In this document: piece after piece, positions 1 through 64,000 of the stretch
Layout: every line of letters begins with the position of its first letter
Numbering within the stretch: position 1 is the stretch's first letter
DNA from: Aquabacterium sp. OR-4
GTDB taxonomy: Bacteria > Pseudomonadota > Gammaproteobacteria > Burkholderiales > Burkholderiaceae_C
Assembly: GCF_025290835.2 (NCBI RefSeq)
Contig: NZ_JAOCQD020000001.1
Location: 1,922,001-1,986,000 of the forward strand
Length of the DNA: 64,000 bases
Direction: 5' to 3'
Program-made: the position numbers and the translations under genes
The notes under the pieces: generated by a model
Seen by the model: only the letters and a program-made list of their open reading frames with translations
Database searches by the model: none
What the model was told of the DNA's origin: nothing

Positions 1-102
1 ACCGACCAGCAGCCCGCCCTGGCCCGCCAGTGGTACGAGAAGGCCGCCGCCAGCAGCACGCCGCAGGCCGCCGTGGCACGCAGCCGGCTGCAGGCGCTGT
101 GA
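1..102 (+). CDS. C-terminal end of a SEL1/TPR-type repeat protein (partial)
   Basis: The first 33 codons are an open frame that enters from outside the window and ends in TGA at 100-102. The residues include ARQWYEKAAA and end RSRLQAL, which resembles the helix pair of a SEL1-like repeat (pattern A..WY.KAA). SEL1 repeats are alpha-helical solenoids used for protein-protein contacts. Only the tail is visible, so neither the number of repeats nor the role can be given. It ends about 46 bp before the start of the next gene and may be unrelated to it. Confidence 0.6.
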   Translation, partial: TDQQPALARQWYEKAAASSTPQAAVARSRLQAL

Positions 103-148
103 TGCGCCGGGCCCCACACGCCGCGCGCCCGTGCCACCGGGAGCAGGC

Positions 149-910
149 ATGAGCCGCGCCGCGCCACCCCCAGGCGCCAATCCCGCAGCGCAAAGCGCGC
201 AGGCTCGCCCGGCAGGCACCGTGCTGTGCCTGCGCGGCGTGCACAAGACCTACCGCCTGGGCGCCCATGTGGTGCCGGCGCTGCAGGGCGTGGATCTGGA
301 CGTGGCGCCGGGCGAGATGCTGGCGCTCACCGGCCCCTCGGGCAGCGGCAAGAGCACCATCCTGAACCTGGCCGGGCTGGTGGACCGCGCCGATGCCGGC
401 ACGGTGACCCTGCATGGCCCGCAGGGTGCGGTGGACGCCGGATCGCTGGACGAGACCGCCGCCACGCTGCTGCGCCGCGACGCCATCGGCTTCGTCTTCC
501 AGAGCTTCAACCTGGTGCCGGTGATGACCGTGGCCGAGAACGTCGACTACCCGCTGTTCATCGCCGGCCTGCCGGCGCCCGAGCGCCGCCAGCGCGTGGC
601 CGAGATGCTCGAGGCCGTGGGCCTGCACGCGCATGGGCACCACCGGCCCGATGCGCTCTCGGGCGGCCAGCGCCAGCGGGTGGCGATTGCCCGTGCCCTG
701 GTCAAGCGCCCGGCGCTGGTGATTGCCGACGAGCCCACCGCCAACCTCGATTCACGCACTGCCGACCAGGTGCTCGACCTGATGCGCGAGCAGGGCCACC
801 GCCACCGGGCCGCGTTTCTGATCGCCACCCACGACGAGCGCCTGCTGGCGCGCTGCGACCGCCGCATCCGCCTGCTGGATGGCCGCATCCTGGAAGGGGA
901 AGCCGCATGA
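149..910 (+). CDS. ABC transporter ATP-binding protein (LolD/MacB-like)
   Basis: This 253-residue ATPase energises the permease encoded directly downstream. Visible motifs are Walker A GPSGSGKST (62-70), the Q-loop in FVFQSF (Q118), signature LSGGQRQRVAIARAL (from 170), Walker B LVIADEP (190-196) and the H-loop in IATHDE (H228). These are typical of the LolD/MacB/FtsE class that works with FtsX-fold permeases. I chose ATG 149, with GGAG 7 nt before it, over the in-frame GTG at 131, which has no ribosome binding site and adds only six residues. Its stop overlaps the permease start as ATGA at 907-910, which implies translational coupling. The substrate is not evident; the neighbours suggest lipoprotein, lipid or efflux traffic across the envelope. 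Confidence 0.9.
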   Translation: MSRAAPPPGANPAAQSAQARPAGTVLCLRGVHKTYRLGAHVVPALQGVDLDVAPGEMLALTGPSGSGKSTILNLAGLVDRADAGTVTLHGPQGAVDAGSLDETAATLLRRDAIGFVFQSFNLVPVMTVAENVDYPLFIAGLPAPERRQRVAEMLEAVGLHAHGHHRPDALSGGQRQRVAIARALVKRPALVIADEPTANLDSRTADQVLDLMREQGHRHRAAFLIATHDERLLARCDRRIRLLDGRILEGEAA

Positions 911-2115
911 AATGGTTGAAGTTCGCGTGGCACAACACGCTGCGCAACCCGCGGCGATCGGCCGTGACGGTCAGCATCGCGGCACTCGGCACGGCGGCCA
1001 TCTTGCTGGCCGGCGGCTTTGCGCTGTTCACCTACCGCGGCCTGGCCGAGATGTCGGCGCGCGCCACCGGCCACCTGATCGTGGCCCGCGCCGAGCAGTT
1101 CAGCCGCGATGAAGACACGCCGCTGCAGCACGGCCTGGACGGCGCCGAGGCGCTCAAGCAGCAGCTGCTGGTCGACGACGCGGTGCGCCAGGTCTTGCCG
1201 CGCGTCGAGTTCTCGGGCCTGATCAGCAATGGCGACAAGAGCACGGTGATGATGGCCACCGGCATCGACCCCGATGCCGAGTTCGCGATTAAGGGGCCGT
1301 TCCTCCAGGTCAAGGCCGGCAAGGTGCTCAGCTCCGACCAGCGCCTGCACGTGATGCTGGGCGAGGCGCTGGCACGCAGCCTCAAGGCCACGCCGGGCAG
1401 CAGCCTCACGCTGCTGGCCAGCACCACCGAGGGGGCGCTCAATGCGCTGGATGTCACCGTCACCGGCGTGGTGTCCACCGGCATCCCCGAGATGGACAAG
1501 CGCCTGGTCTACACCGATGTGGCCACCGCCCAGAAGCTGCTGGTGACCCAGCGCGTGTCGAGCCTGGGCGTGTTTCTCAACCGGATGGACGCCACCGATG
1601 CCACCCAGGCCCGGCTGCGTGCCCGGCTGCCGCAGCTGGCGGTGCAGACCTGGGTCGACCAGGCCACCTTCTACCGCAGCGTGAAAGACCTCTACAACCG
1701 CATCTTCGGTGCGCTGGGTCTGATCATCGGCGTGATCGTGGTCTTCGTGGTCACCAATGCCATGGCCATGGCGGTGATCGAGCGCACGCGCGAGATCGGC
1801 ACCCTGCGGGCGCTGGGCACCCTGCCCGGCCAGCTGGTGCGCAGCTTTGCGCTGGAAGGCCTGCTGCTGGGCGGCATGGGCGCCCTGGCCGGCGTGCTGG
1901 TCTCGCTGGGCATCACCGTGGCGCTGCTGGTGTTTCCGGTGCAGATGCCGCCACCGCCCGGCCGCAGCAGCGGCTACCCGCTGCAGATCGCCTTCGACGG
2001 CCCGCTCTACGCCCTGACGCTGGCCGCCATGCTGCTGCTGGCCACCCTGGCCTCGGCACTGGTGGCACGCCGCACCGTGGCCAGGCCCATCGTCGACGCC
2101 CTGGCACACACCTGA
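907..2115 (+). CDS. ABC transporter permease, FtsX/MacB-type
   Basis: The 402-residue membrane protein has one transmembrane segment near the N-terminus (about 20-42), a large periplasmic domain (about 50-260) and three C-terminal membrane segments (about 268-290, 311-340 and 368-390). Between the second and third segments lies ERTREIGTLRALG, the cytoplasmic coupling-helix motif of FtsX-fold permeases (LolC/E, MacB). This architecture fits transporters that act on periplasmic or membrane-bound substrates rather than small-solute importers. It overlaps the ATPase gene by 4 bp and is followed after 12 bp by a LolA-like protein gene, so all are probably one operon. The sequence does not reveal the substrate. 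Confidence 0.88.
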   Translation: MKWLKFAWHNTLRNPRRSAVTVSIAALGTAAILLAGGFALFTYRGLAEMSARATGHLIVARAEQFSRDEDTPLQHGLDGAEALKQQLLVDDAVRQVLPRVEFSGLISNGDKSTVMMATGIDPDAEFAIKGPFLQVKAGKVLSSDQRLHVMLGEALARSLKATPGSSLTLLASTTEGALNALDVTVTGVVSTGIPEMDKRLVYTDVATAQKLLVTQRVSSLGVFLNRMDATDATQARLRARLPQLAVQTWVDQATFYRSVKDLYNRIFGALGLIIGVIVVFVVTNAMAMAVIERTREIGTLRALGTLPGQLVRSFALEGLLLGGMGALAGVLVSLGITVALLVFPVQMPPPPGRSSGYPLQIAFDGPLYALTLAAMLLLATLASALVARRTVARPIVDALAHT

Positions 2116-2127
2116 TCGGGCCCCACC

Positions 2128-2889
2128 ATGAAGCAAACCCTCTCACTCAGCCTGGCCGCCCTGGCCATGGCCCCGGCCCTGGCCAGCCCCGACGTGGCCA
2201 CGCTGCTGAAGGCTGCCGACCGCTACCGCGGCGGCGGCGACGCGCTGCAGGTCGAGACCCAGGTCAACACCTTCCAGCGCGACGGCACGGCCGACAAGGA
2301 ACGGCGCTACACCGTGTTCGTGCAGCCCGGCCGCAAAAGCCTGGTGCTGATGCGCTCGCCGGCCGAGGCCGGCCAGAAGGTGCTGATGCTGGGCGACGAC
2401 TTCTGGCTGCTGCTGCCCGGCAGCCAGCGCCCGGTGCGCATCACGCCCTCGCAAAAGCTGCTGGGCGATGCCTCCACCGGCGACATCGCCACCCTGAGCT
2501 GGGCCGACGACTATGCCGGCCAGCTGGCGGCCGAAGGCCGCTGCCCGGCGCCCGACGACAAGAAGCCCTGCCTGCAGCTGGCGCTGAACGCCACGCGCAA
2601 GGGCGTGAGCTACCAGCGCATCACGCTGTGGATCGGCAAGGCGCGCCACGAGCCGGTGGCGGCCGACCTCTATGTGCAGAGCGACAAGCTGGCCAAGCAG
2701 GCGCGCTTCGTGATGGACCAGCCGGCATCCGTCACCGCGGCGCCCACGCAGGTGAGCGAGATGGTGCTGCGCGACCAGCTCAGCAACCACAAGGAGACCC
2801 GCGTGCGCTACCTCTCGCGTGCCAACCGCCAGGTGCCCGAGACCTGGCTCAACCCGATGTTCCTGGCCAAGAACCCGGCTCTCGAATGA
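2128..2889 (+). CDS. Periplasmic LolA-like outer-membrane lipoprotein-sorting protein
   Basis: The 253-residue product begins with a signal peptide (hydrophobic 5-19, likely cleavage after ALA at 17-19). The mature part has features of the LolA-like fold of uncharacterised outer membrane lipoprotein-sorting proteins: repeated beta-strand segments such as YTVFVQPGRKSLVLMRSPAE, MLGDDFWLLLPGSQRPVRI and later RVRYLSRANRQVPETWLNP. LolA-fold proteins carry acyl chains or lipids across the periplasm. Its position between an FtsX-type ABC permease and a predicted outer-membrane barrel supports a shuttle role in a trans-envelope pathway; that part is inference. It is not the housekeeping LolA, which normally sits alone or near ftsK and rarA. 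The stop overlaps the next start as ATGA at 2886-2889. Confidence 0.75.
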   Translation: MKQTLSLSLAALAMAPALASPDVATLLKAADRYRGGGDALQVETQVNTFQRDGTADKERRYTVFVQPGRKSLVLMRSPAEAGQKVLMLGDDFWLLLPGSQRPVRITPSQKLLGDASTGDIATLSWADDYAGQLAAEGRCPAPDDKKPCLQLALNATRKGVSYQRITLWIGKARHEPVAADLYVQSDKLAKQARFVMDQPASVTAAPTQVSEMVLRDQLSNHKETRVRYLSRANRQVPETWLNPMFLAKNPALE

Positions 2890-4193
2890 GCCGCCGCTCA
2901 CCGTGCCTGCTGGGCCTGGCGCTGTGCGCCGGCACGCTGCCGGCCCTGGCCAGCGAGGCGCCGGTGGCCCACCACCCCGACAGCGCCGCCGAGATCACGC
3001 TTCGCGCCGATGGCCGCACGCCCGGCGGCCACGGCCCGCTGGCCACCGCCCAGGCCCTGGCCCCCGGCACCGCCGCGCCGGTGACCGATGGCCTGGCGCT
3101 GCAGGCCGAACTGCGCCATGCGCTGCGCGGCCGCCTGGGTGGCCACGGCCTGGCCCTGCAGGCCAACGCCTTGCTGGCGCATGAGTGGCGGCGCCAGCGC
3201 AGCGCGCGCGGGCACAGCCGGGTCAACGAGCTGCAGGCCAGCCTCGACCTGGGCGCCTGGCAGCTGGCGGCCGGCAAGAAGGTGCTGGGCTGGGACGTGG
3301 GCTACGGCTTTCGCCCCAACGACGTGGTGCAGCAAGAAGAGCGCCGCACCCAGTTTGGCCAGACCCCCGAGGGCCGGCCGCTGCTGATGGCCGAGCACTT
3401 TGGCGCCGACACCGCGTGGTCCTTCGTCTGGGCCAACCCGCAGCGCTGGAACGTCGCCCCCGAGCAGCAGCGCGGTGGCCGCGAAAGTGCACTGGCCGCA
3501 CGCTGGTATGGCCGCCAGGGCAGCTGGGACCTGCACGCCCTGGCCCGCCAGGGCCGCCACACCGGCAGCAGCCTGGGCGCCGCCGCCGCCTGGGTGGCCA
3601 CCGACGCGCTGGAGCTGCACGCCTCGGCCCGCCTGCTGCAGCGCCACGACGGCTGGCGCCAGGCCGCGGCCGCGCCCGATGCGCTGCTGCGCCACAACCC
3701 CTGGCAGCGGGCCACGCTGGGCCGCGCCAGGCAGTGGCTGATCGGCGGCCAGTGGACCGGCGAGCTGCAGCAAAGCCTGATGGTCGAAGCCTGGCACGAC
3801 GGCAGCGCGCTGCCCGATGCCGCCTGGGATGCCTGGGCCAACCGCAACCAGGCCCTGGCCGCCTGGGCCACACGCCCGGGCCTGCCGGCCGAGGCGCTGG
3901 CCGGCGCCGCCGGCAACCTGGCCTGGCAGGCCTCGCCCTTTGACGCCGCCAGCCTGCGCCGCGACAACCTGTTCGTGCGCCTGGCCTGGCAGCCCGGCCC
4001 CTGGCAACTGACGCTCGACACCCTGTGGCAGCCGGCCGACCGGGGCCGCATCGTCACCGCCGGGCTGCAGTGGCAGGGCGACCGCCTGCGCCTGAACGCC
4101 AGCTGGCGCCAGTACGGCGGCCCCGGCAGCGCGCTGCTGGCCCAACTGCCGACGCGGCGCAACGCCTTGCTGGCGGCCTCGATGGCGTTCTGA
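2886..4193 (+). CDS. Predicted outer-membrane beta-barrel protein
   Basis: The 435-residue protein has a signal peptide (about 1-22, ending PALA-S). It then shows many alternating, Trp/Leu/Gln-rich strands such as WQLAAGKKVLGWDVGYG and WQLTLDTLWQPADRGRI. The chain ends in AASMAF, and a C-terminal Phe is the usual outer-membrane assembly signal. I do not recognise a named family; it resembles uncharacterised barrels that accompany MacB-like ABC exporters with a LolA-like protein. Start ATG 2886 overlaps the upstream stop by 4 bp. The four-gene layout (ATPase, permease, periplasmic carrier, barrel) suggests that it is the outer-membrane end of one export or lipid-transfer path. The barrel call is fairly firm, the function unknown. 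Confidence 0.65.
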   Translation: MSRRSPCLLGLALCAGTLPALASEAPVAHHPDSAAEITLRADGRTPGGHGPLATAQALAPGTAAPVTDGLALQAELRHALRGRLGGHGLALQANALLAHEWRRQRSARGHSRVNELQASLDLGAWQLAAGKKVLGWDVGYGFRPNDVVQQEERRTQFGQTPEGRPLLMAEHFGADTAWSFVWANPQRWNVAPEQQRGGRESALAARWYGRQGSWDLHALARQGRHTGSSLGAAAAWVATDALELHASARLLQRHDGWRQAAAAPDALLRHNPWQRATLGRARQWLIGGQWTGELQQSLMVEAWHDGSALPDAAWDAWANRNQALAAWATRPGLPAEALAGAAGNLAWQASPFDAASLRRDNLFVRLAWQPGPWQLTLDTLWQPADRGRIVTAGLQWQGDRLRLNASWRQYGGPGSALLAQLPTRRNALLAASMAF

Positions 4194-4239
4194 CGCGCGC
4201 CGCCGCACCCGACAATCCGCCACCGATGACCTGGCCCCC

Positions 4240-5391
4240 GTGACGCCACCGATGCCGACCCCCAGCACCCCGCCCAAGACGCCCCAACCCGAGCTGCCCA
4301 GCCGCAGCAGCGTCGCCGACCCGGGCCCGTGGTGGCTGCGGCTGGCCCGGCGCGGCCTGGTCAACCTGTGCCTGTGCCAGTTCGTCACCGCCATGATGTG
4401 GCTGATGCCGGGCAGCAAGGGCGAGCTCTGGCACATCGCGGTGTACGCCAACTGCATCGGCATGCTGTGCTGGCTGTTCATCGACGGCGGCCGCAAGCTG
4501 ATGATCGCGCAGTGGCCCGCCCTCGACCCGCGCGACACCGGCTGGCCCGGCAAGGCCGGCATCGTGTTCTGCGTGCTGGCCGGCACGGCAGCCGGTTATG
4601 CGCTGGGCACGCTGGCCGGCGATGCGGTCACCGGCCTGTCGCTGCACAAGTCGTTCAGAAGCCTGCAGCCGGTGCTGATGAGCCTGCTGGCCGCCGTGGG
4701 CGCCACGCTGTTTTTCTACCAGCGTGAGCGCGCGGCGCGGCAGCAGGCCGCCGCCGAGGCCGCCCAGCGCCTGGCCAGCGAAACCCAGCTCAAGCTGCTG
4801 CGCTCGCAGCTCGAGCCGCACATGCTGTTCAACACCCTGGCCAACCTGCGCGTCCTGATCGGCCTGGACGCCGAGCGCGCCCAGGCCATGCTCGACCACC
4901 TGATCGCCTACCTGCGCGCCACGCTGAACGCCTCGCGGGCCGACCGCCATGCGCTGGCGGCCGAGTTCGAGCGCGTGGACGACTACCTGGCGCTGATGGC
5001 CATCCGCATGGGCCCGCGGCTGAGCGTGCAGCTCGATCTGCCGGCCGAGCTGCGCCCGCTGCCGGTGCCACCGCTGCTGCTGCAGCCGCTGGTCGAAAAC
5101 GCCATCCAGCACGGCCTGGAGCCGCACCTGGCCGGCGGCTGCATCCGCGTCAGCGCCACGCGCATCCACACGCCGCAGGGCCCGCGCCTGTGCCTGCGGG
5201 TCAGCGACAACGGCGCCGGCCTGCCCGCCAGCGAGCAGCCCGCGGCCACCGCCGGCACCGGCTTCGGCACCGGCCAGGTGCGCGAGCGCCTGGCCAGCCT
5301 GTTTGGCGACGCGGCCCAGTTCACGCTGGGCCCGGGCGCCGATGGCGGCACCGATGCCACGGTGCTGCTGCCCTGGCCCGCGCCCGGCTGA
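4240..5391 (+). CDS. Sensor histidine kinase, LytS/YehU (His_kinase) family
   Basis: This 383-residue kinase probably phosphorylates the LytTR regulator encoded next. The N-terminal half holds about four membrane segments (roughly 40-60, 66-82, 105-127 and 143-160). A short coiled coil leads to the phosphoacceptor region LRSQLEPHMLFNTLANLR, with H194 as the likely phosphorylated His. The catalytic part has the N-box LVENAIQHG (284-292) and DNGAG (323-327). There is no separate periplasmic sensor domain, so the input is probably membrane-borne or comes from a partner. GTG 4240 gives this length; ATG 4252 in the same frame is an equal alternative. GACAAT at 4211-4216 could be its -10 box. It may report on the ABC exporter genes just upstream. 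Confidence 0.9.
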   Translation: MTPPMPTPSTPPKTPQPELPSRSSVADPGPWWLRLARRGLVNLCLCQFVTAMMWLMPGSKGELWHIAVYANCIGMLCWLFIDGGRKLMIAQWPALDPRDTGWPGKAGIVFCVLAGTAAGYALGTLAGDAVTGLSLHKSFRSLQPVLMSLLAAVGATLFFYQRERAARQQAAAEAAQRLASETQLKLLRSQLEPHMLFNTLANLRVLIGLDAERAQAMLDHLIAYLRATLNASRADRHALAAEFERVDDYLALMAIRMGPRLSVQLDLPAELRPLPVPPLLLQPLVENAIQHGLEPHLAGGCIRVSATRIHTPQGPRLCLRVSDNGAGLPASEQPAATAGTGFGTGQVRERLASLFGDAAQFTLGPGADGGTDATVLLPWPAPG

Positions 5392-5491
5392 GAGGCCCAC
5401 CCGCCAACCCGCCCAGCTGCCCATCTGCCCATCTGGCCACTGGCACGACGCCGGCCACCCTCGCCAAACTTCCGCCACGCCACGCCTTGCC

Positions 5492-6376
5492 ATGCCTGTC
5501 ACCGCCCTGATCGCCGAAGACGAACCGCTGCTGGCCGCCGGCCTGCAGGCCGAGCTGGCGCGCCTGTGGCCCGAACTGCGGCTGCTGCCCGCGGTGGGCG
5601 ACGGCGCCGCTGCGGTGCAGCAGGCCCTGAGCGAGCAGCCCCGGCTGTGCTTTCTCGACATCCGCATGCCCGGCCTCAGCGGGCTCGAGGCCGCGCAGGC
5701 GCTGGCCGAGGAATGGCCGGCCGCCGGCCCGGGCGTGGCGCCGTTTCCGCTGCTGGTGTTCGTCACCGCCTACGACCAGTACGCGCTGGCGGCCTTCGAG
5801 GCCCAGGCGGTCGATTACCTGGTCAAGCCGGTGCAGCCACAGCGCCTGGCGGCCTGCGTGCAGCGGCTGCAGCAGCGGCTGGCCGCCGAGGCGGCGCCGG
5901 GCCCAGCCACCGCCGCAGGCACGGCTGCGGGCACAGCCGCTGGAACGGCCGGCGCCGACGCCACCGCGCCGGCCGCCGCGGGGCTCGAGCAGGCCCTGCA
6001 GCAACTGCGCGCCCTGCTCGGTGCCACGGCACCGGCCGCCGGCAGCCAGCCGCGGCTGAGCGTCATCCAGGCCGGCGTCGGCAGCACCGTGCACCTGGTG
6101 CCGGTGGACGAGGTGCTGTACTTCGAGGCCGCCGACAAGTACCTGCGCGTGGTGACCGCCGAACGCGAGCACCTGATCCGCCTGTCGCTGCGCGAACTGC
6201 TGCCGCAGCTCGACGCGGCGCAGTTCTGGCAGGTGCACCGCAGCCTGGTGGTGCGCGCCACCGCCATCACCACCGCGCAGCGCGAAGACAGCGGCAAGCT
6301 GCTGCTCACGCTGCGGGGCCGGACCGAGAAGCTCAGCGCCAGCCGGCTGTACGCCCACCTGTTCAAGGGCATGTAG
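5492..6376 (+). CDS. LytTR-family response regulator
   Basis: The 294-residue regulator has an N-terminal receiver domain with acidic pocket ED (9-11), phosphoacceptor D56 in FLDIRMPG, the conserved Thr in VTAYDQ and Lys in VKPVQP (K112). A linker rich in Ala, Gly and Thr (about 133-165) follows; its core is a degenerate repeat of TAAG. The C-terminal LytTR DNA-binding domain (about 188-290) includes VDEVLYFEAADKYLRV and FWQVHRSLVVR. LytTR proteins bind direct repeats upstream of target promoters. The gene lies 100 bp after the LytS-type kinase and forms a two-component pair with it. The start is ATG 5492, where the receiver begins; longer in-frame options only add non-domain sequence overlapping the kinase gene. 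Confidence 0.92.
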   Translation: MPVTALIAEDEPLLAAGLQAELARLWPELRLLPAVGDGAAAVQQALSEQPRLCFLDIRMPGLSGLEAAQALAEEWPAAGPGVAPFPLLVFVTAYDQYALAAFEAQAVDYLVKPVQPQRLAACVQRLQQRLAAEAAPGPATAAGTAAGTAAGTAGADATAPAAAGLEQALQQLRALLGATAPAAGSQPRLSVIQAGVGSTVHLVPVDEVLYFEAADKYLRVVTAEREHLIRLSLRELLPQLDAAQFWQVHRSLVVRATAITTAQREDSGKLLLTLRGRTEKLSASRLYAHLFKGM

Positions 6377-6390
6377 GCGGCACCGGCTCC

Positions 6391-6396
6391 TAGAAT
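6391..6396 (+). promoter_or_regulatory. Putative -10 box of glnS (TAGAAT)
   Basis: TAGAAT lies 25 nt before the glnS start in the short gap after the response regulator gene. The same hexamer precedes parE and the tRNA-Leu/tig region in this window. I see no good -35 match, so this is a suggestion only. Confidence 0.4.
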
Positions 6397-6421
6397 CAGG
6401 GTTTTGCCCTGGTCCCGACCG

Positions 6422-8260
<1,839 letters not shown>

Positions 8261-8285
8261 CGCCCAGGCCGATCCGCGGCGGCTG

Positions 8286-8330
8286 CCGGCTTGCGTGCGA
8301 GGCGGGCAAGCCGGGGCCGGCTTCAGCCCC
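8286..8330. terminator. Probable bidirectional terminator between glnS and dusC
   Basis: The 74-bp gap between these convergent genes contains a perfect 9-bp inverted repeat, CCGGCTTGC (8286-8294) and GCAAGCCGG (8306-8314). A second pair, GGGGC (8313-8317) and GCCCC (8326-8330), is followed by GTTT. The U-tract is weak, so efficiency cannot be judged. Confidence 0.5.
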
Positions 8331-8334
8331 GTTT

Positions 8335-9273
8335 CTAGGCGTCAGCAGCGAACAGCAAGGCCTCGACCTCGCGCGTGTCGTTGACCGTGCGGATGCGCTC
8401 GTACAGCGCCTGCGCCTGCGGAAAGCGCCGCCGCAGCAGGTTCAGCCACTGCTTGATGCGGCCGGCGCGGTGGCGCGCATCCACATGCAGGGCCACGCGC
8501 TGCCAGTAGCGCCACAGCAGCGGCGGCACCGCCGCCCAGTCGGGCGCCTGCTCGGCGCCATGGCGGATGGCCAGCGCCAGGCCGGGGTCGGCCACCATGC
8601 CGCGGCCCAGCATCAGCGCCTGGCCGCCCGATTCGGCGCGGCAGCGCAGCGCGTCAGCCACGCTCCAGATCTCGCCATTGGCCACCACCGGCAGGCCCGG
8701 CACGGCGGCGCGGATGTGGGCGATGCGGTCCCAGTAGGCCGGCGGCTTGTAGCCCTGCAGCTTGGTGCGGCCATGCACCACCAGCTCGCTGGCACCGGCC
8801 GCGGCGATGGCGCGAGCCACATCGAGCATGGTGTCCTCGTCGCGGTTGCCCAGGCGCATCTTGGCCGACACCGGCACGCCAGCGGGCACGGCGCGGCGCA
8901 CCGTGGCCACGATCTCACCCACCAGCTCGGGCTCGTCGAGCAGCACCGCGCCGCCGCGGTGGCGGTTCACGCACTTGGCCGGGCAGCCGAAGTTCAGGTC
9001 CACGCCCTCGGCGCCCAGTTCGGCCAGGCGCGCGGCGTTGTCGGCCAGCACCGCCGGCTCGCTGCCCAGCAGCTGCGCGCGCACCGGCACACCGGCCGCC
9101 GTGCGGCTGCCGCTCAACAGCTCGGGCATCACGCGCAGGAACACGCGGTCGGGCAGCAGCCGGTCGGTGACGCGGATGAACTCGGTGACGCAGCGGTCGA
9201 TGCCACCCACTCGGGTGAGCGCATCGCGCAGGCTGTGGTCGAGCAGCCCTTCCATGGGCGCGAGAAGAATCAT
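8335..9273 (-). CDS. dusC: tRNA-dihydrouridine(16) synthase
   Basis: This 312-residue FMN- and NADPH-dependent enzyme reduces a uridine in the tRNA D-loop. It begins MILLAPMEGLLDHSLRD and carries the family active-site stretch VDLNFGCPAKCVN, with the proton-donating Cys at 97. VHGRTKLQGYKPPAYW and VVANGEIWSV are phosphate- and FMN-binding parts of the TIM barrel. The DusC assignment, rather than DusA or DusB, rests on overall pattern and length (E. coli DusC has 315 residues). The target U16 is family knowledge. It is convergent with glnS. Confidence 0.9.
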   Translation of the reverse strand: MILLAPMEGLLDHSLRDALTRVGGIDRCVTEFIRVTDRLLPDRVFLRVMPELLSGSRTAAGVPVRAQLLGSEPAVLADNAARLAELGAEGVDLNFGCPAKCVNRHRGGAVLLDEPELVGEIVATVRRAVPAGVPVSAKMRLGNRDEDTMLDVARAIAAAGASELVVHGRTKLQGYKPPAYWDRIAHIRAAVPGLPVVANGEIWSVADALRCRAESGGQALMLGRGMVADPGLALAIRHGAEQAPDWAAVPPLLWRYWQRVALHVDARHRAGRIKQWLNLLRRRFPQAQALYERIRTVNDTREVEALLFAADA

Positions 9274-9423
9274 GGGCGCGCAGTGTAGGCACTGTGCGCG
9301 CCGCGCGCCGCCACGCGCCGCCGCACGGGGCGGCGCGCGGGCGGGCCAGGTGGCCGGGCGGGCGGGTGGCGGCTCGCCGGGCGGGCCTCGGCGCCCTTGC
9401 CTGCGCCCTTGCTAACGCCCTTG

Positions 9424-10095
9424 TTAACGCCCCTGCCGGTGCCGGCGCAGCAGGCCCAGCGCCAGCAGGCCGGCCGCCAGCATGGCCGGCGCCGAGGGCT
9501 CGGGCACCGCGTTCAGCTGCAGCTCGAACTGGTAGGCATAGGGGCCGGCGCGCGCCGTCTCCTGCACCCACAGCGTGTAGCTGCCGGCGCCCAGCGGCGG
9601 GCTGAAGCCGCTGCTGCCGTTCAGCGGCACGGCCAGGTCGTCCAGGATGTCGCTGCCGCGGTCGGCCAGCCCGTAGATGCGGTAGCCCAGCAGGCCGGCG
9701 GCGCTGCCCGGGCCCAGGGTCGGGTCGATGGCGATGCCGCGGCCGGCGCCCAGCCCCAGGAACGAGCCGTTGTTGCCCACCGTGGTGGCCAGGCCCACGC
9801 GCAAGGCGCCCAGCACATGGCCCGCCGGCACGGTGAAGCTGATGTAGTCGCGGTCGACCCCGGCGGCCACCGAGTTGCCCACGCTGCCGCTGAGCAGGTT
9901 GCTGCCATCAACGCCCCAGGTGAGCGCCCAGTCGGTGGGGTTCAGCCAGTTGCCTGAAAAATCGCCCGCGGTGGCCTCGTCCAGGCTGGCCGCCTGTGCG
10001 CCGGCGCTGGCCAGCAGCAGCAGCACGGCCAGGGCCGCGGCGCGGTGTGCCCCGGGCCTGGCGCCCGCCATCGTCGATGAAGGTCTGGTGAACAT
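9424..10095 (-). CDS. PEP-CTERM sorted exported protein
   Basis: The 223-residue protein has a signal peptide (hydrophobic 19-35, cleavage near AQA). A single beta-rich domain follows, with DRDYISFTVPAGHVLGALRV and ending SYTLWVQETA..YAYQFEL. The C-terminus is VPEPSAPAM, then a hydrophobic Leu/Ala-rich stretch and RRHRQGR, the classical PEP-CTERM anchor recognised by exosortase EpsH in bacteria that make exopolysaccharide. The domain resembles the pre-peptidase-type beta-sandwich common in such proteins. Start ATG 10095 is preceded by GGGAGAC; upstream in-frame sequence has no coding character. No exosortase gene is in this window, so the sorting enzyme must lie elsewhere. Confidence 0.85.
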   Translation of the reverse strand: MFTRPSSTMAGARPGAHRAAALAVLLLLASAGAQAASLDEATAGDFSGNWLNPTDWALTWGVDGSNLLSGSVGNSVAAGVDRDYISFTVPAGHVLGALRVGLATTVGNNGSFLGLGAGRGIAIDPTLGPGSAAGLLGYRIYGLADRGSDILDDLAVPLNGSSGFSPPLGAGSYTLWVQETARAGPYAYQFELQLNAVPEPSAPAMLAAGLLALGLLRRHRQGR

Positions 10096-10369
10096 GTGGC
10101 CCGTCTCCCTTGCACCGGCTGTCTGGCTGCCGCGCCCGCGCCGGTGCCGGGCCACGCCTGCGCGCAGCACCCCGCCACCCGCAGGCGCGTTGTACAGGCC
10201 GCGTTGCCTGCACATTCACTCACAGGTGCCTCGAACTAGGGAGCCGCACAATGCCGGGCCGCACCGGCTGCCGGGCCAGCGCGGCCACCCCGCGCCACCC
10301 CGCGCCTCGCCGCCCGCACCGCCCGCCCGCACCGCCACCGAAGCCCAGCCCCCTCGCCGCCGCACCGCC

Positions 10370-11092
10370 ATGCCCATCACGCCCTCTGCCTTGCCGGCCC
10401 AGCCCGCCGACGCACCAACCGACACGCCAAGCAACACGCCGCCCGATGCCGCACGCGTGCTGGCCGAAACCCGCGCCTGGATCGACCGGGCGGTGATCGG
10501 CCTGAACCTGTGCCCCTTTGCCAAGGCGGTGCAGACCAAGGGCCTGATCCGCTACGTGCACACCGGCGCCACCGACACCGACGCCCTGGCCGAGGTGCTG
10601 ATCACCGAGCTGCAGCGCCTGGCCGAAACGCCGGTGGACACGATCGAGACCACGGTGCTGGTGCATCCGCAGGTGCTGCAGGCCTTCGACGACTACAACG
10701 ACTTTCTCGACGTGGCCGATGCCGCCGTCAGCGCGCTGGGCCTCGACGGCGTGCTGCAGGTGGCCAGCTTCCATCCCGACTACCGCTTTGCCGATGCGCC
10801 GGAAGACGACATCTCGCATGCCACCAACCGCTCGCCCTGGCCCACGCTGCACCTGATCCGCGAGAGCAGCATCGACCGCGCCGTCGAGGCCTTCCCCGAG
10901 GCCGAGACGATCTACGAGACCAACATCGACACGCTGCGTCGCCTGGGCGCGGCCGGCTGGGCCGCCCTGCAGCAGCAGTGCCGCGACGATGCCCGTGCCG
11001 CGGCCGGGCCGTCGCAAGCCGGCAGTGCGTCCAGCGCTGCAGGCAGCACCAGCTCACCCGCCGCGCCCGCTGCGCCCGGCCCGGCCGGCTGA
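10370..11092 (+). CDS. DUF1415 domain protein
   Basis: The 240-residue cytoplasmic protein belongs to the DUF1415 family. Recognisable parts are ETRAWIDRAVIGLNLCPFAK (about 33-52), ASFHPDYRFADAPEDD and TNRSPWPTLHLIRE, including the CPFAK and FHPxY motifs typical of the family. Its function is unknown, although the conserved Cys, His and Asp residues suggest an enzyme. The N-terminal 28 residues and the tail after about 203 are low-complexity Ala/Pro/Ser sequence and probably disordered. The start is ATG 10370. The upstream frame stays open for a long way but only because of base composition. Confidence 0.85.
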   Translation: MPITPSALPAQPADAPTDTPSNTPPDAARVLAETRAWIDRAVIGLNLCPFAKAVQTKGLIRYVHTGATDTDALAEVLITELQRLAETPVDTIETTVLVHPQVLQAFDDYNDFLDVADAAVSALGLDGVLQVASFHPDYRFADAPEDDISHATNRSPWPTLHLIRESSIDRAVEAFPEAETIYETNIDTLRRLGAAGWAALQQQCRDDARAAAGPSQAGSASSAAGSTSSPAAPAAPGPAG

Positions 11093-11259
11093 CCGGTTGT
11101 GGGCCCGCGAGCGGCCCGTCCAGGGCGCCCAGAGCGTCCGGCCCGGCCTGGGCGTCCGGCGCGGCCTGGGCATCCAGGGCGGCCAGGGGCCCGCGCAGGT
11201 CAGCGCTTCAGTTTGCGCGGCCGCGGCCGATAAGCCGACCAAGCCCGAACCTGGACGCC

Positions 11260-12153
11260 ATGAGCCCCCCTGCCGCCACCGCTGCGCCTCGCGCCACCAC
11301 CGCCGCCGTGCAGGACGAGATCGACCGCGCGCGCCGCAGCGGTCCGCTGCAGCACATCACGATCCCGCCCTGCCCCACGCTGCTGCTGCGGCTGAAGGAC
11401 GCGCTGGCCCCGCGCGAGCCCGATCTGGGCGAGGTGGCGCACATCGCCTCGCACGACGTGGCCATGTCGGCCGCGCTGATCCGCCTGGCCAACAGCCCGG
11501 TGCACGGCAACGGCCATGCGGTGTCCACCGTCGGCCAGGCCATGACCCTGCTGGGCCTCGACGAGACCGCCCGGTCGATGACCGAGTTCCTGGTGGCCAA
11601 GGCGCTGCCGGTGCGCAATGCCCAGCTCGACCGCTTCTGGGAGCGCTCGCGCCGCCGCGCGGTGGCCATGGCCTTCATCGCCCGCCAGCTGCCGGGCCTG
11701 CCGGTGGATGTGGCGCATGCCCACGGCCTGTTCTGCCATGTCGGCCTGCCGGTGCTGCTGCAGTGCGTGCGCGGCTACAGCGCCACGCTGATGGAGGCCG
11801 ACATGCGCCACGACCGCAGCGGCCTGGCCACCGAAAACGCCAACCACCGCACCGACCACGCCGTGACCGGTGCGCTGGTGTGCAAGCTGTGGCGCTTCTC
11901 GCCCACCCTGGTGGCCTCGGTGCGCCTGCACCACGAGCTGGCCCACCTGGGCGATGGCGGCGCCGACAACGAGGTGCACACCCTGGTGGCGGCCGGCCTG
12001 GTGGCCGAGCACCTGATGCGCCGCGCCGAGCAGATGCCGCCCGACCGCGACTGGCACGACCATGCCGGCACCGCGCTCGACTGGCTGGCCGTCGGCGCCG
12101 ACGAGCTTGAAGGGTGGGAAGACCAGCTGCAACCGCTGTTCGACGCGGCCTGA
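11260..12153 (+). CDS. HDOD domain protein
   Basis: The 297-residue protein is one HDOD domain (about 35-245) after a short Ala-rich N-terminus. HDOD is an HD-phosphohydrolase-like fold that has usually lost catalytic residues and acts in signalling. Visible parts include AALIRLANSPVHG, VSTVGQAMTLLGLDETAR, LFCHVGLPVLLQ and VTGALVCKLWRFSP with VRLHHE. There is no receiver, EAL or GGDEF domain attached. It precedes the hybrid sensor kinase by 240 bp in the same direction, so a functional link is possible. ATG 11260 has no strong ribosome binding site. Confidence 0.85.
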   Translation: MSPPAATAAPRATTAAVQDEIDRARRSGPLQHITIPPCPTLLLRLKDALAPREPDLGEVAHIASHDVAMSAALIRLANSPVHGNGHAVSTVGQAMTLLGLDETARSMTEFLVAKALPVRNAQLDRFWERSRRRAVAMAFIARQLPGLPVDVAHAHGLFCHVGLPVLLQCVRGYSATLMEADMRHDRSGLATENANHRTDHAVTGALVCKLWRFSPTLVASVRLHHELAHLGDGGADNEVHTLVAAGLVAEHLMRRAEQMPPDRDWHDHAGTALDWLAVGADELEGWEDQLQPLFDAA

Positions 12154-12393
12154 GCGCCGCCCAACAGCCGGCGTGTGACCGAGTCGGCAGTGTCACGACG
12201 GAACGGTTCGACACCGTCTGTAAGGGATGCTCGACTGGGCCCTGACGCGCATGGACAGCCGGTCATGGCGGCGCCCAGAATGACCCCGAGCCTTGCCGCT
12301 CAGCGGCCGCACCGCTAATCCGGAACCACAGCGTCCACCGGGGCAACGACAACGCGGCGGCAGCGCGCGGGCCGTTGGGAGTGGTGTCGTCGC

Positions 12394-15342
<2,949 letters not shown>

Positions 15343-15406
15343 GGCGTTCAGCGTTGTTTTGCGGCGCGGGCCGATGGCGGCGCGGCGCGTCACCGTGGCC
15401 TGCAGC

Positions 15407-15667
15407 CTATTTCGCGCCGTCGGGCAGCTCGATCTTGACTTCGAGCACCTCGAGGTTGTCCTGGCGCTCCAGGCTCACCTTGATGTCATCGGGCGAGATC
15501 TGCACGTACTTGCTGATCACCGCCACCAGGTCTTTCTGCAGATCGGCCAGGTAGTCGGGGCGCCGGCCCAGACCCGAGCGCTCGTGCGCCAGGATGATCT
15601 GCAGGCGCTCCTTGGCGACGCTGGCCGACTTCTTCTTCTCGCCGAGCAGGAAGGACAGGAACGACAT
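15407..15667 (-). CDS. minE: Cell division topological specificity factor MinE
   Basis: MinE stimulates the MinD ATPase and makes the Min system oscillate, so that MinC blocks division only near the poles. The 86-residue protein starts [20 protein letters not shown], with the amphipathic membrane-binding N-terminus. The MinD-contact region is [13 protein letters not shown], and the C-terminal dimerisation domain contains [17 protein letters not shown] 15667 is preferred: GGAGGT lies 7 nt before it inside the end of minD, while a GTG nine bases earlier overlaps that Shine-Dalgarno sequence. Only 5 nt separate it from the minD stop. Confidence 0.97.
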
Positions 15668-15672
15668 GCCGC

Positions 15673-16488
15673 TCACCTCCCGCCGAACAGACGCTTGAAG
15701 AAGCCGGGCTTCTCGGCCTCGGTGAAGCGCAATGGGCGCTCCTCGCCCATGAAGCGCGCCACCACGTCGAGGTAGGCCTCGCTCACGTCGCTGCCCTTCA
15801 GGTGCACGGCCGGCGTGCCCTGGTTGCTGGCGTCGAGCACGCTGTGGCTCTCGGGGATCACGCCGATCAGCGGGATGCGCAGGATCTCCTGCACGTCCTG
15901 CAGCGACAGCATCTGGCCGTCGAGCACGCGGTTGGGGTTGTAGCGGGTGATCAGCAGATGCTCCTTCACCGGCTCGCCGCCCTCGATGGCGCGCTTGGTC
16001 TTGCTGCCCAGGATGCCCAGGATGCGGTCGGAGTCGCGCACCGACGAGACCTCGGGGTTGGTGACCACCAGGGCCTCGTCGGCAAAGTGCATGGCCATCA
16101 GCGCACCGGTCTCGATGCCGGCCGGCGAGTCGCAGATGATGTAGTCAAAGCCCTGGGTGCCCAGGTCGTTGAGCACCTTCTCCACGCCTTCCTGGGTGAG
16201 CGCGTCCTTGTCGCGCGTCTGGCTGGCGGCCAGCACGAACAGGTTGTCGCAGTGCTTGTCCTTGATCAGCGCCTGGCTGAGGTTGGCCTCGCCCTGGATC
16301 ACGTTGATCAGGTCGTAGACCACGCGGCGCTCGCAGCCCATGATCAGGTCGAGGTTGCGCAGGCCGACGTCGAAGTCGATCACCGCCGTCTTGAAGCCCT
16401 TCAGTGCCAGCGCCGATGCAAAGCTGGCGCTGGTGGTGGTCTTGCCCACCCCGCCCTTGCCGGAGGTGACGACGATGATCTTGGCCAT
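15673..16488 (-). CDS. minD: Septum site-determining ATPase MinD
   Basis: MinD is the ATP-dependent membrane switch that recruits MinC and MinE. The 271-residue protein has the deviant Walker [13 protein letters not shown] (9-20, signature Lys K11), [24 protein letters not shown] and [15 protein letters not shown]. The C-terminal amphipathic membrane-targeting helix is [10 protein letters not shown]. Length and motifs are fully standard. It lies 65 bp after minC and directly before minE, in the usual minC-minD-minE order on the minus strand. Confidence 0.98.
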
Positions 16489-16553
16489 CGGGTGGTGTTC
16501 CTTGTGCGTGAAAGTCTGTGGTGAGGGTCAGGCGGCCGGCGTGATGGCCGGGC

Positions 16554-17348
16554 TCAGACCGAAAGGGGGTCGACCTGGATGCGCTCGCCGTCCAGGCGCA
16601 CCACCGCGGGCTTGGCCCACACCGCCGGCGCCAGCGGCGTCTCGATGGTGCGGTAGATGCCGGCGATGGACACCAGCTGCGGCTCGAGGCAGGTGCTGAA
16701 GATGCGCGCCGTGGTGTCGCCGCGCGCGCCGGCAATGGCCCGGCCGCGCAGCGGCGCGTAGACATGGATGTGGCCGTCGGCAATGACCTCGGCACCGAAG
16801 CTCACCACCGCCAGCACCACCAGATCGCCACCGCGGGCATAGACGCGCTGGCCCGAGCGCAGCGGCTTGTCGAGCACCATGGTCGGCGCGCCGGTGGCGG
16901 CGGGCACCTCGCGCAGCACCTCCACCTTCTTGAGCACCTCGACCTCGCGCACCACTTCACGCACCACCTCGCGCACCTGCACCTCCTGGTGCATGGTGGG
17001 CAGCTCGGCGGCACCGTGCGGCGCGGCGTCCAGCGCCTCGGCCAGGCCGGCGGCGCGTGCCGCGCGGGTTTGCGCCGCGCTGCCGCCCTGCACCGCGATG
17101 GGCACCAGGCGGTGGCGGCGGATGGCCGGCAGCAGCGCGGCGAAATCGATGCGGGCGCCGCTGTCGCGCAGCGGGCTCAGGTCGATGACCACCGGGTCGT
17201 CGTCGAACAGACCCGGCGTGTCGGCGAAGCGCGCGTCCAGCGCCTGGGTGAGTTCGGCCACGTCGGCCGTCTGCAGACGCAGCGCGGTGAGCGTCCAGGC
17301 GGTGCTCTTCAGGTCGAACGCAGCTTTGGCCGGGGCGGCAGAGGGCAT
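16554..17348 (-). CDS. minC: Septum site-determining protein MinC
   Basis: MinC is the FtsZ-polymerisation inhibitor of the Min system. The 264-residue protein has an N-terminal FtsZ-binding domain (about 8-110, with VVIDLSPLRDSGARIDF) and a C-terminal beta-helical MinD-binding domain (about 155-255, with LRSGQRVYARGGDLVVL and GHIHVYAPLRGRAIAGARG). The linker is unusual: between about 125 and 150 it is a run of V-R-E-V and K-V-E-V-L units, probably a charged helix longer than in E. coli MinC (231 residues). ATG 17348 is the first Met consistent with the domain. It lacks a strong ribosome binding site. Confidence 0.94.
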   Translation of the reverse strand: MPSAAPAKAAFDLKSTAWTLTALRLQTADVAELTQALDARFADTPGLFDDDPVVIDLSPLRDSGARIDFAALLPAIRRHRLVPIAVQGGSAAQTRAARAAGLAEALDAAPHGAAELPTMHQEVQVREVVREVVREVEVLKKVEVLREVPAATGAPTMVLDKPLRSGQRVYARGGDLVVLAVVSFGAEVIADGHIHVYAPLRGRAIAGARGDTTARIFSTCLEPQLVSIAGIYRTIETPLAPAVWAKPAVVRLDGERIQVDPLSV

Positions 17349-17606
17349 GGGGCGGGAGTGGTGCGCCAGGCAAGGCGCAGGCGATGCAAGGGCAGATGAA
17401 ACAACGCGCCGGACGTCACGGAAATCCGTCACGGCCGAACGCCACCGGCAAGTGTATCCGCCGGCCGCCGCCGCATCGGCGTGGCCCGGGCGGTGGCCGG
17501 CGCCGGCATGCGGTGCGGTGCGGTGCCGAGCGCAGGCCGGGCGATGCGATGATCGCGCCCGCCACGGCCGGCCCTCCGGCCGGCCCCGACGATGGAGCCC
17601 TATGCC

Positions 17607-18092
17607 ATGACCATGACCATGACTTCCCGCATCCTGCCCGCCACCCTGTGCCTCGCGGCCCTGAGCACGCTGCTCGGCGCGGCCCCGGCCCCGGCCCATG
17701 CCCAGGCACCGACGCCGGCCGCCGCGCCCGCCGCCACCAGCACCAACGGCAGCACCGTGACCACGCAGACCGGTCTGGTGATGCACACGCTCAAGGAAGG
17801 CAGCGGCGCCAGCCCTGCCGCCACCGACATGGTCAGGGTGCACTACCGCGGCACCTTCCCCGACGGCAAGGAGTTCGACAGCTCGCACAGCCGCGGCCAG
17901 CCGGCCGAGTTTGCGCTGAACCGCGTGATCCCGTGCTGGACCGAAGGCGTGCAGCGCATGAAGGTGGGCGGCAAGGCCAAGCTCACCTGCCCGCCGGCCA
18001 TCGCCTACGGCAGCCGCGGCGCCGGCGGCGTGATTCCGCCCGATGCGACGCTGCACTTCGAGATCGACTTGCTGGGCATCAAGGGCCGCTGA
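17607..18092 (+). CDS. Secreted FKBP-type peptidyl-prolyl isomerase
   Basis: The 161-residue product carries a signal peptide (hydrophobic 9-25, cleavage after AHA near 32) and an Ala/Pro/Thr-rich linker. A single FKBP domain follows (about 60-160), with VRVHYRGTFPDGKEFDSS, GVQRMKVGGKAKLTCPP and AYGSRGAGGVIPPDATLHFE. These are the canonical ligand-pocket segments of a peptidyl-prolyl cis-trans isomerase acting on periplasmic proteins. ATG 17607 has GGAG about 9 nt upstream; an ATG at 17592 in frame would add five residues. A C-terminal segment reads ALNRVIPCWTEG, with two Cys (CWTEG and KLTCPP) that could form a disulfide. Confidence 0.9.
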   Translation: MTMTMTSRILPATLCLAALSTLLGAAPAPAHAQAPTPAAAPAATSTNGSTVTTQTGLVMHTLKEGSGASPAATDMVRVHYRGTFPDGKEFDSSHSRGQPAEFALNRVIPCWTEGVQRMKVGGKAKLTCPPAIAYGSRGAGGVIPPDATLHFEIDLLGIKGR

Positions 18093-18153
18093 AGCCCGGG
18101 CTTTGCCGCCGTTGCGCCAGCGCGACAGCGCCGGTCGCCGAAGGGCCGGCGGG

Positions 18154-18159
18154 CATAAT
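18154..18159 (+). promoter_or_regulatory. Possible -10 box (CATAAT) upstream of the 34-residue repeat protein
   Basis: CATAAT occurs in an otherwise very GC-rich gap, about 185 nt before the start codon at 18344. No convincing -35 box is seen. If it is used, the mRNA has an unusually long leader (about 175 nt) that holds no open frame I would defend. Confidence 0.3.
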
Positions 18160-18343
18160 TCATGGGCTGCTGTGGTGGCGACGGGCCCAACGATCCGCGT
18201 GATCGGCACCCGGGTCAACGGCCAGCGCCTGGCGCGCGTTGCTGCAAGCAGTGTTCGACGTGACAGTCACGGCGAGCCCGCCGGGATCGTCCCGGCATCG
18301 GTGGCATGTCCACAGTTCGAAACCACAGTTTGAGGAAGAAGCC

Positions 18344-18712
18344 ATGAAGAAATCGCTGATCACCCTGTCCGCCGTCATCGCCGCCGTGTTCGCCAGCCAG
18401 GCCGCCATGGCCCAGGAAGCGCCGAAGGCCCGCGCTGAAGTCAAGAAGGAAGCCGCTGCTGCCGAGAAGGCCGGCACGCTGCCCAAGGGTGAAGACGCTG
18501 GCGCCAAGGACGCGGCCAAGTCGACCAAGGCCCGCGCCGAGGTGAAGAAGGAAGCCGCGGCCGCCGAGAAGGCTGGCACCGCCCCCAAGGGTGAGGGCGC
18601 TGGCGCCGTCGAGAAGCCCAAGTCGACCAAGGCCCGCGCCGAAGTCAAGAAGGAAGCCGCGGCCGCCGAGAAGGCTGGCACGCTGCCGGTCGGCGAAGCC
18701 ACCAAGAAGTAA
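18344..18712 (+). CDS. Secreted Lys/Ala-rich tandem-repeat protein (DUF4148-like units)
   Basis: The 122-residue protein has a signal peptide, MKKSLITLSAVIAAVFASQA with cleavage after AMA. The mature part is almost entirely three copies of one 34-residue unit, each starting KARAEVKKEAAAAEKAGT and continuing with a PKGE-like turn and a variable linker. The unit resembles the TRAEVKAE..AA..AG motif of DUF4148-type exported proteins in Burkholderiales; that family match is inference. The repeat should be helical and strongly basic/acidic amphipathic. The start has a purine-rich ribosome binding site (GAGGAAGAA). A strong terminator follows. Role unknown; an abundant periplasmic protein is plausible. 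Confidence 0.85.
   Translation: MKKSLITLSAVIAAVFASQAAMAQEAPKARAEVKKEAAAAEKAGTLPKGEDAGAKDAAKSTKARAEVKKEAAAAEKAGTAPKGEGAGAVEKPKSTKARAEVKKEAAAAEKAGTLPVGEATKK
18425..18712 (+). repeat. 102-bp in-frame tandem repeat (2.8 copies)
   Basis: Copies begin at 18425, 18527 and 18629, exactly 102 bp (34 codons) apart. The third is cut by the stop codon. Copies 2 and 3 share AAGTCGACCAAGGCCCGCGC at their junctions, and differences are mostly at wobble positions, so the repeat arose by duplication and stays under protein-level selection. Confidence 0.95.
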
Positions 18713-18757
18713 TTCGCCAGCGTTGGCGGGTGCCCGCGGGCGCCCGCCCCCCAGGCC

Positions 18758-18800
18758 ACGCGGTGGCACTGCGGAAGCGGTGCCACCGCGTTGTGCTTTT
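18758..18800 (+). terminator. Rho-independent terminator after the repeat-protein gene
   Basis: A perfect 12-bp stem, ACGCGGTGGCAC (18758-18769) and GTGCCACCGCGT (18780-18791), with a 10-nt loop is followed by TGTGCTTTT. It separates this gene from the convergent transglutaminase gene. Confidence 0.8.
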
Positions 18801-18809
18801 CGGGCCTGC

Positions 18810-19955
18810 TCAGGCCCCGGCGGCCGCCGCCGGCAGCGGCATCACGGTCACGGCCACGTCGGGTGGCGTGCTGCCGCCGCCGCGGATCACGCCGCGCAGC
18901 GGTGCCACATCGCCATAGTCGCGGCCCCAGGCCAGCGTGACATGGTCGGTGCCGACGCGGCAGTTGTTGGTGGGGTCGAGTGCCACCCAGCCCTGGCGCG
19001 GGCACCACACGGCCACCCACGCGTGGCTGGCATCGGCCCCCACCAGGCGCGGCTGGCCCTCGGGTGGATGGGTGAGCAGGTAGCCGCTGACATACCGCGC
19101 GGCCAGGCCCAGCGAGCGCATCGCGCCGATCATCAGGTGGGCGAAATCCTGGCACACGCCCTCGCCGCGGGCCAGCGCGCTGGGCGCATCGGTGGCCACA
19201 TCGGTGCTCAGTGGCCGGTAGCGCATGCGCTGGTGCACGCGGTGCATCAACGCCAGCGCGGCCTCGAGCAGCGGGCGCTGCGGCGTGAACAGGTCGGCCG
19301 CAAAGGCCGCCAGGCGGGCATCGTGCGGCGCAAAGCGCGAGGCCAGCATGTACTCCACCGCCTCGGGCTGCTGCTCGCCCGCGGCGTACAGCAGCGCGCG
19401 CACCACGGCCTCGCAGGGCAGGCTGTCGGCGGCGCGCCAGGGCCGTGGCGGGTGCAGGCACACGCGAAAGCTCGAGCGCACCAGCAGCGTGGCGTGCACC
19501 TGCGCGTGGCCGAAGCCATGGCGCCAGTTGCCGAAGGCGTCCAGGCTTTGCTGCACTGCGCCGTCGGGCGGCGGCTCGATGTCGAGCTGCCAGTCGAGCA
19601 CCCGCTGCACCTCGGTGTCGCGCGGGCGCAGGTGGGCGCTGTGCAGCGCCACCTCCACCGGCGTGTCGTAGCGGTAGCGGGTGTCGTGCTCGACGGCCAG
19701 GCACACCGGCGCGGTGTCCATGGCCGCATCGGCCAGGGCCGCCGCGCCTTCATCGGGCGGCTCGCCTTCATCGGCTGGGCCGGCATCGGGTGGGCCTTGT
19801 TCAGGCGCGTCGGCGGCCGGGGCCATTGCGGATTCGGTCAATCCGCCCAAGGCCTCGTCGGCCACGGCCGCGTCTGACCTGGCCTCGTCGGCCCGGGTCT
19901 GGTCATCGGGCAAGGGCTCTGGCGCCGCGCCCTCGGGCGCTGTGGGCGGGCTCAT
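18810..19955 (-). CDS. Transglutaminase-like cysteine peptidase family protein
   Basis: The 381-residue protein starts with about 75 Ala/Glu/Asp/Pro-rich residues, probably disordered. An N-terminal bacterial transglutaminase beta domain follows (HDTRYRYDTPVEVALHSAHL, about 90-170), then the papain-fold transglutaminase core. The triad is visible: Cys268 in GEGVCQDFAHLM, His311 in ASHAWVAVW and Asp327 in ALDPTNN. Such proteins are thought to hydrolyse or transfer amide bonds. Its ATG overlaps the TGA of the ATP-grasp/alpha-E gene (19952-19955), so it is the last gene of the five-gene cluster. The acidic N-terminal extension is an odd feature of this member. Confidence 0.9.
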   Translation of the reverse strand: MSPPTAPEGAAPEPLPDDQTRADEARSDAAVADEALGGLTESAMAPAADAPEQGPPDAGPADEGEPPDEGAAALADAAMDTAPVCLAVEHDTRYRYDTPVEVALHSAHLRPRDTEVQRVLDWQLDIEPPPDGAVQQSLDAFGNWRHGFGHAQVHATLLVRSSFRVCLHPPRPWRAADSLPCEAVVRALLYAAGEQQPEAVEYMLASRFAPHDARLAAFAADLFTPQRPLLEAALALMHRVHQRMRYRPLSTDVATDAPSALARGEGVCQDFAHLMIGAMRSLGLAARYVSGYLLTHPPEGQPRLVGADASHAWVAVWCPRQGWVALDPTNNCRVGTDHVTLAWGRDYGDVAPLRGVIRGGGSTPPDVAVTVMPLPAAAAGA

Positions 19956-22555
19956 TGCCACACCCGGTGCTCGGGTGACGAGGCCACGTGCACGAACAGG
20001 TGCCGGCCGATCTCGTCGGACAGCGCACGCGCCGCGCTGCAGCACTGGCGCAGCGCGGCCACCAGCTTGGCATGGCCGCCGTCGGCATCGGCTTCGCCGC
20101 AGGCTGCCAGATCCCAGCTGGCGGGCTGCGGAAAGTCGGCCGTGACGGCGAAGGCCCAGTCGGCGTCGATGCCGCGCGCCAGTTTGCGCAGGCGGTCGCG
20201 CATGGTGCGCGCCACCCAGGCCAGCGAGCGCGGGTTGTCGGTGTCGAAGACCAGCAGGTGCAGCAGCGGCAGCACCTCGCGCCGCGCCTGGAACTGCGCG
20301 CGGTAGGTGATCAGGCTGTCGAACAGGCCCAGCAGCAGCGCAAAACCGTCGTCGGGCTCGTGCACGCGGAGCTCGAAGCCCAGCGCCAGCGCATGGGCCA
20401 GCATGTCCAGGCGCTCGATCTGGCGGCCCACGCTGAGCAGGCGCCAGCCGTCGTCGCGGGTCATGCGGTCGGTCTGTGCGCCGGTGATGGCCGACAGGTG
20501 CGTGGCGGCGCGGGCCAGCACGCCCTGCACATCGGGCACCAGAGCCCGGCCCTCGCGGCCGGCCAGCGCATGGCCCAGGTGCTGGTCGAAGTGGCGGTCG
20601 ACCTCGTGGATCAGGCGCCAGTGCTCGGGCGACAGGCGCTCGCGCAGCGCCAGGGCACAGTGGCGCAGGCGGCGCAGGTTGTGGCCAACGCCGCCGGCGC
20701 CGGCCTCGCCGCGCAGGCCGGCCAGCAGCGCCCGCTCGAACACCCGCGGTGACTGCTGCGGCGAGGGCACGCCCGGCGGCACCAGGCCATGCCACACCGC
20801 CAGATCGCCCAGCAGGCGCAGCGCCGGCGCGCTGGCGCCCGGCAGGGCCTCGAGCACCAGGCGCGCCAGGCGCACCGTGTTCTCGGCGCGCTCGGTGTAG
20901 CGGCCCAGCCAGAACAGGTTCTCGGCGGCGCGGCTGGTGACGCTGCGGTGCCAGCCCTGCAGGTCGGCCGCGCTGAGCGGGCGTGGCAGCAGGGTGCTGT
21001 CGTCGACCGCGCCGCGGGTGATGACCCAGGTGTCGGCACTGGCGCTGCCGTGCTGCATGCTGAGCCAGGGATCGGACGCACCACCGGCCACACCCCCGGC
21101 CGGTGCGCCGCCGGCCACGCGGGTGAGCCCGCCAGACAGCACCCGCCAGCCACCGGTGCCATCGGCCACCGCAAACACGCGCAGCACCGCCGCGCGCGGC
21201 TGGATCTCGCCACCGGCCCACACCGGCGCCTCCGACAGGCGCACGCGGGCCTGCAGCGTGTAGGCGGCGGGGTTGGCGTCGATGCGCGCAGCCAGGCGCG
21301 CGCGCTCTTCGGGCGTGAGCGCCCCGGCCACGGCCGGGCCGAAGCCGCTGTCGGGGAAGGTGGGGGCGACCACGTAGTCGGCCAGGTGCTCGCGCTGCTC
21401 GGCCCACACCGTGCCCTCGCCGCACCACCAGCTGGTGGCGGCCGGCAGCACCAGCCGCTCGTCGAGCAGGCGCTCGGCCACGCCGGGCCAGAAGGCCGCC
21501 AGGCCCGGGCTTTCCAGCACGCCGGCGCCGGGCGCATTGGCCAGCACCACGGTGCCGGCACGCAGGGCCTGCATCAGGCCCGGCACGCCCAGCGCCGAAT
21601 CGGCGCGCAGCTCGAGCGGATCGAGGAACACGTCGTCCACCCGGCGCAGCACCACATGCACCGGCTCCAGGCCATGCATGGTCTTGAGGAACAGGTGCTG
21701 GCCACGCACCGTGAGGTCGCCGCCCTCGACCAGGGTGACACCCAGGTAGCGGGCCAGGAAGGCCTGCTCGAAGTAGGTTTCGTTCAGCGGCCCGGGCGTC
21801 AGCAGCACGATGCGGCTGCGCGCGCCGGCCGGGCTGGCACGCAGCAGGCCATCGAGCAGCGCACGAAAGCTGGCCGCCACGCGCTGCACATTGAGCTCGG
21901 CAAACTGCTCGCGGAACTGCGGCGGAATCAGCAGCCGGTTCTCGAGCAGATAGCCCAGGCCCGAGGGCGCCTGCGCGCGCTGCGCCAGCAGGCTGAAGCG
22001 CCCCGAGGGGCCGCGCATCAGGTCGAAGGCCACCAGGTGCAGCCACTGGTCGCCGGCCGGCTGCAGGCCGCGCGCCGGGCGCAGGTACTGCGGATGGGCG
22101 TAGATCAGCGAGGCCGGCAGCAGCGCGTCGCGCAGCAACTGCTGCGGGCCGTAGAGATCGGCCATGGTGGCTTCGAGCAGGCGCGCGCGCTGCACCACGC
22201 CGCGCTCAATCTGCGCCCAGTCGTCGGCGCCCACGATGAAGGGCAGCAGCGCCAGCGGCCAGGGCCGTGCGACCTCGTCGCCGTCGGCGTAGACGTTGTA
22301 GGTGGCGCCGTCCTCCTGCACGCGTTGCCCCACGCGGTGGTGGCGCACGGCCAGGTCGGCCCAGCCGGCCGGCCCCAGGGTTTCGACGAAGCGCTGCCAG
22401 TGCGCCACCGGCACGTTGCTGCTGTGGCCCGGGCCGGCGGCGCGCCACTCGTCCCAGGCGCCGGCGCTGGCGCGGCGCACCAGCGTGGCCAGCGCGCTGC
22501 GGTTGCGCTCGGGTGGGCTCACGGCGGCATCGGGCGACGGCTGGGCTTCGGACAT
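19952..22555 (-). CDS. Circularly permuted ATP-grasp fused to alpha-E domain
   Basis: The 867-residue protein joins two modules that are separate genes elsewhere in the cluster. Residues about 1-520 are a circularly permuted type 2 ATP-grasp (DUF404/DUF407 type), with PSGLGYLLENRLLIPPQF, IVLLTPGPLNETYFEQAFLA, VHVVLRRVDDVFLDPLELR and VLANAPGAGVLESPGLA. Residues about 540-865 are an alpha-E (DUF403) helical domain starting SRAAENLFWLGRYTERAEN. ATP-grasp enzymes of this branch are predicted to form amide or peptide bonds; alpha-E domains are predicted peptide-binding or processing partners. A Gly/Ala-rich stretch near 495-510 marks the join. It ends inside the start of the transglutaminase gene and begins 57 bp after the DUF2126 gene. 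Confidence 0.9.
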   Translation of the reverse strand: MSEAQPSPDAAVSPPERNRSALATLVRRASAGAWDEWRAAGPGHSSNVPVAHWQRFVETLGPAGWADLAVRHHRVGQRVQEDGATYNVYADGDEVARPWPLALLPFIVGADDWAQIERGVVQRARLLEATMADLYGPQQLLRDALLPASLIYAHPQYLRPARGLQPAGDQWLHLVAFDLMRGPSGRFSLLAQRAQAPSGLGYLLENRLLIPPQFREQFAELNVQRVAASFRALLDGLLRASPAGARSRIVLLTPGPLNETYFEQAFLARYLGVTLVEGGDLTVRGQHLFLKTMHGLEPVHVVLRRVDDVFLDPLELRADSALGVPGLMQALRAGTVVLANAPGAGVLESPGLAAFWPGVAERLLDERLVLPAATSWWCGEGTVWAEQREHLADYVVAPTFPDSGFGPAVAGALTPEERARLAARIDANPAAYTLQARVRLSEAPVWAGGEIQPRAAVLRVFAVADGTGGWRVLSGGLTRVAGGAPAGGVAGGASDPWLSMQHGSASADTWVITRGAVDDSTLLPRPLSAADLQGWHRSVTSRAAENLFWLGRYTERAENTVRLARLVLEALPGASAPALRLLGDLAVWHGLVPPGVPSPQQSPRVFERALLAGLRGEAGAGGVGHNLRRLRHCALALRERLSPEHWRLIHEVDRHFDQHLGHALAGREGRALVPDVQGVLARAATHLSAITGAQTDRMTRDDGWRLLSVGRQIERLDMLAHALALGFELRVHEPDDGFALLLGLFDSLITYRAQFQARREVLPLLHLLVFDTDNPRSLAWVARTMRDRLRKLARGIDADWAFAVTADFPQPASWDLAACGEADADGGHAKLVAALRQCCSAARALSDEIGRHLFVHVASSPEHRVWQ

Positions 22556-22612
22556 GGCCCGATCATGCCTTGCCGCCCGCCCCCGGTGGCCAGCACCCGG
22601 GCGCGGCCGGGC

Positions 22613-25600
22613 TCATCGCGCGGTGCGCAGGTCCAGCGTGAAGGGGAACTCCAGGCTGTGCTCGGCCGGGCCCACGCGCATCGTGCCGGGGGTGTGGCCG
22701 ATGTTGAAGAAGCGCGCCAGGCGCCGGCTCTCGGCCTCGTAGGCGTTGACCGGGAAGCTGTCGTAGCTGCGCCCGCCCGGATGGGCCACGTGGTACTGGC
22801 AGCCGCCCAGCGAGCGCTGGCTCCAGCGGTCGACCAGGTCGAAGGTCAGCGGCGCATCGACTCCGATGGTGGGGTGCAGCGCACTCGGCGGCTGCCAGGC
22901 GCGGTAGCGGATGCCGCACACATACTCGCCGGCCCGGCCGGTGGGCTGCAGCGGCACGGTCACGCCGTTGACCGTGACCACGTGGCGCGGATCGGTCAGG
23001 CCACTGGCCTTGAGCTCGAGCCGCTCGACCGACGAATCGACATAGCGCACCGTGCCGCCGGTGGCGCCCTCCTCGCCCATCACATGCCAGGGCTCGAGCG
23101 CGGTGCGCAGCTGCAGCTGCACGCCGCGCGCCACATGGCCGCCGATCTTGGGGAAGCGGAACTCGAAGTGCGGCGCGAACCATTCCGGCTTGAAGTCGAA
23201 GCCGGCCTGGCGCAGCTCGTCGAGCACGTCCTCGAAGTCCATCCACTGGAAGGTGGGCAGCAGGAAGCGGTCGTGCAGCGCCGTGCCCCAGCGCACCAGC
23301 GGCGCGCGGAAGGGCTCGACCCAGAAGCGCGCCACCAGCGCGCGCAGCAGCAGCTGCTGGGCCACGCTCATGCGCGCATGCGGCGGCATCTCGAAGGCGC
23401 GCAGCTCCAGCAGGCCCAGGCGGCCGGTGGCGCTGTCGGGCGAGTAGAGCTTGTCGATGCAGAACTCGCTGCGGTGGGTGTTGCCGGTCACGTCCACCAG
23501 GATGTTGCGCAGCGTGCGGTCCACCAGCCAGGGCGGCATGAACCCCGAGCCCCCACGCCCGCCTGCCGGCGAGCTGCCCCCCGCGGGGGCGCTCGGGCCT
23601 TGGGACGGCCCGGCGGCCCTCGGGCCATAGACGGCCTTGTTGCGCTCGATCTCGCCGAGCGCGATCTCCAGCTCGTAGAGCTGGTCGTTGCGCGCCTCGT
23701 CCACCCGCGGTGCCTGGCTGGTGGGGCCGATGAACAGGCCCGAGAACAGGTAGCTCAAGCTGGGGTGGTTGTGCCAGCAGGCCAGCAGCGAGGCCAGCAC
23801 ATCGGGCCGGCGCAAAAAGGGCGAATCCTCGGGCCGCGCGCCGCCCAGCACGATGTGGTTGCCGCCGCCGGTGCCGGTGTGGCGGCCGTCGAGCATGAAC
23901 TTCTCGCTCGACAGGCGGGTCTGCCAGGCCGCTTCGTACAGGAACTCGGTGTGCTCGACCAGCTCTTTCCAGTCGTGCGCCGGGTGGATGTTGACCTCGA
24001 TCACGCCGGGATCGGGCGTGACCTGCAGCAGCTTCAGGCGCGGATCGCGCGGCGGCGGGTAGCCTTCGAGCACCAGCTTGACGCCGCGGTCCAGCGCCGT
24101 GGCCTCCACCGCGGCCAGCAGCTCGAGATAGTCTTCCAGGCGCTGCAGCGGCGGCATGAAGACATACAGCACGCCACGCTGCTGGCCGCTGGCCAGCGCC
24201 GCCGCCTCGACCTTGGGGCCGTTGACGCGCGCCGGATCGCGCACCTCGACCACCAGCGCCGTGCGCACGATCCACGAGGCCGACTCGAAGCGGCCGGGCG
24301 AGCGACCCAGGTCAACGGCCGTGCCGGCCGCATCGCCCGGGCCACGGCCGGCGGCCAGCGCCGCCGCCCCGGGTGCGGTGGCCGCACCGCCCACCGGCAG
24401 GGCGCCGGCACCGCTATGGCCCTGCCCCTGCACCGCCACCACGCCGCCCTCGGCAAAACCGCCGCCCACCACATGCGCGGCGTACTGGCTGCGGATGGCG
24501 GCTGCCGACGGCAGTGCGTCGCGCGGCGCGAACGGGTCGTGCTCGATGTGGTACGGGTAATCCGTGCCGCTGACCCACGGCAGTGAATCGAGCGGCAGGC
24601 GGTAGCCCATCGGCGAATCGCCCGGGTACAGGTACATGCGCTCGTCGCGGAAGAACCAGGCGCCGGTCTCCCAGCGCGCACCGGCCAGTGCCGCGCCGCC
24701 CTCGGCACGCCGCAGCGGCAGCGCATAGCCCACCACCTGGTCGAGGCCCTGGCCGAACACGCGGCGCAGGCGCACGCGCTCCATCTCGTCATCGAGCCGG
24801 GCATCGAAGGGGTCGACATTGACCGGCAGGCGGCGCTCGCGCCACAGGAAGTACCAGGTGTCCTCGTAGCCGGGCTGCACATGCTCGGCCGACACGCCCA
24901 GGCGGCGGGTCAGCGCCTGCATGAAGGCCTGCGCGTCGGCCTGGGTGTAGTGGTGGTCGCCACGCTCGTCGGCAAACAGCGCGGGGTCTTGCCAGCAGGG
25001 CTGGCCATCGCTGCGCCAGCAGATGCTGAGCGCCCAGCGCGGCAGCTGCTCGCCCGGATACCACTTGCCCTGGCCGAAGTGCAGGAAGCCGCCCTGCGCA
25101 TAGTGCGCGCGCAGGCGCTGCGTGAGGTCTTGCGCCAGCATGCGCTTGGTGGGGCCCAGCGCATCGGTGTTCCACTCGGCGCCGTCGCGGTCGTCCACGC
25201 TGACGAAGGTGGGCTCGCCGCCCATGGTCAGGCGCACGTCGCCGGCCTTGAGCGTGGCGTCCACCACCTCGCCGAGGGCCAGCACCTCGGCCCACTGGGC
25301 CTCGGTGTAGGGCTGGGTCACGCGCGGCGACTCGTAGATGCGCGTGATCTGCATGTGGTGCTCGAAGCTCACCTCGCACTCGTCGACCGCGCCGCTGATC
25401 GGCGCCGCACTGCTGGGCACCGGCGTGCAGGCCACCGGGATGTGACCCTCGCCGGCCAGCAGGCCCGAGGTGGGGTCGAAGCCGATCCAGCCGGCGCCGG
25501 GCAGGAACACCTCGCACCAGGCGTGCAGATCGGTGAAGTCGATCTCGGTGCCGCTGGGGCCGTCGAGCGCCTTCACATCGGGCTTCAACTGGATCAGGTA

Positions 25601-26209
25601 GCCCGAGACGAAGCGCGCGGCCAGGCCCAGGTGGCGCAGCGCCTGCACCATCAGCCAGCCGGTGTCGCGGCAGGAGCCGCTGGCCTTGGTGAGGGTTTCG
25701 TCGGGCGTCTGCACGCCCGGCTCCATGCGGATCAGGTAGCGGATGTCCTTTTGCAGGCGCTGGTTCAGCGCCACCAGAAAGTCGACCGTGCGCACCTCGC
25801 TGCGGTCGATGGTGGCCAGAAAGGCGGCCATGGCCGGCGTGGCCTCGCCCACCGCCAGGTAGGGCGCCAGCTCCTGCGCCAGCACCTCGCTGTAGGCGAA
25901 GGGATAGTTCTCGGCCCCCGGCTCCAGGAAGAAGTCGAACGGGCTGTAGACCGACATCTCGGCCACCAGATCGACGGTGACCTTGAACTCGCTGGTCTGG
26001 CCCGGAAACACCAGGCGCGCCAGGTGGTTGGAGAACGGGTCCTGCTGCCAGTTGACGAAGTGATCAACCGGCTCGACCTTGAGCGAGTAGCTCAGGATCG
26101 GCGTGCGGCAGTGCGGTGCCGGGCGCAGGCGCACCACCTGCGGCGACAGGCTCACCCGGCGGTCGTAGCGGTAGTGCGTGACATGGTTCAGCGCGACATG
26201 GATGCTCAT
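22613..26209 (-). CDS. Transglutaminase-like protein fused to DUF2126
   Basis: The 1198-residue protein has an N-terminal transglutaminase beta domain (about 5-110, HVTHYRYDRRVSLSPQVVRL). The transglutaminase core has Cys180 (GSCRDTGWL), His229 (DLHAWCEVF) and Asp245 (FDPTSG). The long C-terminal DUF2126 region (about 310-1190) contains LTMGGEPTFVSVDDRDGAEW, GNTHRSEFCIDKLYSPDSA and FRAFEMPPHARMS-like segments. DUF2126 resembles glutamine-synthetase-type amidoligases, so hydrolysis and ligation may be combined in one chain. Two low-complexity Gly/Ala/Pro insertions are seen, near 590-630 and 860-895; the second coincides with a palindromic DNA element (see repeat at 23576). The length is somewhat above the usual 1100. 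Confidence 0.92.
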   Translation of the reverse strand: MSIHVALNHVTHYRYDRRVSLSPQVVRLRPAPHCRTPILSYSLKVEPVDHFVNWQQDPFSNHLARLVFPGQTSEFKVTVDLVAEMSVYSPFDFFLEPGAENYPFAYSEVLAQELAPYLAVGEATPAMAAFLATIDRSEVRTVDFLVALNQRLQKDIRYLIRMEPGVQTPDETLTKASGSCRDTGWLMVQALRHLGLAARFVSGYLIQLKPDVKALDGPSGTEIDFTDLHAWCEVFLPGAGWIGFDPTSGLLAGEGHIPVACTPVPSSAAPISGAVDECEVSFEHHMQITRIYESPRVTQPYTEAQWAEVLALGEVVDATLKAGDVRLTMGGEPTFVSVDDRDGAEWNTDALGPTKRMLAQDLTQRLRAHYAQGGFLHFGQGKWYPGEQLPRWALSICWRSDGQPCWQDPALFADERGDHHYTQADAQAFMQALTRRLGVSAEHVQPGYEDTWYFLWRERRLPVNVDPFDARLDDEMERVRLRRVFGQGLDQVVGYALPLRRAEGGAALAGARWETGAWFFRDERMYLYPGDSPMGYRLPLDSLPWVSGTDYPYHIEHDPFAPRDALPSAAAIRSQYAAHVVGGGFAEGGVVAVQGQGHSGAGALPVGGAATAPGAAALAAGRGPGDAAGTAVDLGRSPGRFESASWIVRTALVVEVRDPARVNGPKVEAAALASGQQRGVLYVFMPPLQRLEDYLELLAAVEATALDRGVKLVLEGYPPPRDPRLKLLQVTPDPGVIEVNIHPAHDWKELVEHTEFLYEAAWQTRLSSEKFMLDGRHTGTGGGNHIVLGGARPEDSPFLRRPDVLASLLACWHNHPSLSYLFSGLFIGPTSQAPRVDEARNDQLYELEIALGEIERNKAVYGPRAAGPSQGPSAPAGGSSPAGGRGGSGFMPPWLVDRTLRNILVDVTGNTHRSEFCIDKLYSPDSATGRLGLLELRAFEMPPHARMSVAQQLLLRALVARFWVEPFRAPLVRWGTALHDRFLLPTFQWMDFEDVLDELRQAGFDFKPEWFAPHFEFRFPKIGGHVARGVQLQLRTALEPWHVMGEEGATGGTVRYVDSSVERLELKASGLTDPRHVVTVNGVTVPLQPTGRAGEYVCGIRYRAWQPPSALHPTIGVDAPLTFDLVDRWSQRSLGGCQYHVAHPGGRSYDSFPVNAYEAESRRLARFFNIGHTPGTMRVGPAEHSLEFPFTLDLRTAR
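23576..23627. repeat. GC-rich palindromic element, copy A (inside DUF2126 gene)
   Basis: GCCCCC-CGC-GGGGGC (23576-23590) is followed by CGGGCC-TTGGGAC-GGCCCG (23594-23612) and a GC tail. Copy B at 26242 has the same order of hairpins and the shared CTTGGGA...GGCCCGGCG core. Here it is translated in frame as a Gly/Pro/Ser/Ala-rich insert just before the conserved PPWLVDRTLRN segment. Its edges are approximate. Confidence 0.6.
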
Positions 26210-26241
26210 GTGTACCCCTCGCCCGGCGAATACGCCGGTCG

Positions 26242-26292
26242 ATCCCCCGGGGGGATGGCGGGCCGGCTTGGGAGCGGCCCGGCGCTCGGCCC
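26242..26292. repeat. GC-rich palindromic element, copy B (intergenic)
   Basis: An ATCCCCC/GGGGGAT palindrome (26242-26256) is followed by GGGCCG-CTTGGGA-type loop-CGGCCC (26260-26280) and CGGCGCTCGGCCCG. It fills much of the 123-bp gap between the alpha-E gene and the transglutaminase/DUF2126 gene. As RNA it would fold into two hairpins and could affect read-through between the two halves of the cluster. Confidence 0.6.
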
Positions 26293-26332
26293 GCCCCGCT
26301 TCGACGATGTGTTGGGTGCGCTCATCGAGAAC

Positions 26333-27289
26333 TCAGGTTGGAAGAAGGAAGTCGCGGCTGATGCCGCCACCGATGTCGTTGATGCGGTCGAGGTACTGGG
26401 TCAGGAAGGCGTGCAGCCCGGTGGCCAGGATCTCGTCAATGCGGGCGAACTGCAGGTCGGCGCGCAGGCGGCCGGCACGGCGCCGGGTCTCGGTGCTCTG
26501 CTCGTTGGCCACCTTGTCGACGTTGGCCACCACCTCGTCCATGCAGGCTGCCAGCGAACGCGGCATGTCGGGGCGCAGGATCAGCAGCTCGGCCACCTTG
26601 TCGGGGCGGATGACGTTGCGGTAGACCTTGCGGTAGATCTCGAAGCCGCTCACCGAGCGCAATATCGCGCTCCAGTGGTAGAAGTCGACCTCGGGCGCAT
26701 CGTCGTCGCCCCAGTTGCCGAAGTAGTCGCGCGCCAGCGCATGGAACTTCACATCCACCAGGCGCGCGGTGTTGTCGCCGCGCTCCAGGAAGGTGCCGAT
26801 GCGGATGAAGTGCAGCGCCTCGTCCTGCAGCATGGTGCCCACCGTGACGCCGCGGCTGAGGTGCGAGCGGAACTTGACCCACTCGAACAAGGCCGAGGGG
26901 TCGCGCTCGAAGCTGGGGTCGCGCAGCACGCGCTGAAACTCGAGCCAGGTCTGGTTGGTGGTTTCCCACAGCTCGGTGGTCAGCGCGCCACGCACGGCCC
27001 GGGCGTTCTCGCGCGCCGCCTGCAGGCAGGCCACGATGCTGGACGGGTTGCCGGCGTCGCGCACCATGAAGTCCAGCACATTGGCGGCATTGACCTCGGC
27101 ATGCTTCTGGTGGAAGGCGTGGGTCAGCTCCGAGATGCCCAGCACACCGGCCCAGCCCAGTTCGGCGCGGTGGTTGTGCTGCGGCAGCAGCGAGGTCTGG
27201 TAGTGCACGTCCAGCATGCGTGCGGTGTTCTCGGCCCGCTCCATGTAGCGGGCCATCCAGAACAGGTGGTCAGCGGTTCTCGACAGCAT
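26333..27289 (-). CDS. Alpha-E domain (DUF403) protein
   Basis: The 318-residue all-helical protein begins MLSRTADHLFWMARYMERAE, the diagnostic start of alpha-E proteins. It includes DFMVRDAGNPSSIVACLQAA and FLERGDNTARLVDVKFHALA, where the ERAEN and ERGDN motifs recur. Alpha-E genes are almost always neighbours of circularly permuted ATP-grasp and transglutaminase genes. They are predicted to take part in the same peptide modification; no activity is established to my knowledge. The start lies 2 nt after the TGA of the ATP-grasp gene (TGA-GC-ATG), so the two are translationally coupled. Confidence 0.93.
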   Translation of the reverse strand: MLSRTADHLFWMARYMERAENTARMLDVHYQTSLLPQHNHRAELGWAGVLGISELTHAFHQKHAEVNAANVLDFMVRDAGNPSSIVACLQAARENARAVRGALTTELWETTNQTWLEFQRVLRDPSFERDPSALFEWVKFRSHLSRGVTVGTMLQDEALHFIRIGTFLERGDNTARLVDVKFHALARDYFGNWGDDDAPEVDFYHWSAILRSVSGFEIYRKVYRNVIRPDKVAELLILRPDMPRSLAACMDEVVANVDKVANEQSTETRRRAGRLRADLQFARIDEILATGLHAFLTQYLDRINDIGGGISRDFLLPT

Positions 27290-27291
27290 GC

Positions 27292-28728
<1,437 letters not shown>

Positions 28729-28762
28729 GCGTTGGGGGCTCCTGACGAGGGGGATTTAGCAA

Positions 28763-31279
28763 CTATCGAACCAGGGTTTCCACGAGCGGCGCTGATGGCT
28801 GCCAATGCCAGTAGCGGCGCCGCACTTCACGAGTGCACTCCACCGCACCATCCTGCCACTTCCACGCACCACATTGATCGGTTCGCACCACTTCAATGCG
28901 GCGATCGGCATATCGGGCCAGCACCTCGGGTGCCGGATGGCCAAAACGGCTGCGGTAAGCGGCCTGCACCACGGCCCAACGTGGTGCCACGGCGTCCAGC
29001 AGCGCGGCGGTGGACGAGGTGCGGCTGCCGTGGTGCGGCACCAGCAGCACCTGGCTGGCCAGCGCGGCGGGTGGCAGGCGCTGCAGCATCGCCGCCTCTT
29101 GTTGCGCTTCGATGTCGCCGGTGAGCAGCGCGCTGCGGCCGCTGGCATCGGTGATGCGCAGCACGCACGACACGGCGTTGGGCTTCACGGCGCTGGCGTA
29201 GTCGGCCGGCGTGGGGTGCAGCAGCGCGAACTGCACGCCGTCCCACACCCAGCCCAGGCCGGCCTGGCAGCGGGTGTGCGGCAGCGGCCGGGCGCGCAGC
29301 GGGTGCTCGTCGGGCAGCGAGCTCCACACATCGGCCACCGGCAGCGCGTCCAGCAGCGTGGCGGCGCCGCCCACATGGTCGGCGTCGCGGTGGCTCAGCA
29401 TCAGGCGGTCGATGTGGCGCTCGCCACGCGCGCGCAGCAGCGGCAGCAGCACGCGCTGGCCAGCATCGCTGTCGCGGCTGATCTGCGGGCCGGTGTCATA
29501 GACCAGCAGGTGCGCGTGCGTGCGCACCAGCACCGCCGTGCCCTGACCCACATCGGCCACCAGGATCTGCATCTGCCCGGGCACCGGCCGCTCGCTAGCC
29601 GGCCACAGCAGCGGCAGCACCAGCGGCAGGGCCAGGCCGCGCAGACGCCAGGGCAGCGGCAGCACGCCCAGCAGCGCGCCGGCCAGGCCGCTGGCCACGG
29701 CCCAGGCCGGTGCGACCGCGGTGGTCCACTGGGCCACCGGGGCGCTGGCCAGCCAGCCCAGGCCGGCCACACCGGCCTGCACCAGGGCGCCGGTCAGGCT
29801 CCACAGCGGCGGCAGCAGCACGCCGGCCAGTGCCAAGGGCGTGATCAGCAGGGTGACCAGCGGAATGGCCACCAGGTTGGCCACCCAGCCCACCAGCGAC
29901 ACCTGGCCAAAAAACACCAGCGACAGCGGCGCCAGCCCCAGCGTGGCCACCAGCTGGGCGCGACCATGCGCCGCCAGCGCCGCGCCCAGGCGCCCGCCCA
30001 GCCGGTGCAGGCGTGTGCGTCGGGTGTCGGGCAAAGCCGCCGCGTCGCGCGGCCGGTGCAGGCCGCGCGTGACCGGCTCCGACAGCAGCAGCAGCGCCAC
30101 CGCGGCAAAGCTCAGCCAGAAGCCGGCCTGCAGCAGCGCCCAGGGGTCGGCCAGGGTGACAACCACCGCCGCCAGCAGCAGCACCAGCAGCCAGGGCCAG
30201 CGCACACCGGTGCTGCGCAGCGCCGCGGCCATGGCCAGCATCAGCACGGTGCGCTGGGCCGGCACGCCCCAGCCGGCCAGCAGCGCATAGGCCGTGGCCA
30301 GCAGCAGCCCGCCCCAGCGCGCCGCCACCGGCAGCGGCACGGCCAGCATGCCGCGCGGCCAGCGCCGCCACAGCCAGGCCACGCCGGCCGCGGCCAGCCA
30401 GGCCAGCATCGTGACGTGCACGCCCGAGATCGATACCAGGTGGGCAATGCCGGTGGCGCGAAACAGCTCCCAGTCGGCGCGCTCGATGGCCGCCTGGTCG
30501 CCCACCACCAATGCCGCCAGCACGCCGGCCACGCGGCCATCGGGCACCTGGCGGCGGATGGCGTCGCGCAGCTGGCCGCGCAGGCGTTCCACCGGGTGCG
30601 CGCCGGTCTCGGCCAGCAGCTGCGCCGGCGGCCCGCCGCGCTGCACCCGCACGCTGCCATTGGCCCCCAGGCCCTGCTCGAACCACCACAGCTCCACGTC
30701 AAAGCCGTGCGGGTTCATCGCGCCGTGCAGGGCCTTCAGGCGCAGCGGCAGGCGCCAGCGCTGGCCGGCCTGCAGCGCGGCGCGCGGCTCGTCGAACCAG
30801 GCGCTCTCGTCAAAGCCCGACCACCAGCCCAGGGTCAGCCGCGCAGGCAGGCGCACCGGCCGGCCGCGGTGCCAGGCCTGCTCCACCTCGAAGGCAAAGC
30901 GTGCGCCCGCGGCGTCCTGCTGCGGCATGACCGCCACCACGCCGGTGACGATCAGATCCAGACCTTCGAGCGCCGGGTCGAGCCGCTCGGCCAGCCGGTC
31001 GGCCGCGCGCAGCGCCGTGCCGGCAAAGGCCAGGCCCGCCACGCCCAGACACAGCAGGCCCCAGGCCACCGCGGCCCGCTGCGGCCAGTGGCGCCAGGCC
31101 AGGCCCGCCAGCACCACCAGGGCCAGCGCGATGGCCAGCGCCCACCGCAGGCCGGGCTGCGGCCACAACGCTGCCTGCTGCAACTGCAGCGCCACGCCGC
31201 CCAGCCAGGCCAGGCCCGGCAAAGCCACCTGCCAGCTGGCCAGGCCCGCGGCGCCGCCGGGGGGCGCAGGCTTGGCCAT
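28763..31279 (-). CDS. comEC: DNA internalisation/competence protein ComEC/Rec2
   Basis: ComEC is the inner-membrane channel for single-stranded DNA in natural transformation. The 838-residue protein has N-terminal membrane segments and a DUF4131 region (about 15-200), then the multi-spanning competence domain (about 240-560, with GIAHLVSISGVHVTMLAW). A C-terminal metallo-beta-lactamase domain has VADVGQGTAVLVRT (about 575), SHRDADHVGG (about 627) and LLVPHHGSRTSS. The metal-binding HxDxxH pattern is intact, consistent with the nuclease activity proposed for this domain. The start is ATG 31279; a longer in-frame extension overlaps the divergent RidA gene and is not coding. Other competence genes are not in the window. 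Confidence 0.93.
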   Translation of the reverse strand: MAKPAPPGGAAGLASWQVALPGLAWLGGVALQLQQAALWPQPGLRWALAIALALVVLAGLAWRHWPQRAAVAWGLLCLGVAGLAFAGTALRAADRLAERLDPALEGLDLIVTGVVAVMPQQDAAGARFAFEVEQAWHRGRPVRLPARLTLGWWSGFDESAWFDEPRAALQAGQRWRLPLRLKALHGAMNPHGFDVELWWFEQGLGANGSVRVQRGGPPAQLLAETGAHPVERLRGQLRDAIRRQVPDGRVAGVLAALVVGDQAAIERADWELFRATGIAHLVSISGVHVTMLAWLAAAGVAWLWRRWPRGMLAVPLPVAARWGGLLLATAYALLAGWGVPAQRTVLMLAMAAALRSTGVRWPWLLVLLLAAVVVTLADPWALLQAGFWLSFAAVALLLLSEPVTRGLHRPRDAAALPDTRRTRLHRLGGRLGAALAAHGRAQLVATLGLAPLSLVFFGQVSLVGWVANLVAIPLVTLLITPLALAGVLLPPLWSLTGALVQAGVAGLGWLASAPVAQWTTAVAPAWAVASGLAGALLGVLPLPWRLRGLALPLVLPLLWPASERPVPGQMQILVADVGQGTAVLVRTHAHLLVYDTGPQISRDSDAGQRVLLPLLRARGERHIDRLMLSHRDADHVGGAATLLDALPVADVWSSLPDEHPLRARPLPHTRCQAGLGWVWDGVQFALLHPTPADYASAVKPNAVSCVLRITDASGRSALLTGDIEAQQEAAMLQRLPPAALASQVLLVPHHGSRTSSTAALLDAVAPRWAVVQAAYRSRFGHPAPEVLARYADRRIEVVRTDQCGAWKWQDGAVECTREVRRRYWHWQPSAPLVETLVR

Positions 31280-31333
31280 GGGGCCCAGTGTAGGATGGCC
31301 CGTTGTCTGTTCTCCAACCCGCCTGACCCCGCC

Positions 31334-31789
31334 ATGTCCGTCTACGACACGCTCTCGCAACTGGGCATCACGCTGCCGCCGGTGGCCGTGCCCGCCGCCG
31401 CCTATGTGCCCTTCGTGCAAACCGGCAAGCTGGTGTTCCTCTCGGGACACATTGCCAAGAAGGACGGCAAGCCCTGGGTGGGCCAGCTGGGCGCCGGCAT
31501 CGCCACCGCCGAGGGCCAGGCCGCAGCGCGCGCGGTGGCCATCGACCTGCTGGGCACGCTGCATGCAGCGGTGGGCGACCTCAACCAGGTGGCGCGCATC
31601 GTCAAGCTGATGAGCCTGGTCAACAGCACGCCCACGTTCACCGAGCAGCACCTGGTGACCAATGGCGCGTCGGAGCTGATCGGCCAGGTGTTCGGCGCGG
31701 CCGGCGCGCATGCCCGCAGCGCCTTTGGCGTGGCGCAGATCCCGCTGGGCGCCTGCGTCGAGATCGAACTCATCGCCGAGCTGAAGTGA
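31334..31789 (+). CDS. RidA (YjgF/YER057c/UK114) family protein
   Basis: The 151-residue protein belongs to the RidA superfamily, whose founding members hydrolyse reactive enamine/imine intermediates. It shows LVFLSGHIAKKDGKPWVGQL, a central TLHAAVGDLNQVARIVKLM and the C-terminal GAHARSAFGVAQIPLGACVE. The catalytic Arg of RidA appears as the Arg in ARSAFG. It is longer than E. coli RidA (128) and matches the longer subgroup with an N-terminal LSQLGITLP helix. It is divergent from comEC, and its stop overlaps the dsbB GTG start (31786-31789). Confidence 0.9.
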   Translation: MSVYDTLSQLGITLPPVAVPAAAYVPFVQTGKLVFLSGHIAKKDGKPWVGQLGAGIATAEGQAAARAVAIDLLGTLHAAVGDLNQVARIVKLMSLVNSTPTFTEQHLVTNGASELIGQVFGAAGAHARSAFGVAQIPLGACVEIELIAELK

Positions 31790-32280
31790 GCCCGGCGGTT
31801 CGCCCGGCGCGGCTGCTGCTGGCGGCCGCGCTGGCCAGCTTTGGCGCCGTGGGCGCGGCCTTGTTCACCCAGGTGGCCTGGGGCATGCAGCCCTGCCCCT
31901 GGTGCGTGCTGCAGCGCCTGATCTTCGTGGCCATCGGTGTGGTGGCCGTGTTGGGCCTGGTGGTGGTGCGGGCACCCGCCGGCCGGCGCAGCACCGGCGT
32001 GCTGGTGTTGCTGCTGGCCGCCTGCGGCATGGCCGCGGCGCTGTGGCAGCACTTCGTGGCCAGCAAGAGCGCCTCGTGCAACCTGACGCTGGCCGACCGC
32101 ATCATGGAGCTGAGCACGCTCGACCGGCAGCTGCCGCTGCTGTTCTCGGCCACCGCCAACTGCGCCGATGCCTCGGCGCCGCTGCTGGGCCTGGCCTACG
32201 AGTTCTGGAGCCTGGGCCTGTTCGGCCTGCTGGCGGTGGCGGCGCTGCAGCTGCTGCGGCGCCACAGCTTCTTCGGCTGA
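31786..32280 (+). CDS. dsbB: Disulfide bond formation protein DsbB
   Basis: DsbB re-oxidises DsbA and passes electrons to ubiquinone. The 164-residue protein has four membrane segments (about 9-30, 41-62, 70-88 and 137-156). The first periplasmic loop holds C37-P-W-C40 (QPCPWCVLQR, the quinone-proximal pair); the second holds C98 (SASCNL) and C126 (ATANCAD). Length and cysteine spacing fit DsbB. The GTG start at 31786 overlaps the RidA stop by 4 bp (GTGA), so expression is coupled to that gene. Confidence 0.92.
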   Translation: MSPAVRPARLLLAAALASFGAVGAALFTQVAWGMQPCPWCVLQRLIFVAIGVVAVLGLVVVRAPAGRRSTGVLVLLLAACGMAAALWQHFVASKSASCNLTLADRIMELSTLDRQLPLLFSATANCADASAPLLGLAYEFWSLGLFGLLAVAALQLLRRHSFFG

Positions 32281-32316
32281 CCCCGGTCAAGCCGGCCCGG
32301 GCGCCACTCGGGCAGC

Positions 32317-33666
32317 ATGGCCGCCATGCCCACCCCCACTGACCCGGCCGCCGATGCCGATGTGCTGATCGTTGGCGCCGGCCCCGCCGGCCTGGCCCTG
32401 GCCACCGCCCTGGCCGATGCCGGCCTGCGCCCCTGGCTGCTCGAGCAGCAGGCGCTGGCCGCCGTGGCCGAGCCGGCCGAGGACGGCCGCGACATCGCCC
32501 TCACCCACCGCGCGCGCGATGTGATGCACGCGCTGGGCCAGTGGGCACGCCTGCCGGCCGACTGCATGGCCCCGCTGCAGCAGGCGGCGGTGCTGGACGG
32601 CAACACTGCCGGCCACAGCACCGGCCCGCTGCGTTTTGCCAGCGGCCAAGGCGAGCCGCTGGGCTGGCTGGTGCCCAACCACTGCATCCGCCGCGCCGCC
32701 TATGAAGCCGCCCTGGCCCGCCCGGCGGTGCGGCTGCGCTGCGAGGCGCGCGTCACCGCGCTGGATCGCAGCGGCCCGCTGGCCCGCGTGAGCCTGGCCG
32801 ACGGCAGCACGCTGCACGCGCCGCTGGTGGTGGCCGCCGACAGCCGCTTTTCAGGCACCCGGCGCCTGGCCGGCATTGGCGCGGCCATGCGCGATTTCGG
32901 CCGCAGCGTGGTGGTGGGCCGGGTGCAGCACGAACGCGATCACCAGGCCACGGCCTGGGAGTGTTTTGGCTACGACAACACGCTGGCCCTGCTGCCGATG
33001 AACGGCCGCCAGTGCTCGGCGGTGGTCACCGTGCCCAGCGACCAGGCCCCCGCCTGGCTGGCGCTGGACGATGCGGCCTTTGCCGCGCGCATCCACGGCC
33101 AGAGCGGCGGCCGCCTGGGCGCGCTGCAGGCCGCCGGGCCGCGCCACCACTACCCGCTGGTGGGCGTGTATGCGCAGCAGTTCGTGGCCGAGCGTTTTGC
33201 ACTGCTGGGCGATGCCGCAGTGGGCATGCACCCGGTCACCGCACATGGCTGGAATTTCGGCCTCTACGGTGTGCAGGTGCTGGCGCGCCAGCTGGCCGCA
33301 GCGCACCGCGCCGGCCGCGACATCGGCCAGCTGGCGGTGCTGCAGCCCTACGAGGCCGAGCACCGCCGCGTCACCCGCCCGGTGTACCTGGGCACCAATG
33401 CCATCGTCGGCCTGTTCACCGACGCGCGCGGCCCCGCGCGGCTGGCGCGCCGCGCCGTGCTGGGGGCCGCCGAGCATGTGCCGCCGCTGGCGGCGGTGAT
33501 CAAGACCGCGATCACCGCGCAGCTCACCGGCCGGCCGCCGGCCTTTGGCCCACTTACACCGCTGCCACCGCTGCCGCCCCTGCCACCGCTGCCCGCCTTG
33601 CCCGCCTGGGCCCGCGCGCTGCGCGACCGCGCGGCCGGGCGGCTGTTCAGCGGCCCGCGGCGCTGA
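32317..33666 (+). CDS. ubiM: FAD-dependent ubiquinone-pathway hydroxylase, UbiM-like
   Basis: This 449-residue flavin monooxygenase of the UbiH/UbiF/VisC family has the Rossmann motif VLIVGAGPAGLALATALADAG (starting at 16) and a second FAD contact, FALLGDAAVGMHPVTAHGWN (about 293-312). The GMHPVTAHG form, in place of the UbiH/UbiI-type LHPIAGQG, is what I associate with UbiM, an O2-dependent hydroxylase of the ubiquinone ring. The subfamily call is moderate. The C-terminus has a repeat-like PLPPLPPLPPLPALP stretch (about 412-428) not expected in the enzyme core. ATG 32317 and ATG 32326 are equivalent starts. It follows dsbB, which itself needs ubiquinone. Confidence 0.72.
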   Translation: MAAMPTPTDPAADADVLIVGAGPAGLALATALADAGLRPWLLEQQALAAVAEPAEDGRDIALTHRARDVMHALGQWARLPADCMAPLQQAAVLDGNTAGHSTGPLRFASGQGEPLGWLVPNHCIRRAAYEAALARPAVRLRCEARVTALDRSGPLARVSLADGSTLHAPLVVAADSRFSGTRRLAGIGAAMRDFGRSVVVGRVQHERDHQATAWECFGYDNTLALLPMNGRQCSAVVTVPSDQAPAWLALDDAAFAARIHGQSGGRLGALQAAGPRHHYPLVGVYAQQFVAERFALLGDAAVGMHPVTAHGWNFGLYGVQVLARQLAAAHRAGRDIGQLAVLQPYEAEHRRVTRPVYLGTNAIVGLFTDARGPARLARRAVLGAAEHVPPLAAVIKTAITAQLTGRPPAFGPLTPLPPLPPLPPLPALPAWARALRDRAAGRLFSGPRR

Positions 33667-33755
33667 CCCGCTGCGGCTGCCCCTGCCGCGCAGGCACCTG
33701 GCGGCCCTGCGCGAGGCGCCGCACGGGTGTTGGGCTGCGTGGCGTGTGATCGGTG

Positions 33756-35035
33756 TCAGTCGCCGTGGCGGCGCGCCCGCCGCACGGCGGGGTCGATCAC
33801 CGCGGCCAGCGCGGCCGCTGCCCAGACCGTGCTGAACACGGCCAGCGCGGTGCCGGTGTCGCGGTGCTCCAGCAGCCAGCCGCAGGCCGCCGCGCCCACC
33901 GGGATCAGGCCCATCGCCACCAGCCGGAAGCTGCTGTTGACGCGGCCCTGCAACCCGTCCGGAATCATCGCCAGCCGGTGGCTGAACTGCACCACGTTGT
34001 AGATCGGGGCGCAGAACATGATCACGCCATACACCAGGCCCAGGCTCCACACCCCGGTGCCCAGGGCGTAGAGCGGAAACACCGCGGCCTCGACGCACAG
34101 CAGGCCGATGACCGCCGGCCCGAACTGCACCCGCCGCTGCACCCAGGGCCCCGCCACGGCCCCCAGCACCGCGCCAACGCCGCCGCATGACAGCATCCAG
34201 CCCACCTGCGCATCGCTGGCGCCATGCTGGTGGGCCAGCACGATCAGCAGCAGCGGCACCGCGGCCTGCACGCCGTTGACCACGCAGGTGATCAAGGCCA
34301 TGTCGCGCACCAGGCGCTCGCGCCACAGCCAGCGCAGGCCCTCGGCCACCTCGGTGCGCAGGCGCCGCGGCGGGCTGCGCGTGGCCAGCGCAAGCGGGGT
34401 GCGCAGGCGCCACACCGACCACCAGGCCAGACCGTGGCACAGCACGTCCAGCCCGAAGGGCGCGGCCCGGCCGACACCCTGGTACAGCGCCGCACCCACC
34501 GCCGGCCCCAGCACGGCGGCGGCGCCATAGCCGGCCTGGTTCTGCGCCGTGGCCGCCGGCAGTTGCCCGGGTGTCACCACGCGCGGCAAGGCCGCGGTGC
34601 CGGCGATGTTGACGAAGACGTGGAACAGCCCTTCCAGCATGGCCACGGCGTACAGGTGCGGCAGGCCCAGCCGGTCGAGCGCCAGGGCCAGGGCCAGGCT
34701 GGCCACCGCCAGCACGCGTCCGGCCAGGCACAGCAGCATCAGGCGGCGCCGGTCCCAGCGGTCGACCAGCGCGCCCACCGGCAGGCTCAGCAGCAAGAAG
34801 GGCAGCATGTGCAGCACCACCACCCAGCTGGCCTGCTGCGGCGAACCGGTGAGCGCCAGCACCAGCAGCGGATAGGCAATGCCGCTGGCCTGGCCGCCCA
34901 GGTTGGCCACCACCTGGGCCGTCCACAGGCGCATGAAATCGGGCTGGCGCCACAGCGGGCGCAGCGCGGCGGCAACGGCGGCGTTGCCTGGGCCGGCGCC
35001 GGGGCCCGCCTGTGCGCCAGGGCCGGCCGGCACGC

Positions 35036-35039
<4 letters not shown>
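33756..35039 (-). CDS. MFS transporter (MFS_3/EntS-like exporter)
   Basis: The 427-residue protein has about twelve membrane segments. The loop 2-3 signature is [15 protein letters not shown] (compare G-x-x-x-D-R-x-G-R-R), and [19 protein letters not shown] and [20 protein letters not shown] segments are typical of the enterobactin-exporter/macrolide-efflux branch ([20 protein letters not shown] in full). The GTG start at 35039 overlaps the TGA of parC as GTGA; the frame stays open further upstream inside parC, but without transporter sequence. Co-translation with a topoisomerase subunit is unusual. The substrate is unknown. Confidence 0.85.
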
Positions 35040-37366
<2,327 letters not shown>

Positions 37367-37757
37367 GGGTCGCGGCTGGCGGCACCCGCCGCCGGGGGAG
37401 CCGTTGCTGTCAGGACAAGTGGTTCGAAAGCCGGCACCGGGCCAGCCAGGCACGCCGCGTGCAGGCTGTCAGGCGGCGGGGCCGGCGCGCCGCAGCGCCG
37501 GCATGGGCCCGCAGGGCCGACCGCCGCCGCCAGCGGCGGTGCCGGGTGCTGCGGGCATTGTGTCATTGTCGGCACGCCCGGCCGGCCACGCGGCCGGCCC
37601 GCCGCCCGGGCACTGGCGCAGCAGCCGGCGCCACCCCAGGCGCGCCGGCCGACACACAGATTTACCTGCACGCACAGCGCGCGAAACCTGGCCGCGGCCC
37701 AATGCGCACGGCATTGGGCAGGATCCCGGCTGGACGCCGGACACAGGAGGCAACCCC
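37367..37757. other. 391-bp intergenic region between divergent parC and dioxygenase genes
   Basis: I find no convincing gene here. It contains a GGCCGGCC-type palindrome with a short spacer (around 37577-37599), a GACAAT on the minus strand near 37564-37569 that could be a -10 box for parC, and a perfect 9-bp hairpin at 37697-37719 ahead of the dioxygenase gene. CTGTCAGG occurs twice, near 37408 and 37466. Confidence 0.5.
37697..37719 (+). promoter_or_regulatory. Perfect 9-bp inverted repeat upstream of the dioxygenase-like gene
   Basis: GCCCAATGC and GCATTGGGC flank a GCACG loop, ending 38 nt before ATG 37758. It could be an operator or a leader hairpin. No T-tract follows, so it is not an obvious terminator. 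Confidence 0.45.
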
Positions 37758-38642
37758 ATGAACGCAGCACGACGCCACGTACTTTCCACCGATCTGGAGC
37801 GCATGCTCGACGCCAGCCCCGAGCGCCGCCGCCTGCTGCGCTGGCTGTCGGCCGGCGTGGCCTTGTCGGCCGGCCCGATGGCCCTGGCCGGATGCGGCGG
37901 TGGCGGTGGCGACGCCGGCACCGCGGGTTTTGGCAGCACCACCGGCAGCGGCACCACCACCGGCAGCGGCTCGACCACCGTGTCCTCGTGCACCGCGGTG
38001 CCCACCGAGACCAACGGGCCCTACCCGGCCGACGGCACGCTGGCCTCAAGCCAGCGGCTCAATGCGCTGGCCTTGTCGGGCATCGTGCGCAGCGACATCC
38101 GCACCAGCGTGGCCAGCGCCAGCGGTACCGCCGCCGGTGTGGTGGCCACGCTCAAGATCAAGCTGGTCAATGCCAACAGCGGCTGCGCCAACCTGGCCGG
38201 TTACGCCATCTATGTGTGGCACTGCACCCGCGACGGCAACTACTCGCTGTACTCCAGCGGCCACACCGGTCAGAACTACCTGCGCGGCGTGCAGGTGACC
38301 GACGCCAACGGCGAGGTCAGCTTCACCACCATCTTTCCGGGTGCCTACAGCGGCCGCTGGCCGCACATCCACTACGAGGTCTACCCCAGCGAGACGGCGG
38401 CCATCGACGCCGGCAGCGTGGGCGACTGGACCAAGGTCTCGCAGATCGCGATCCCCGAGGACGCGTGCCGCACCGTGTATGGCTCGGCCAGCGGCTACAG
38501 CAGCAGCCTCACCGCGCTGAACGGCGTGAGCCTGGCCAGCGACAACGTCTTCAGTGACGGCGTCACCAGCCAGATGGCCACGGTGAGCGGCAGCCTCAGT
38601 GCCGGCTATGTGATCGACGCGGTGGTCGGCATCTCGGTCTGA
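37758..38642 (+). CDS. Intradiol ring-cleavage dioxygenase-like lipoprotein
   Basis: The 294-residue protein begins with ERRRLLRWLSAGVALSAG (Tat-like Arg pair, hydrophobic 29-44) and a lipobox MALAGC (Cys46). A Gly/Thr/Ser-rich spacer (47-75) follows. The rest matches the intradiol dioxygenase fold: AGYAIYVWHCTRDGNYSLYS aligns with the family VWHCDA.G.YS motif, and FPGAYSGRWPHIHYEVY supplies Tyr197, His203 and His205. With Tyr162 these would be the four Fe(III) ligands. Cytoplasmic members cleave catechol or protocatechuate; this predicted exported, lipid-anchored form probably acts on another aromatic or may bind polysaccharide. RBS AGGAGG lies 7 nt before ATG 37758. Confidence 0.82.
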   Translation: MNAARRHVLSTDLERMLDASPERRRLLRWLSAGVALSAGPMALAGCGGGGGDAGTAGFGSTTGSGTTTGSGSTTVSSCTAVPTETNGPYPADGTLASSQRLNALALSGIVRSDIRTSVASASGTAAGVVATLKIKLVNANSGCANLAGYAIYVWHCTRDGNYSLYSSGHTGQNYLRGVQVTDANGEVSFTTIFPGAYSGRWPHIHYEVYPSETAAIDAGSVGDWTKVSQIAIPEDACRTVYGSASGYSSSLTALNGVSLASDNVFSDGVTSQMATVSGSLSAGYVIDAVVGISV

Positions 38643-38643
38643 G

Positions 38644-38700
38644 CGCCGGGGCCGGGCACGGCGCCCGGCAGGCGGCCCGCCGCGTCGCGCGGCGGCCGTG
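38644..38700. terminator. GC hairpins between convergent dioxygenase-like gene and parE
   Basis: The 60-bp gap holds GCCGGG...CCCGGC and CGCCGCG-TCG-CGCGGCG inverted repeats. They can form stable hairpins but lack T-tracts, so a role as a bidirectional terminator is only likely from position. Confidence 0.35.
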
Positions 38701-38702
38701 CC

Positions 38703-40691
38703 TCAGATGTCGATCTCGACCGCGTCGCCGTTGATCTCCATCAGCTCGCGCCGCGCCGCGGCCTCGCCCTTGCCCATCAGCTTGTTGAACGAGCCCACGG
38801 TCTCGTCAAAGCTCAGCACACCCCAGGCCACCGGCAGCAGGCGGCGGGTGTCGGGGTTGAGCGTGGTTTCCCACAGCTGCTCGGCGCTCATTTCGCCCAG
38901 GCCCTTGAAGCGGCTGATGCTCCAGCTGCCCTCGCGGGCGCCTTCCTTGCGCAGCTTGTCGAGCGTGGCGTCCTGCTCGCCCTGGTCGAGCGCATAGATC
39001 TTGGCCGCCGGCTTCTTGCCGCGCGCCGGGGCGTCGATGCGAAACAGCGGCGGCTTGGCGATGTAGACATGGCCGCGCTCGATCAGCTTGGGAAAGTGGC
39101 GGAAGAACAGCGTGAGCAGCAGCACCTGGATGTGCGAGCCGTCCACGTCGGCATCGCTCAGGATGCACACCTTGCCGTAGCGCAGGCCCGAGAAATCGGG
39201 CGTGTCATTGGGGCCGTGCGGATCGATGCCGATGGCCACCGAGATGTCGTGGATCTCGTTGTTCTTGAACAGCAGGTCGCGCTCGACCTCCCAGGCGTTG
39301 AGCACCTTGCCGCGCAGCGGCAGCACGGCCTGCGTTTCCTTGTCGCGGCCCATCTTGGCCGAGCCGCCGGCGGAGTCGCCCTCCACCAGAAACACCTCGT
39401 TCAGGCTGGTGTCGCGGCTTTCGCAGTCGGTCAGCTTGCCGGGCAGCACGGCCACGCCGGAGCCCTTGCGCTTTTCCACCTTCTGGCCGGCGCGCTGGCG
39501 GGTCTGCGCCTGCTTGATCACCAGCTCGGCCAGCTTCTTGCCATGGTCGACATGCTGGTTCAGCCACAGCTCGAGCGGCGAACGGGTGAAGCTGCTGACC
39601 AGGCGCAGCGCGTCGCGGCTGTTCAGACGCTCCTTGGTCTGGCCCTGGAACTGCGGGTCGAGCACCTTGGCGCTGAGCACGAAGCTGGCGCGGCTGAACA
39701 CGTCGTCGGGCATCAGCTTCACGCCCTTGGGCAGCAGGCTGTGCAGCTCGATGAAGGCCTTGATGGCACCGAACAGGCCATCCTTCAAGCCGCTCTCGTG
39801 CGTGCCGCCGGCCACCGTGGGAATCAGGTTCACATAGCTTTCGCGCAGCGTGCCGCCTTCCTCGGTGAAGGCCACGCACCAGGCCGCGCCCTCGCCTTCG
39901 GCAAAGTTCTCGCTCTCGTTGCCCGAGGCATAGGCCTCGCCCTCGAACAGCGGAATCACCGGGTCGGCCGCCAGGCCCTGGCTGAGGTAGTCGCGCAGGC
40001 CGCCCTTGTAGAGCCAGGTCTGCACCTCGGCCTCGCGGTCGCCGGGCTTCTCGGTGGTGAGCGTCACCGTGGCACCGGGCATCAGCACCGCCTTGCTGCG
40101 CAGCAGGTGGGTCAGCTCGTTGCGCGGCAGCTCGGCCGCCTCGAAGTACTTGGCATCGGGCCACACCTGCACGCGGGTGCCCTGCTTGCGCTCGCCCGGG
40201 TTGGCCTTGCGCACCACCAGCGGTTCGATCACGTCGCCACCGCTGAAGGCCAGCGTGGCCACCTGGCCCTCGCGCCACACGGTCACCTGCAGGCGCCTGG
40301 CCAGCGCGTTGGTCACGCTCACGCCCACGCCGTGCAGGCCGCCCGAGAAGCTGTAGGCGCCGCCGGCGCCCTTGTCGAACTTGCCGCCGGCGTGCAGGCG
40401 GGTGAACACGATCTCGACCACCGGCACGCCTTCTTCAGGGTGCAGGCCGAAGGGGATGCCGCGGCCGTCGTCGTCCACGCTCACCGAGCCGTCGGTGTGC
40501 AGCGTGACGGCGATGCGCTTGCCGTAGCCGGCCAGCGCCTCGTCGGCGGCGTTGTCGATCACCTCCTGCACGATGTGCAGGGGGTTGTCGGTGCGGGTGT
40601 ACATGCCCGGCCGCTGCTTGACGGGCTCGAGGCCCTTCAGCACGCGGATCGAGGCTTCGCCGTAACTGCCTTGTTTGGGTGGGGTTGCCAT
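38703..40691 (-). CDS. parE: DNA topoisomerase IV subunit B
   Basis: ParE is the ATPase subunit of topoisomerase IV. The 662-residue protein shows the GHKL ATPase motifs EVIDNAADEALAGYG, DDGRGIPFG and GLHGVGVSVTNAL. The transducer domain follows, then the Toprim segments NEVFLVEGDSAGGSAKMGRD and ILSDADVDGSHIQVLLL with their acidic metal ligands, and FKGLGEMSAEQLWETTLNPD near the end. This is the short GyrB-type subunit without the E. coli GyrB insertion, as expected for ParE. ATG 40691 is only about 8 nt from a TAGAAT hexamer, so the mRNA may be nearly leaderless. parC lies 1.3 kb away on the same strand. Confidence 0.96.
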   Translation of the reverse strand: MATPPKQGSYGEASIRVLKGLEPVKQRPGMYTRTDNPLHIVQEVIDNAADEALAGYGKRIAVTLHTDGSVSVDDDGRGIPFGLHPEEGVPVVEIVFTRLHAGGKFDKGAGGAYSFSGGLHGVGVSVTNALARRLQVTVWREGQVATLAFSGGDVIEPLVVRKANPGERKQGTRVQVWPDAKYFEAAELPRNELTHLLRSKAVLMPGATVTLTTEKPGDREAEVQTWLYKGGLRDYLSQGLAADPVIPLFEGEAYASGNESENFAEGEGAAWCVAFTEEGGTLRESYVNLIPTVAGGTHESGLKDGLFGAIKAFIELHSLLPKGVKLMPDDVFSRASFVLSAKVLDPQFQGQTKERLNSRDALRLVSSFTRSPLELWLNQHVDHGKKLAELVIKQAQTRQRAGQKVEKRKGSGVAVLPGKLTDCESRDTSLNEVFLVEGDSAGGSAKMGRDKETQAVLPLRGKVLNAWEVERDLLFKNNEIHDISVAIGIDPHGPNDTPDFSGLRYGKVCILSDADVDGSHIQVLLLTLFFRHFPKLIERGHVYIAKPPLFRIDAPARGKKPAAKIYALDQGEQDATLDKLRKEGAREGSWSISRFKGLGEMSAEQLWETTLNPDTRRLLPVAWGVLSFDETVGSFNKLMGKGEAAARRELMEINGDAVEIDI

Positions 40692-40699
40692 GGCTCGGG

Positions 40700-40705
40700 A
40701 TTCTA
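40700..40705 (-). promoter_or_regulatory. Putative -10 box of parE (TAGAAT)
   Basis: On the minus strand TAGAAT ends 8 nt before the parE ATG. If used, transcription would begin at or next to the start codon. No good -35 box is visible. Confidence 0.4.
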
Positions 40706-40920
40706 GGCACCGCGGCGGGCCTGCCGCCCACGGCCCAGGGGGCGGCCCACTTCCATGGCCGGCATCCTGTGCACCGCCTCGCTGCCCTTGGGCACAAGCG
40801 GCCGGGCCAGGGGGGAGGCCTGGCCGGTGCGCGGATGGTGCGGGTGCGCTGTGCCCGGGCCGGCGGTCCGCCATCACCCCCGCACAGCAGGGCCCGGGCA
40901 CTTGTCGGTACAGTGGCCGC

Positions 40921-42159
40921 ATGTCAGAACCGAACCCAGCGGCCCGCGGCGCCGCCACGCCACCCAGCTTGTCGATGGCCCAGGTGCTGATCTGCGGCGC
41001 GGCCATCGTCACCCTCAGCATGGGCATCCGCCATGGTTTCGGCCTGTGGCTGCAACCCATCACCATGGACCGCGGCTGGACGCGCGAGACCTTCTCGTTT
41101 GCCATGGCGGTGCAGAACATCGCCTGGGGCGTGGCCGGCCCGGTGGCCGGCCTGCTGGCCGACCGCTTCGGCGCCTACCGCGTGTTGCTGGCCGCGGCGG
41201 CGATGTACGCCGCCGGCCTGGTGCTGATGGCCCTGGCCACCAGCGGCCTGGCGTTCACCGGCGCCGCCGGCCTGCTGGTGGGCACGGCCCAGGCCGGCTG
41301 CACCTACGCCATCGTCTACGGCGTGATCGGCCGCAACGTGCCGGCCGACCAGCGCAGCTGGGCCATGGGCATCACCGCCGCCGCCGGCTCGTTCGGCCAG
41401 TTCCTGATGGTGCCGGTGGAAAGCGGGCTGATCCGCGGCGTGGGCTGGCAGCAGGCGCTGTTCGTGCTGGGCGCGCTGGCCCTGCTGATGCTGCCGCTGG
41501 CCCGCGGCCTGAAGGAGCCGCCGCGCCAGGCCGTGGCGCAGCAGCAGAGCGTGGGCGCGGCGCTGCGCGAGGCCTTTGCCTACCCGAGCTTTCGCTGGCT
41601 GATGGCCGGCTATTTCGTCTGCGGCTTCCAGGTGGTGTTCATCGGCGTGCACATGCCCAGCTACCTGAAGGACCATGGCCTCGACCCGTCGGTGGCCACC
41701 ACCGCGCTGATGCTGATCGGCCTGTTCAACGTGTTCGGCACCTACACCGCCGGCACGCTGGGCCAGACCCTGGCCAAGCGGCACATCCTGGCCGCCATCT
41801 ATGCGCTGCGCTCGGTGGTCATCGTGCTGTTCCTGTGGGCGCCGCTGTCGCCGTGGTCGGTGTACCTGTTCGCCAGCGCGATCGGCTTTCTGTGGCTGTC
41901 CACCGTGCCGCCCACCAATGCGGTGATCGCGCAGATCTTCGGCGTGCAGTACCTGTCGATGCTGGGCGGCTTCGTGTTCTTCAGCCACCAGGTAGGCTCG
42001 TTCCTGGGCGTCTGGCTGGGTGGCAAGCTGTACGACGCCACCGGCAGCTACGACATCGTGTGGTGGATCGCCGTGGTGCTGGGCGTGCTGGCCGCGCTGG
42101 CCAACCTGCCGGTGCGTGAAACCGCCATTGCGCGCACGCCCCAGCCGGCCGCGGCTTGA
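40921..42159 (+). CDS. MFS transporter (OFA/monocarboxylate-like)
   Basis: The 412-residue protein has about twelve membrane segments. N-terminal GIRHGFGLWLQPITMDRGWT, the loop motif GLLADRFGAYRVLLA and VVFIGVHMPSYLKDHGLDPS place it with oxalate/formate-antiporter-like and monocarboxylate MFS proteins common in Burkholderiales. The substrate is probably an organic acid, by family only. ATG 40921 is close behind GGTACAGT, a possible -10 region. It runs divergently from parE and is followed by the small membrane-peptide gene. Confidence 0.87.
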   Translation: MSEPNPAARGAATPPSLSMAQVLICGAAIVTLSMGIRHGFGLWLQPITMDRGWTRETFSFAMAVQNIAWGVAGPVAGLLADRFGAYRVLLAAAAMYAAGLVLMALATSGLAFTGAAGLLVGTAQAGCTYAIVYGVIGRNVPADQRSWAMGITAAAGSFGQFLMVPVESGLIRGVGWQQALFVLGALALLMLPLARGLKEPPRQAVAQQQSVGAALREAFAYPSFRWLMAGYFVCGFQVVFIGVHMPSYLKDHGLDPSVATTALMLIGLFNVFGTYTAGTLGQTLAKRHILAAIYALRSVVIVLFLWAPLSPWSVYLFASAIGFLWLSTVPPTNAVIAQIFGVQYLSMLGGFVFFSHQVGSFLGVWLGGKLYDATGSYDIVWWIAVVLGVLAALANLPVRETAIARTPQPAAA

Positions 42160-42287
42160 GCAGCCGCCCGGCCGACCCGGCACCCGTCACCCTGCAACGC
42201 GTACCGCATACCACGCACCACGCTGCACGCCCCCCGCAGCGTCTTCGCCCGCCCCCTTCCTTCCGCCCCATCCCACCCGCAACCGCG

Positions 42288-42413
42288 ATGCGACGCATGA
42301 CACGCCTGGCCCTGTGGTTTGTTGCCGGCCTGCTGCTGGCCACCGTCTTGCTGGCCTACCAGAACCCGCACCTGGCGGTGGATCTGGCCAACCAGCTGTG
42401 GTCGTGTTTCTAG
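42288..42413 (+). CDS. Small single-pass membrane protein (41 residues)
   Basis: The frame encodes MRRMTRLALWFVAGLLLATV followed by LLAYQNPHLAVDLANQLWSCF. Positive residues at 2-6 and a hydrophobic helix at about 7-24 give an N-in, C-out topology. The short C-terminal amphipathic stretch ends in Trp-Ser-Cys-Phe. Three Args before the helix and a stop 2 nt before the methyltransferase ATG argue for a real gene. A longer in-frame start at 42156 would add 44 residues of Pro/His-rich non-coding-like sequence. I do not recognise a named family. Confidence 0.6.
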   Translation: MRRMTRLALWFVAGLLLATVLLAYQNPHLAVDLANQLWSCF

Positions 42414-42415
42414 GC

Positions 42416-43174
42416 ATGACCCGCTCCCGCGCGCCCGAGGCGCCCCTCACGCCCCCCGCGCGCCTCACGCCCGCCACGCCCCTCACGCCACTTCCGCGCC
42501 CGCACGCCAGCCCGGCCCCATCGCCCTGGCTGCTGCGCTGGGCCCACCTGCTGCCCGGCGCCGGCGCCAGCGCGCTCGACCTGGCCTGCGGCAGCGGCCG
42601 CCACCTGCGCTGGCTGGCCGGCCGCGGCCTGCGCTGCACCGGCGTGGACCGCGACGCCGCGGCGCTGGCCGGGCTGGCCGATCTGGGCGCGGCGGCCGAA
42701 TGCCTGCTGGCCGACATCGAGAATGGCCCCTGGCCGCTGGCCGGCCGGCGGTTTGATCTGGTGCTGGTCACCAACTACCTCTGGCGCCCGCTGTGGCCGC
42801 AGATCCTGGCCGCGCTGGCCCCGGGCGGCTGGCTGGTGTATGAAACCTTCGCCGCCGGCAACGAGACGGTGGGCAAGCCCTCGCGGCCCGACTTTCTGCT
42901 GCAGCCCGGCGAACTGCTCGAACGCTGCAGCGCGCTGCGCACCGTGGCCTACGAAGATGGCTTCCTCGACGGCCCGCCGCGCTTTGTGCAGCGCATCGTG
43001 GCCCGGGCCTCCATGGCCGCAACCGCCACGGGCGACGCCGCACACGCCACCAGCGACGCAGCAACCGCCACCGGCGACGCCGCAACCGCCACCAGCGACG
43101 CCGCAACCCCCAGCGCCGACGCCGCGCCCGCCGCGGCCCCTGAACGCCACGCCCTGCAGGCTCCAGCCGCCTGA
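42416..43174 (+). CDS. SAM-dependent class I methyltransferase
   Basis: The 252-residue protein has motif I ALDLACGSGRHLRWLAGRG (about 49-67), motif II acidic end TGVDRDAAAL and motif IV FDLVLVTNYLWRPL. LAPGGWLVYETFAAGNE follows, typical of small methyltransferase_11/TehB-like proteins. The substrate cannot be told. The N-terminal 35 residues are Pro/Thr/Ala-rich. The C-terminal 50 residues after VQRIVARA are a 7-residue tandem repeat (ATATGDA, AHATSDA and so on) unrelated to the fold. The start lies 2 nt after the stop of the small membrane protein gene. Confidence 0.82.
   Translation: MTRSRAPEAPLTPPARLTPATPLTPLPRPHASPAPSPWLLRWAHLLPGAGASALDLACGSGRHLRWLAGRGLRCTGVDRDAAALAGLADLGAAAECLLADIENGPWPLAGRRFDLVLVTNYLWRPLWPQILAALAPGGWLVYETFAAGNETVGKPSRPDFLLQPGELLERCSALRTVAYEDGFLDGPPRFVQRIVARASMAATATGDAAHATSDAATATGDAATATSDAATPSADAAPAAAPERHALQAPAA
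43018..43124 (+). repeat. 21-bp in-frame tandem repeat in the methyltransferase tail
   Basis: About five units of seven codons, alternating ATATGDA and A(H/T)ATSDA with a final divergent ATPSADA, encode a Thr/Ser/Asp/Ala-rich tail. The DNA units share GCCACC(A/G)GCGACGC. Confidence 0.8.
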
Positions 43175-43266
43175 ACACCCGCCGACCCGCGCGCCAGCGC
43201 CACCCGCGGGCGCGGGCCCTGGCACAAACCCGGGTCGGTCGGGCCGGAAGCCCCCGCCCGGCCGGC

Positions 43267-43272
43267 TAAAAT
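43267..43272 (+). promoter_or_regulatory. Putative -10 box of dapA (TAAAAT)
   Basis: TAAAAT lies 23 nt before the dapA ATG in the gap after the methyltransferase gene. No clear -35 element is seen. It is the only AT-rich hexamer nearby. Confidence 0.4.
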
Positions 43273-43294
43273 CGCCCGTTCTCGAGGAATCCGC

Positions 43295-44176
43295 ATGAGA
43301 CCCATTGTTGGCAGCATCGTCGCGCTCGTCACGCCGTTCCATGAAGACGGCAGCGTCGACTACCCCGGCCTGCGCCGCCTGATCGACTGGCACATCGCCG
43401 AAGGCACCGATTGCATCGGCGTCGTCGGCACCACCGGCGAGTCGCCCACCGTCTCGGTGCAAGAGCATTGCGAGATCATCCGCGTGGCGGTGTCGCATGC
43501 CGCGGGCCGCGTGCCCATCATGGCCGGCGCCGGTGCCAACAGCACGCGCGAGGCCATCGAGCTCACCCGCTTCAGCAAGGACGTGGGCGCCGACTGCACT
43601 CTGCAGGTCGTGCCCTACTACAACAAGCCGTCGCAGGAAGGCATCTACCAGCACTTCAAGGCCATCGCCGAGGCGGTGGATCTGCCGGTGGTGCTCTACA
43701 ACGTGCCCGGCCGCACCGTGGCCGACATGGCGCCCGAGACCGCACTGCGCCTGGCCAGCGTGCCCGGCATCATCGGCATCAAGGAAGCCACCGGCAACAT
43801 CGAGCGCGCCGCGCAGCTGATCAAGCACGCCCCGGCCGGCTTCTCGATTTACTCGGGCGACGACGGCACCGCCGTGGCCCTGATGCTGCTGGGCGGCCAC
43901 GGCAACGTCAGCGTCACCGCCAACGTGGCGCCGCGGCTGATGCACCAGCTGTGCATGGCGGCCATCGGCGGCGAGGTGCAAAAGGCGCGCGAGATCCACC
44001 TGCGCCTGCTGTCGCTGCACAAGCAGCTGTTCTGCGAGCCGAGCCCGGCGCCCACCAAGTACGCGCTGTCGCGGCTGGGCCTGGGCAACACCGTGGTGCG
44101 CCTGCCGATCACGCCGCTCACGCCGGCCGGCCAGGGCCTGGTTGACGCCGCGCTGCGCGACGCCGGCCTGCTGTGA
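43295..44176 (+). CDS. dapA: 4-hydroxy-tetrahydrodipicolinate synthase
   Basis: DapA condenses pyruvate with aspartate semialdehyde, the first committed step to diaminopimelate and lysine. The 293-residue TIM-barrel enzyme has VGTTGESPT (substrate Thr pair at 46-47), LYNVPGR with catalytic Tyr135, and [11 protein letters not shown] with Schiff-base Lys163. Length and motifs are standard. GAGGA precedes the ATG. It is followed at 98 bp by bamC, an arrangement also known in E. coli, where dapA and bamC are adjacent. Confidence 0.97.
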
Positions 44177-44274
44177 CGCGCCCCGGCCGCATGCCGCACC
44201 CTACTTCTTCCACCGCGCGCCGCGCGGTTCTGCCGGCGCCGCAATGCGCCGAATCGCCCCAGGAGACCTGCCAC

Positions 44275-45444
44275 GTGAATGCCCCCTTTGCCGTCACCCC
44301 GCTGCGCTGCGCCACCCTGGCGCTGGCTTGGGCGCTTGCCGGTTGCTCGACGCTGGATGGCTCGCTCTCGCTCGGTGGCGACAACAAGGTGGACTACCGC
44401 TCGCAGAGCGCCAAGACCCAGCCGCTGGACATTCCGCCCGACCTCACCCAGCTGGCCCGCGACGGCCGCTACCAGCCGCAAGGCGGTGTGGTCAGCGCCG
44501 CCGCCATGCGCCAGCCGGCCGGCACCGCGCCTGCTGCCGGCACCACCGCCGCGCCGGGCACCCCCGCCGTGGCACCGGCCGCGGTGGGCGATGTGCGCCT
44601 GGTGCGCCAGGGCAGCGAGCGCTGGCTGGCCACCGGCCAGGCGCCCGAGAAGGTGCTGCCGCTGCTGCGCAGCTTCTGGCAGGAACGCGGCTTCACGCTG
44701 GTGGTCGACGACGCACAGCTGGGCATTCTTGAAACCGACTGGGCTGAAAACCGCGCCAAGCTGCCGCAGGATCTGGTGCGCCGCACCCTGGGCCGCGTGC
44801 TCGAGAACCTGTACGACACAGGCACGCGCGACCGTTTCCGCGTCCGCATCGAGCGCAGCGCCGAAGGCGGCAGCGAGGTCTACCTCACCCACCGCGGCCT
44901 GGAGGAGGTCTACCTCGAGGCCCGCGAAGGCCAGACCGCCTGGCGCCCGCGGGCCCAGGACCGCGACCTCGAGGCCGAGTTTCTCAACCGCATGATGCTG
45001 CGCCTGGGCGGCAAGGACGAGGCCACCCAGGTGGCCGCGGCCAAGACCGCCCCCGCCACGCCGGCCGCGCCGCCCGCCGGCGCCCGGCCCGCGCCTTCGG
45101 CAGGCACCGAGACCGCGATCACCCTGCCCGAGGGCTTCGACCGCGCCTGGCGTCAGGTGGGCCTGGCGCTCGACCGCAGCGGCTTCAGCGTGGAAGACCG
45201 CGACCGCAGCGCCGGCGTCTACTTCGTGCGCTACATCGACCCCAAGTTCGCCGGCCGCGAAGAGCCCAACTTCTTTGCCAAGCTGTTTGGCGGCGGCGCC
45301 GAAGCCAAGCCGGTGCGCTACCGCGTGCTGGTCAAGTCCGAAGGCAATGCCAGCCGGGTGAGCGTGCTGACCAGCGCCGGCGAAGCCGAAACCGGCGACG
45401 CCGCGCGCCAGATCATCGCCCGCCTGAGCGACGCGCTGAAGTAA
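44275..45444 (+). CDS. bamC: Outer membrane protein assembly factor BamC
   Basis: BamC is a lipoprotein of the BAM complex that inserts outer-membrane barrels. The 389-residue protein has a lipobox LAWALAGC (Cys24), the unstructured BamD-binding region VDYRSQSAKTQPLDIPPDLT and two helix-grip domains (about 110-245 and 285-385) containing FWQERGFTLVVDDAQLGI and GVYFVRYIDPKFAGR. The linker between them is Ala/Pro-rich. GTG 44275 is chosen because AGGAGA lies 8 nt upstream and the lipoprotein signal begins there. It is probably co-transcribed with dapA; a strong terminator follows. Confidence 0.92.
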   Translation: MNAPFAVTPLRCATLALAWALAGCSTLDGSLSLGGDNKVDYRSQSAKTQPLDIPPDLTQLARDGRYQPQGGVVSAAAMRQPAGTAPAAGTTAAPGTPAVAPAAVGDVRLVRQGSERWLATGQAPEKVLPLLRSFWQERGFTLVVDDAQLGILETDWAENRAKLPQDLVRRTLGRVLENLYDTGTRDRFRVRIERSAEGGSEVYLTHRGLEEVYLEAREGQTAWRPRAQDRDLEAEFLNRMMLRLGGKDEATQVAAAKTAPATPAAPPAGARPAPSAGTETAITLPEGFDRAWRQVGLALDRSGFSVEDRDRSAGVYFVRYIDPKFAGREEPNFFAKLFGGGAEAKPVRYRVLVKSEGNASRVSVLTSAGEAETGDAARQIIARLSDALK

Positions 45445-45496
45445 GCCCCAGCAGCGGCAGACGCTGCGGCAATGGCCGCGGCGGCCCTGCAAAGCA

Positions 45497-45530
45497 CAAC
45501 GGCGGCCCGCGGGCCGCCGTTGTCGTTTTG
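45497..45530 (+). terminator. Rho-independent terminator after bamC
   Basis: A perfect inverted repeat CAACGGCGGCCC (45497-45508) and GGGCCGCCGTTG (45511-45522) is followed by TCGTTTT. It lies between the convergent bamC and S8 protease genes and may act on both strands. Confidence 0.85.
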
Positions 45531-45572
45531 GGCCGCCGGCCGCCCGGGCAGGCGGCCCGGCAGCCTGAAGCA

Positions 45573-47357
45573 TCAGTTCTTCAGTGCCAAGGCGTAGGCC
45601 CCGGTGGTGCCGGTGCTGCGCAGCACCCGCAGCACCAGCGTGGTGGCGCTGCTGCCGCTGTTGCGGATGGTCACCTGCTGGCTGCGGCCAACCACGCCGG
45701 TGGCGCTGTAGATCGTCTGGCCGCTGCTGCTCAGCGCCGCCAGGCCGAAGCCCGAATTGCTGCCGGCGGTCAGCGTGGCGGTGATCGACTGGCCCGCGGC
45801 CAGCGTGACCCGGTAGTGGTCGAGGTCGGAATTGCTGGCCACGCTGCCGCTCACATTGACCGGCAGGCTGGCCACCACCTGGGCTGTGGCCAGCGTGTTG
45901 TTCGGCTCCACTTCCTTGAGCGTGGCCACAGTCACCACCGGCACCGGCGTGACGGTGGGGGCCCCCACCGCGGCCGCCACCGCGGCCGACGCATCCACGA
46001 TGCCCGCGCCACAACCGCTGCACGTGGCCGGAAACGCGCGCGCCGTGCTCTTGAGCAGGCTGGCCACCTGGTCGGGCGTGAGCTTCGGATTGGCGCTGAG
46101 CATCAGCGCGGCCACACCGCTGACCACCGGTGTGGCCATCGAGGTGCCCATGTAGGCGGCGTAACTGTCGGCGGCCGGCACCGAGGTGCCGGTGTTCAGC
46201 GTCGACAAGATGCCGCCCGCGCTGTCACCACCGGGTGCCGCGAGGCTCACATTGCTGCCGTAGTTCGAGTACGAGGCCTTGCCGCCGCTCTTGCCGGTGG
46301 CCGCCACCACCACCACACCGCTGCAATTGGCCGGCGTGGCACGGGTGGCATCGATGGCGCTGTTGCCCGCGGCCACCACCACCACCGCCCCGGCGGCGCG
46401 CGCGGTGTTGATGGCGTTCTGGGTCGTGGTGCCGCAGCCACCGATGCCGCCCAGCGACAGGTTGATCACCCGCGCCGGCGTGCCGTTGTTCGGCAGGCCG
46501 GCCACCGGCGTGCCCACCGCCCAGGCGATGGCGTCGGCAATGTCCGAGGTGTAGCCGCCGCAACGCCCCAGCGTGCGCAGCGGCAGCACCCGGGCGTTGA
46601 AGGCCACGCCCGCCACGCCGGCCGCATTGCCGGCCGCCGCCGCCACGATGCCGGCCACGTGCGTGCCATGCCACGAGCTGCGCGAGGCCGCCGTGCCGGT
46701 GCCGCAGAAGCCGGCGGCCACCGCATCGCCAGGGTCCTGCGCGTCGGCATCGCGGCCGTTGCCATCGGCCGACACCAGGGTGTCGGTGATGAAGTCATAA
46801 CCCGACAGCAGGTTGGGCGCCAGATCGACGTGCGGGCGCACACCGGTGTCGATCACTGCCACGGTCACGCCCGCGCCGGTGGCGCGGTCCCAGGCCGCGG
46901 GCGCGCGCACGCCGCCGGTGGCATCGAACAAGGCCCATTGCTGGCTGTACAGCGCATCGTTGGGCACGAACAGCGGCTGCAGCAGGCGGTCGGGCTCGGC
47001 GTACTCGATCGTGGCATCGGCCGAGCGCAGACTGGCCGCCAGCGATTCGGCCTCGACATGGCCCATGCGGCGACTCAGCTTGAACACCTGCGCGCCGGCA
47101 GCCGTCTGGCGCCAATGGTTCAGCTGCACGCCATGGCGACGGCCGGCGTTGTCGGCCAGCTGCTTGCCACGCGTGCTGGGCATCAGGCCGCTGGCCTTGC
47201 TGTACTTGATGATCAGCCGGTCGGTGCCCGGCCCATCCTGCTCGGCGACACTGGCCGCCCCCTGGAAGGCCAGCGCCGCAGGCGCGGCGGCCATCAGCGC
47301 CGAACAGGCGAGCGCCAGCGAGATCCGCCGGTGCGGATGCACAGAAGAAACAGTCAT
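45573..47357 (-). CDS. Secreted S8 (subtilisin-like) serine protease with PPC domain
   Basis: The 594-residue protease has a signal peptide (about 1-31, ending ALAF) and a propeptide-like region (about 40-125, with RLIIKYSK and IEYAEPDRLLQPL). The S8 catalytic domain (about 130-460) has the triad Asp170 (VAVIDTGVRPH), His230 (WHGTHVAG) and Ser406 (YMGTSMATP), plus the oxyanion Asn in AAGNSAID. The C-terminal pre-peptidase domain (about 490-590) begins VEPNNTLATAQ and is often removed on maturation. Several Cys in the catalytic domain may form disulfides. Its mRNA leader holds a c-di-GMP-I riboswitch, so this exported protease is probably controlled by the motile-sessile second messenger. Confidence 0.95.
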   Translation of the reverse strand: MTVSSVHPHRRISLALACSALMAAAPAALAFQGAASVAEQDGPGTDRLIIKYSKASGLMPSTRGKQLADNAGRRHGVQLNHWRQTAAGAQVFKLSRRMGHVEAESLAASLRSADATIEYAEPDRLLQPLFVPNDALYSQQWALFDATGGVRAPAAWDRATGAGVTVAVIDTGVRPHVDLAPNLLSGYDFITDTLVSADGNGRDADAQDPGDAVAAGFCGTGTAASRSSWHGTHVAGIVAAAAGNAAGVAGVAFNARVLPLRTLGRCGGYTSDIADAIAWAVGTPVAGLPNNGTPARVINLSLGGIGGCGTTTQNAINTARAAGAVVVVAAGNSAIDATRATPANCSGVVVVAATGKSGGKASYSNYGSNVSLAAPGGDSAGGILSTLNTGTSVPAADSYAAYMGTSMATPVVSGVAALMLSANPKLTPDQVASLLKSTARAFPATCSGCGAGIVDASAAVAAAVGAPTVTPVPVVTVATLKEVEPNNTLATAQVVASLPVNVSGSVASNSDLDHYRVTLAAGQSITATLTAGSNSGFGLAALSSSGQTIYSATGVVGRSQQVTIRNSGSSATTLVLRVLRSTGTTGAYALALKN

Positions 47358-47364
47358 GGAAACA

Positions 47365-47383
47365 TGCCTCGGTTCGATCGAGG
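47365..47383 (-). promoter_or_regulatory. Ribosome-binding-site hairpin of the protease leader
   Basis: On the minus strand GCCTCG-ATCGAAC-CGAGGC forms a 6-bp stem whose 3' arm contains the only Shine-Dalgarno candidate (GAGG, about 9 nt before the ATG). It sits between the riboswitch and the start codon, as an expression platform acting on translation would. Confidence 0.6.
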
Positions 47384-47395
47384 CCAGCCAATGAA

Positions 47396-47488
47396 CATCG
47401 GCCGGCAGCCCCGCTACCGTGGCCGTGATCGTCGGATCACGGCGTTAGGCCGGAGGCTTTGCGTCCCACGCTTTCGCATGGTTTGCGG
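47396..47488 (-). ncRNA. Cyclic di-GMP-I (GEMM) riboswitch
   Basis: The minus strand reads CGCAAACC, a GCGAAAGC tetraloop hairpin, then GGGACGCAAAGCCTCCGGCC and TAA. A hairpin with arms GTGAT/ATCAC follows, then CCACGGTAGCGGGGCTGCCG. This reproduces the GEMM-I consensus: GNRA tetraloop in P2, the GGGACGCAAAGCC core with the ligand-pairing G, CCGGCCTAA as part of the tetraloop receptor, and GGTAGCGGGG with the ligand-pairing C. Edges are approximate. It lies 38 nt upstream of the S8 protease start. Whether c-di-GMP turns the gene on or off cannot be read directly. Confidence 0.93.
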
Positions 47489-47503
47489 GAAGGGTTGCGG
47501 CGC

Positions 47504-47532
47504 ACTGTAGCGACGCACCGGCCGCGGGCCAA
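47504..47532 (-). promoter_or_regulatory. Promoter of the riboswitch-protease transcript
   Basis: On the minus strand TTGGCC (47527-47532) and TACAGT (47504-47509) are separated by 17 nt. Transcription would start near 47497, a few bases before the riboswitch aptamer. Spacing and position make this one of the better promoter predictions in the window. Confidence 0.65.
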
Positions 47533-47649
47533 GACACCACCGCGCCGAACGGCGGGCACGCGCGGATTCCTGCGCGCAGGCCGGTTCAAGTTTGCAAGCA
47601 AGCTGTAACCGGTGCGCGCGGCAACGACGCATCGTGAAGCACAGCCCAG

Positions 47650-47679
47650 AACGACGAAGCCCCGCATCGGCGGGGCTTC
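47650..47679 (-). terminator. Terminator downstream of tRNA-Cys
   Basis: GAAGCCCCGC (47656-47665) and GCGGGGCTTC (47670-47679) form a perfect 10-bp stem with an ATCG loop, 8 nt after the tRNA-Cys 3' end on the minus strand. On that strand TCGTTCT follows. Confidence 0.7.
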
Positions 47680-47687
47680 GATTGGAC

Positions 47688-47761
47688 TGGAGGCGCGATC
47701 CGGAGTCGAACCGGACTAGACGGATTTGCAATCCGTTGCATAACCGCTTTGCTATCGCGCC
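47688..47761 (-). tRNA. tRNA-Cys (GCA)
   Basis: The 74-nt minus-strand sequence folds as a cloverleaf. The acceptor is GGCGCGA paired with TCGCGCC. The anticodon arm is ACGGATTGCAAATCCGT, with GCA in the loop. The T arm is CCGGTTCGACTCCGG, and TCCA is encoded at the 3' end. Confidence 0.97.
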
Positions 47762-47819
47762 GATGTTCAGTGCGGAGCGGGGTGCGCCAGAAGCGCAGGC
47801 CGCGCTGACCATTCTGACA

Positions 47820-47847
47820 AAAACGGGAAGCCTGGGCTTCCCGTTTT
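47820..47847 (-). terminator. Terminator between tRNA-Gly and tRNA-Cys
   Basis: A perfect 13-bp inverted repeat, AAAACGGGAAGCC (47820-47832) and its complement (47835-47847), gives a hairpin with a U-tract on the minus strand. It lies 8 nt after the tRNA-Gly 3' end and could also act on the plus strand. Confidence 0.8.
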
Positions 47848-47855
47848 CAAGAACC

Positions 47856-47931
47856 TGGAGCGGGAGACGAGGCTCGAACTCGCGACCTCAACCTTGGCAA
47901 GGTTGCGCTCTACCAACTGAGCTACTCCCGC
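47856..47931 (-). tRNA. tRNA-Gly (GCC)
   Basis: The 76-nt cloverleaf on the minus strand has acceptor GCGGGAG/CTCCCGC and D arm GCTCAGTTGGTAGAGC. The anticodon arm is CAACCTTGCCAAGGTTG with GCC in the loop. The T arm is GCGAGTTCGAGCCTCGT, and TCCA is encoded. Confidence 0.97.
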
Positions 47932-48000
47932 ATGGCTGAAACGCTTGGTGATCGTGCGTTTCAACTGCTTCGCGTCGCATTGCTGTTCAGCGAAGCTCGC

Positions 48001-48030
48001 ATTCTATACAGACCAAAGCCTGCCGCACAA
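48001..48030 (-). promoter_or_regulatory. Promoter of tRNA-Gly
   Basis: On the minus strand TTGTGC (48025-48030) is followed after 16 nt by TATAGA (48003-48008), or after 18 nt by the overlapping TAGAAT (48001-48006). This lies about 70 nt upstream of the tRNA-Gly 5' end. Confidence 0.6.
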
Positions 48031-48040
48031 GCGCTGCGCG

Positions 48041-48066
48041 AAAAAAATCGCACGGCGCCGGTGCCA
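48041..48066 (-). terminator. Probable terminator after lon
   Basis: Immediately downstream of the lon stop on the minus strand, GGCACCGGCGCCGTGC can fold (one internal mismatch) and is followed by GATTTTTTT. The T7 run makes termination likely. Confidence 0.6.
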
Positions 48067-48073
48067 GCCAAGC

Positions 48074-50506
<2,433 letters not shown>

Positions 50507-50642
50507 GGGAGACCTCTCTTTCTCAGACCGACATGGGGCCCGAGCAGGGGAATGCAAGTGAACAGGTCAAACGCAAGCCTCGGATGGCTTCGTCACAGAA
50601 AGCGGGGAGCGAATTGCGTCGTGAGCCCGCCGAGGTCGGTTC

Positions 50643-50681
50643 GAGCAGCACAGCCGTACACCCGTACGGCGAGCAGCACAG
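50643..50681. repeat. Hairpin flanked by direct repeats between clpX and lon
   Basis: GCCGTAC-ACCC-GTACGGC (50653-50670) is a perfect 7-bp hairpin, flanked by two copies of GAGCAGCACAG (50643-50653 and 50671-50681). It lies in the 215-bp clpX-lon gap. With no T-tract it may be a processing or regulator site rather than a terminator. Confidence 0.5.
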
Positions 50682-50721
50682 AACCGAGATCGGTGGGCGC
50701 AGCAGCAAAGCGCCCCCGCTT

Positions 50722-51987
50722 TCAGGCGCTGGCCTTGTGTTCGCGATAGACCAGCAGCGGCTTGGCGCCTTCCTCGACGATGTGCTCGTCGATCACCACC
50801 TTGGCCACGCCGTCCAGCGTTGGCAGATCGAACATCGTGTCGATCAGCACGTGTTCCATGATGGAGCGCAGACCGCGCGCCCCGGTCTTGCGCTTGAGCG
50901 CCTTGCGCGCGATGGCGCTGAGCGCGGAGTGGCGGATCTCGAGCTCGACACCATCCATCGAGAACAGCTTCTGGTACTGCTTGACCAGCGCGTTCTTGGG
51001 CTCGGTGAGGATCTGCACCATGGCGTCCTCGGTCAGCTCGCCCAGCGTGGCCACCACCGGCAGGCGGCCGACCAACTCGGGGATCAGGCCGAACTTGATG
51101 ATGTCTTCCGGCTCGGCTGAACGGAACAGATCGGCCGCACGCTTCTCGGTCTTGCTGTGCACGCTGGCCGAGAAGCCGATGCTCGACTTCTCGGTGCGGT
51201 TCTGGATGACCTTTTCCAGGCCGTCAAAGGCGCCGCCGCAGATGAACAGGATGTTGGTCGTGTCGATCTGCAGGAAGTCTTGATTGGGATGTTTGCGCCC
51301 GCCCTGCGGCGGCACGCTGGCCATCGTGCCTTCCACCAGCTTCAGCAGGGCCTGCTGCACGCCCTCGCCCGAGACATCGCGGGTGATGCTGGGGTTGTCG
51401 GCCTTGCGGCTGATCTTGTCGATCTCGTCGATGTAGACGATGCCGCGCTGCGCGCGCTCGACGTCGTAGTTGCAGTTCTGCAGCAGCTTCTGGATGATGT
51501 TTTCGACGTCCTCGCCCACGTAGCCGGCTTCGGTCAGCGTGGTGGCGTCGGCGATCACGAAGGGCACGTTGAGCAGGCGGGCCAGGGTCTGGGCCAGCAG
51601 CGTCTTGCCCGAGCCGGTGGGCCCGATCAGCAGGATGTTGCTCTTGGTGAGCTCGACCTCGTCCTTGCCGCTGCCGATGTGCTTGAGCCGCTTGTAGTGG
51701 TTGTACACCGCCACAGACAGCGTGCGCTTGGCCGCATCCTGGCCGATGACGTAGTTGTCGAGCGTGCTCTTGATCTCGGCCGGCACCGGCAGTTCGCTCT
51801 TGCCGGGCTTGGCTGCCGCGCCTTCGGCCGGAGCCTCGTCACGGATGATGTCGTTGCAAAGCTCGATGCACTCGTCGCAGATGAACACCGACGGGCCGGC
51901 GATGAGCTTCTTGACCTCGTGCTGGCTCTTACCGCAGAAGCTGCAGTACAGGACTTTTTCGCCTGAGGCGCCCTTCTTTTCGGCCAT
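50722..51987 (-). CDS. clpX: ATP-dependent Clp protease ATP-binding subunit ClpX
   Basis: ClpX unfolds tagged substrates and feeds them to ClpP. The 421-residue protein has the N-terminal zinc finger with C15, C18, C37 and C40 ([16 protein letters not shown]). The AAA+ core has Walker [17 protein letters not shown] and Walker [10 protein letters not shown]. The pore loop region [10 protein letters not shown] is present, as is an IGF-type ClpP-docking loop (SSIGFSASV). Length and motifs are standard. It lies 72 bp downstream of clpP on the minus strand. Confidence 0.98.
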
Positions 51988-52059
51988 GGTGGGTAATCGT
52001 GTGCGGAGAGAGGGCGGGAGGATTGCGGAAGCCGCGAGCCGATGATAAGGCGCGGCCGG

Positions 52060-52668
52060 TCAGCCGCGCTGGGCGATCACCTGGTCGATCAGGCCATAAC
52101 TCTTGGCGTCATCGGCCGACATGAAGTAGTCGCGCTCGGTGTCGGCCTGGATCTTTTCAAGCGGCTGGCCGGTGCGCTCGGCCAGGATCTTGTTGAGCTG
52201 CTCGCGGGTCTTGAGGATCTCGCGGGCATGGATCTCGATGTCGGTGGCCTGGCCCTGGGCGCCGCCCAGCGGCTGGTGGATCATGATCTTGCTGTTGGGC
52301 AGCGACACGCGCTTGCCCTTGGCGCCGGCCGACAGCAGGAAGGCGCCCATGCTGGCCGCCATGCCGATGCACAGCGTGGAGACATCGGGCTTGATGAAGT
52401 TCATCGTGTCGTAGATCGACAGGCCGGCCGAGACGCTGCCGCCCGGGCTGTTGATGTACAGGAAGATGTCCTTGTCGGGGTTCTCGCTCTCCAGGAAGAG
52501 CAACTGCGCCACCACGACATTGGCCGTGGCGTCGTTCACCGGGCCCACCAGGAACACGATGCGCTCACGCAGCAGGCGGCTGTAGATGTCGTAAGCACGC
52601 TCACCCCGGCCCGACTGCTCGATCACCATGGGCACCAGGCCCAGGGCTTGCGTCTCCAATGCGCTCAT
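52060..52668 (-). CDS. clpP: ATP-dependent Clp protease proteolytic subunit ClpP
   Basis: ClpP forms the double-heptameric peptidase chamber. The 202-residue protein has the nucleophile Ser106 in [10 protein letters not shown] and His131 in [30 protein letters not shown] is the axial-loop N-terminus of processed ClpP. ATG 52668 has GAGGA 5 nt upstream; a longer in-frame GTG/ATG option is not needed. Minus-strand CATAAT at 52697-52702 is a possible -10 box. Confidence 0.98.
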
Positions 52669-52731
52669 GAAAGTCCTCGAAAAACGGTCTGCGTCGATTA
52701 TGACCCGCATGCGAAAGGGCTGCAGGCGATG

Positions 52732-52768
52732 AAAAACGGGGCGACGACCCTGCTAGTCGTTCGCCCCG
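52732..52768 (-). terminator. Rho-independent terminator after tig
   Basis: CGGGGCGACGAC (52737-52748) pairs with GTCG-TTCGCCCCG (52756-52768) over 12 bp with one bulge. On the minus strand it is followed by TTTTTC. It lies about 54 bp after the tig stop and before clpP, so clpP probably has its own promoter. Confidence 0.8.
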
Positions 52769-52822
52769 TCGGGCCGGGATCCGGTGTGGCACAGGGCCAG
52801 CCGGACCGCGGCAGCGCCTGGA

Positions 52823-54130
52823 TCAGGCCGTCATCAGCTCGTCGAAGGGCAGCGCCTTTTCGACCACCTTGGCATTGGCCAGCACGTGCTCGGCCACGTT
52901 GTTCTCGATCACCACGGCCTCGACCTCGGCCATGCGCTGGCGGTCGCTGAGGTACCAGCGCACCACTTCAGTCGGCTTCTCGTAGCTCTGCGACAGCTCT
53001 TCGATGTGGGCCTGCAGTTGCTCGGGCTTGGCCTGCAGGTTGTTCGACTTGACCAGTTCGGCCACCACCAGACCCAGGCGCACGCGGCGCTCGGCCTGCG
53101 GCGTGAAGATCTCGGTGGGGATCGGCGCCTTGTCGGCGTCCTTCATGCCGCGCTGCTTCAGGTCTTCACGGGCCGAGGCCACCAGGCGCTCGAGCTCGCT
53201 GTCGATCAGGGCCTTGGGCAGGTCGAGCTCGGCCACCTTGACCAGCGCGTCCATGGCCGCCGACTTGTTGCGCGCCAGCACGCGGAACTTGACCTCGCGC
53301 TCGAGGTTCTTCTTCACGTCGGCGCGCAGCGCGTCGACCGTGCCGTCTTCCAGGCCCAGGCTCTTGATGAAGGCCTCGTCCACCTCGGGCAGGTTCTGGG
53401 CTTCGATCTTCTTGGTGGTGACCAGGAAGTCGGCTTCCTTGCCGGCCACGTCCTTGCCGTGGTAATCCTCGGGGAACTGCAGCGGGAAGGTCTTGCTCTC
53501 GCCGACCTTCATGCCGCGCACGGCCTTGTCGAACTGCTCGAGCATCTGGCCTTCGCCGATCAGGAACTGGAAGCCCTCGGCCTTGCCGCCATCGAAGGGC
53601 TCGCCGTCGATCTTGCCTTCGAAGTCGATGGTCACGCGATCGCCTTCGGCGGCGCCTTCGGCAGCCGGACGCTGCGCGAAGGTGCGGCGCTGCTTGCGCA
53701 GGATGTCGACGGTGCGGTCGATCGCGGCGTCGGTCACCTCGCTGGTGACCCGCTCGACTTCCACGGCCGACAGCTCGCCGAGCTTGACCTCGGGGTAGAC
53801 CTCGAAGGTGGCGTCAAAGGCCAGCTGGCCTTCGGGCGCGTCTTCCTTGGGCGTGACGCGCGGCGTGCCGGCCACGCGCAGCTGGGCTTCGTTGGCGGCG
53901 CTGGCGAAGGCACGGCCGAGCTGGTCGTTCATGACCTCGTTCTGCACCGACCAGCCGTAGCGCTGGGCCACCACCGACATCGGCACCTTGCCCGGGCGGA
54001 AGCCGTCGGCCTTGACGGTGCGCGAGAGCTTCTTCAGCCGCGACTCGACTTCGGTGTTGAGCGAATCGGCCGGAATCGTCAGGGTGATGCGACGTTCGAG
54101 CTTTTCGAGGGTTTCTACAGTGACAGCCAT
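52823..54130 (-). CDS. tig: Trigger factor (ribosome-associated chaperone/PPIase)
   Basis: Trigger factor binds nascent chains at the ribosome exit tunnel. The 435-residue protein has the N-terminal ribosome-binding domain with the signature [12 protein letters not shown] (usually GFRxGKxP, about 43-54). The FKBP-type PPIase domain (about 155-245, [20 protein letters not shown]) and the helical C-terminal domain follow. Length matches the family (432 in E. coli). ATG 54130 starts [15 protein letters not shown] tRNA-Leu gene lies 27 bp upstream, so tig may be co-transcribed with it. Confidence 0.97.
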
Positions 54131-54157
54131 GGTGGAGACTCGCAAATGAATCGTTTC

Positions 54158-54244
54158 TGGTGCGCGGGGCCGGACTCGAACCGGCACGCCCGTGAAGGCG
54201 TCAGGACCTAAACCTGGTGCGTCTACCGATTTCGCCACCCGCGC
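54158..54244 (-). tRNA. tRNA-Leu (UAG)
   Basis: The 87-nt minus-strand sequence has acceptor GCGCGGG and an anticodon arm CCAGGTTTAGGTCCTG with TAG in the loop. A long variable arm (GACGCCTTCACGGGCGT) typical of class II tRNA-Leu follows. The T arm is CCGGTTCGAGTCCGG, and ACCA is encoded. Confidence 0.97.
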
Positions 54245-54376
54245 GGGTTGTCTCTTCGCCGCTGCCCGGGCAACCCGCGAGGGCTGCCGAGGCACCGGTC
54301 AAAACGTACGAGGGAAACCGGCTCCAGCCATACAAACTGGCGAAGCCGACCTCCCGGGCGATCCGGTAAACCGGCG

Positions 54377-54382
54377 ATTCTA
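54377..54382 (-). promoter_or_regulatory. Putative -10 box of the tRNA-Leu/tig transcript (TAGAAT)
   Basis: Minus-strand TAGAAT contains the stop codon of the RND permease gene and lies about 130 nt upstream of tRNA-Leu. No clear -35 box is seen. Confidence 0.3.
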
Positions 54383-57300
54383 GCCGGGCGGCAGCGCAGC
54401 GGATACCGGCGCATGGCCGGGCACCGGCTGCCGCACCCGGAACCAGGCCGCATACATGGCCGGCAAGGCCAGCAGCGTGAGCGCCGTGGCGACGATCAGG
54501 CCGCCCATGATGGCCACCGCCATCGGCCCCCAGAACACGCTGCGGGTGAGCGGGATCATGGCCAGCACCGCGGCCGCGGCCGTCAGCACGATGGGCCGGA
54601 AGCGCCGCACCGCGGCCTCGACCACGGCATGCCAGGCCGGCACGCCGCGGGCACGGTCGTGCTCGATCTGGTCGATCAGGATCACCGAGTTGCGCATGAT
54701 CATGCCGCTGAGCGCGATCACGCCCAGCAGCGCCACAAAGCCGAAGGGCCGGTCGAACAGCATCAGCGCGCCGGCCACGCCGGCAATGCCCAGCGGTCCG
54801 GTCAGGAACACCAGCATGGCGCGCGAGAAGCTGTGCAGCTGCAGCATCAGCAGCGTGAAGATGATGAACAGCATCACCGGCAGGCCGGCGGCGATGGAAC
54901 CCTGGCCCTTGCTGCTTTCTTCTTGCGTGCCGGCGATGCGCACCTCGTACTCGGGCGGCATCTGCTTGCGCAGCTCGGCCAGCTGCGGCCACACCACCTT
55001 GGTGACCGTGGGGCCCTGCACGCCCTCGATCACGTCGCCCTGCACGGTGATGGCGTAGCGGCGGTTCTCGCGCCACATCACGCCGGGCTCGAAGGCGAAG
55101 CCGATCTGCGCCACCTGGGTCAGCGGCACGGCCTTGCCGCTGGCCGTGGGCACATAGGCATTGCCCAGGTCGGTGATGGCGTTGCGCTCGTCGGCCGGCT
55201 GGCGCAGCACGATGTCGACCAGCTTGTCGCCTTCGCGGTACTGGCCCACGGTGGCACCCGAGAACACCGCCTTGGAGCCCTGCGCGATCGACTGGCTGGT
55301 GACGCCCAGCGCGCGGGCCTTGTCCTGGTCGATGTCGAGCCGGATGGCCTTGATCGACTCGTTCCAGTTGTCGTTGACGCCGCGCATCGACGGATGCGCC
55401 GCAAGCACGCTGCGCACCTGGTCGGCATAGCGCCGCACCTGCACCGCATCGGGGCCCATCACCCGAAACTGCACCGGGTAGGCCACCGGCGGGCCGTTGG
55501 GCAGCAGCTTGACCCGCGCCCGCACCTCGGGAAACTCGGCCGCCAGCAGGGCTGGCAGGGTCTTGCGCAGTTGCTCGCGCGCCGCCAGGTCCTTGGGCAG
55601 CAGGATCAGCTGGGCCACGTTGGTCTGCGGAAACAGCTGCTCCAGCGGCAGGTAGAAACGCGGCACGCCGCTGCCCACCCAGGTGGTCACCGATTCCATC
55701 GCCGGCTCGGCCTGCATGCGGGCCTCGAAGCGGCGCGCCACGCCTTCGGTCTCGCGCTGCGTGCTGCCTTCGGGCAGCCACAGGTCGACCAGGATCTCCG
55801 GCCGGCTTGAATCGGGGAAGAACTGCTGCTGCACCTTGCCCATGCCCACGATGCCGGCGCCGAACAGCGCCACGGTGATGAGCAGCGTGATCCAGCGGTG
55901 CCGGACGCAGGCGTTCACCAGGCGCCTGAAGCGGTTGTAGAAGGGCGTGTCGAAAAGCTCGTGGGCCTCGCCGTCGACCTGCGGCTTGACCTTCAGCAGC
56001 CAGGCCCCGAGGTAGGGCACGAAGTACACCGACACCAGCCACGAGATCACCAGCGCGGCCGAGGTGACGGCAAAGATCGCGAAGGTGTATTCGCCGGTGG
56101 TCGACTTGGCCAGGCCGATGGGCAGGAAGCCGGCCGCGGTGATCAGCGTGCCGGTCAGCATGGGCATGCTGGTCACCTCGTAGGCAAAGGTGGCGGCGCG
56201 CAGCTTGTCGTAGCCCTCCTCCATCTTGCGCACCATCATCTCGACCGCAATGATGGCGTCGTCCACCAGCAGGCCCAGCGCGATGATCAGCGAGCCCAGC
56301 GAGATCTTGTGCAGGCCCACGCCCCAGTAGTACATGGTGACGAAGGTGATGGCCAGCACCAGCGGGATGGTGATGCCCACCACCAGGCCGGGGCGCACGT
56401 CGATGCGCAGCGGCTTGGTGTGCAGGCCCAGGCTGATGAAGCTGACCGCCAGCACCACCACCACGGCCTCGACCAGCACGCGGATGAACTCGCTGACCGA
56501 GCGCGTCACGGCGCTGGGCTGGTCCTGCACCTGCTCGAGCGTGATGCCGGCCGGCAGGTCGGCGCGAATGGCCTCGGCCCGCGCCCGCAAGGCCTTGCCC
56601 AGGGCCACGATGTCACCGCCCTTGGCCATCGACACGCCGAGCGCGATCACCGGCTTGCCCTGGTGGCGCACCTTCACCGCCGGCGGGTCGATGGTGGCGC
56701 GGCGGATCTCGGCAATGTCGCCGAGCCGGAGGGTGCTGGCCTGGCCGGTGGCGGCGTTCACGCCGCGGATCGGAAAGCGCTGCAGCTCGGCCACCGAACC
56801 AAAGGCGCCGGCCACGCGCACCTGCAGGTTCTGGCTGCCGGCGTCGAGCAGGCCGGCGCCTTCCACCGCGTTTTGCGCGGCCAGCTGGGCCAGGACGGCA
56901 TTCATGTCCAGGCCCAGCTGGGCCAGGCGCTTGCCGGGGATCTCGATGAAAATCTTTTCGGCCTGCACGCCGAACAGCTCGACCTTGGCCACGTCGGGCA
57001 CCTGCAGCAGCTGCGAGCGCAGGCTCTCGGCGAAGACGCGCAGCTCCTCGTTCGAGAAGCCATCGGCCGACAGCGCGAAGATCGAGCCGTAGACATCGCC
57101 GAAGTCGTCGTTGAACACCGGCCCGATGACGCCCTGCGGCAGCGTGCTGCGCATGTCGCCGATGCGTTTGCGCACCTGGTACCAGGTGTTGCTCACCTCC
57201 TTGGGCGGCGCGCTGTCCTTCACGTTCAGCAGCGTCAGCGATTCACCAGGCTTGGTGTAGCTGCGGATGATGTCGGCATGCGGCACCTCCTGCAGCGTGC

Positions 57301-57544
57301 GCTCGATCTTGTCGGTGACCTGCTCGGCCACCTGCTGCGCGGTGGCCCCGGGCCAGTAGGCCTGCACCACCATGGTCCGGAAGGTGAACGGCGGGTCTTC
57401 GTCCTGGCCCAGCTGGAAGTAAGCGGCAAAGCCCAGCAGCAGCATCACCACCAGCAGGTAGCGGGTGAGGTCGGGATGCTCCAGCGCCCAGCGCGAGATG
57501 TTGAAGCGGGCGGGCTCGGTGCCCGCGGTCGGCGTGGTGTTCAT
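54380..57544 (-). CDS. RND-family efflux transporter permease
   Basis: The 1054-residue inner-membrane proton antiporter has the RND layout: TM1 (about 27-47), a first periplasmic porter loop, TM2-6, a second periplasmic loop, and TM7-12. The proton-relay acidic pair is in LIIALGLLVDDAIIAVEMMV (TM4), and GVIALSGMIMRNSVILIDQI is the TM10-11 region. PGKRLAQLGLDMNAVLAQLA and similar porter-domain segments match AcrB-type pumps of the HAE1/MdtF-like group rather than metal pumps. The start is ATG 57544 after 28 bp from the adaptor gene. No outer-membrane TolC-type gene is adjacent. Substrates are unknown. Confidence 0.93.
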   Translation of the reverse strand: MNTTPTAGTEPARFNISRWALEHPDLTRYLLVVMLLLGFAAYFQLGQDEDPPFTFRTMVVQAYWPGATAQQVAEQVTDKIERTLQEVPHADIIRSYTKPGESLTLLNVKDSAPPKEVSNTWYQVRKRIGDMRSTLPQGVIGPVFNDDFGDVYGSIFALSADGFSNEELRVFAESLRSQLLQVPDVAKVELFGVQAEKIFIEIPGKRLAQLGLDMNAVLAQLAAQNAVEGAGLLDAGSQNLQVRVAGAFGSVAELQRFPIRGVNAATGQASTLRLGDIAEIRRATIDPPAVKVRHQGKPVIALGVSMAKGGDIVALGKALRARAEAIRADLPAGITLEQVQDQPSAVTRSVSEFIRVLVEAVVVVLAVSFISLGLHTKPLRIDVRPGLVVGITIPLVLAITFVTMYYWGVGLHKISLGSLIIALGLLVDDAIIAVEMMVRKMEEGYDKLRAATFAYEVTSMPMLTGTLITAAGFLPIGLAKSTTGEYTFAIFAVTSAALVISWLVSVYFVPYLGAWLLKVKPQVDGEAHELFDTPFYNRFRRLVNACVRHRWITLLITVALFGAGIVGMGKVQQQFFPDSSRPEILVDLWLPEGSTQRETEGVARRFEARMQAEPAMESVTTWVGSGVPRFYLPLEQLFPQTNVAQLILLPKDLAAREQLRKTLPALLAAEFPEVRARVKLLPNGPPVAYPVQFRVMGPDAVQVRRYADQVRSVLAAHPSMRGVNDNWNESIKAIRLDIDQDKARALGVTSQSIAQGSKAVFSGATVGQYREGDKLVDIVLRQPADERNAITDLGNAYVPTASGKAVPLTQVAQIGFAFEPGVMWRENRRYAITVQGDVIEGVQGPTVTKVVWPQLAELRKQMPPEYEVRIAGTQEESSKGQGSIAAGLPVMLFIIFTLLMLQLHSFSRAMLVFLTGPLGIAGVAGALMLFDRPFGFVALLGVIALSGMIMRNSVILIDQIEHDRARGVPAWHAVVEAAVRRFRPIVLTAAAAVLAMIPLTRSVFWGPMAVAIMGGLIVATALTLLALPAMYAAWFRVRQPVPGHAPVSAALPPG

Positions 57545-57572
57545 GTCGGCAGCCTGTGGCGGTGCGGGCGCG

Positions 57573-58742
57573 TCAGCGGGTGCCCGAGGCGGCCACGGAT
57601 GCCGCGGGTGCCGAAGCTGCGGCAATCGCATGGGCGGTGGCCGGGGCTGCGGCGGCCGCGGGCTCCTGGTACCAGCGCACCTTCTGGCCCTCGTTGAGCG
57701 TGTGCACGCCGGCCGTGACCACCGACTCTCCGGCCGCCAGACCCTGGCCGATGAGCACCAGGTTGCCCTCGGCGCCGGCCACCGTCACCGGGCGGGCCTG
57801 CACCACCATGCTGGCGCGGTCGACGCGCCAGACCATCGGCTTGCCGCCGCGCTCGAACAAGGCCTGCAGCGGCAGCTTGATCACCGCGCTGCCCAGCGGC
57901 GCGGCAATCGCCACCGTGGCCGTCTGGCCCAGGCGCAGCGCGGCGCTGCCGATGTCGGCCTTGACCAGAAAGGTGCGCGTGGCCGGATCGGCCGCCGCCG
58001 ACACCTCGCGCACCGTGGCCGGCAGCGGCTTGTCGGCCGCCCCCCAGGGCTTGAGCGCCAGCGCGCCGGCCTTGCCCAGCAGCGCACGCACGCTGTCCAC
58101 GCGGTCTTCGGGCACGCTGAACACCGCGTCGCGCGGCCCGTCGTGGGCCAGCCGCAGCACGCTGGTGCCGGCGGCCAGCACGGCGCCGGGTTCGGCATCC
58201 ACGCTGGTGACCACGCCGGCGGCGCCGGCCGTCAGCACGGCGTAGCCGGCCTGGTTGTCCTGCACGCCGGCCTGGGCGCGCGCCTGCTCCAGCGCGGCGC
58301 GGCTGGCCTTCAGCGTGGTTTCGCGGCGCTCGAGCTCGGCACCGCTGATGAAGCCCTTGTCGCGCAGCTCCTTGTAGCGCTGGTAGTCGGCCTGGTTCAG
58401 GTCCACCTGCACCTGGGCCGCCTGCACCGAGGCCCTGGCGGCCTGCTGGCCCAGTGCCAGGTCACGGGTGTCGATGCGCGCCAGCGCGCGGCCGGCGGCC
58501 ACCTGGTCGCCCAGGTTGACCATGCGCTCGACCAGCTTGCCACCCACCTGGAAGCCCAGCCGCGACTCGGTGCGCGCGCGGATCTCGGCCGCGTAGTCGT
58601 GCGTCAGCCCGGCCTGACCCGGCTGCACGGTCATGGTGCGCACCGCGCGCAGCGGGGCGTCGGCCGGCGGCGGCGGGCTGCAGGCCCACAACAGCGGCAG
58701 GGTGACAAGGGCGAGCAGCAAGGGGCGCAGGGCGTGGGGCAT
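57573..58742 (-). CDS. RND efflux periplasmic adaptor (membrane fusion lipoprotein)
   Basis: The 389-residue adaptor links the RND pump to an outer-membrane channel. It has a lipoprotein signal LVTLPLLWAC (lipobox Cys about 21). The lipoyl half-motifs are RTESRLGFQVGGKLVERMVN and AAGVVTSVDAEPGAVLAAG, with an alpha-hairpin (about 90-160) between them. Beta-barrel and membrane-proximal domains include GQTATVAIAAPLGSAVIKLP. ATG 58742 gives a clean lipoprotein signal; an ATG at 58778 in frame is only about 13 nt from the predicted transcription start and lacks a ribosome binding site. The promoter is overlapped by a TetR-type palindrome. Confidence 0.92.
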   Translation of the reverse strand: MPHALRPLLLALVTLPLLWACSPPPPADAPLRAVRTMTVQPGQAGLTHDYAAEIRARTESRLGFQVGGKLVERMVNLGDQVAAGRALARIDTRDLALGQQAARASVQAAQVQVDLNQADYQRYKELRDKGFISGAELERRETTLKASRAALEQARAQAGVQDNQAGYAVLTAGAAGVVTSVDAEPGAVLAAGTSVLRLAHDGPRDAVFSVPEDRVDSVRALLGKAGALALKPWGAADKPLPATVREVSAAADPATRTFLVKADIGSAALRLGQTATVAIAAPLGSAVIKLPLQALFERGGKPMVWRVDRASMVVQARPVTVAGAEGNLVLIGQGLAAGESVVTAGVHTLNEGQKVRWYQEPAAAAAPATAHAIAAASAPAASVAASGTR

Positions 58743-58780
58743 TGCTTGGTCGACATGCACTTGGCGCACACATCGCATTA

Positions 58781-58800
58781 ATGACTGACCGGTCAGTAAT
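58781..58800. promoter_or_regulatory. TetR/AcrR-type operator palindrome
   Basis: ACTGACCGGTCAGT (58784-58797) is a perfect 14-bp palindrome, extended to ATGACTGACCGGTCAGTAAT with one mismatched pair. It overlaps the -10 box and start point of the RND promoter, a typical repressor position. No TetR gene is in the window. Confidence 0.75.
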
Positions 58801-58827
58801 GTACGAGCCCCAACTGACCTGTGTCAA
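58798..58827 (-). promoter_or_regulatory. Promoter of the RND efflux operon
   Basis: On the minus strand a perfect -35 TTGACA (58822-58827) is followed after 18 nt by TACATT (58798-58803). Transcription would start near 58790, inside the palindrome. Confidence 0.75.
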
Positions 58828-58863
58828 ACCCGAAGGCGGCCGGCAAGCAAGGCCGCCGGCAGC

Positions 58864-58869
58864 GGACAA
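58864..58869 (+). promoter_or_regulatory. Putative -10 box of hpnC (GACAAT)
   Basis: GACAAT lies about 9 nt before the GTG start of hpnC, so the transcript would be nearly leaderless. The same hexamer precedes the LytS-type kinase gene at 4211. The evidence is weak. Confidence 0.3.
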
Positions 58870-58877
58870 TCCGACGG

Positions 58878-59744
58878 GTGAGCGTCAATCATTACGAAAA
58901 CTTTCCGGTCGCCAGCTGGCTGTGCCCGCCGGCCATGCGCGGCGCGGTGGTGGCCATCTACCACTTCGCGCGCAGCGCCGATGACATGGCCGACGAGGGC
59001 GATGCCCCGGCCGCCCAGCGCCGCAGCGAGCTGGCCCGCTACCGCGCAGCCCTGCACCGGGCCGCGCTGGGCACCACCCAGGCCGCCGACTGGCCGGCGG
59101 TGTTCAACCCGCTGGCCGAGGCCATGGCCCGCCACCGGCTGCCGCTGGCTCCGCTGAACGACCTGCTCAGCGCCTTCGAGCGCGACACCCACAACCCGCG
59201 CTACCCCGACCGCACCGCCCTGCTCGACTACTGCCGCCATTCGGCCAACCCGGTGGGCCGGCTGATGCTGCACCTGGCCGGCGTGCACGACGCGCGCTCG
59301 CTGGCGCAATCGGACGCCATCTGCACCGCGCTGCAGCTGATCAACTTCTGGCAAGACCCCAGCCGCGACCTGCCGCGCGGCCGCCACTACGTGCCCGAGG
59401 CCGATGCGCAGCGCCACGGCCTGCGCCTGGACGACCTGGCCCAGCTGGCCGCGGCCGGCCGCCACACGCCGCAAAGCCAGGCCTTGTGGCGCGAGCTGTG
59501 CACCTGGGCCGGCACGCTGATGCACCAGGGCGCGCCGCTGGCGCTGCGCGTGCCGGGCCGCCTGGGTTGGGAATTGCGGCTCGTGGTGCAGGGCGGGCTG
59601 CGCATCCTGGAGAAAATCGAGGCCATGCAGTTTCGTTGCCTGAACCAGCGTCCGGTGCTGGGCCCGCTGGATGGCCCGCTGCTGCTGTGGCGCGCCTGGC
59701 GCATGCAGGCCACGCCGCCCGCCGCGGGAGTGACCGCCCGGTGA
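58878..59744 (+). CDS. hpnC: Squalene synthase HpnC (hopanoid pathway)
   Basis: HpnC works with HpnD and HpnE to convert farnesyl diphosphate to squalene; HpnC converts presqualene diphosphate to hydroxysqualene. The 288-residue trans-isoprenyl synthase starts MSVNHYENFPVASWLCPPAM, a typical HpnC N-terminus. It has the first Asp-rich motif ARSADDMADEGD and the second LINFWQDPSRDLPRGR. GTG 58878 is chosen because an upstream GTG at 58821 lies on the divergent RND promoter and adds atypical residues. Its stop overlaps the hpnD GTG (59741-59744). Confidence 0.92.
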   Translation: MSVNHYENFPVASWLCPPAMRGAVVAIYHFARSADDMADEGDAPAAQRRSELARYRAALHRAALGTTQAADWPAVFNPLAEAMARHRLPLAPLNDLLSAFERDTHNPRYPDRTALLDYCRHSANPVGRLMLHLAGVHDARSLAQSDAICTALQLINFWQDPSRDLPRGRHYVPEADAQRHGLRLDDLAQLAAAGRHTPQSQALWRELCTWAGTLMHQGAPLALRVPGRLGWELRLVVQGGLRILEKIEAMQFRCLNQRPVLGPLDGPLLLWRAWRMQATPPAAGVTAR

Positions 59745-60607
59745 ACACGCCCGCCACCACCACGCCGCAGCAGTATGTGCAGGACAAGGCCGCCGCCAGC
59801 GGCTCGTCGTTCTACTACGCGTTCTTGTTCCTGCCACCGCCGCGCCGCGCCGCGATCACCGCCTTCTACGCCTTCTGCCGTGAGGTGGATGACGTGGTCG
59901 ACGAGGTCAGCGACCCCGGCGTGGCCGCCACCAAGCTGGCCTGGTGGCGCCAGGAGGTGGCGCGGGCCTTTGCCGGCCAGCCCAGCCACCCGGTGATGCA
60001 GGCGCTGATGCCGCTGGTGGCCGGCTACGACATCCGCGCCGAACACCTGAACGCGGTGATCGAGGGCTGCGAGATGGACCTCACCCAGACCCGCTACCTC
60101 GACTTTGCCGGCCTGCGCCGCTACTGCCACCTGGTGGCCGGCGTGGTGGGCGAGGTGGCCGCGCGCATCTTCGGCCACACCGAAGCGGTGACCATCGAGT
60201 ACGCGCACCGCCTGGGCCTGGCGCTGCAGCTCACCAACATCATCCGCGACGTCGGCGACGATGCTCGCCGCGGCCGCATCTACCTGCCGATGAGCGAGCT
60301 GCAGCAGTTCGACGTCAAGGCGCACGAGCTGCTCAAGCGCGATTCGCCCTGGGGCTACAGCGAGCGGTTCACCGCGCTGATGCGCTTTCAGGCCGAGCGC
60401 GCCCACCGCTGCTACGACGACGCGCTGGCCCTGCTGCCGGCTGCCGACCGCCAGGCGCAGAAACCGGGCCTGATGATGGCCAACATCTACCGCACCCTGC
60501 TGCGCGAGATCGAGGCCGACCAGTTCCAGGTGCTGCACCAGCGCACCTCGCTGACCCCGCTGCGCAAGCTGTGGATCGCGATGCTCACGCACTGGCGTGG
60601 CCGCTGA
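59741..60607 (+). CDS. hpnD: Presqualene diphosphate synthase HpnD
   Basis: HpnD joins two farnesyl diphosphates to presqualene diphosphate. The 288-residue protein has SSFYYAFLFLPPPRRAAITA, the Asp-rich motif CREVDDVVDEVSD, the second motif LTNIIRDVGDDARRGRIYLP and GVVGEVAARIFG. All are standard for the phytoene/squalene synthase family. The GTG start overlaps the hpnC stop by 4 bp and the gene overlaps hpnE by 11 bp, a tightly coupled operon. Confidence 0.95.
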   Translation: MNTPATTTPQQYVQDKAAASGSSFYYAFLFLPPPRRAAITAFYAFCREVDDVVDEVSDPGVAATKLAWWRQEVARAFAGQPSHPVMQALMPLVAGYDIRAEHLNAVIEGCEMDLTQTRYLDFAGLRRYCHLVAGVVGEVAARIFGHTEAVTIEYAHRLGLALQLTNIIRDVGDDARRGRIYLPMSELQQFDVKAHELLKRDSPWGYSERFTALMRFQAERAHRCYDDALALLPAADRQAQKPGLMMANIYRTLLREIEADQFQVLHQRTSLTPLRKLWIAMLTHWRGR

Positions 60608-61937
60608 AACCCAAGCGGCGGCAGTGCCTGCGCCAAAACGCCGGCCGCCCTGCCGCCGCGTGGCCGTGGTGGGCGCCGGCTGGGCCGGCCTGGCTGCCGC
60701 GGTAGAAGCCCGCACACGCGGCGCGCAGGTCACGCTGTACGAGATGGCCCCGGCCGCCGGTGGCCGCGCGCGCAGTGCGGCCGGCGCCGCAGCGCAGGCC
60801 GGCACCACCCCGCGCGACAACGGCCAGCACATCCTGATCGGCGCCTACACCGACACCCTGGCGCTGATGCGCCGGGTGGGTGCCGACCCCGAGCGCCTGC
60901 TGTGGCGCGGCCCGCTGGCGCTGTGCACGCCCGACGGGCACGGCCTGCGCCTGCCGGCCGGCGCGCCGGTGCCGGCCTTTGTGCGCGGCGTGCTGGCCGC
61001 GCGCGGCTGGCCGCTGGCCGCACGCCTGGCCCTGCTGCGCGCCGCCGGCGGCTGGCTGCTGCGCGGCTTTCGCTGCGCGCCGGGCACCAGCGTGTCGGCG
61101 CTGTGCCGCGGCCTGCCGGCCAGCATCCAGCACGACCTGATCGAGCCGCTGTGCGTGGCCGCGCTGAACACGCCAATGGCCCAGGCCAGCGCCACGGTGT
61201 TCTTGCGCGTGCTGCGCGACGCGCTGTTCTCGGGGCCCGGCGGGGCCGATCTGCTGCTGCCGCGCGCGCCCTTGTCGGCCCTGTTGCCCACGCCGGCGCT
61301 GGCCTGGCTGCAGGCCCAGGGCGCCACGCTGCACCTGGGCCGGCGCGTGCAGGCGCTGGCGGCCGATGGCGCCGGCTGGCAGGTGGACGGCGAGGCCTTT
61401 GATGGCGTGGTGCTGGCCTGCAACAGCACCGAGGCGGCCCGCCTGTGCGCCACGCTGGCGCCACCGTGGTCGGCCGCCGCCGCGGCGCTGCCGCATGAGC
61501 CGATCATCACCGTGTGGCTGCACCAGGCCGGCCTGCAATTGCCGCAGCCGATGCTGGCGCTGGCCGCCGATGCCCAGGCGCCGGCGCAGTTCGTGTTCGA
61601 TCTGGGCGCGCTGGGGCTGGCGCCCGGCGAGTTCGCCTTTGTCGTCAGTGGCGCCGCGCCGTGGGTGGCGCACGGCCTGTCGGCCACCGGCGCGGCCGTG
61701 CTGGCCCAGGCGCGCCTGGCCTTCCCCGGGGCCTTCAGTGGCCCGCAGGCCCAGGTGCAGCGCGCCATCGCGGCCGAGCGGCGCGCCACCTTTGCCTGCA
61801 CGCCCGGCCTGCAGCGGCCACCGGCCGCGGTGGCGCCCGGCCTGGTGGCGGCCGGCGACTATGTGCAGGGCCCCTACCCGGCCACGCTGGAAGCTGCGGT
61901 GCGCGCCGGCCTGGCAGCGGCGCGGCAGCTGTGCTGA
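60597..61937 (+). CDS. hpnE: Hydroxysqualene dehydroxylase HpnE
   Basis: HpnE is the FAD-dependent oxidoreductase that reduces hydroxysqualene to squalene. The 446-residue protein shows the Rossmann motif VAVVGAGWAGLAAAVEA (about 22-38), LYEMAPAAGGRARS and DNGQHILIGAYTDTLALMRR. GDYVQGPYPATLEAAVRAG lies near the C-terminus, as in phytoene-desaturase-like HpnE. The start is GTG 60597, overlapping hpnD. The final cyclase gene (shc) is not in the window. Confidence 0.94.
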   Translation: MAAETQAAAVPAPKRRPPCRRVAVVGAGWAGLAAAVEARTRGAQVTLYEMAPAAGGRARSAAGAAAQAGTTPRDNGQHILIGAYTDTLALMRRVGADPERLLWRGPLALCTPDGHGLRLPAGAPVPAFVRGVLAARGWPLAARLALLRAAGGWLLRGFRCAPGTSVSALCRGLPASIQHDLIEPLCVAALNTPMAQASATVFLRVLRDALFSGPGGADLLLPRAPLSALLPTPALAWLQAQGATLHLGRRVQALAADGAGWQVDGEAFDGVVLACNSTEAARLCATLAPPWSAAAAALPHEPIITVWLHQAGLQLPQPMLALAADAQAPAQFVFDLGALGLAPGEFAFVVSGAAPWVAHGLSATGAAVLAQARLAFPGAFSGPQAQVQRAIAAERRATFACTPGLQRPPAAVAPGLVAAGDYVQGPYPATLEAAVRAGLAAARQLC

Positions 61938-61993
61938 GCGCCGGCACGCAGGGTTTCGCCATGCAAAAATGAGGGCAACTCTCCGAGACCCCC

Positions 61994-62764
61994 ATGAGCA
62001 CGAAGAAAGAAGGTCAGACGCCCGCGATCCAGGTGATCGAGCGCATGTTCTCGCTGCTCGACGTGCTGGCTGCACACCAGGATCCGGTGTCGCTGAAAGA
62101 ACTGAGCGAGCGCACCGGCCTGCACCCGTCCACCGCGCACCGCATCCTCAACGACCTGGCCATCGGCCGCTATGTCGACCGCCCCGAGGCCGGCAGCTAC
62201 CGCCTGGGCATGCGCCTGCTCGAGATGGGCAACCTGGTGAAGGCGCGGCTCGACGTGCGCGACGCCGCGCTGGCGCCGATGCGCGAGCTGCACAAGCTCA
62301 CCCACCAGCCGGTGAATCTGTCGGTGCGCCAGGGCGACGAGATCGTCTACATCGAGCGCACCTACAGCGAACGCTCGGGCATGCAGGTGGTGCGCGCGGT
62401 GGGCGGGCGCGCGCCGCTGCACCTCACATCGGTGGGCAAGCTGTTCCTGGCGCACGACGACCCGCAGCGCGTGCGCGGCTATGCCACCCGCACCGGCCTG
62501 GCCGGCCACACCCGCAACAGCATCACCGAGATCGGCCGGCTCGAGCGCGAGCTGGCGCAGCTGCGCCAGACCGGCGTCTCGCGCGACGATGAAGAGCTCG
62601 AGCTGGGCGTGCGCTGCATCGCCGCCGGCATTTTCGATGACCAGGGCCGGCTGGTGGCCGGGCTGTCGGTGTCGGCCCCGGCCGACCGCATCGAGGAGGG
62701 CTGGGCCGAGCGGGTCAAGGCCACGGCCGCGCAGATCTCGTCGGCCCTGGGCTTTCGCGGCTGA
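61994..62764 (+). CDS. IclR-family transcriptional regulator
   Basis: The 256-residue regulator has an N-terminal winged helix-turn-helix (about 10-75, LKELSERTGLHPSTAHRILN) and a C-terminal IclR effector-binding domain (about 85-250, with RAPLHLTSVGKLFLAHDD, ELGVRCIAAGIFDDQGRLVA and GLSVSAP). IclR proteins sense small metabolites, often aromatics or organic acids. No catabolic operon adjoins it, so its target is unclear. It begins 56 bp after hpnE in the same direction but is probably a separate unit. A hairpin follows at 62790. Confidence 0.93.
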   Translation: MSTKKEGQTPAIQVIERMFSLLDVLAAHQDPVSLKELSERTGLHPSTAHRILNDLAIGRYVDRPEAGSYRLGMRLLEMGNLVKARLDVRDAALAPMRELHKLTHQPVNLSVRQGDEIVYIERTYSERSGMQVVRAVGGRAPLHLTSVGKLFLAHDDPQRVRGYATRTGLAGHTRNSITEIGRLERELAQLRQTGVSRDDEELELGVRCIAAGIFDDQGRLVAGLSVSAPADRIEEGWAERVKATAAQISSALGFRG

Positions 62765-62789
62765 GAGAACGGGCCAGCCCGACAGCACA

Positions 62790-62810
62790 ACGGCCGCACA
62801 AGGCGGCCGT
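62790..62810 (+). terminator. Hairpin after the IclR gene
   Basis: ACGGCCGC (62790-62797) and GCGGCCGT (62803-62810) form a perfect 8-bp stem with an ACAAG loop between two convergent genes. A T-tract is absent, so the terminator call rests on position. Confidence 0.5.
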
Positions 62811-62860
62811 CGGTCGAATGGGCCAAGCGGCCATCGGGCCTTGGCCGCCCGGGCGCTGAA

Positions 62861-63949
62861 TCAGGACACCGGCCGGCGCGCGCCACCCACCGCAATGGGC
62901 GCGTTGTCGAGCCAGCGGCGCAGGCGCTCGGCATCGCCGATGCGCGAGTACTTGCCGGCCGAATCCAGCAGCACCATGATCAGCTTGCGCCCGGCCAGCT
63001 GGGCCTGCATCACCAGGCAGCGGCCGGCCTCGGAGATGTAGCCGGTCTTCTGCAGGCCGATGTCCCAGTTGGGGCTGCGCACCAGGCCGTTGGTGGTGTG
63101 GAACTGCATCACGCGCTTGCCCACGGCCACCTGGGTTTCCTGCGAGGTGGAGAACTCGCGCAGCAGCGGCACGTGGTGGGCTTCGCGCACCAGCTTGGCC
63201 AGATCCTGTGCGCTCGACTGGTTGCGGCTGGACAGCCCGGTGGGCTCGGCAAACTGGGTGTCGCGCATGCCCAGGCTGTCGGCACGGCGGTTCATGGCGG
63301 CCACGGCCGCCACCAGGCCACCCGGGTAATGGCGGCCCAGCGTGTTGGCGGCGCGGTTCTCGGACGACATCAGCGCCAGGTGCAGCATCTCGCGGCGGGT
63401 GAGCTGGGTGCCCACGGCCAGGCGCGAGCGGCTGCCCTTCTCGGTGTCGATGTCGTCCTGGGTGACGGTGAGCACCTCGTCGAGCGACTGCCGCGCTTCC
63501 ACCACCACCAGGGCGGTCATCAGCTTGGTGATCGAGGCGATCGGCAGCACCGCGTCGGGGTTCTTGCTGAACAGCACCTCGTTGGTGTCCTGGTCGATCA
63601 CCAGGGCCACGCTGGACTTCAGCTCGAGCGGGTCGTTGTTGGCATGCAGGCCCTGCATCTGGCCGAACGACGCGCGCAGCGGCTCGGCCGCAGCCACCGC
63701 CGCAACGCCCGCCGCGCCCAGCACCGCGGCCCGGCGCAGGCCCTTGCCGCCGGCCAGCTTGCCAGCGGCCTTGGCGCGCAACCGGGGCTCGGGCTTGACC
63801 TCGGCCTTGAACGAGCGCTTGGCCTTGGCCGCTGCGCTGCTGGCCGGCTTGGCGGCAGGCTTGCGCGACGACTCACGCGCACTGGCCGGCGCAGCCACTG
63901 AAACGGCCACCAGAAGGGCGAGCAGCAACGACGGCAGGGGAAGCTTCAT
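62861..63949 (-). CDS. pbpG: D-alanyl-D-alanine endopeptidase (PBP7-type, S11 family)
   Basis: The 362-residue periplasmic peptidase trims D-Ala-linked cross-bridges in peptidoglycan. It has a signal peptide (about 1-24, ending PASA-R), then an unusually long Lys/Ala-rich basic linker (about 25-90). The serine-peptidase domain has S139-I-T-K142 (IASITKLMTALVVVEA), S196-E-N198 (MSSENRAANTLGRHYP) and QKTGYIS. YPGG and the GMRDTQFAEPTGLS motif match PbpG (PBP7) more than DacA. Start ATG 63949 opens the signal peptide; a TTG at 63970 would add seven residues. Confidence 0.88.
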   Translation of the reverse strand: MKLPLPSLLLALLVAVSVAAPASARESSRKPAAKPASSAAAKAKRSFKAEVKPEPRLRAKAAGKLAGGKGLRRAAVLGAAGVAAVAAAEPLRASFGQMQGLHANNDPLELKSSVALVIDQDTNEVLFSKNPDAVLPIASITKLMTALVVVEARQSLDEVLTVTQDDIDTEKGSRSRLAVGTQLTRREMLHLALMSSENRAANTLGRHYPGGLVAAVAAMNRRADSLGMRDTQFAEPTGLSSRNQSSAQDLAKLVREAHHVPLLREFSTSQETQVAVGKRVMQFHTTNGLVRSPNWDIGLQKTGYISEAGRCLVMQAQLAGRKLIMVLLDSAGKYSRIGDAERLRRWLDNAPIAVGGARRPVS

Positions 63950-64000
63950 GTTCAAGGGGGTGGAGCCCAACGGAATAATCGGTATTGGTCGTGCGTGGCG
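63950..64000 (-). other. Upstream region of the pbpG-like gene at the window edge
   Basis: The last 51 bp hold the leader of the peptidase gene. On the minus strand ACCGATTATTCC is the only AT-rich patch and may contain a -10 box. Too little is visible to define the promoter. Confidence 0.3.

Follow-up and report, generated by a model that had tools for sequence, protein, structure and literature searches.

A GEMM-I riboswitch leader with C at position 20 precedes a secreted S8 protease gene in Aquabacterium and is proposed to act as a translational OFF switch

Introduction

Does the leader of a secreted protease gene of Aquabacterium sp. OR-4 carry a c-di-GMP riboswitch, which ligand would it bind, and in which direction would binding act upon the gene? 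The leader lies within a stretch of 64,000 nucleotides (assembly GCF_025290835.2, contig NZ_JAOCQD020000001.1, positions 1,922,001 to 1,986,000), here called the window, and the coordinates below are those of the window. The original prediction had placed a GEMM-I aptamer and a promoter before a secreted subtilisin-like protease gene, proposed a covariance-model run as the check, and supposed that direct control by c-di-GMP would tie proteolysis to the sessile/motile choice.

Results

A GEMM-I aptamer heads the protease gene

The covariance model RF01051 (c-di-GMP-I/GEMM-I) matched the minus strand at 47401-47497 in a cmscan run, with 67.8 bits and E 3.9e-11 against a gathering score of 35, which places the leader within the family; the match was full length (model positions 1-87 of 87), with no non-standard pairs marked. 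No second RF01051 match was seen in the 6.63-Mb genome, and none at all in 14 control genomes. The aptamer 3' end is followed by 43 nt and then by the ATG of the protease gene. The predicted GEMM-I leader was thus confirmed by the proposed run, and the motifs named for it are present: the GAAA tetraloop, the GGGACGCAAAGCC core, the CCGGCCTAA receptor and GGTAGCGGGG. The gene itself (45573..47357, minus strand) encodes a protein of 594 aa having a Peptidase_S8 domain (PF00082, E 3.5e-57) and the catalytic triad motifs DTG at 170, HGTH at 230 and GTSMA at 404; its N-terminus, judged by eye, resembles a signal peptide, in agreement with the secreted subtilisin-like protease originally claimed.

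Leader bases are numbered by counting from Vc2. The C92 equivalent is at 47405 (minus strand; alignment position C94); in Vc2, the ligand pairs with C92. The residues named in PMC9049102 and PMC4744006 agree with the numbering used here, and G20, A47 and C92 are the ligand-contacting residues in the latter. The window leader has A47, C92, the interhelical C44-G83 pair, the GAAA tetraloop and its receptor.

S8 relatives were found in 88 of 399 family genomes at E <= 1e-80 (weaker places were left out), and 90 S8 loci with upstream DNA were analysed with a covariance model of our own, built from 30 aptamers, three of which (L001, L033 and L054) recur among these loci as L179, L189 and L181. An aptamer was detected upstream in 17 of these 90 loci (11 with C at position 20 and 6 with G, hereafter C20 and G20) and in 5 of 80 S8 loci on named contigs (all C20, one being the Inhella locus again). 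A motif scan returned the same 5 of 80 and saw 15 of the 17, missing L201 and L206. Both sets together with G471, and with the Inhella locus counted once, make up 22 distinct orthologous leaders, 16 C20 and 6 G20, counts that include close relatives. Orthologous leaders scored above the RF01051 cut-off in 17 of 17 genomes searched. The proteases behind them are 55-70% identical to the window protein, and G21, C22, C44-G45-C46, A47, G83, G91, C92, C93 and the GAAA loop were invariant in 22/22 leaders of the alignment, with small changes in the receptor. These data support the view that a c-di-GMP-I family RNA heads the protease gene and that the pair is conserved. The family holding the C20 leaders is, by its named members, Sphaerotilaceae.

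On a quick tree of 77 S8 rows (the Inhella protein entered twice; L221 and L247 not included), 20 aptamer-bearing rows formed one starred clade (16 C20, 4 G20), one further aptamer-bearing protein, L087 (Aquabacterium), lay outside it, and 56 rows had no aptamer. Base 20 switched between C and G more than once on this tree, and three genera of this protease group have leaders with G20.

Upstream of the riboswitch the window has two tRNA genes (47691-47761 and 47859-47931) and, by eye, frames resembling Lon, ClpX, ClpP and trigger factor within 48074-54295. None of 10 orthologous loci scanned contained a tRNA gene, unlike the window; synteny with tRNA genes was therefore rejected, and the aptamer and protease stay together where the neighbourhood differs.

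Position 20 is C in most of the protease leaders

With the invariant CGCAAAG core as the reference point, Vc2 position 20 corresponds to the base immediately preceding GCAAACC (47487, minus strand), which in the window is C: neither the G expected of a c-di-GMP-I member nor the A of the 3',3'-cGAMP variant of GEMM-I. The original prediction, right as to the aptamer, had overlooked this base. Among 85 RF01051 matches from 149 genomes searched (that of the window included), 76 had G at position 20, six had A, two had C and one had T; with 9 of 85 matches lacking it, G20 is not an absolute mark of the family. The two C20 matches, from the window and from Inhella crocodyli (G040), both precede orthologous proteases, and a third RF01051 match before an orthologous protease (L033) has G20.

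Five C20 genomes contain a second GEMM-I copy (L048 and L300-L303), and in 5/5 this copy has G20, so that the change is peculiar to the protease leader and does not belong to the lineage. A strict C20 pattern matched in 12 of 399 family genomes, with no matches of the reversed-pattern control, and 12/12 matches precede an orthologous S8 gene, so that a search of these 399 genomes for C20 outside the protease leaders yielded no candidate. A looser C20 pattern matched in 2 of 399 order genomes, and a non-G20 pattern in 2 of 398 phylum genomes; all of these patterns prescribe some of the P2 shape, so that aptamers shaped otherwise escape them.

The six G20 leaders (L188, L189, L190, L195, L221 and L247) have C19 in 6/6, compared with 9/70 of the other G20 aptamers. 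C19 or C20 might pair with G91; in a smaller variant of the altered-specificity reading discussed below, this pairing, made by C20 or, in G20 leaders, by C19, would seal the junction in place of P1. By eye, the pyrimidine-rich 5' end might also pair with GCGGGG, aided by C20. Four GEMM-I-like matches from other families of the order (L060, L067, L068 and L071) combine A or T at position 20 with a CGGAAAG core in place of CGCAAAG, a combination that resembles the Geobacter cGAMP switches; two of the four lie about 1.2 kb apart in G104.

The usual P1 helix is mostly missing

The window leader has no in-register P1, although an out-of-register stem of 4 pairs exists. An in-register P1 of at least 4 pairs was present in 1/22 leaders versus 19/63 other GEMM-I; the latter set, like the G91-stem and downstream-frame counts below, leaves out L061, a true G20 aptamer. 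Since only 19/63 of the others have it, absence of P1 is common here, and P1-lessness was rejected as a hallmark of the protease-leader group alone; the RF01051 structure line likewise shows no P1. In seven leaders the start would fall about 5 nt or less before GCAAA, leaving no space for a P1 strand. PMC9262584 reports that Vc2 needs its P1 in order to bind, whereas Cd1 binds its ligand although no P1 was detected.

The scarcity of P1, taken with C20, could mean that ligand binding has been lost and that the aptamer is retained merely as a structured 5' UTR with a hairpin over the Shine-Dalgarno (SD) sequence. We regard such a loss as very unlikely, because the other bases of the ligand site and of the interhelical contacts are invariant in all 22 leaders in spite of the divergence of the proteases, and because P1 is likewise scarce among other GEMM-I.

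P4 takes up the C92 strand and adjoins a hairpin that holds the SD

The alignment of 22 leaders shows one layout: the core, GCC (G91-C92-C93), a variable hairpin mostly closed by GGC, mostly CUCG..CGAGGC, and the start codon. In the window the variable hairpin, P4 (47383..47406, minus strand), is GCCGGCCGAU-GUUC-AUUGGCUGGC, with 10 pairs in the fold called state A and an arm starting G91-C92-C93. The adjoining hairpin, GCCUCG-AUCGAAC-CGAGGC (47366..47384, minus strand), holds the SD sequence GAGG (47367..47370, minus strand, 9 nt before ATG) and has 4 pairs in state A and 6 in the alternative state B. Bases 47383-47384 are common to both hairpins.

P4 covaries. Its own-arm pairs over the 22 leaders numbered 117/132 versus 83.3 +/- 4.4 after shuffling (0/5000 shuffles as high, the best reaching 99); 91.3% of its cells were paired versus 79.5 +/- 1.1 in shuffles, and its covariation was 0.374 versus 0.142 and 0.141. 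A stem that begins at G91 and runs for 8 pairs or more was found in 19/22 leaders versus 5/78 other GEMM-I; L087 deviates from the pattern, and the stems of L188 and L189 are weaker. Cells of the SD hairpin were paired at 94.3% (state A) and 95.5% (state B) over the 22 leaders, one of which alters both sides of a pair. The C92 strand is therefore taken up by a covarying P4, and the adjoining hairpin holds the SD. We infer that P4 substitutes for P1.

Energy minimisation folds the window leader into state A, P4 included. In state A the G and C of UGGCCUCG have C92 and G91 as partners; in state B they lengthen the SD helix instead; the states differed on average by +0.25 +/- 0.91 kcal/mol, a near-equality that is partly built in because two G-C pairs move between helices. 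Since P4 shares two bases with the SD hairpin, freeing C92 for a ligand lengthens the SD helix. When G91 and C92 were forced free, the computed cost of opening the SD rose in 20/22 leaders (mean +1.7 kcal/mol; from 3.3 to 7.0 kcal/mol in the window leader), compared with 0.01 +/- 0.75 kcal/mol when random aptamer dinucleotides were freed. The effect reached at least 1 kcal/mol in only 14/22 leaders, was near zero in L087, L173, L174 and L189 and negative in L119 and L171, and in eight leaders at least 2 of 20 random dinucleotides matched it; the SD is, moreover, largely paired even in state A.

The direction of this change points to a ligand-OFF switch. The opposite sign, by which ligand binding would turn translation of the protease ON, has precedents in the class I ON switches Vc1 and Cdi-1-1, described in PMC4744006 and PMC6200980 respectively, and the two leaders L119 and L171, in which the SD opens more easily with C92 free, would suit it. 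We consider it improbable, since SD opening became harder in the other 20 leaders, though some of these values are close to zero, and since the conserved C after GAGG is unneeded for the SD and fits the longer SD helix.

Which ligand?

Mutation of G20 in Vc2 is reported in PMC4744006 to lower c-di-GMP binding 30,000-fold, and the equivalent base is termed a selectivity factor in PMC9262584. The original claim of direct c-di-GMP control thus stands for the family of the RNA that precedes the gene, and is weakened by C20 as regards the ligand itself.

One explanation of C20 is a change of ligand, such that another cyclic dinucleotide, e.g., 3',3'-cGAMP, is bound. At the Watson-Crick edge, C and A offer the same donor-acceptor pair, and A20 forms of GEMM-I bind cGAMP. 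The window genome holds one CD-NTase-like cyclase (G000:C4:659367-659819, L299; best PADLOC match PDLC00783, E 1.1e-63); C20 prevails in the protease leaders, yet the second GEMM-I copies all keep G; and G20A GEMM-I binds cGAMP according to PMC6274999. However, a search of 11 other C20 genomes yielded no SMODS/CD-NTase cyclase. In the window genome, which has 44 GGDEF matches, the standard Asp occupied the base-selecting site in 29 of 30 retrieved (L297 and 14 weaker matches lie outside this reading), so that no Hypr cGAMP synthase was seen among them. The recurrence of G20 in three genera of the same protease group also favours interchangeability of the two bases. We therefore think a change of ligand unlikely, and hold equally doubtful its extension to a GEMM-I subclass, spread across several genera of one family, in which C20 and a 3' hairpin replacing P1 would serve a signal other than c-di-GMP while other copies keep the c-di-GMP base. 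The cyclase results taken together make c-di-GMP, bound at lower affinity, the likelier ligand.

A possible promoter and no terminator

TTGGCC (47527..47532, minus strand; 4/6 consensus matches and below the scan threshold) and TACAGT (47504..47509, minus strand) are a possible -35 and -10 separated by 17 nt, which would put the transcript start about 11 nt upstream of GCAAA. By manual count they match 8 of 12 consensus bases, and a consensus promoter scan of 47350-47680 at a threshold of 9 of 12 found none. A -10-like hexamer was present 7-23 nt before GCAAA in 13/22 leaders, versus 0 to 2/22 in 15 other intervals of equal width (shuffled leaders: mean 2.7, maximum 9/22 in 300 shuffles), and the other 9/22 leaders had none in that interval. 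The promoter is thus weaker than first described and falls below threshold when taken alone, but the recurrent hexamer speaks for it. There was no terminator-like site in 47350-47680, and an intrinsic terminator platform was rejected.

Discussion

We propose that the GEMM-I riboswitch is a translational ligand-OFF switch of the secreted S8 protease whose ligand is most likely c-di-GMP bound at reduced affinity, a reading drawn from sequence and modelled folds to which we give roughly even credence. In ligand-free RNA, G91 and C92 would be paired with GGC at the end of P4, leaving the SD hairpin only 4 pairs, which ribosomes are proposed to be able to open. Binding would require unpaired G91 and C92; in the bound state P4 would start at C93 and occupy the usual place of the P1 helix, and the released G and C of the SD hairpin arm would lengthen its helix to GCCUCG/CGAGGC, with 6 pairs, shutting off translation. 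The P4/SD layout would thus be a simple translational switch of two base pairs. C20 and the missing P1 would both reduce affinity for c-di-GMP, and the switch would then operate in a higher range of cellular concentration. Protease would be made at low c-di-GMP (motile or dispersing cells) and turned off at high c-di-GMP (sessile cells). The link to the sessile/motile choice made by the original prediction, which gave neither direction nor mechanism, is plausible by the precedent of C. difficile PPEP-1, as described in PMC11477304.

Ligand specificity in the GEMM-I family is known to hinge on base 20, with G recognising c-di-GMP and A favouring cGAMP. A C that is conserved and toggles with G in one orthologous set, with G20 paralogues serving as controls in the same cells, makes affinity tuning versus ligand change directly testable. 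In the open-licence literature, among the matches listed, we recognised no report of a natural C20 GEMM-I, nor any of a Burkholderiales S8 protease gene preceded by a c-di-GMP riboswitch, and so found no published account of either.

A second, distant group of S8 proteins also lies behind G20 GEMM-I aptamers (L010, L011, L004, L016, L017, L018, L032, L035 and L038); these are 33-39% identical to the window protein, several have Ig-like domains, and several of their aptamers have an in-register P1. S8 was the commonest Pfam family downstream of GEMM-I (17/81 frames), and the other recurring frames were DUF1631 (10/81), M12 reprolysin-like metallopeptidases (8/81) and chemotaxis receptors (4/81); the 81 frames were picked mechanically from the 85 RF01051 matches, leaving out three without a frame and L061, which has no S8 downstream.

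Three known systems may be compared. The Geobacter pilM GEMM-I variants have A20 and bind 3',3'-cGAMP. The present leaders resemble them in a natural change at the same pocket base, at which the G20A form of GEMM-I is reported to bind cGAMP in PMC6274999; they differ in having C, not A, and none of the 29 GGDEF domains read in the window genome showed a Hypr signature. Vc2 of Vibrio cholerae, a GEMM-I translational OFF riboswitch according to PMC9262584, shares with our leader the aptamer family, A47, C92, C44-G83 and the tetraloop bases and, if our model holds, the translational OFF direction; unlike Vc2, which has G20 and requires P1, the protease leaders have mostly C20, mostly lack an in-register P1, and place a 3' hairpin on the P1 3' strand. 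The closest parallel in output is C. difficile PPEP-1/ZmpI, a secreted metalloprotease under the class I c-di-GMP OFF switch Cdi-1-12, as given in PMC11477304 and PMC6200980; control of an exported protease by a class I OFF switch is thus already known. Cdi-1-12 is a clostridial RNA and its target a metalloprotease, whereas the target here is an S8 protease; in both cases a class I switch lies upstream of an exported protease, with c-di-GMP acting negatively there and, by our model, probably here. From the repeated link between GEMM-I and S8 genes, c-di-GMP signalling in this bacterial order appears to have exported proteolysis among its regular outputs, in parallel with C. difficile PPEP-1.
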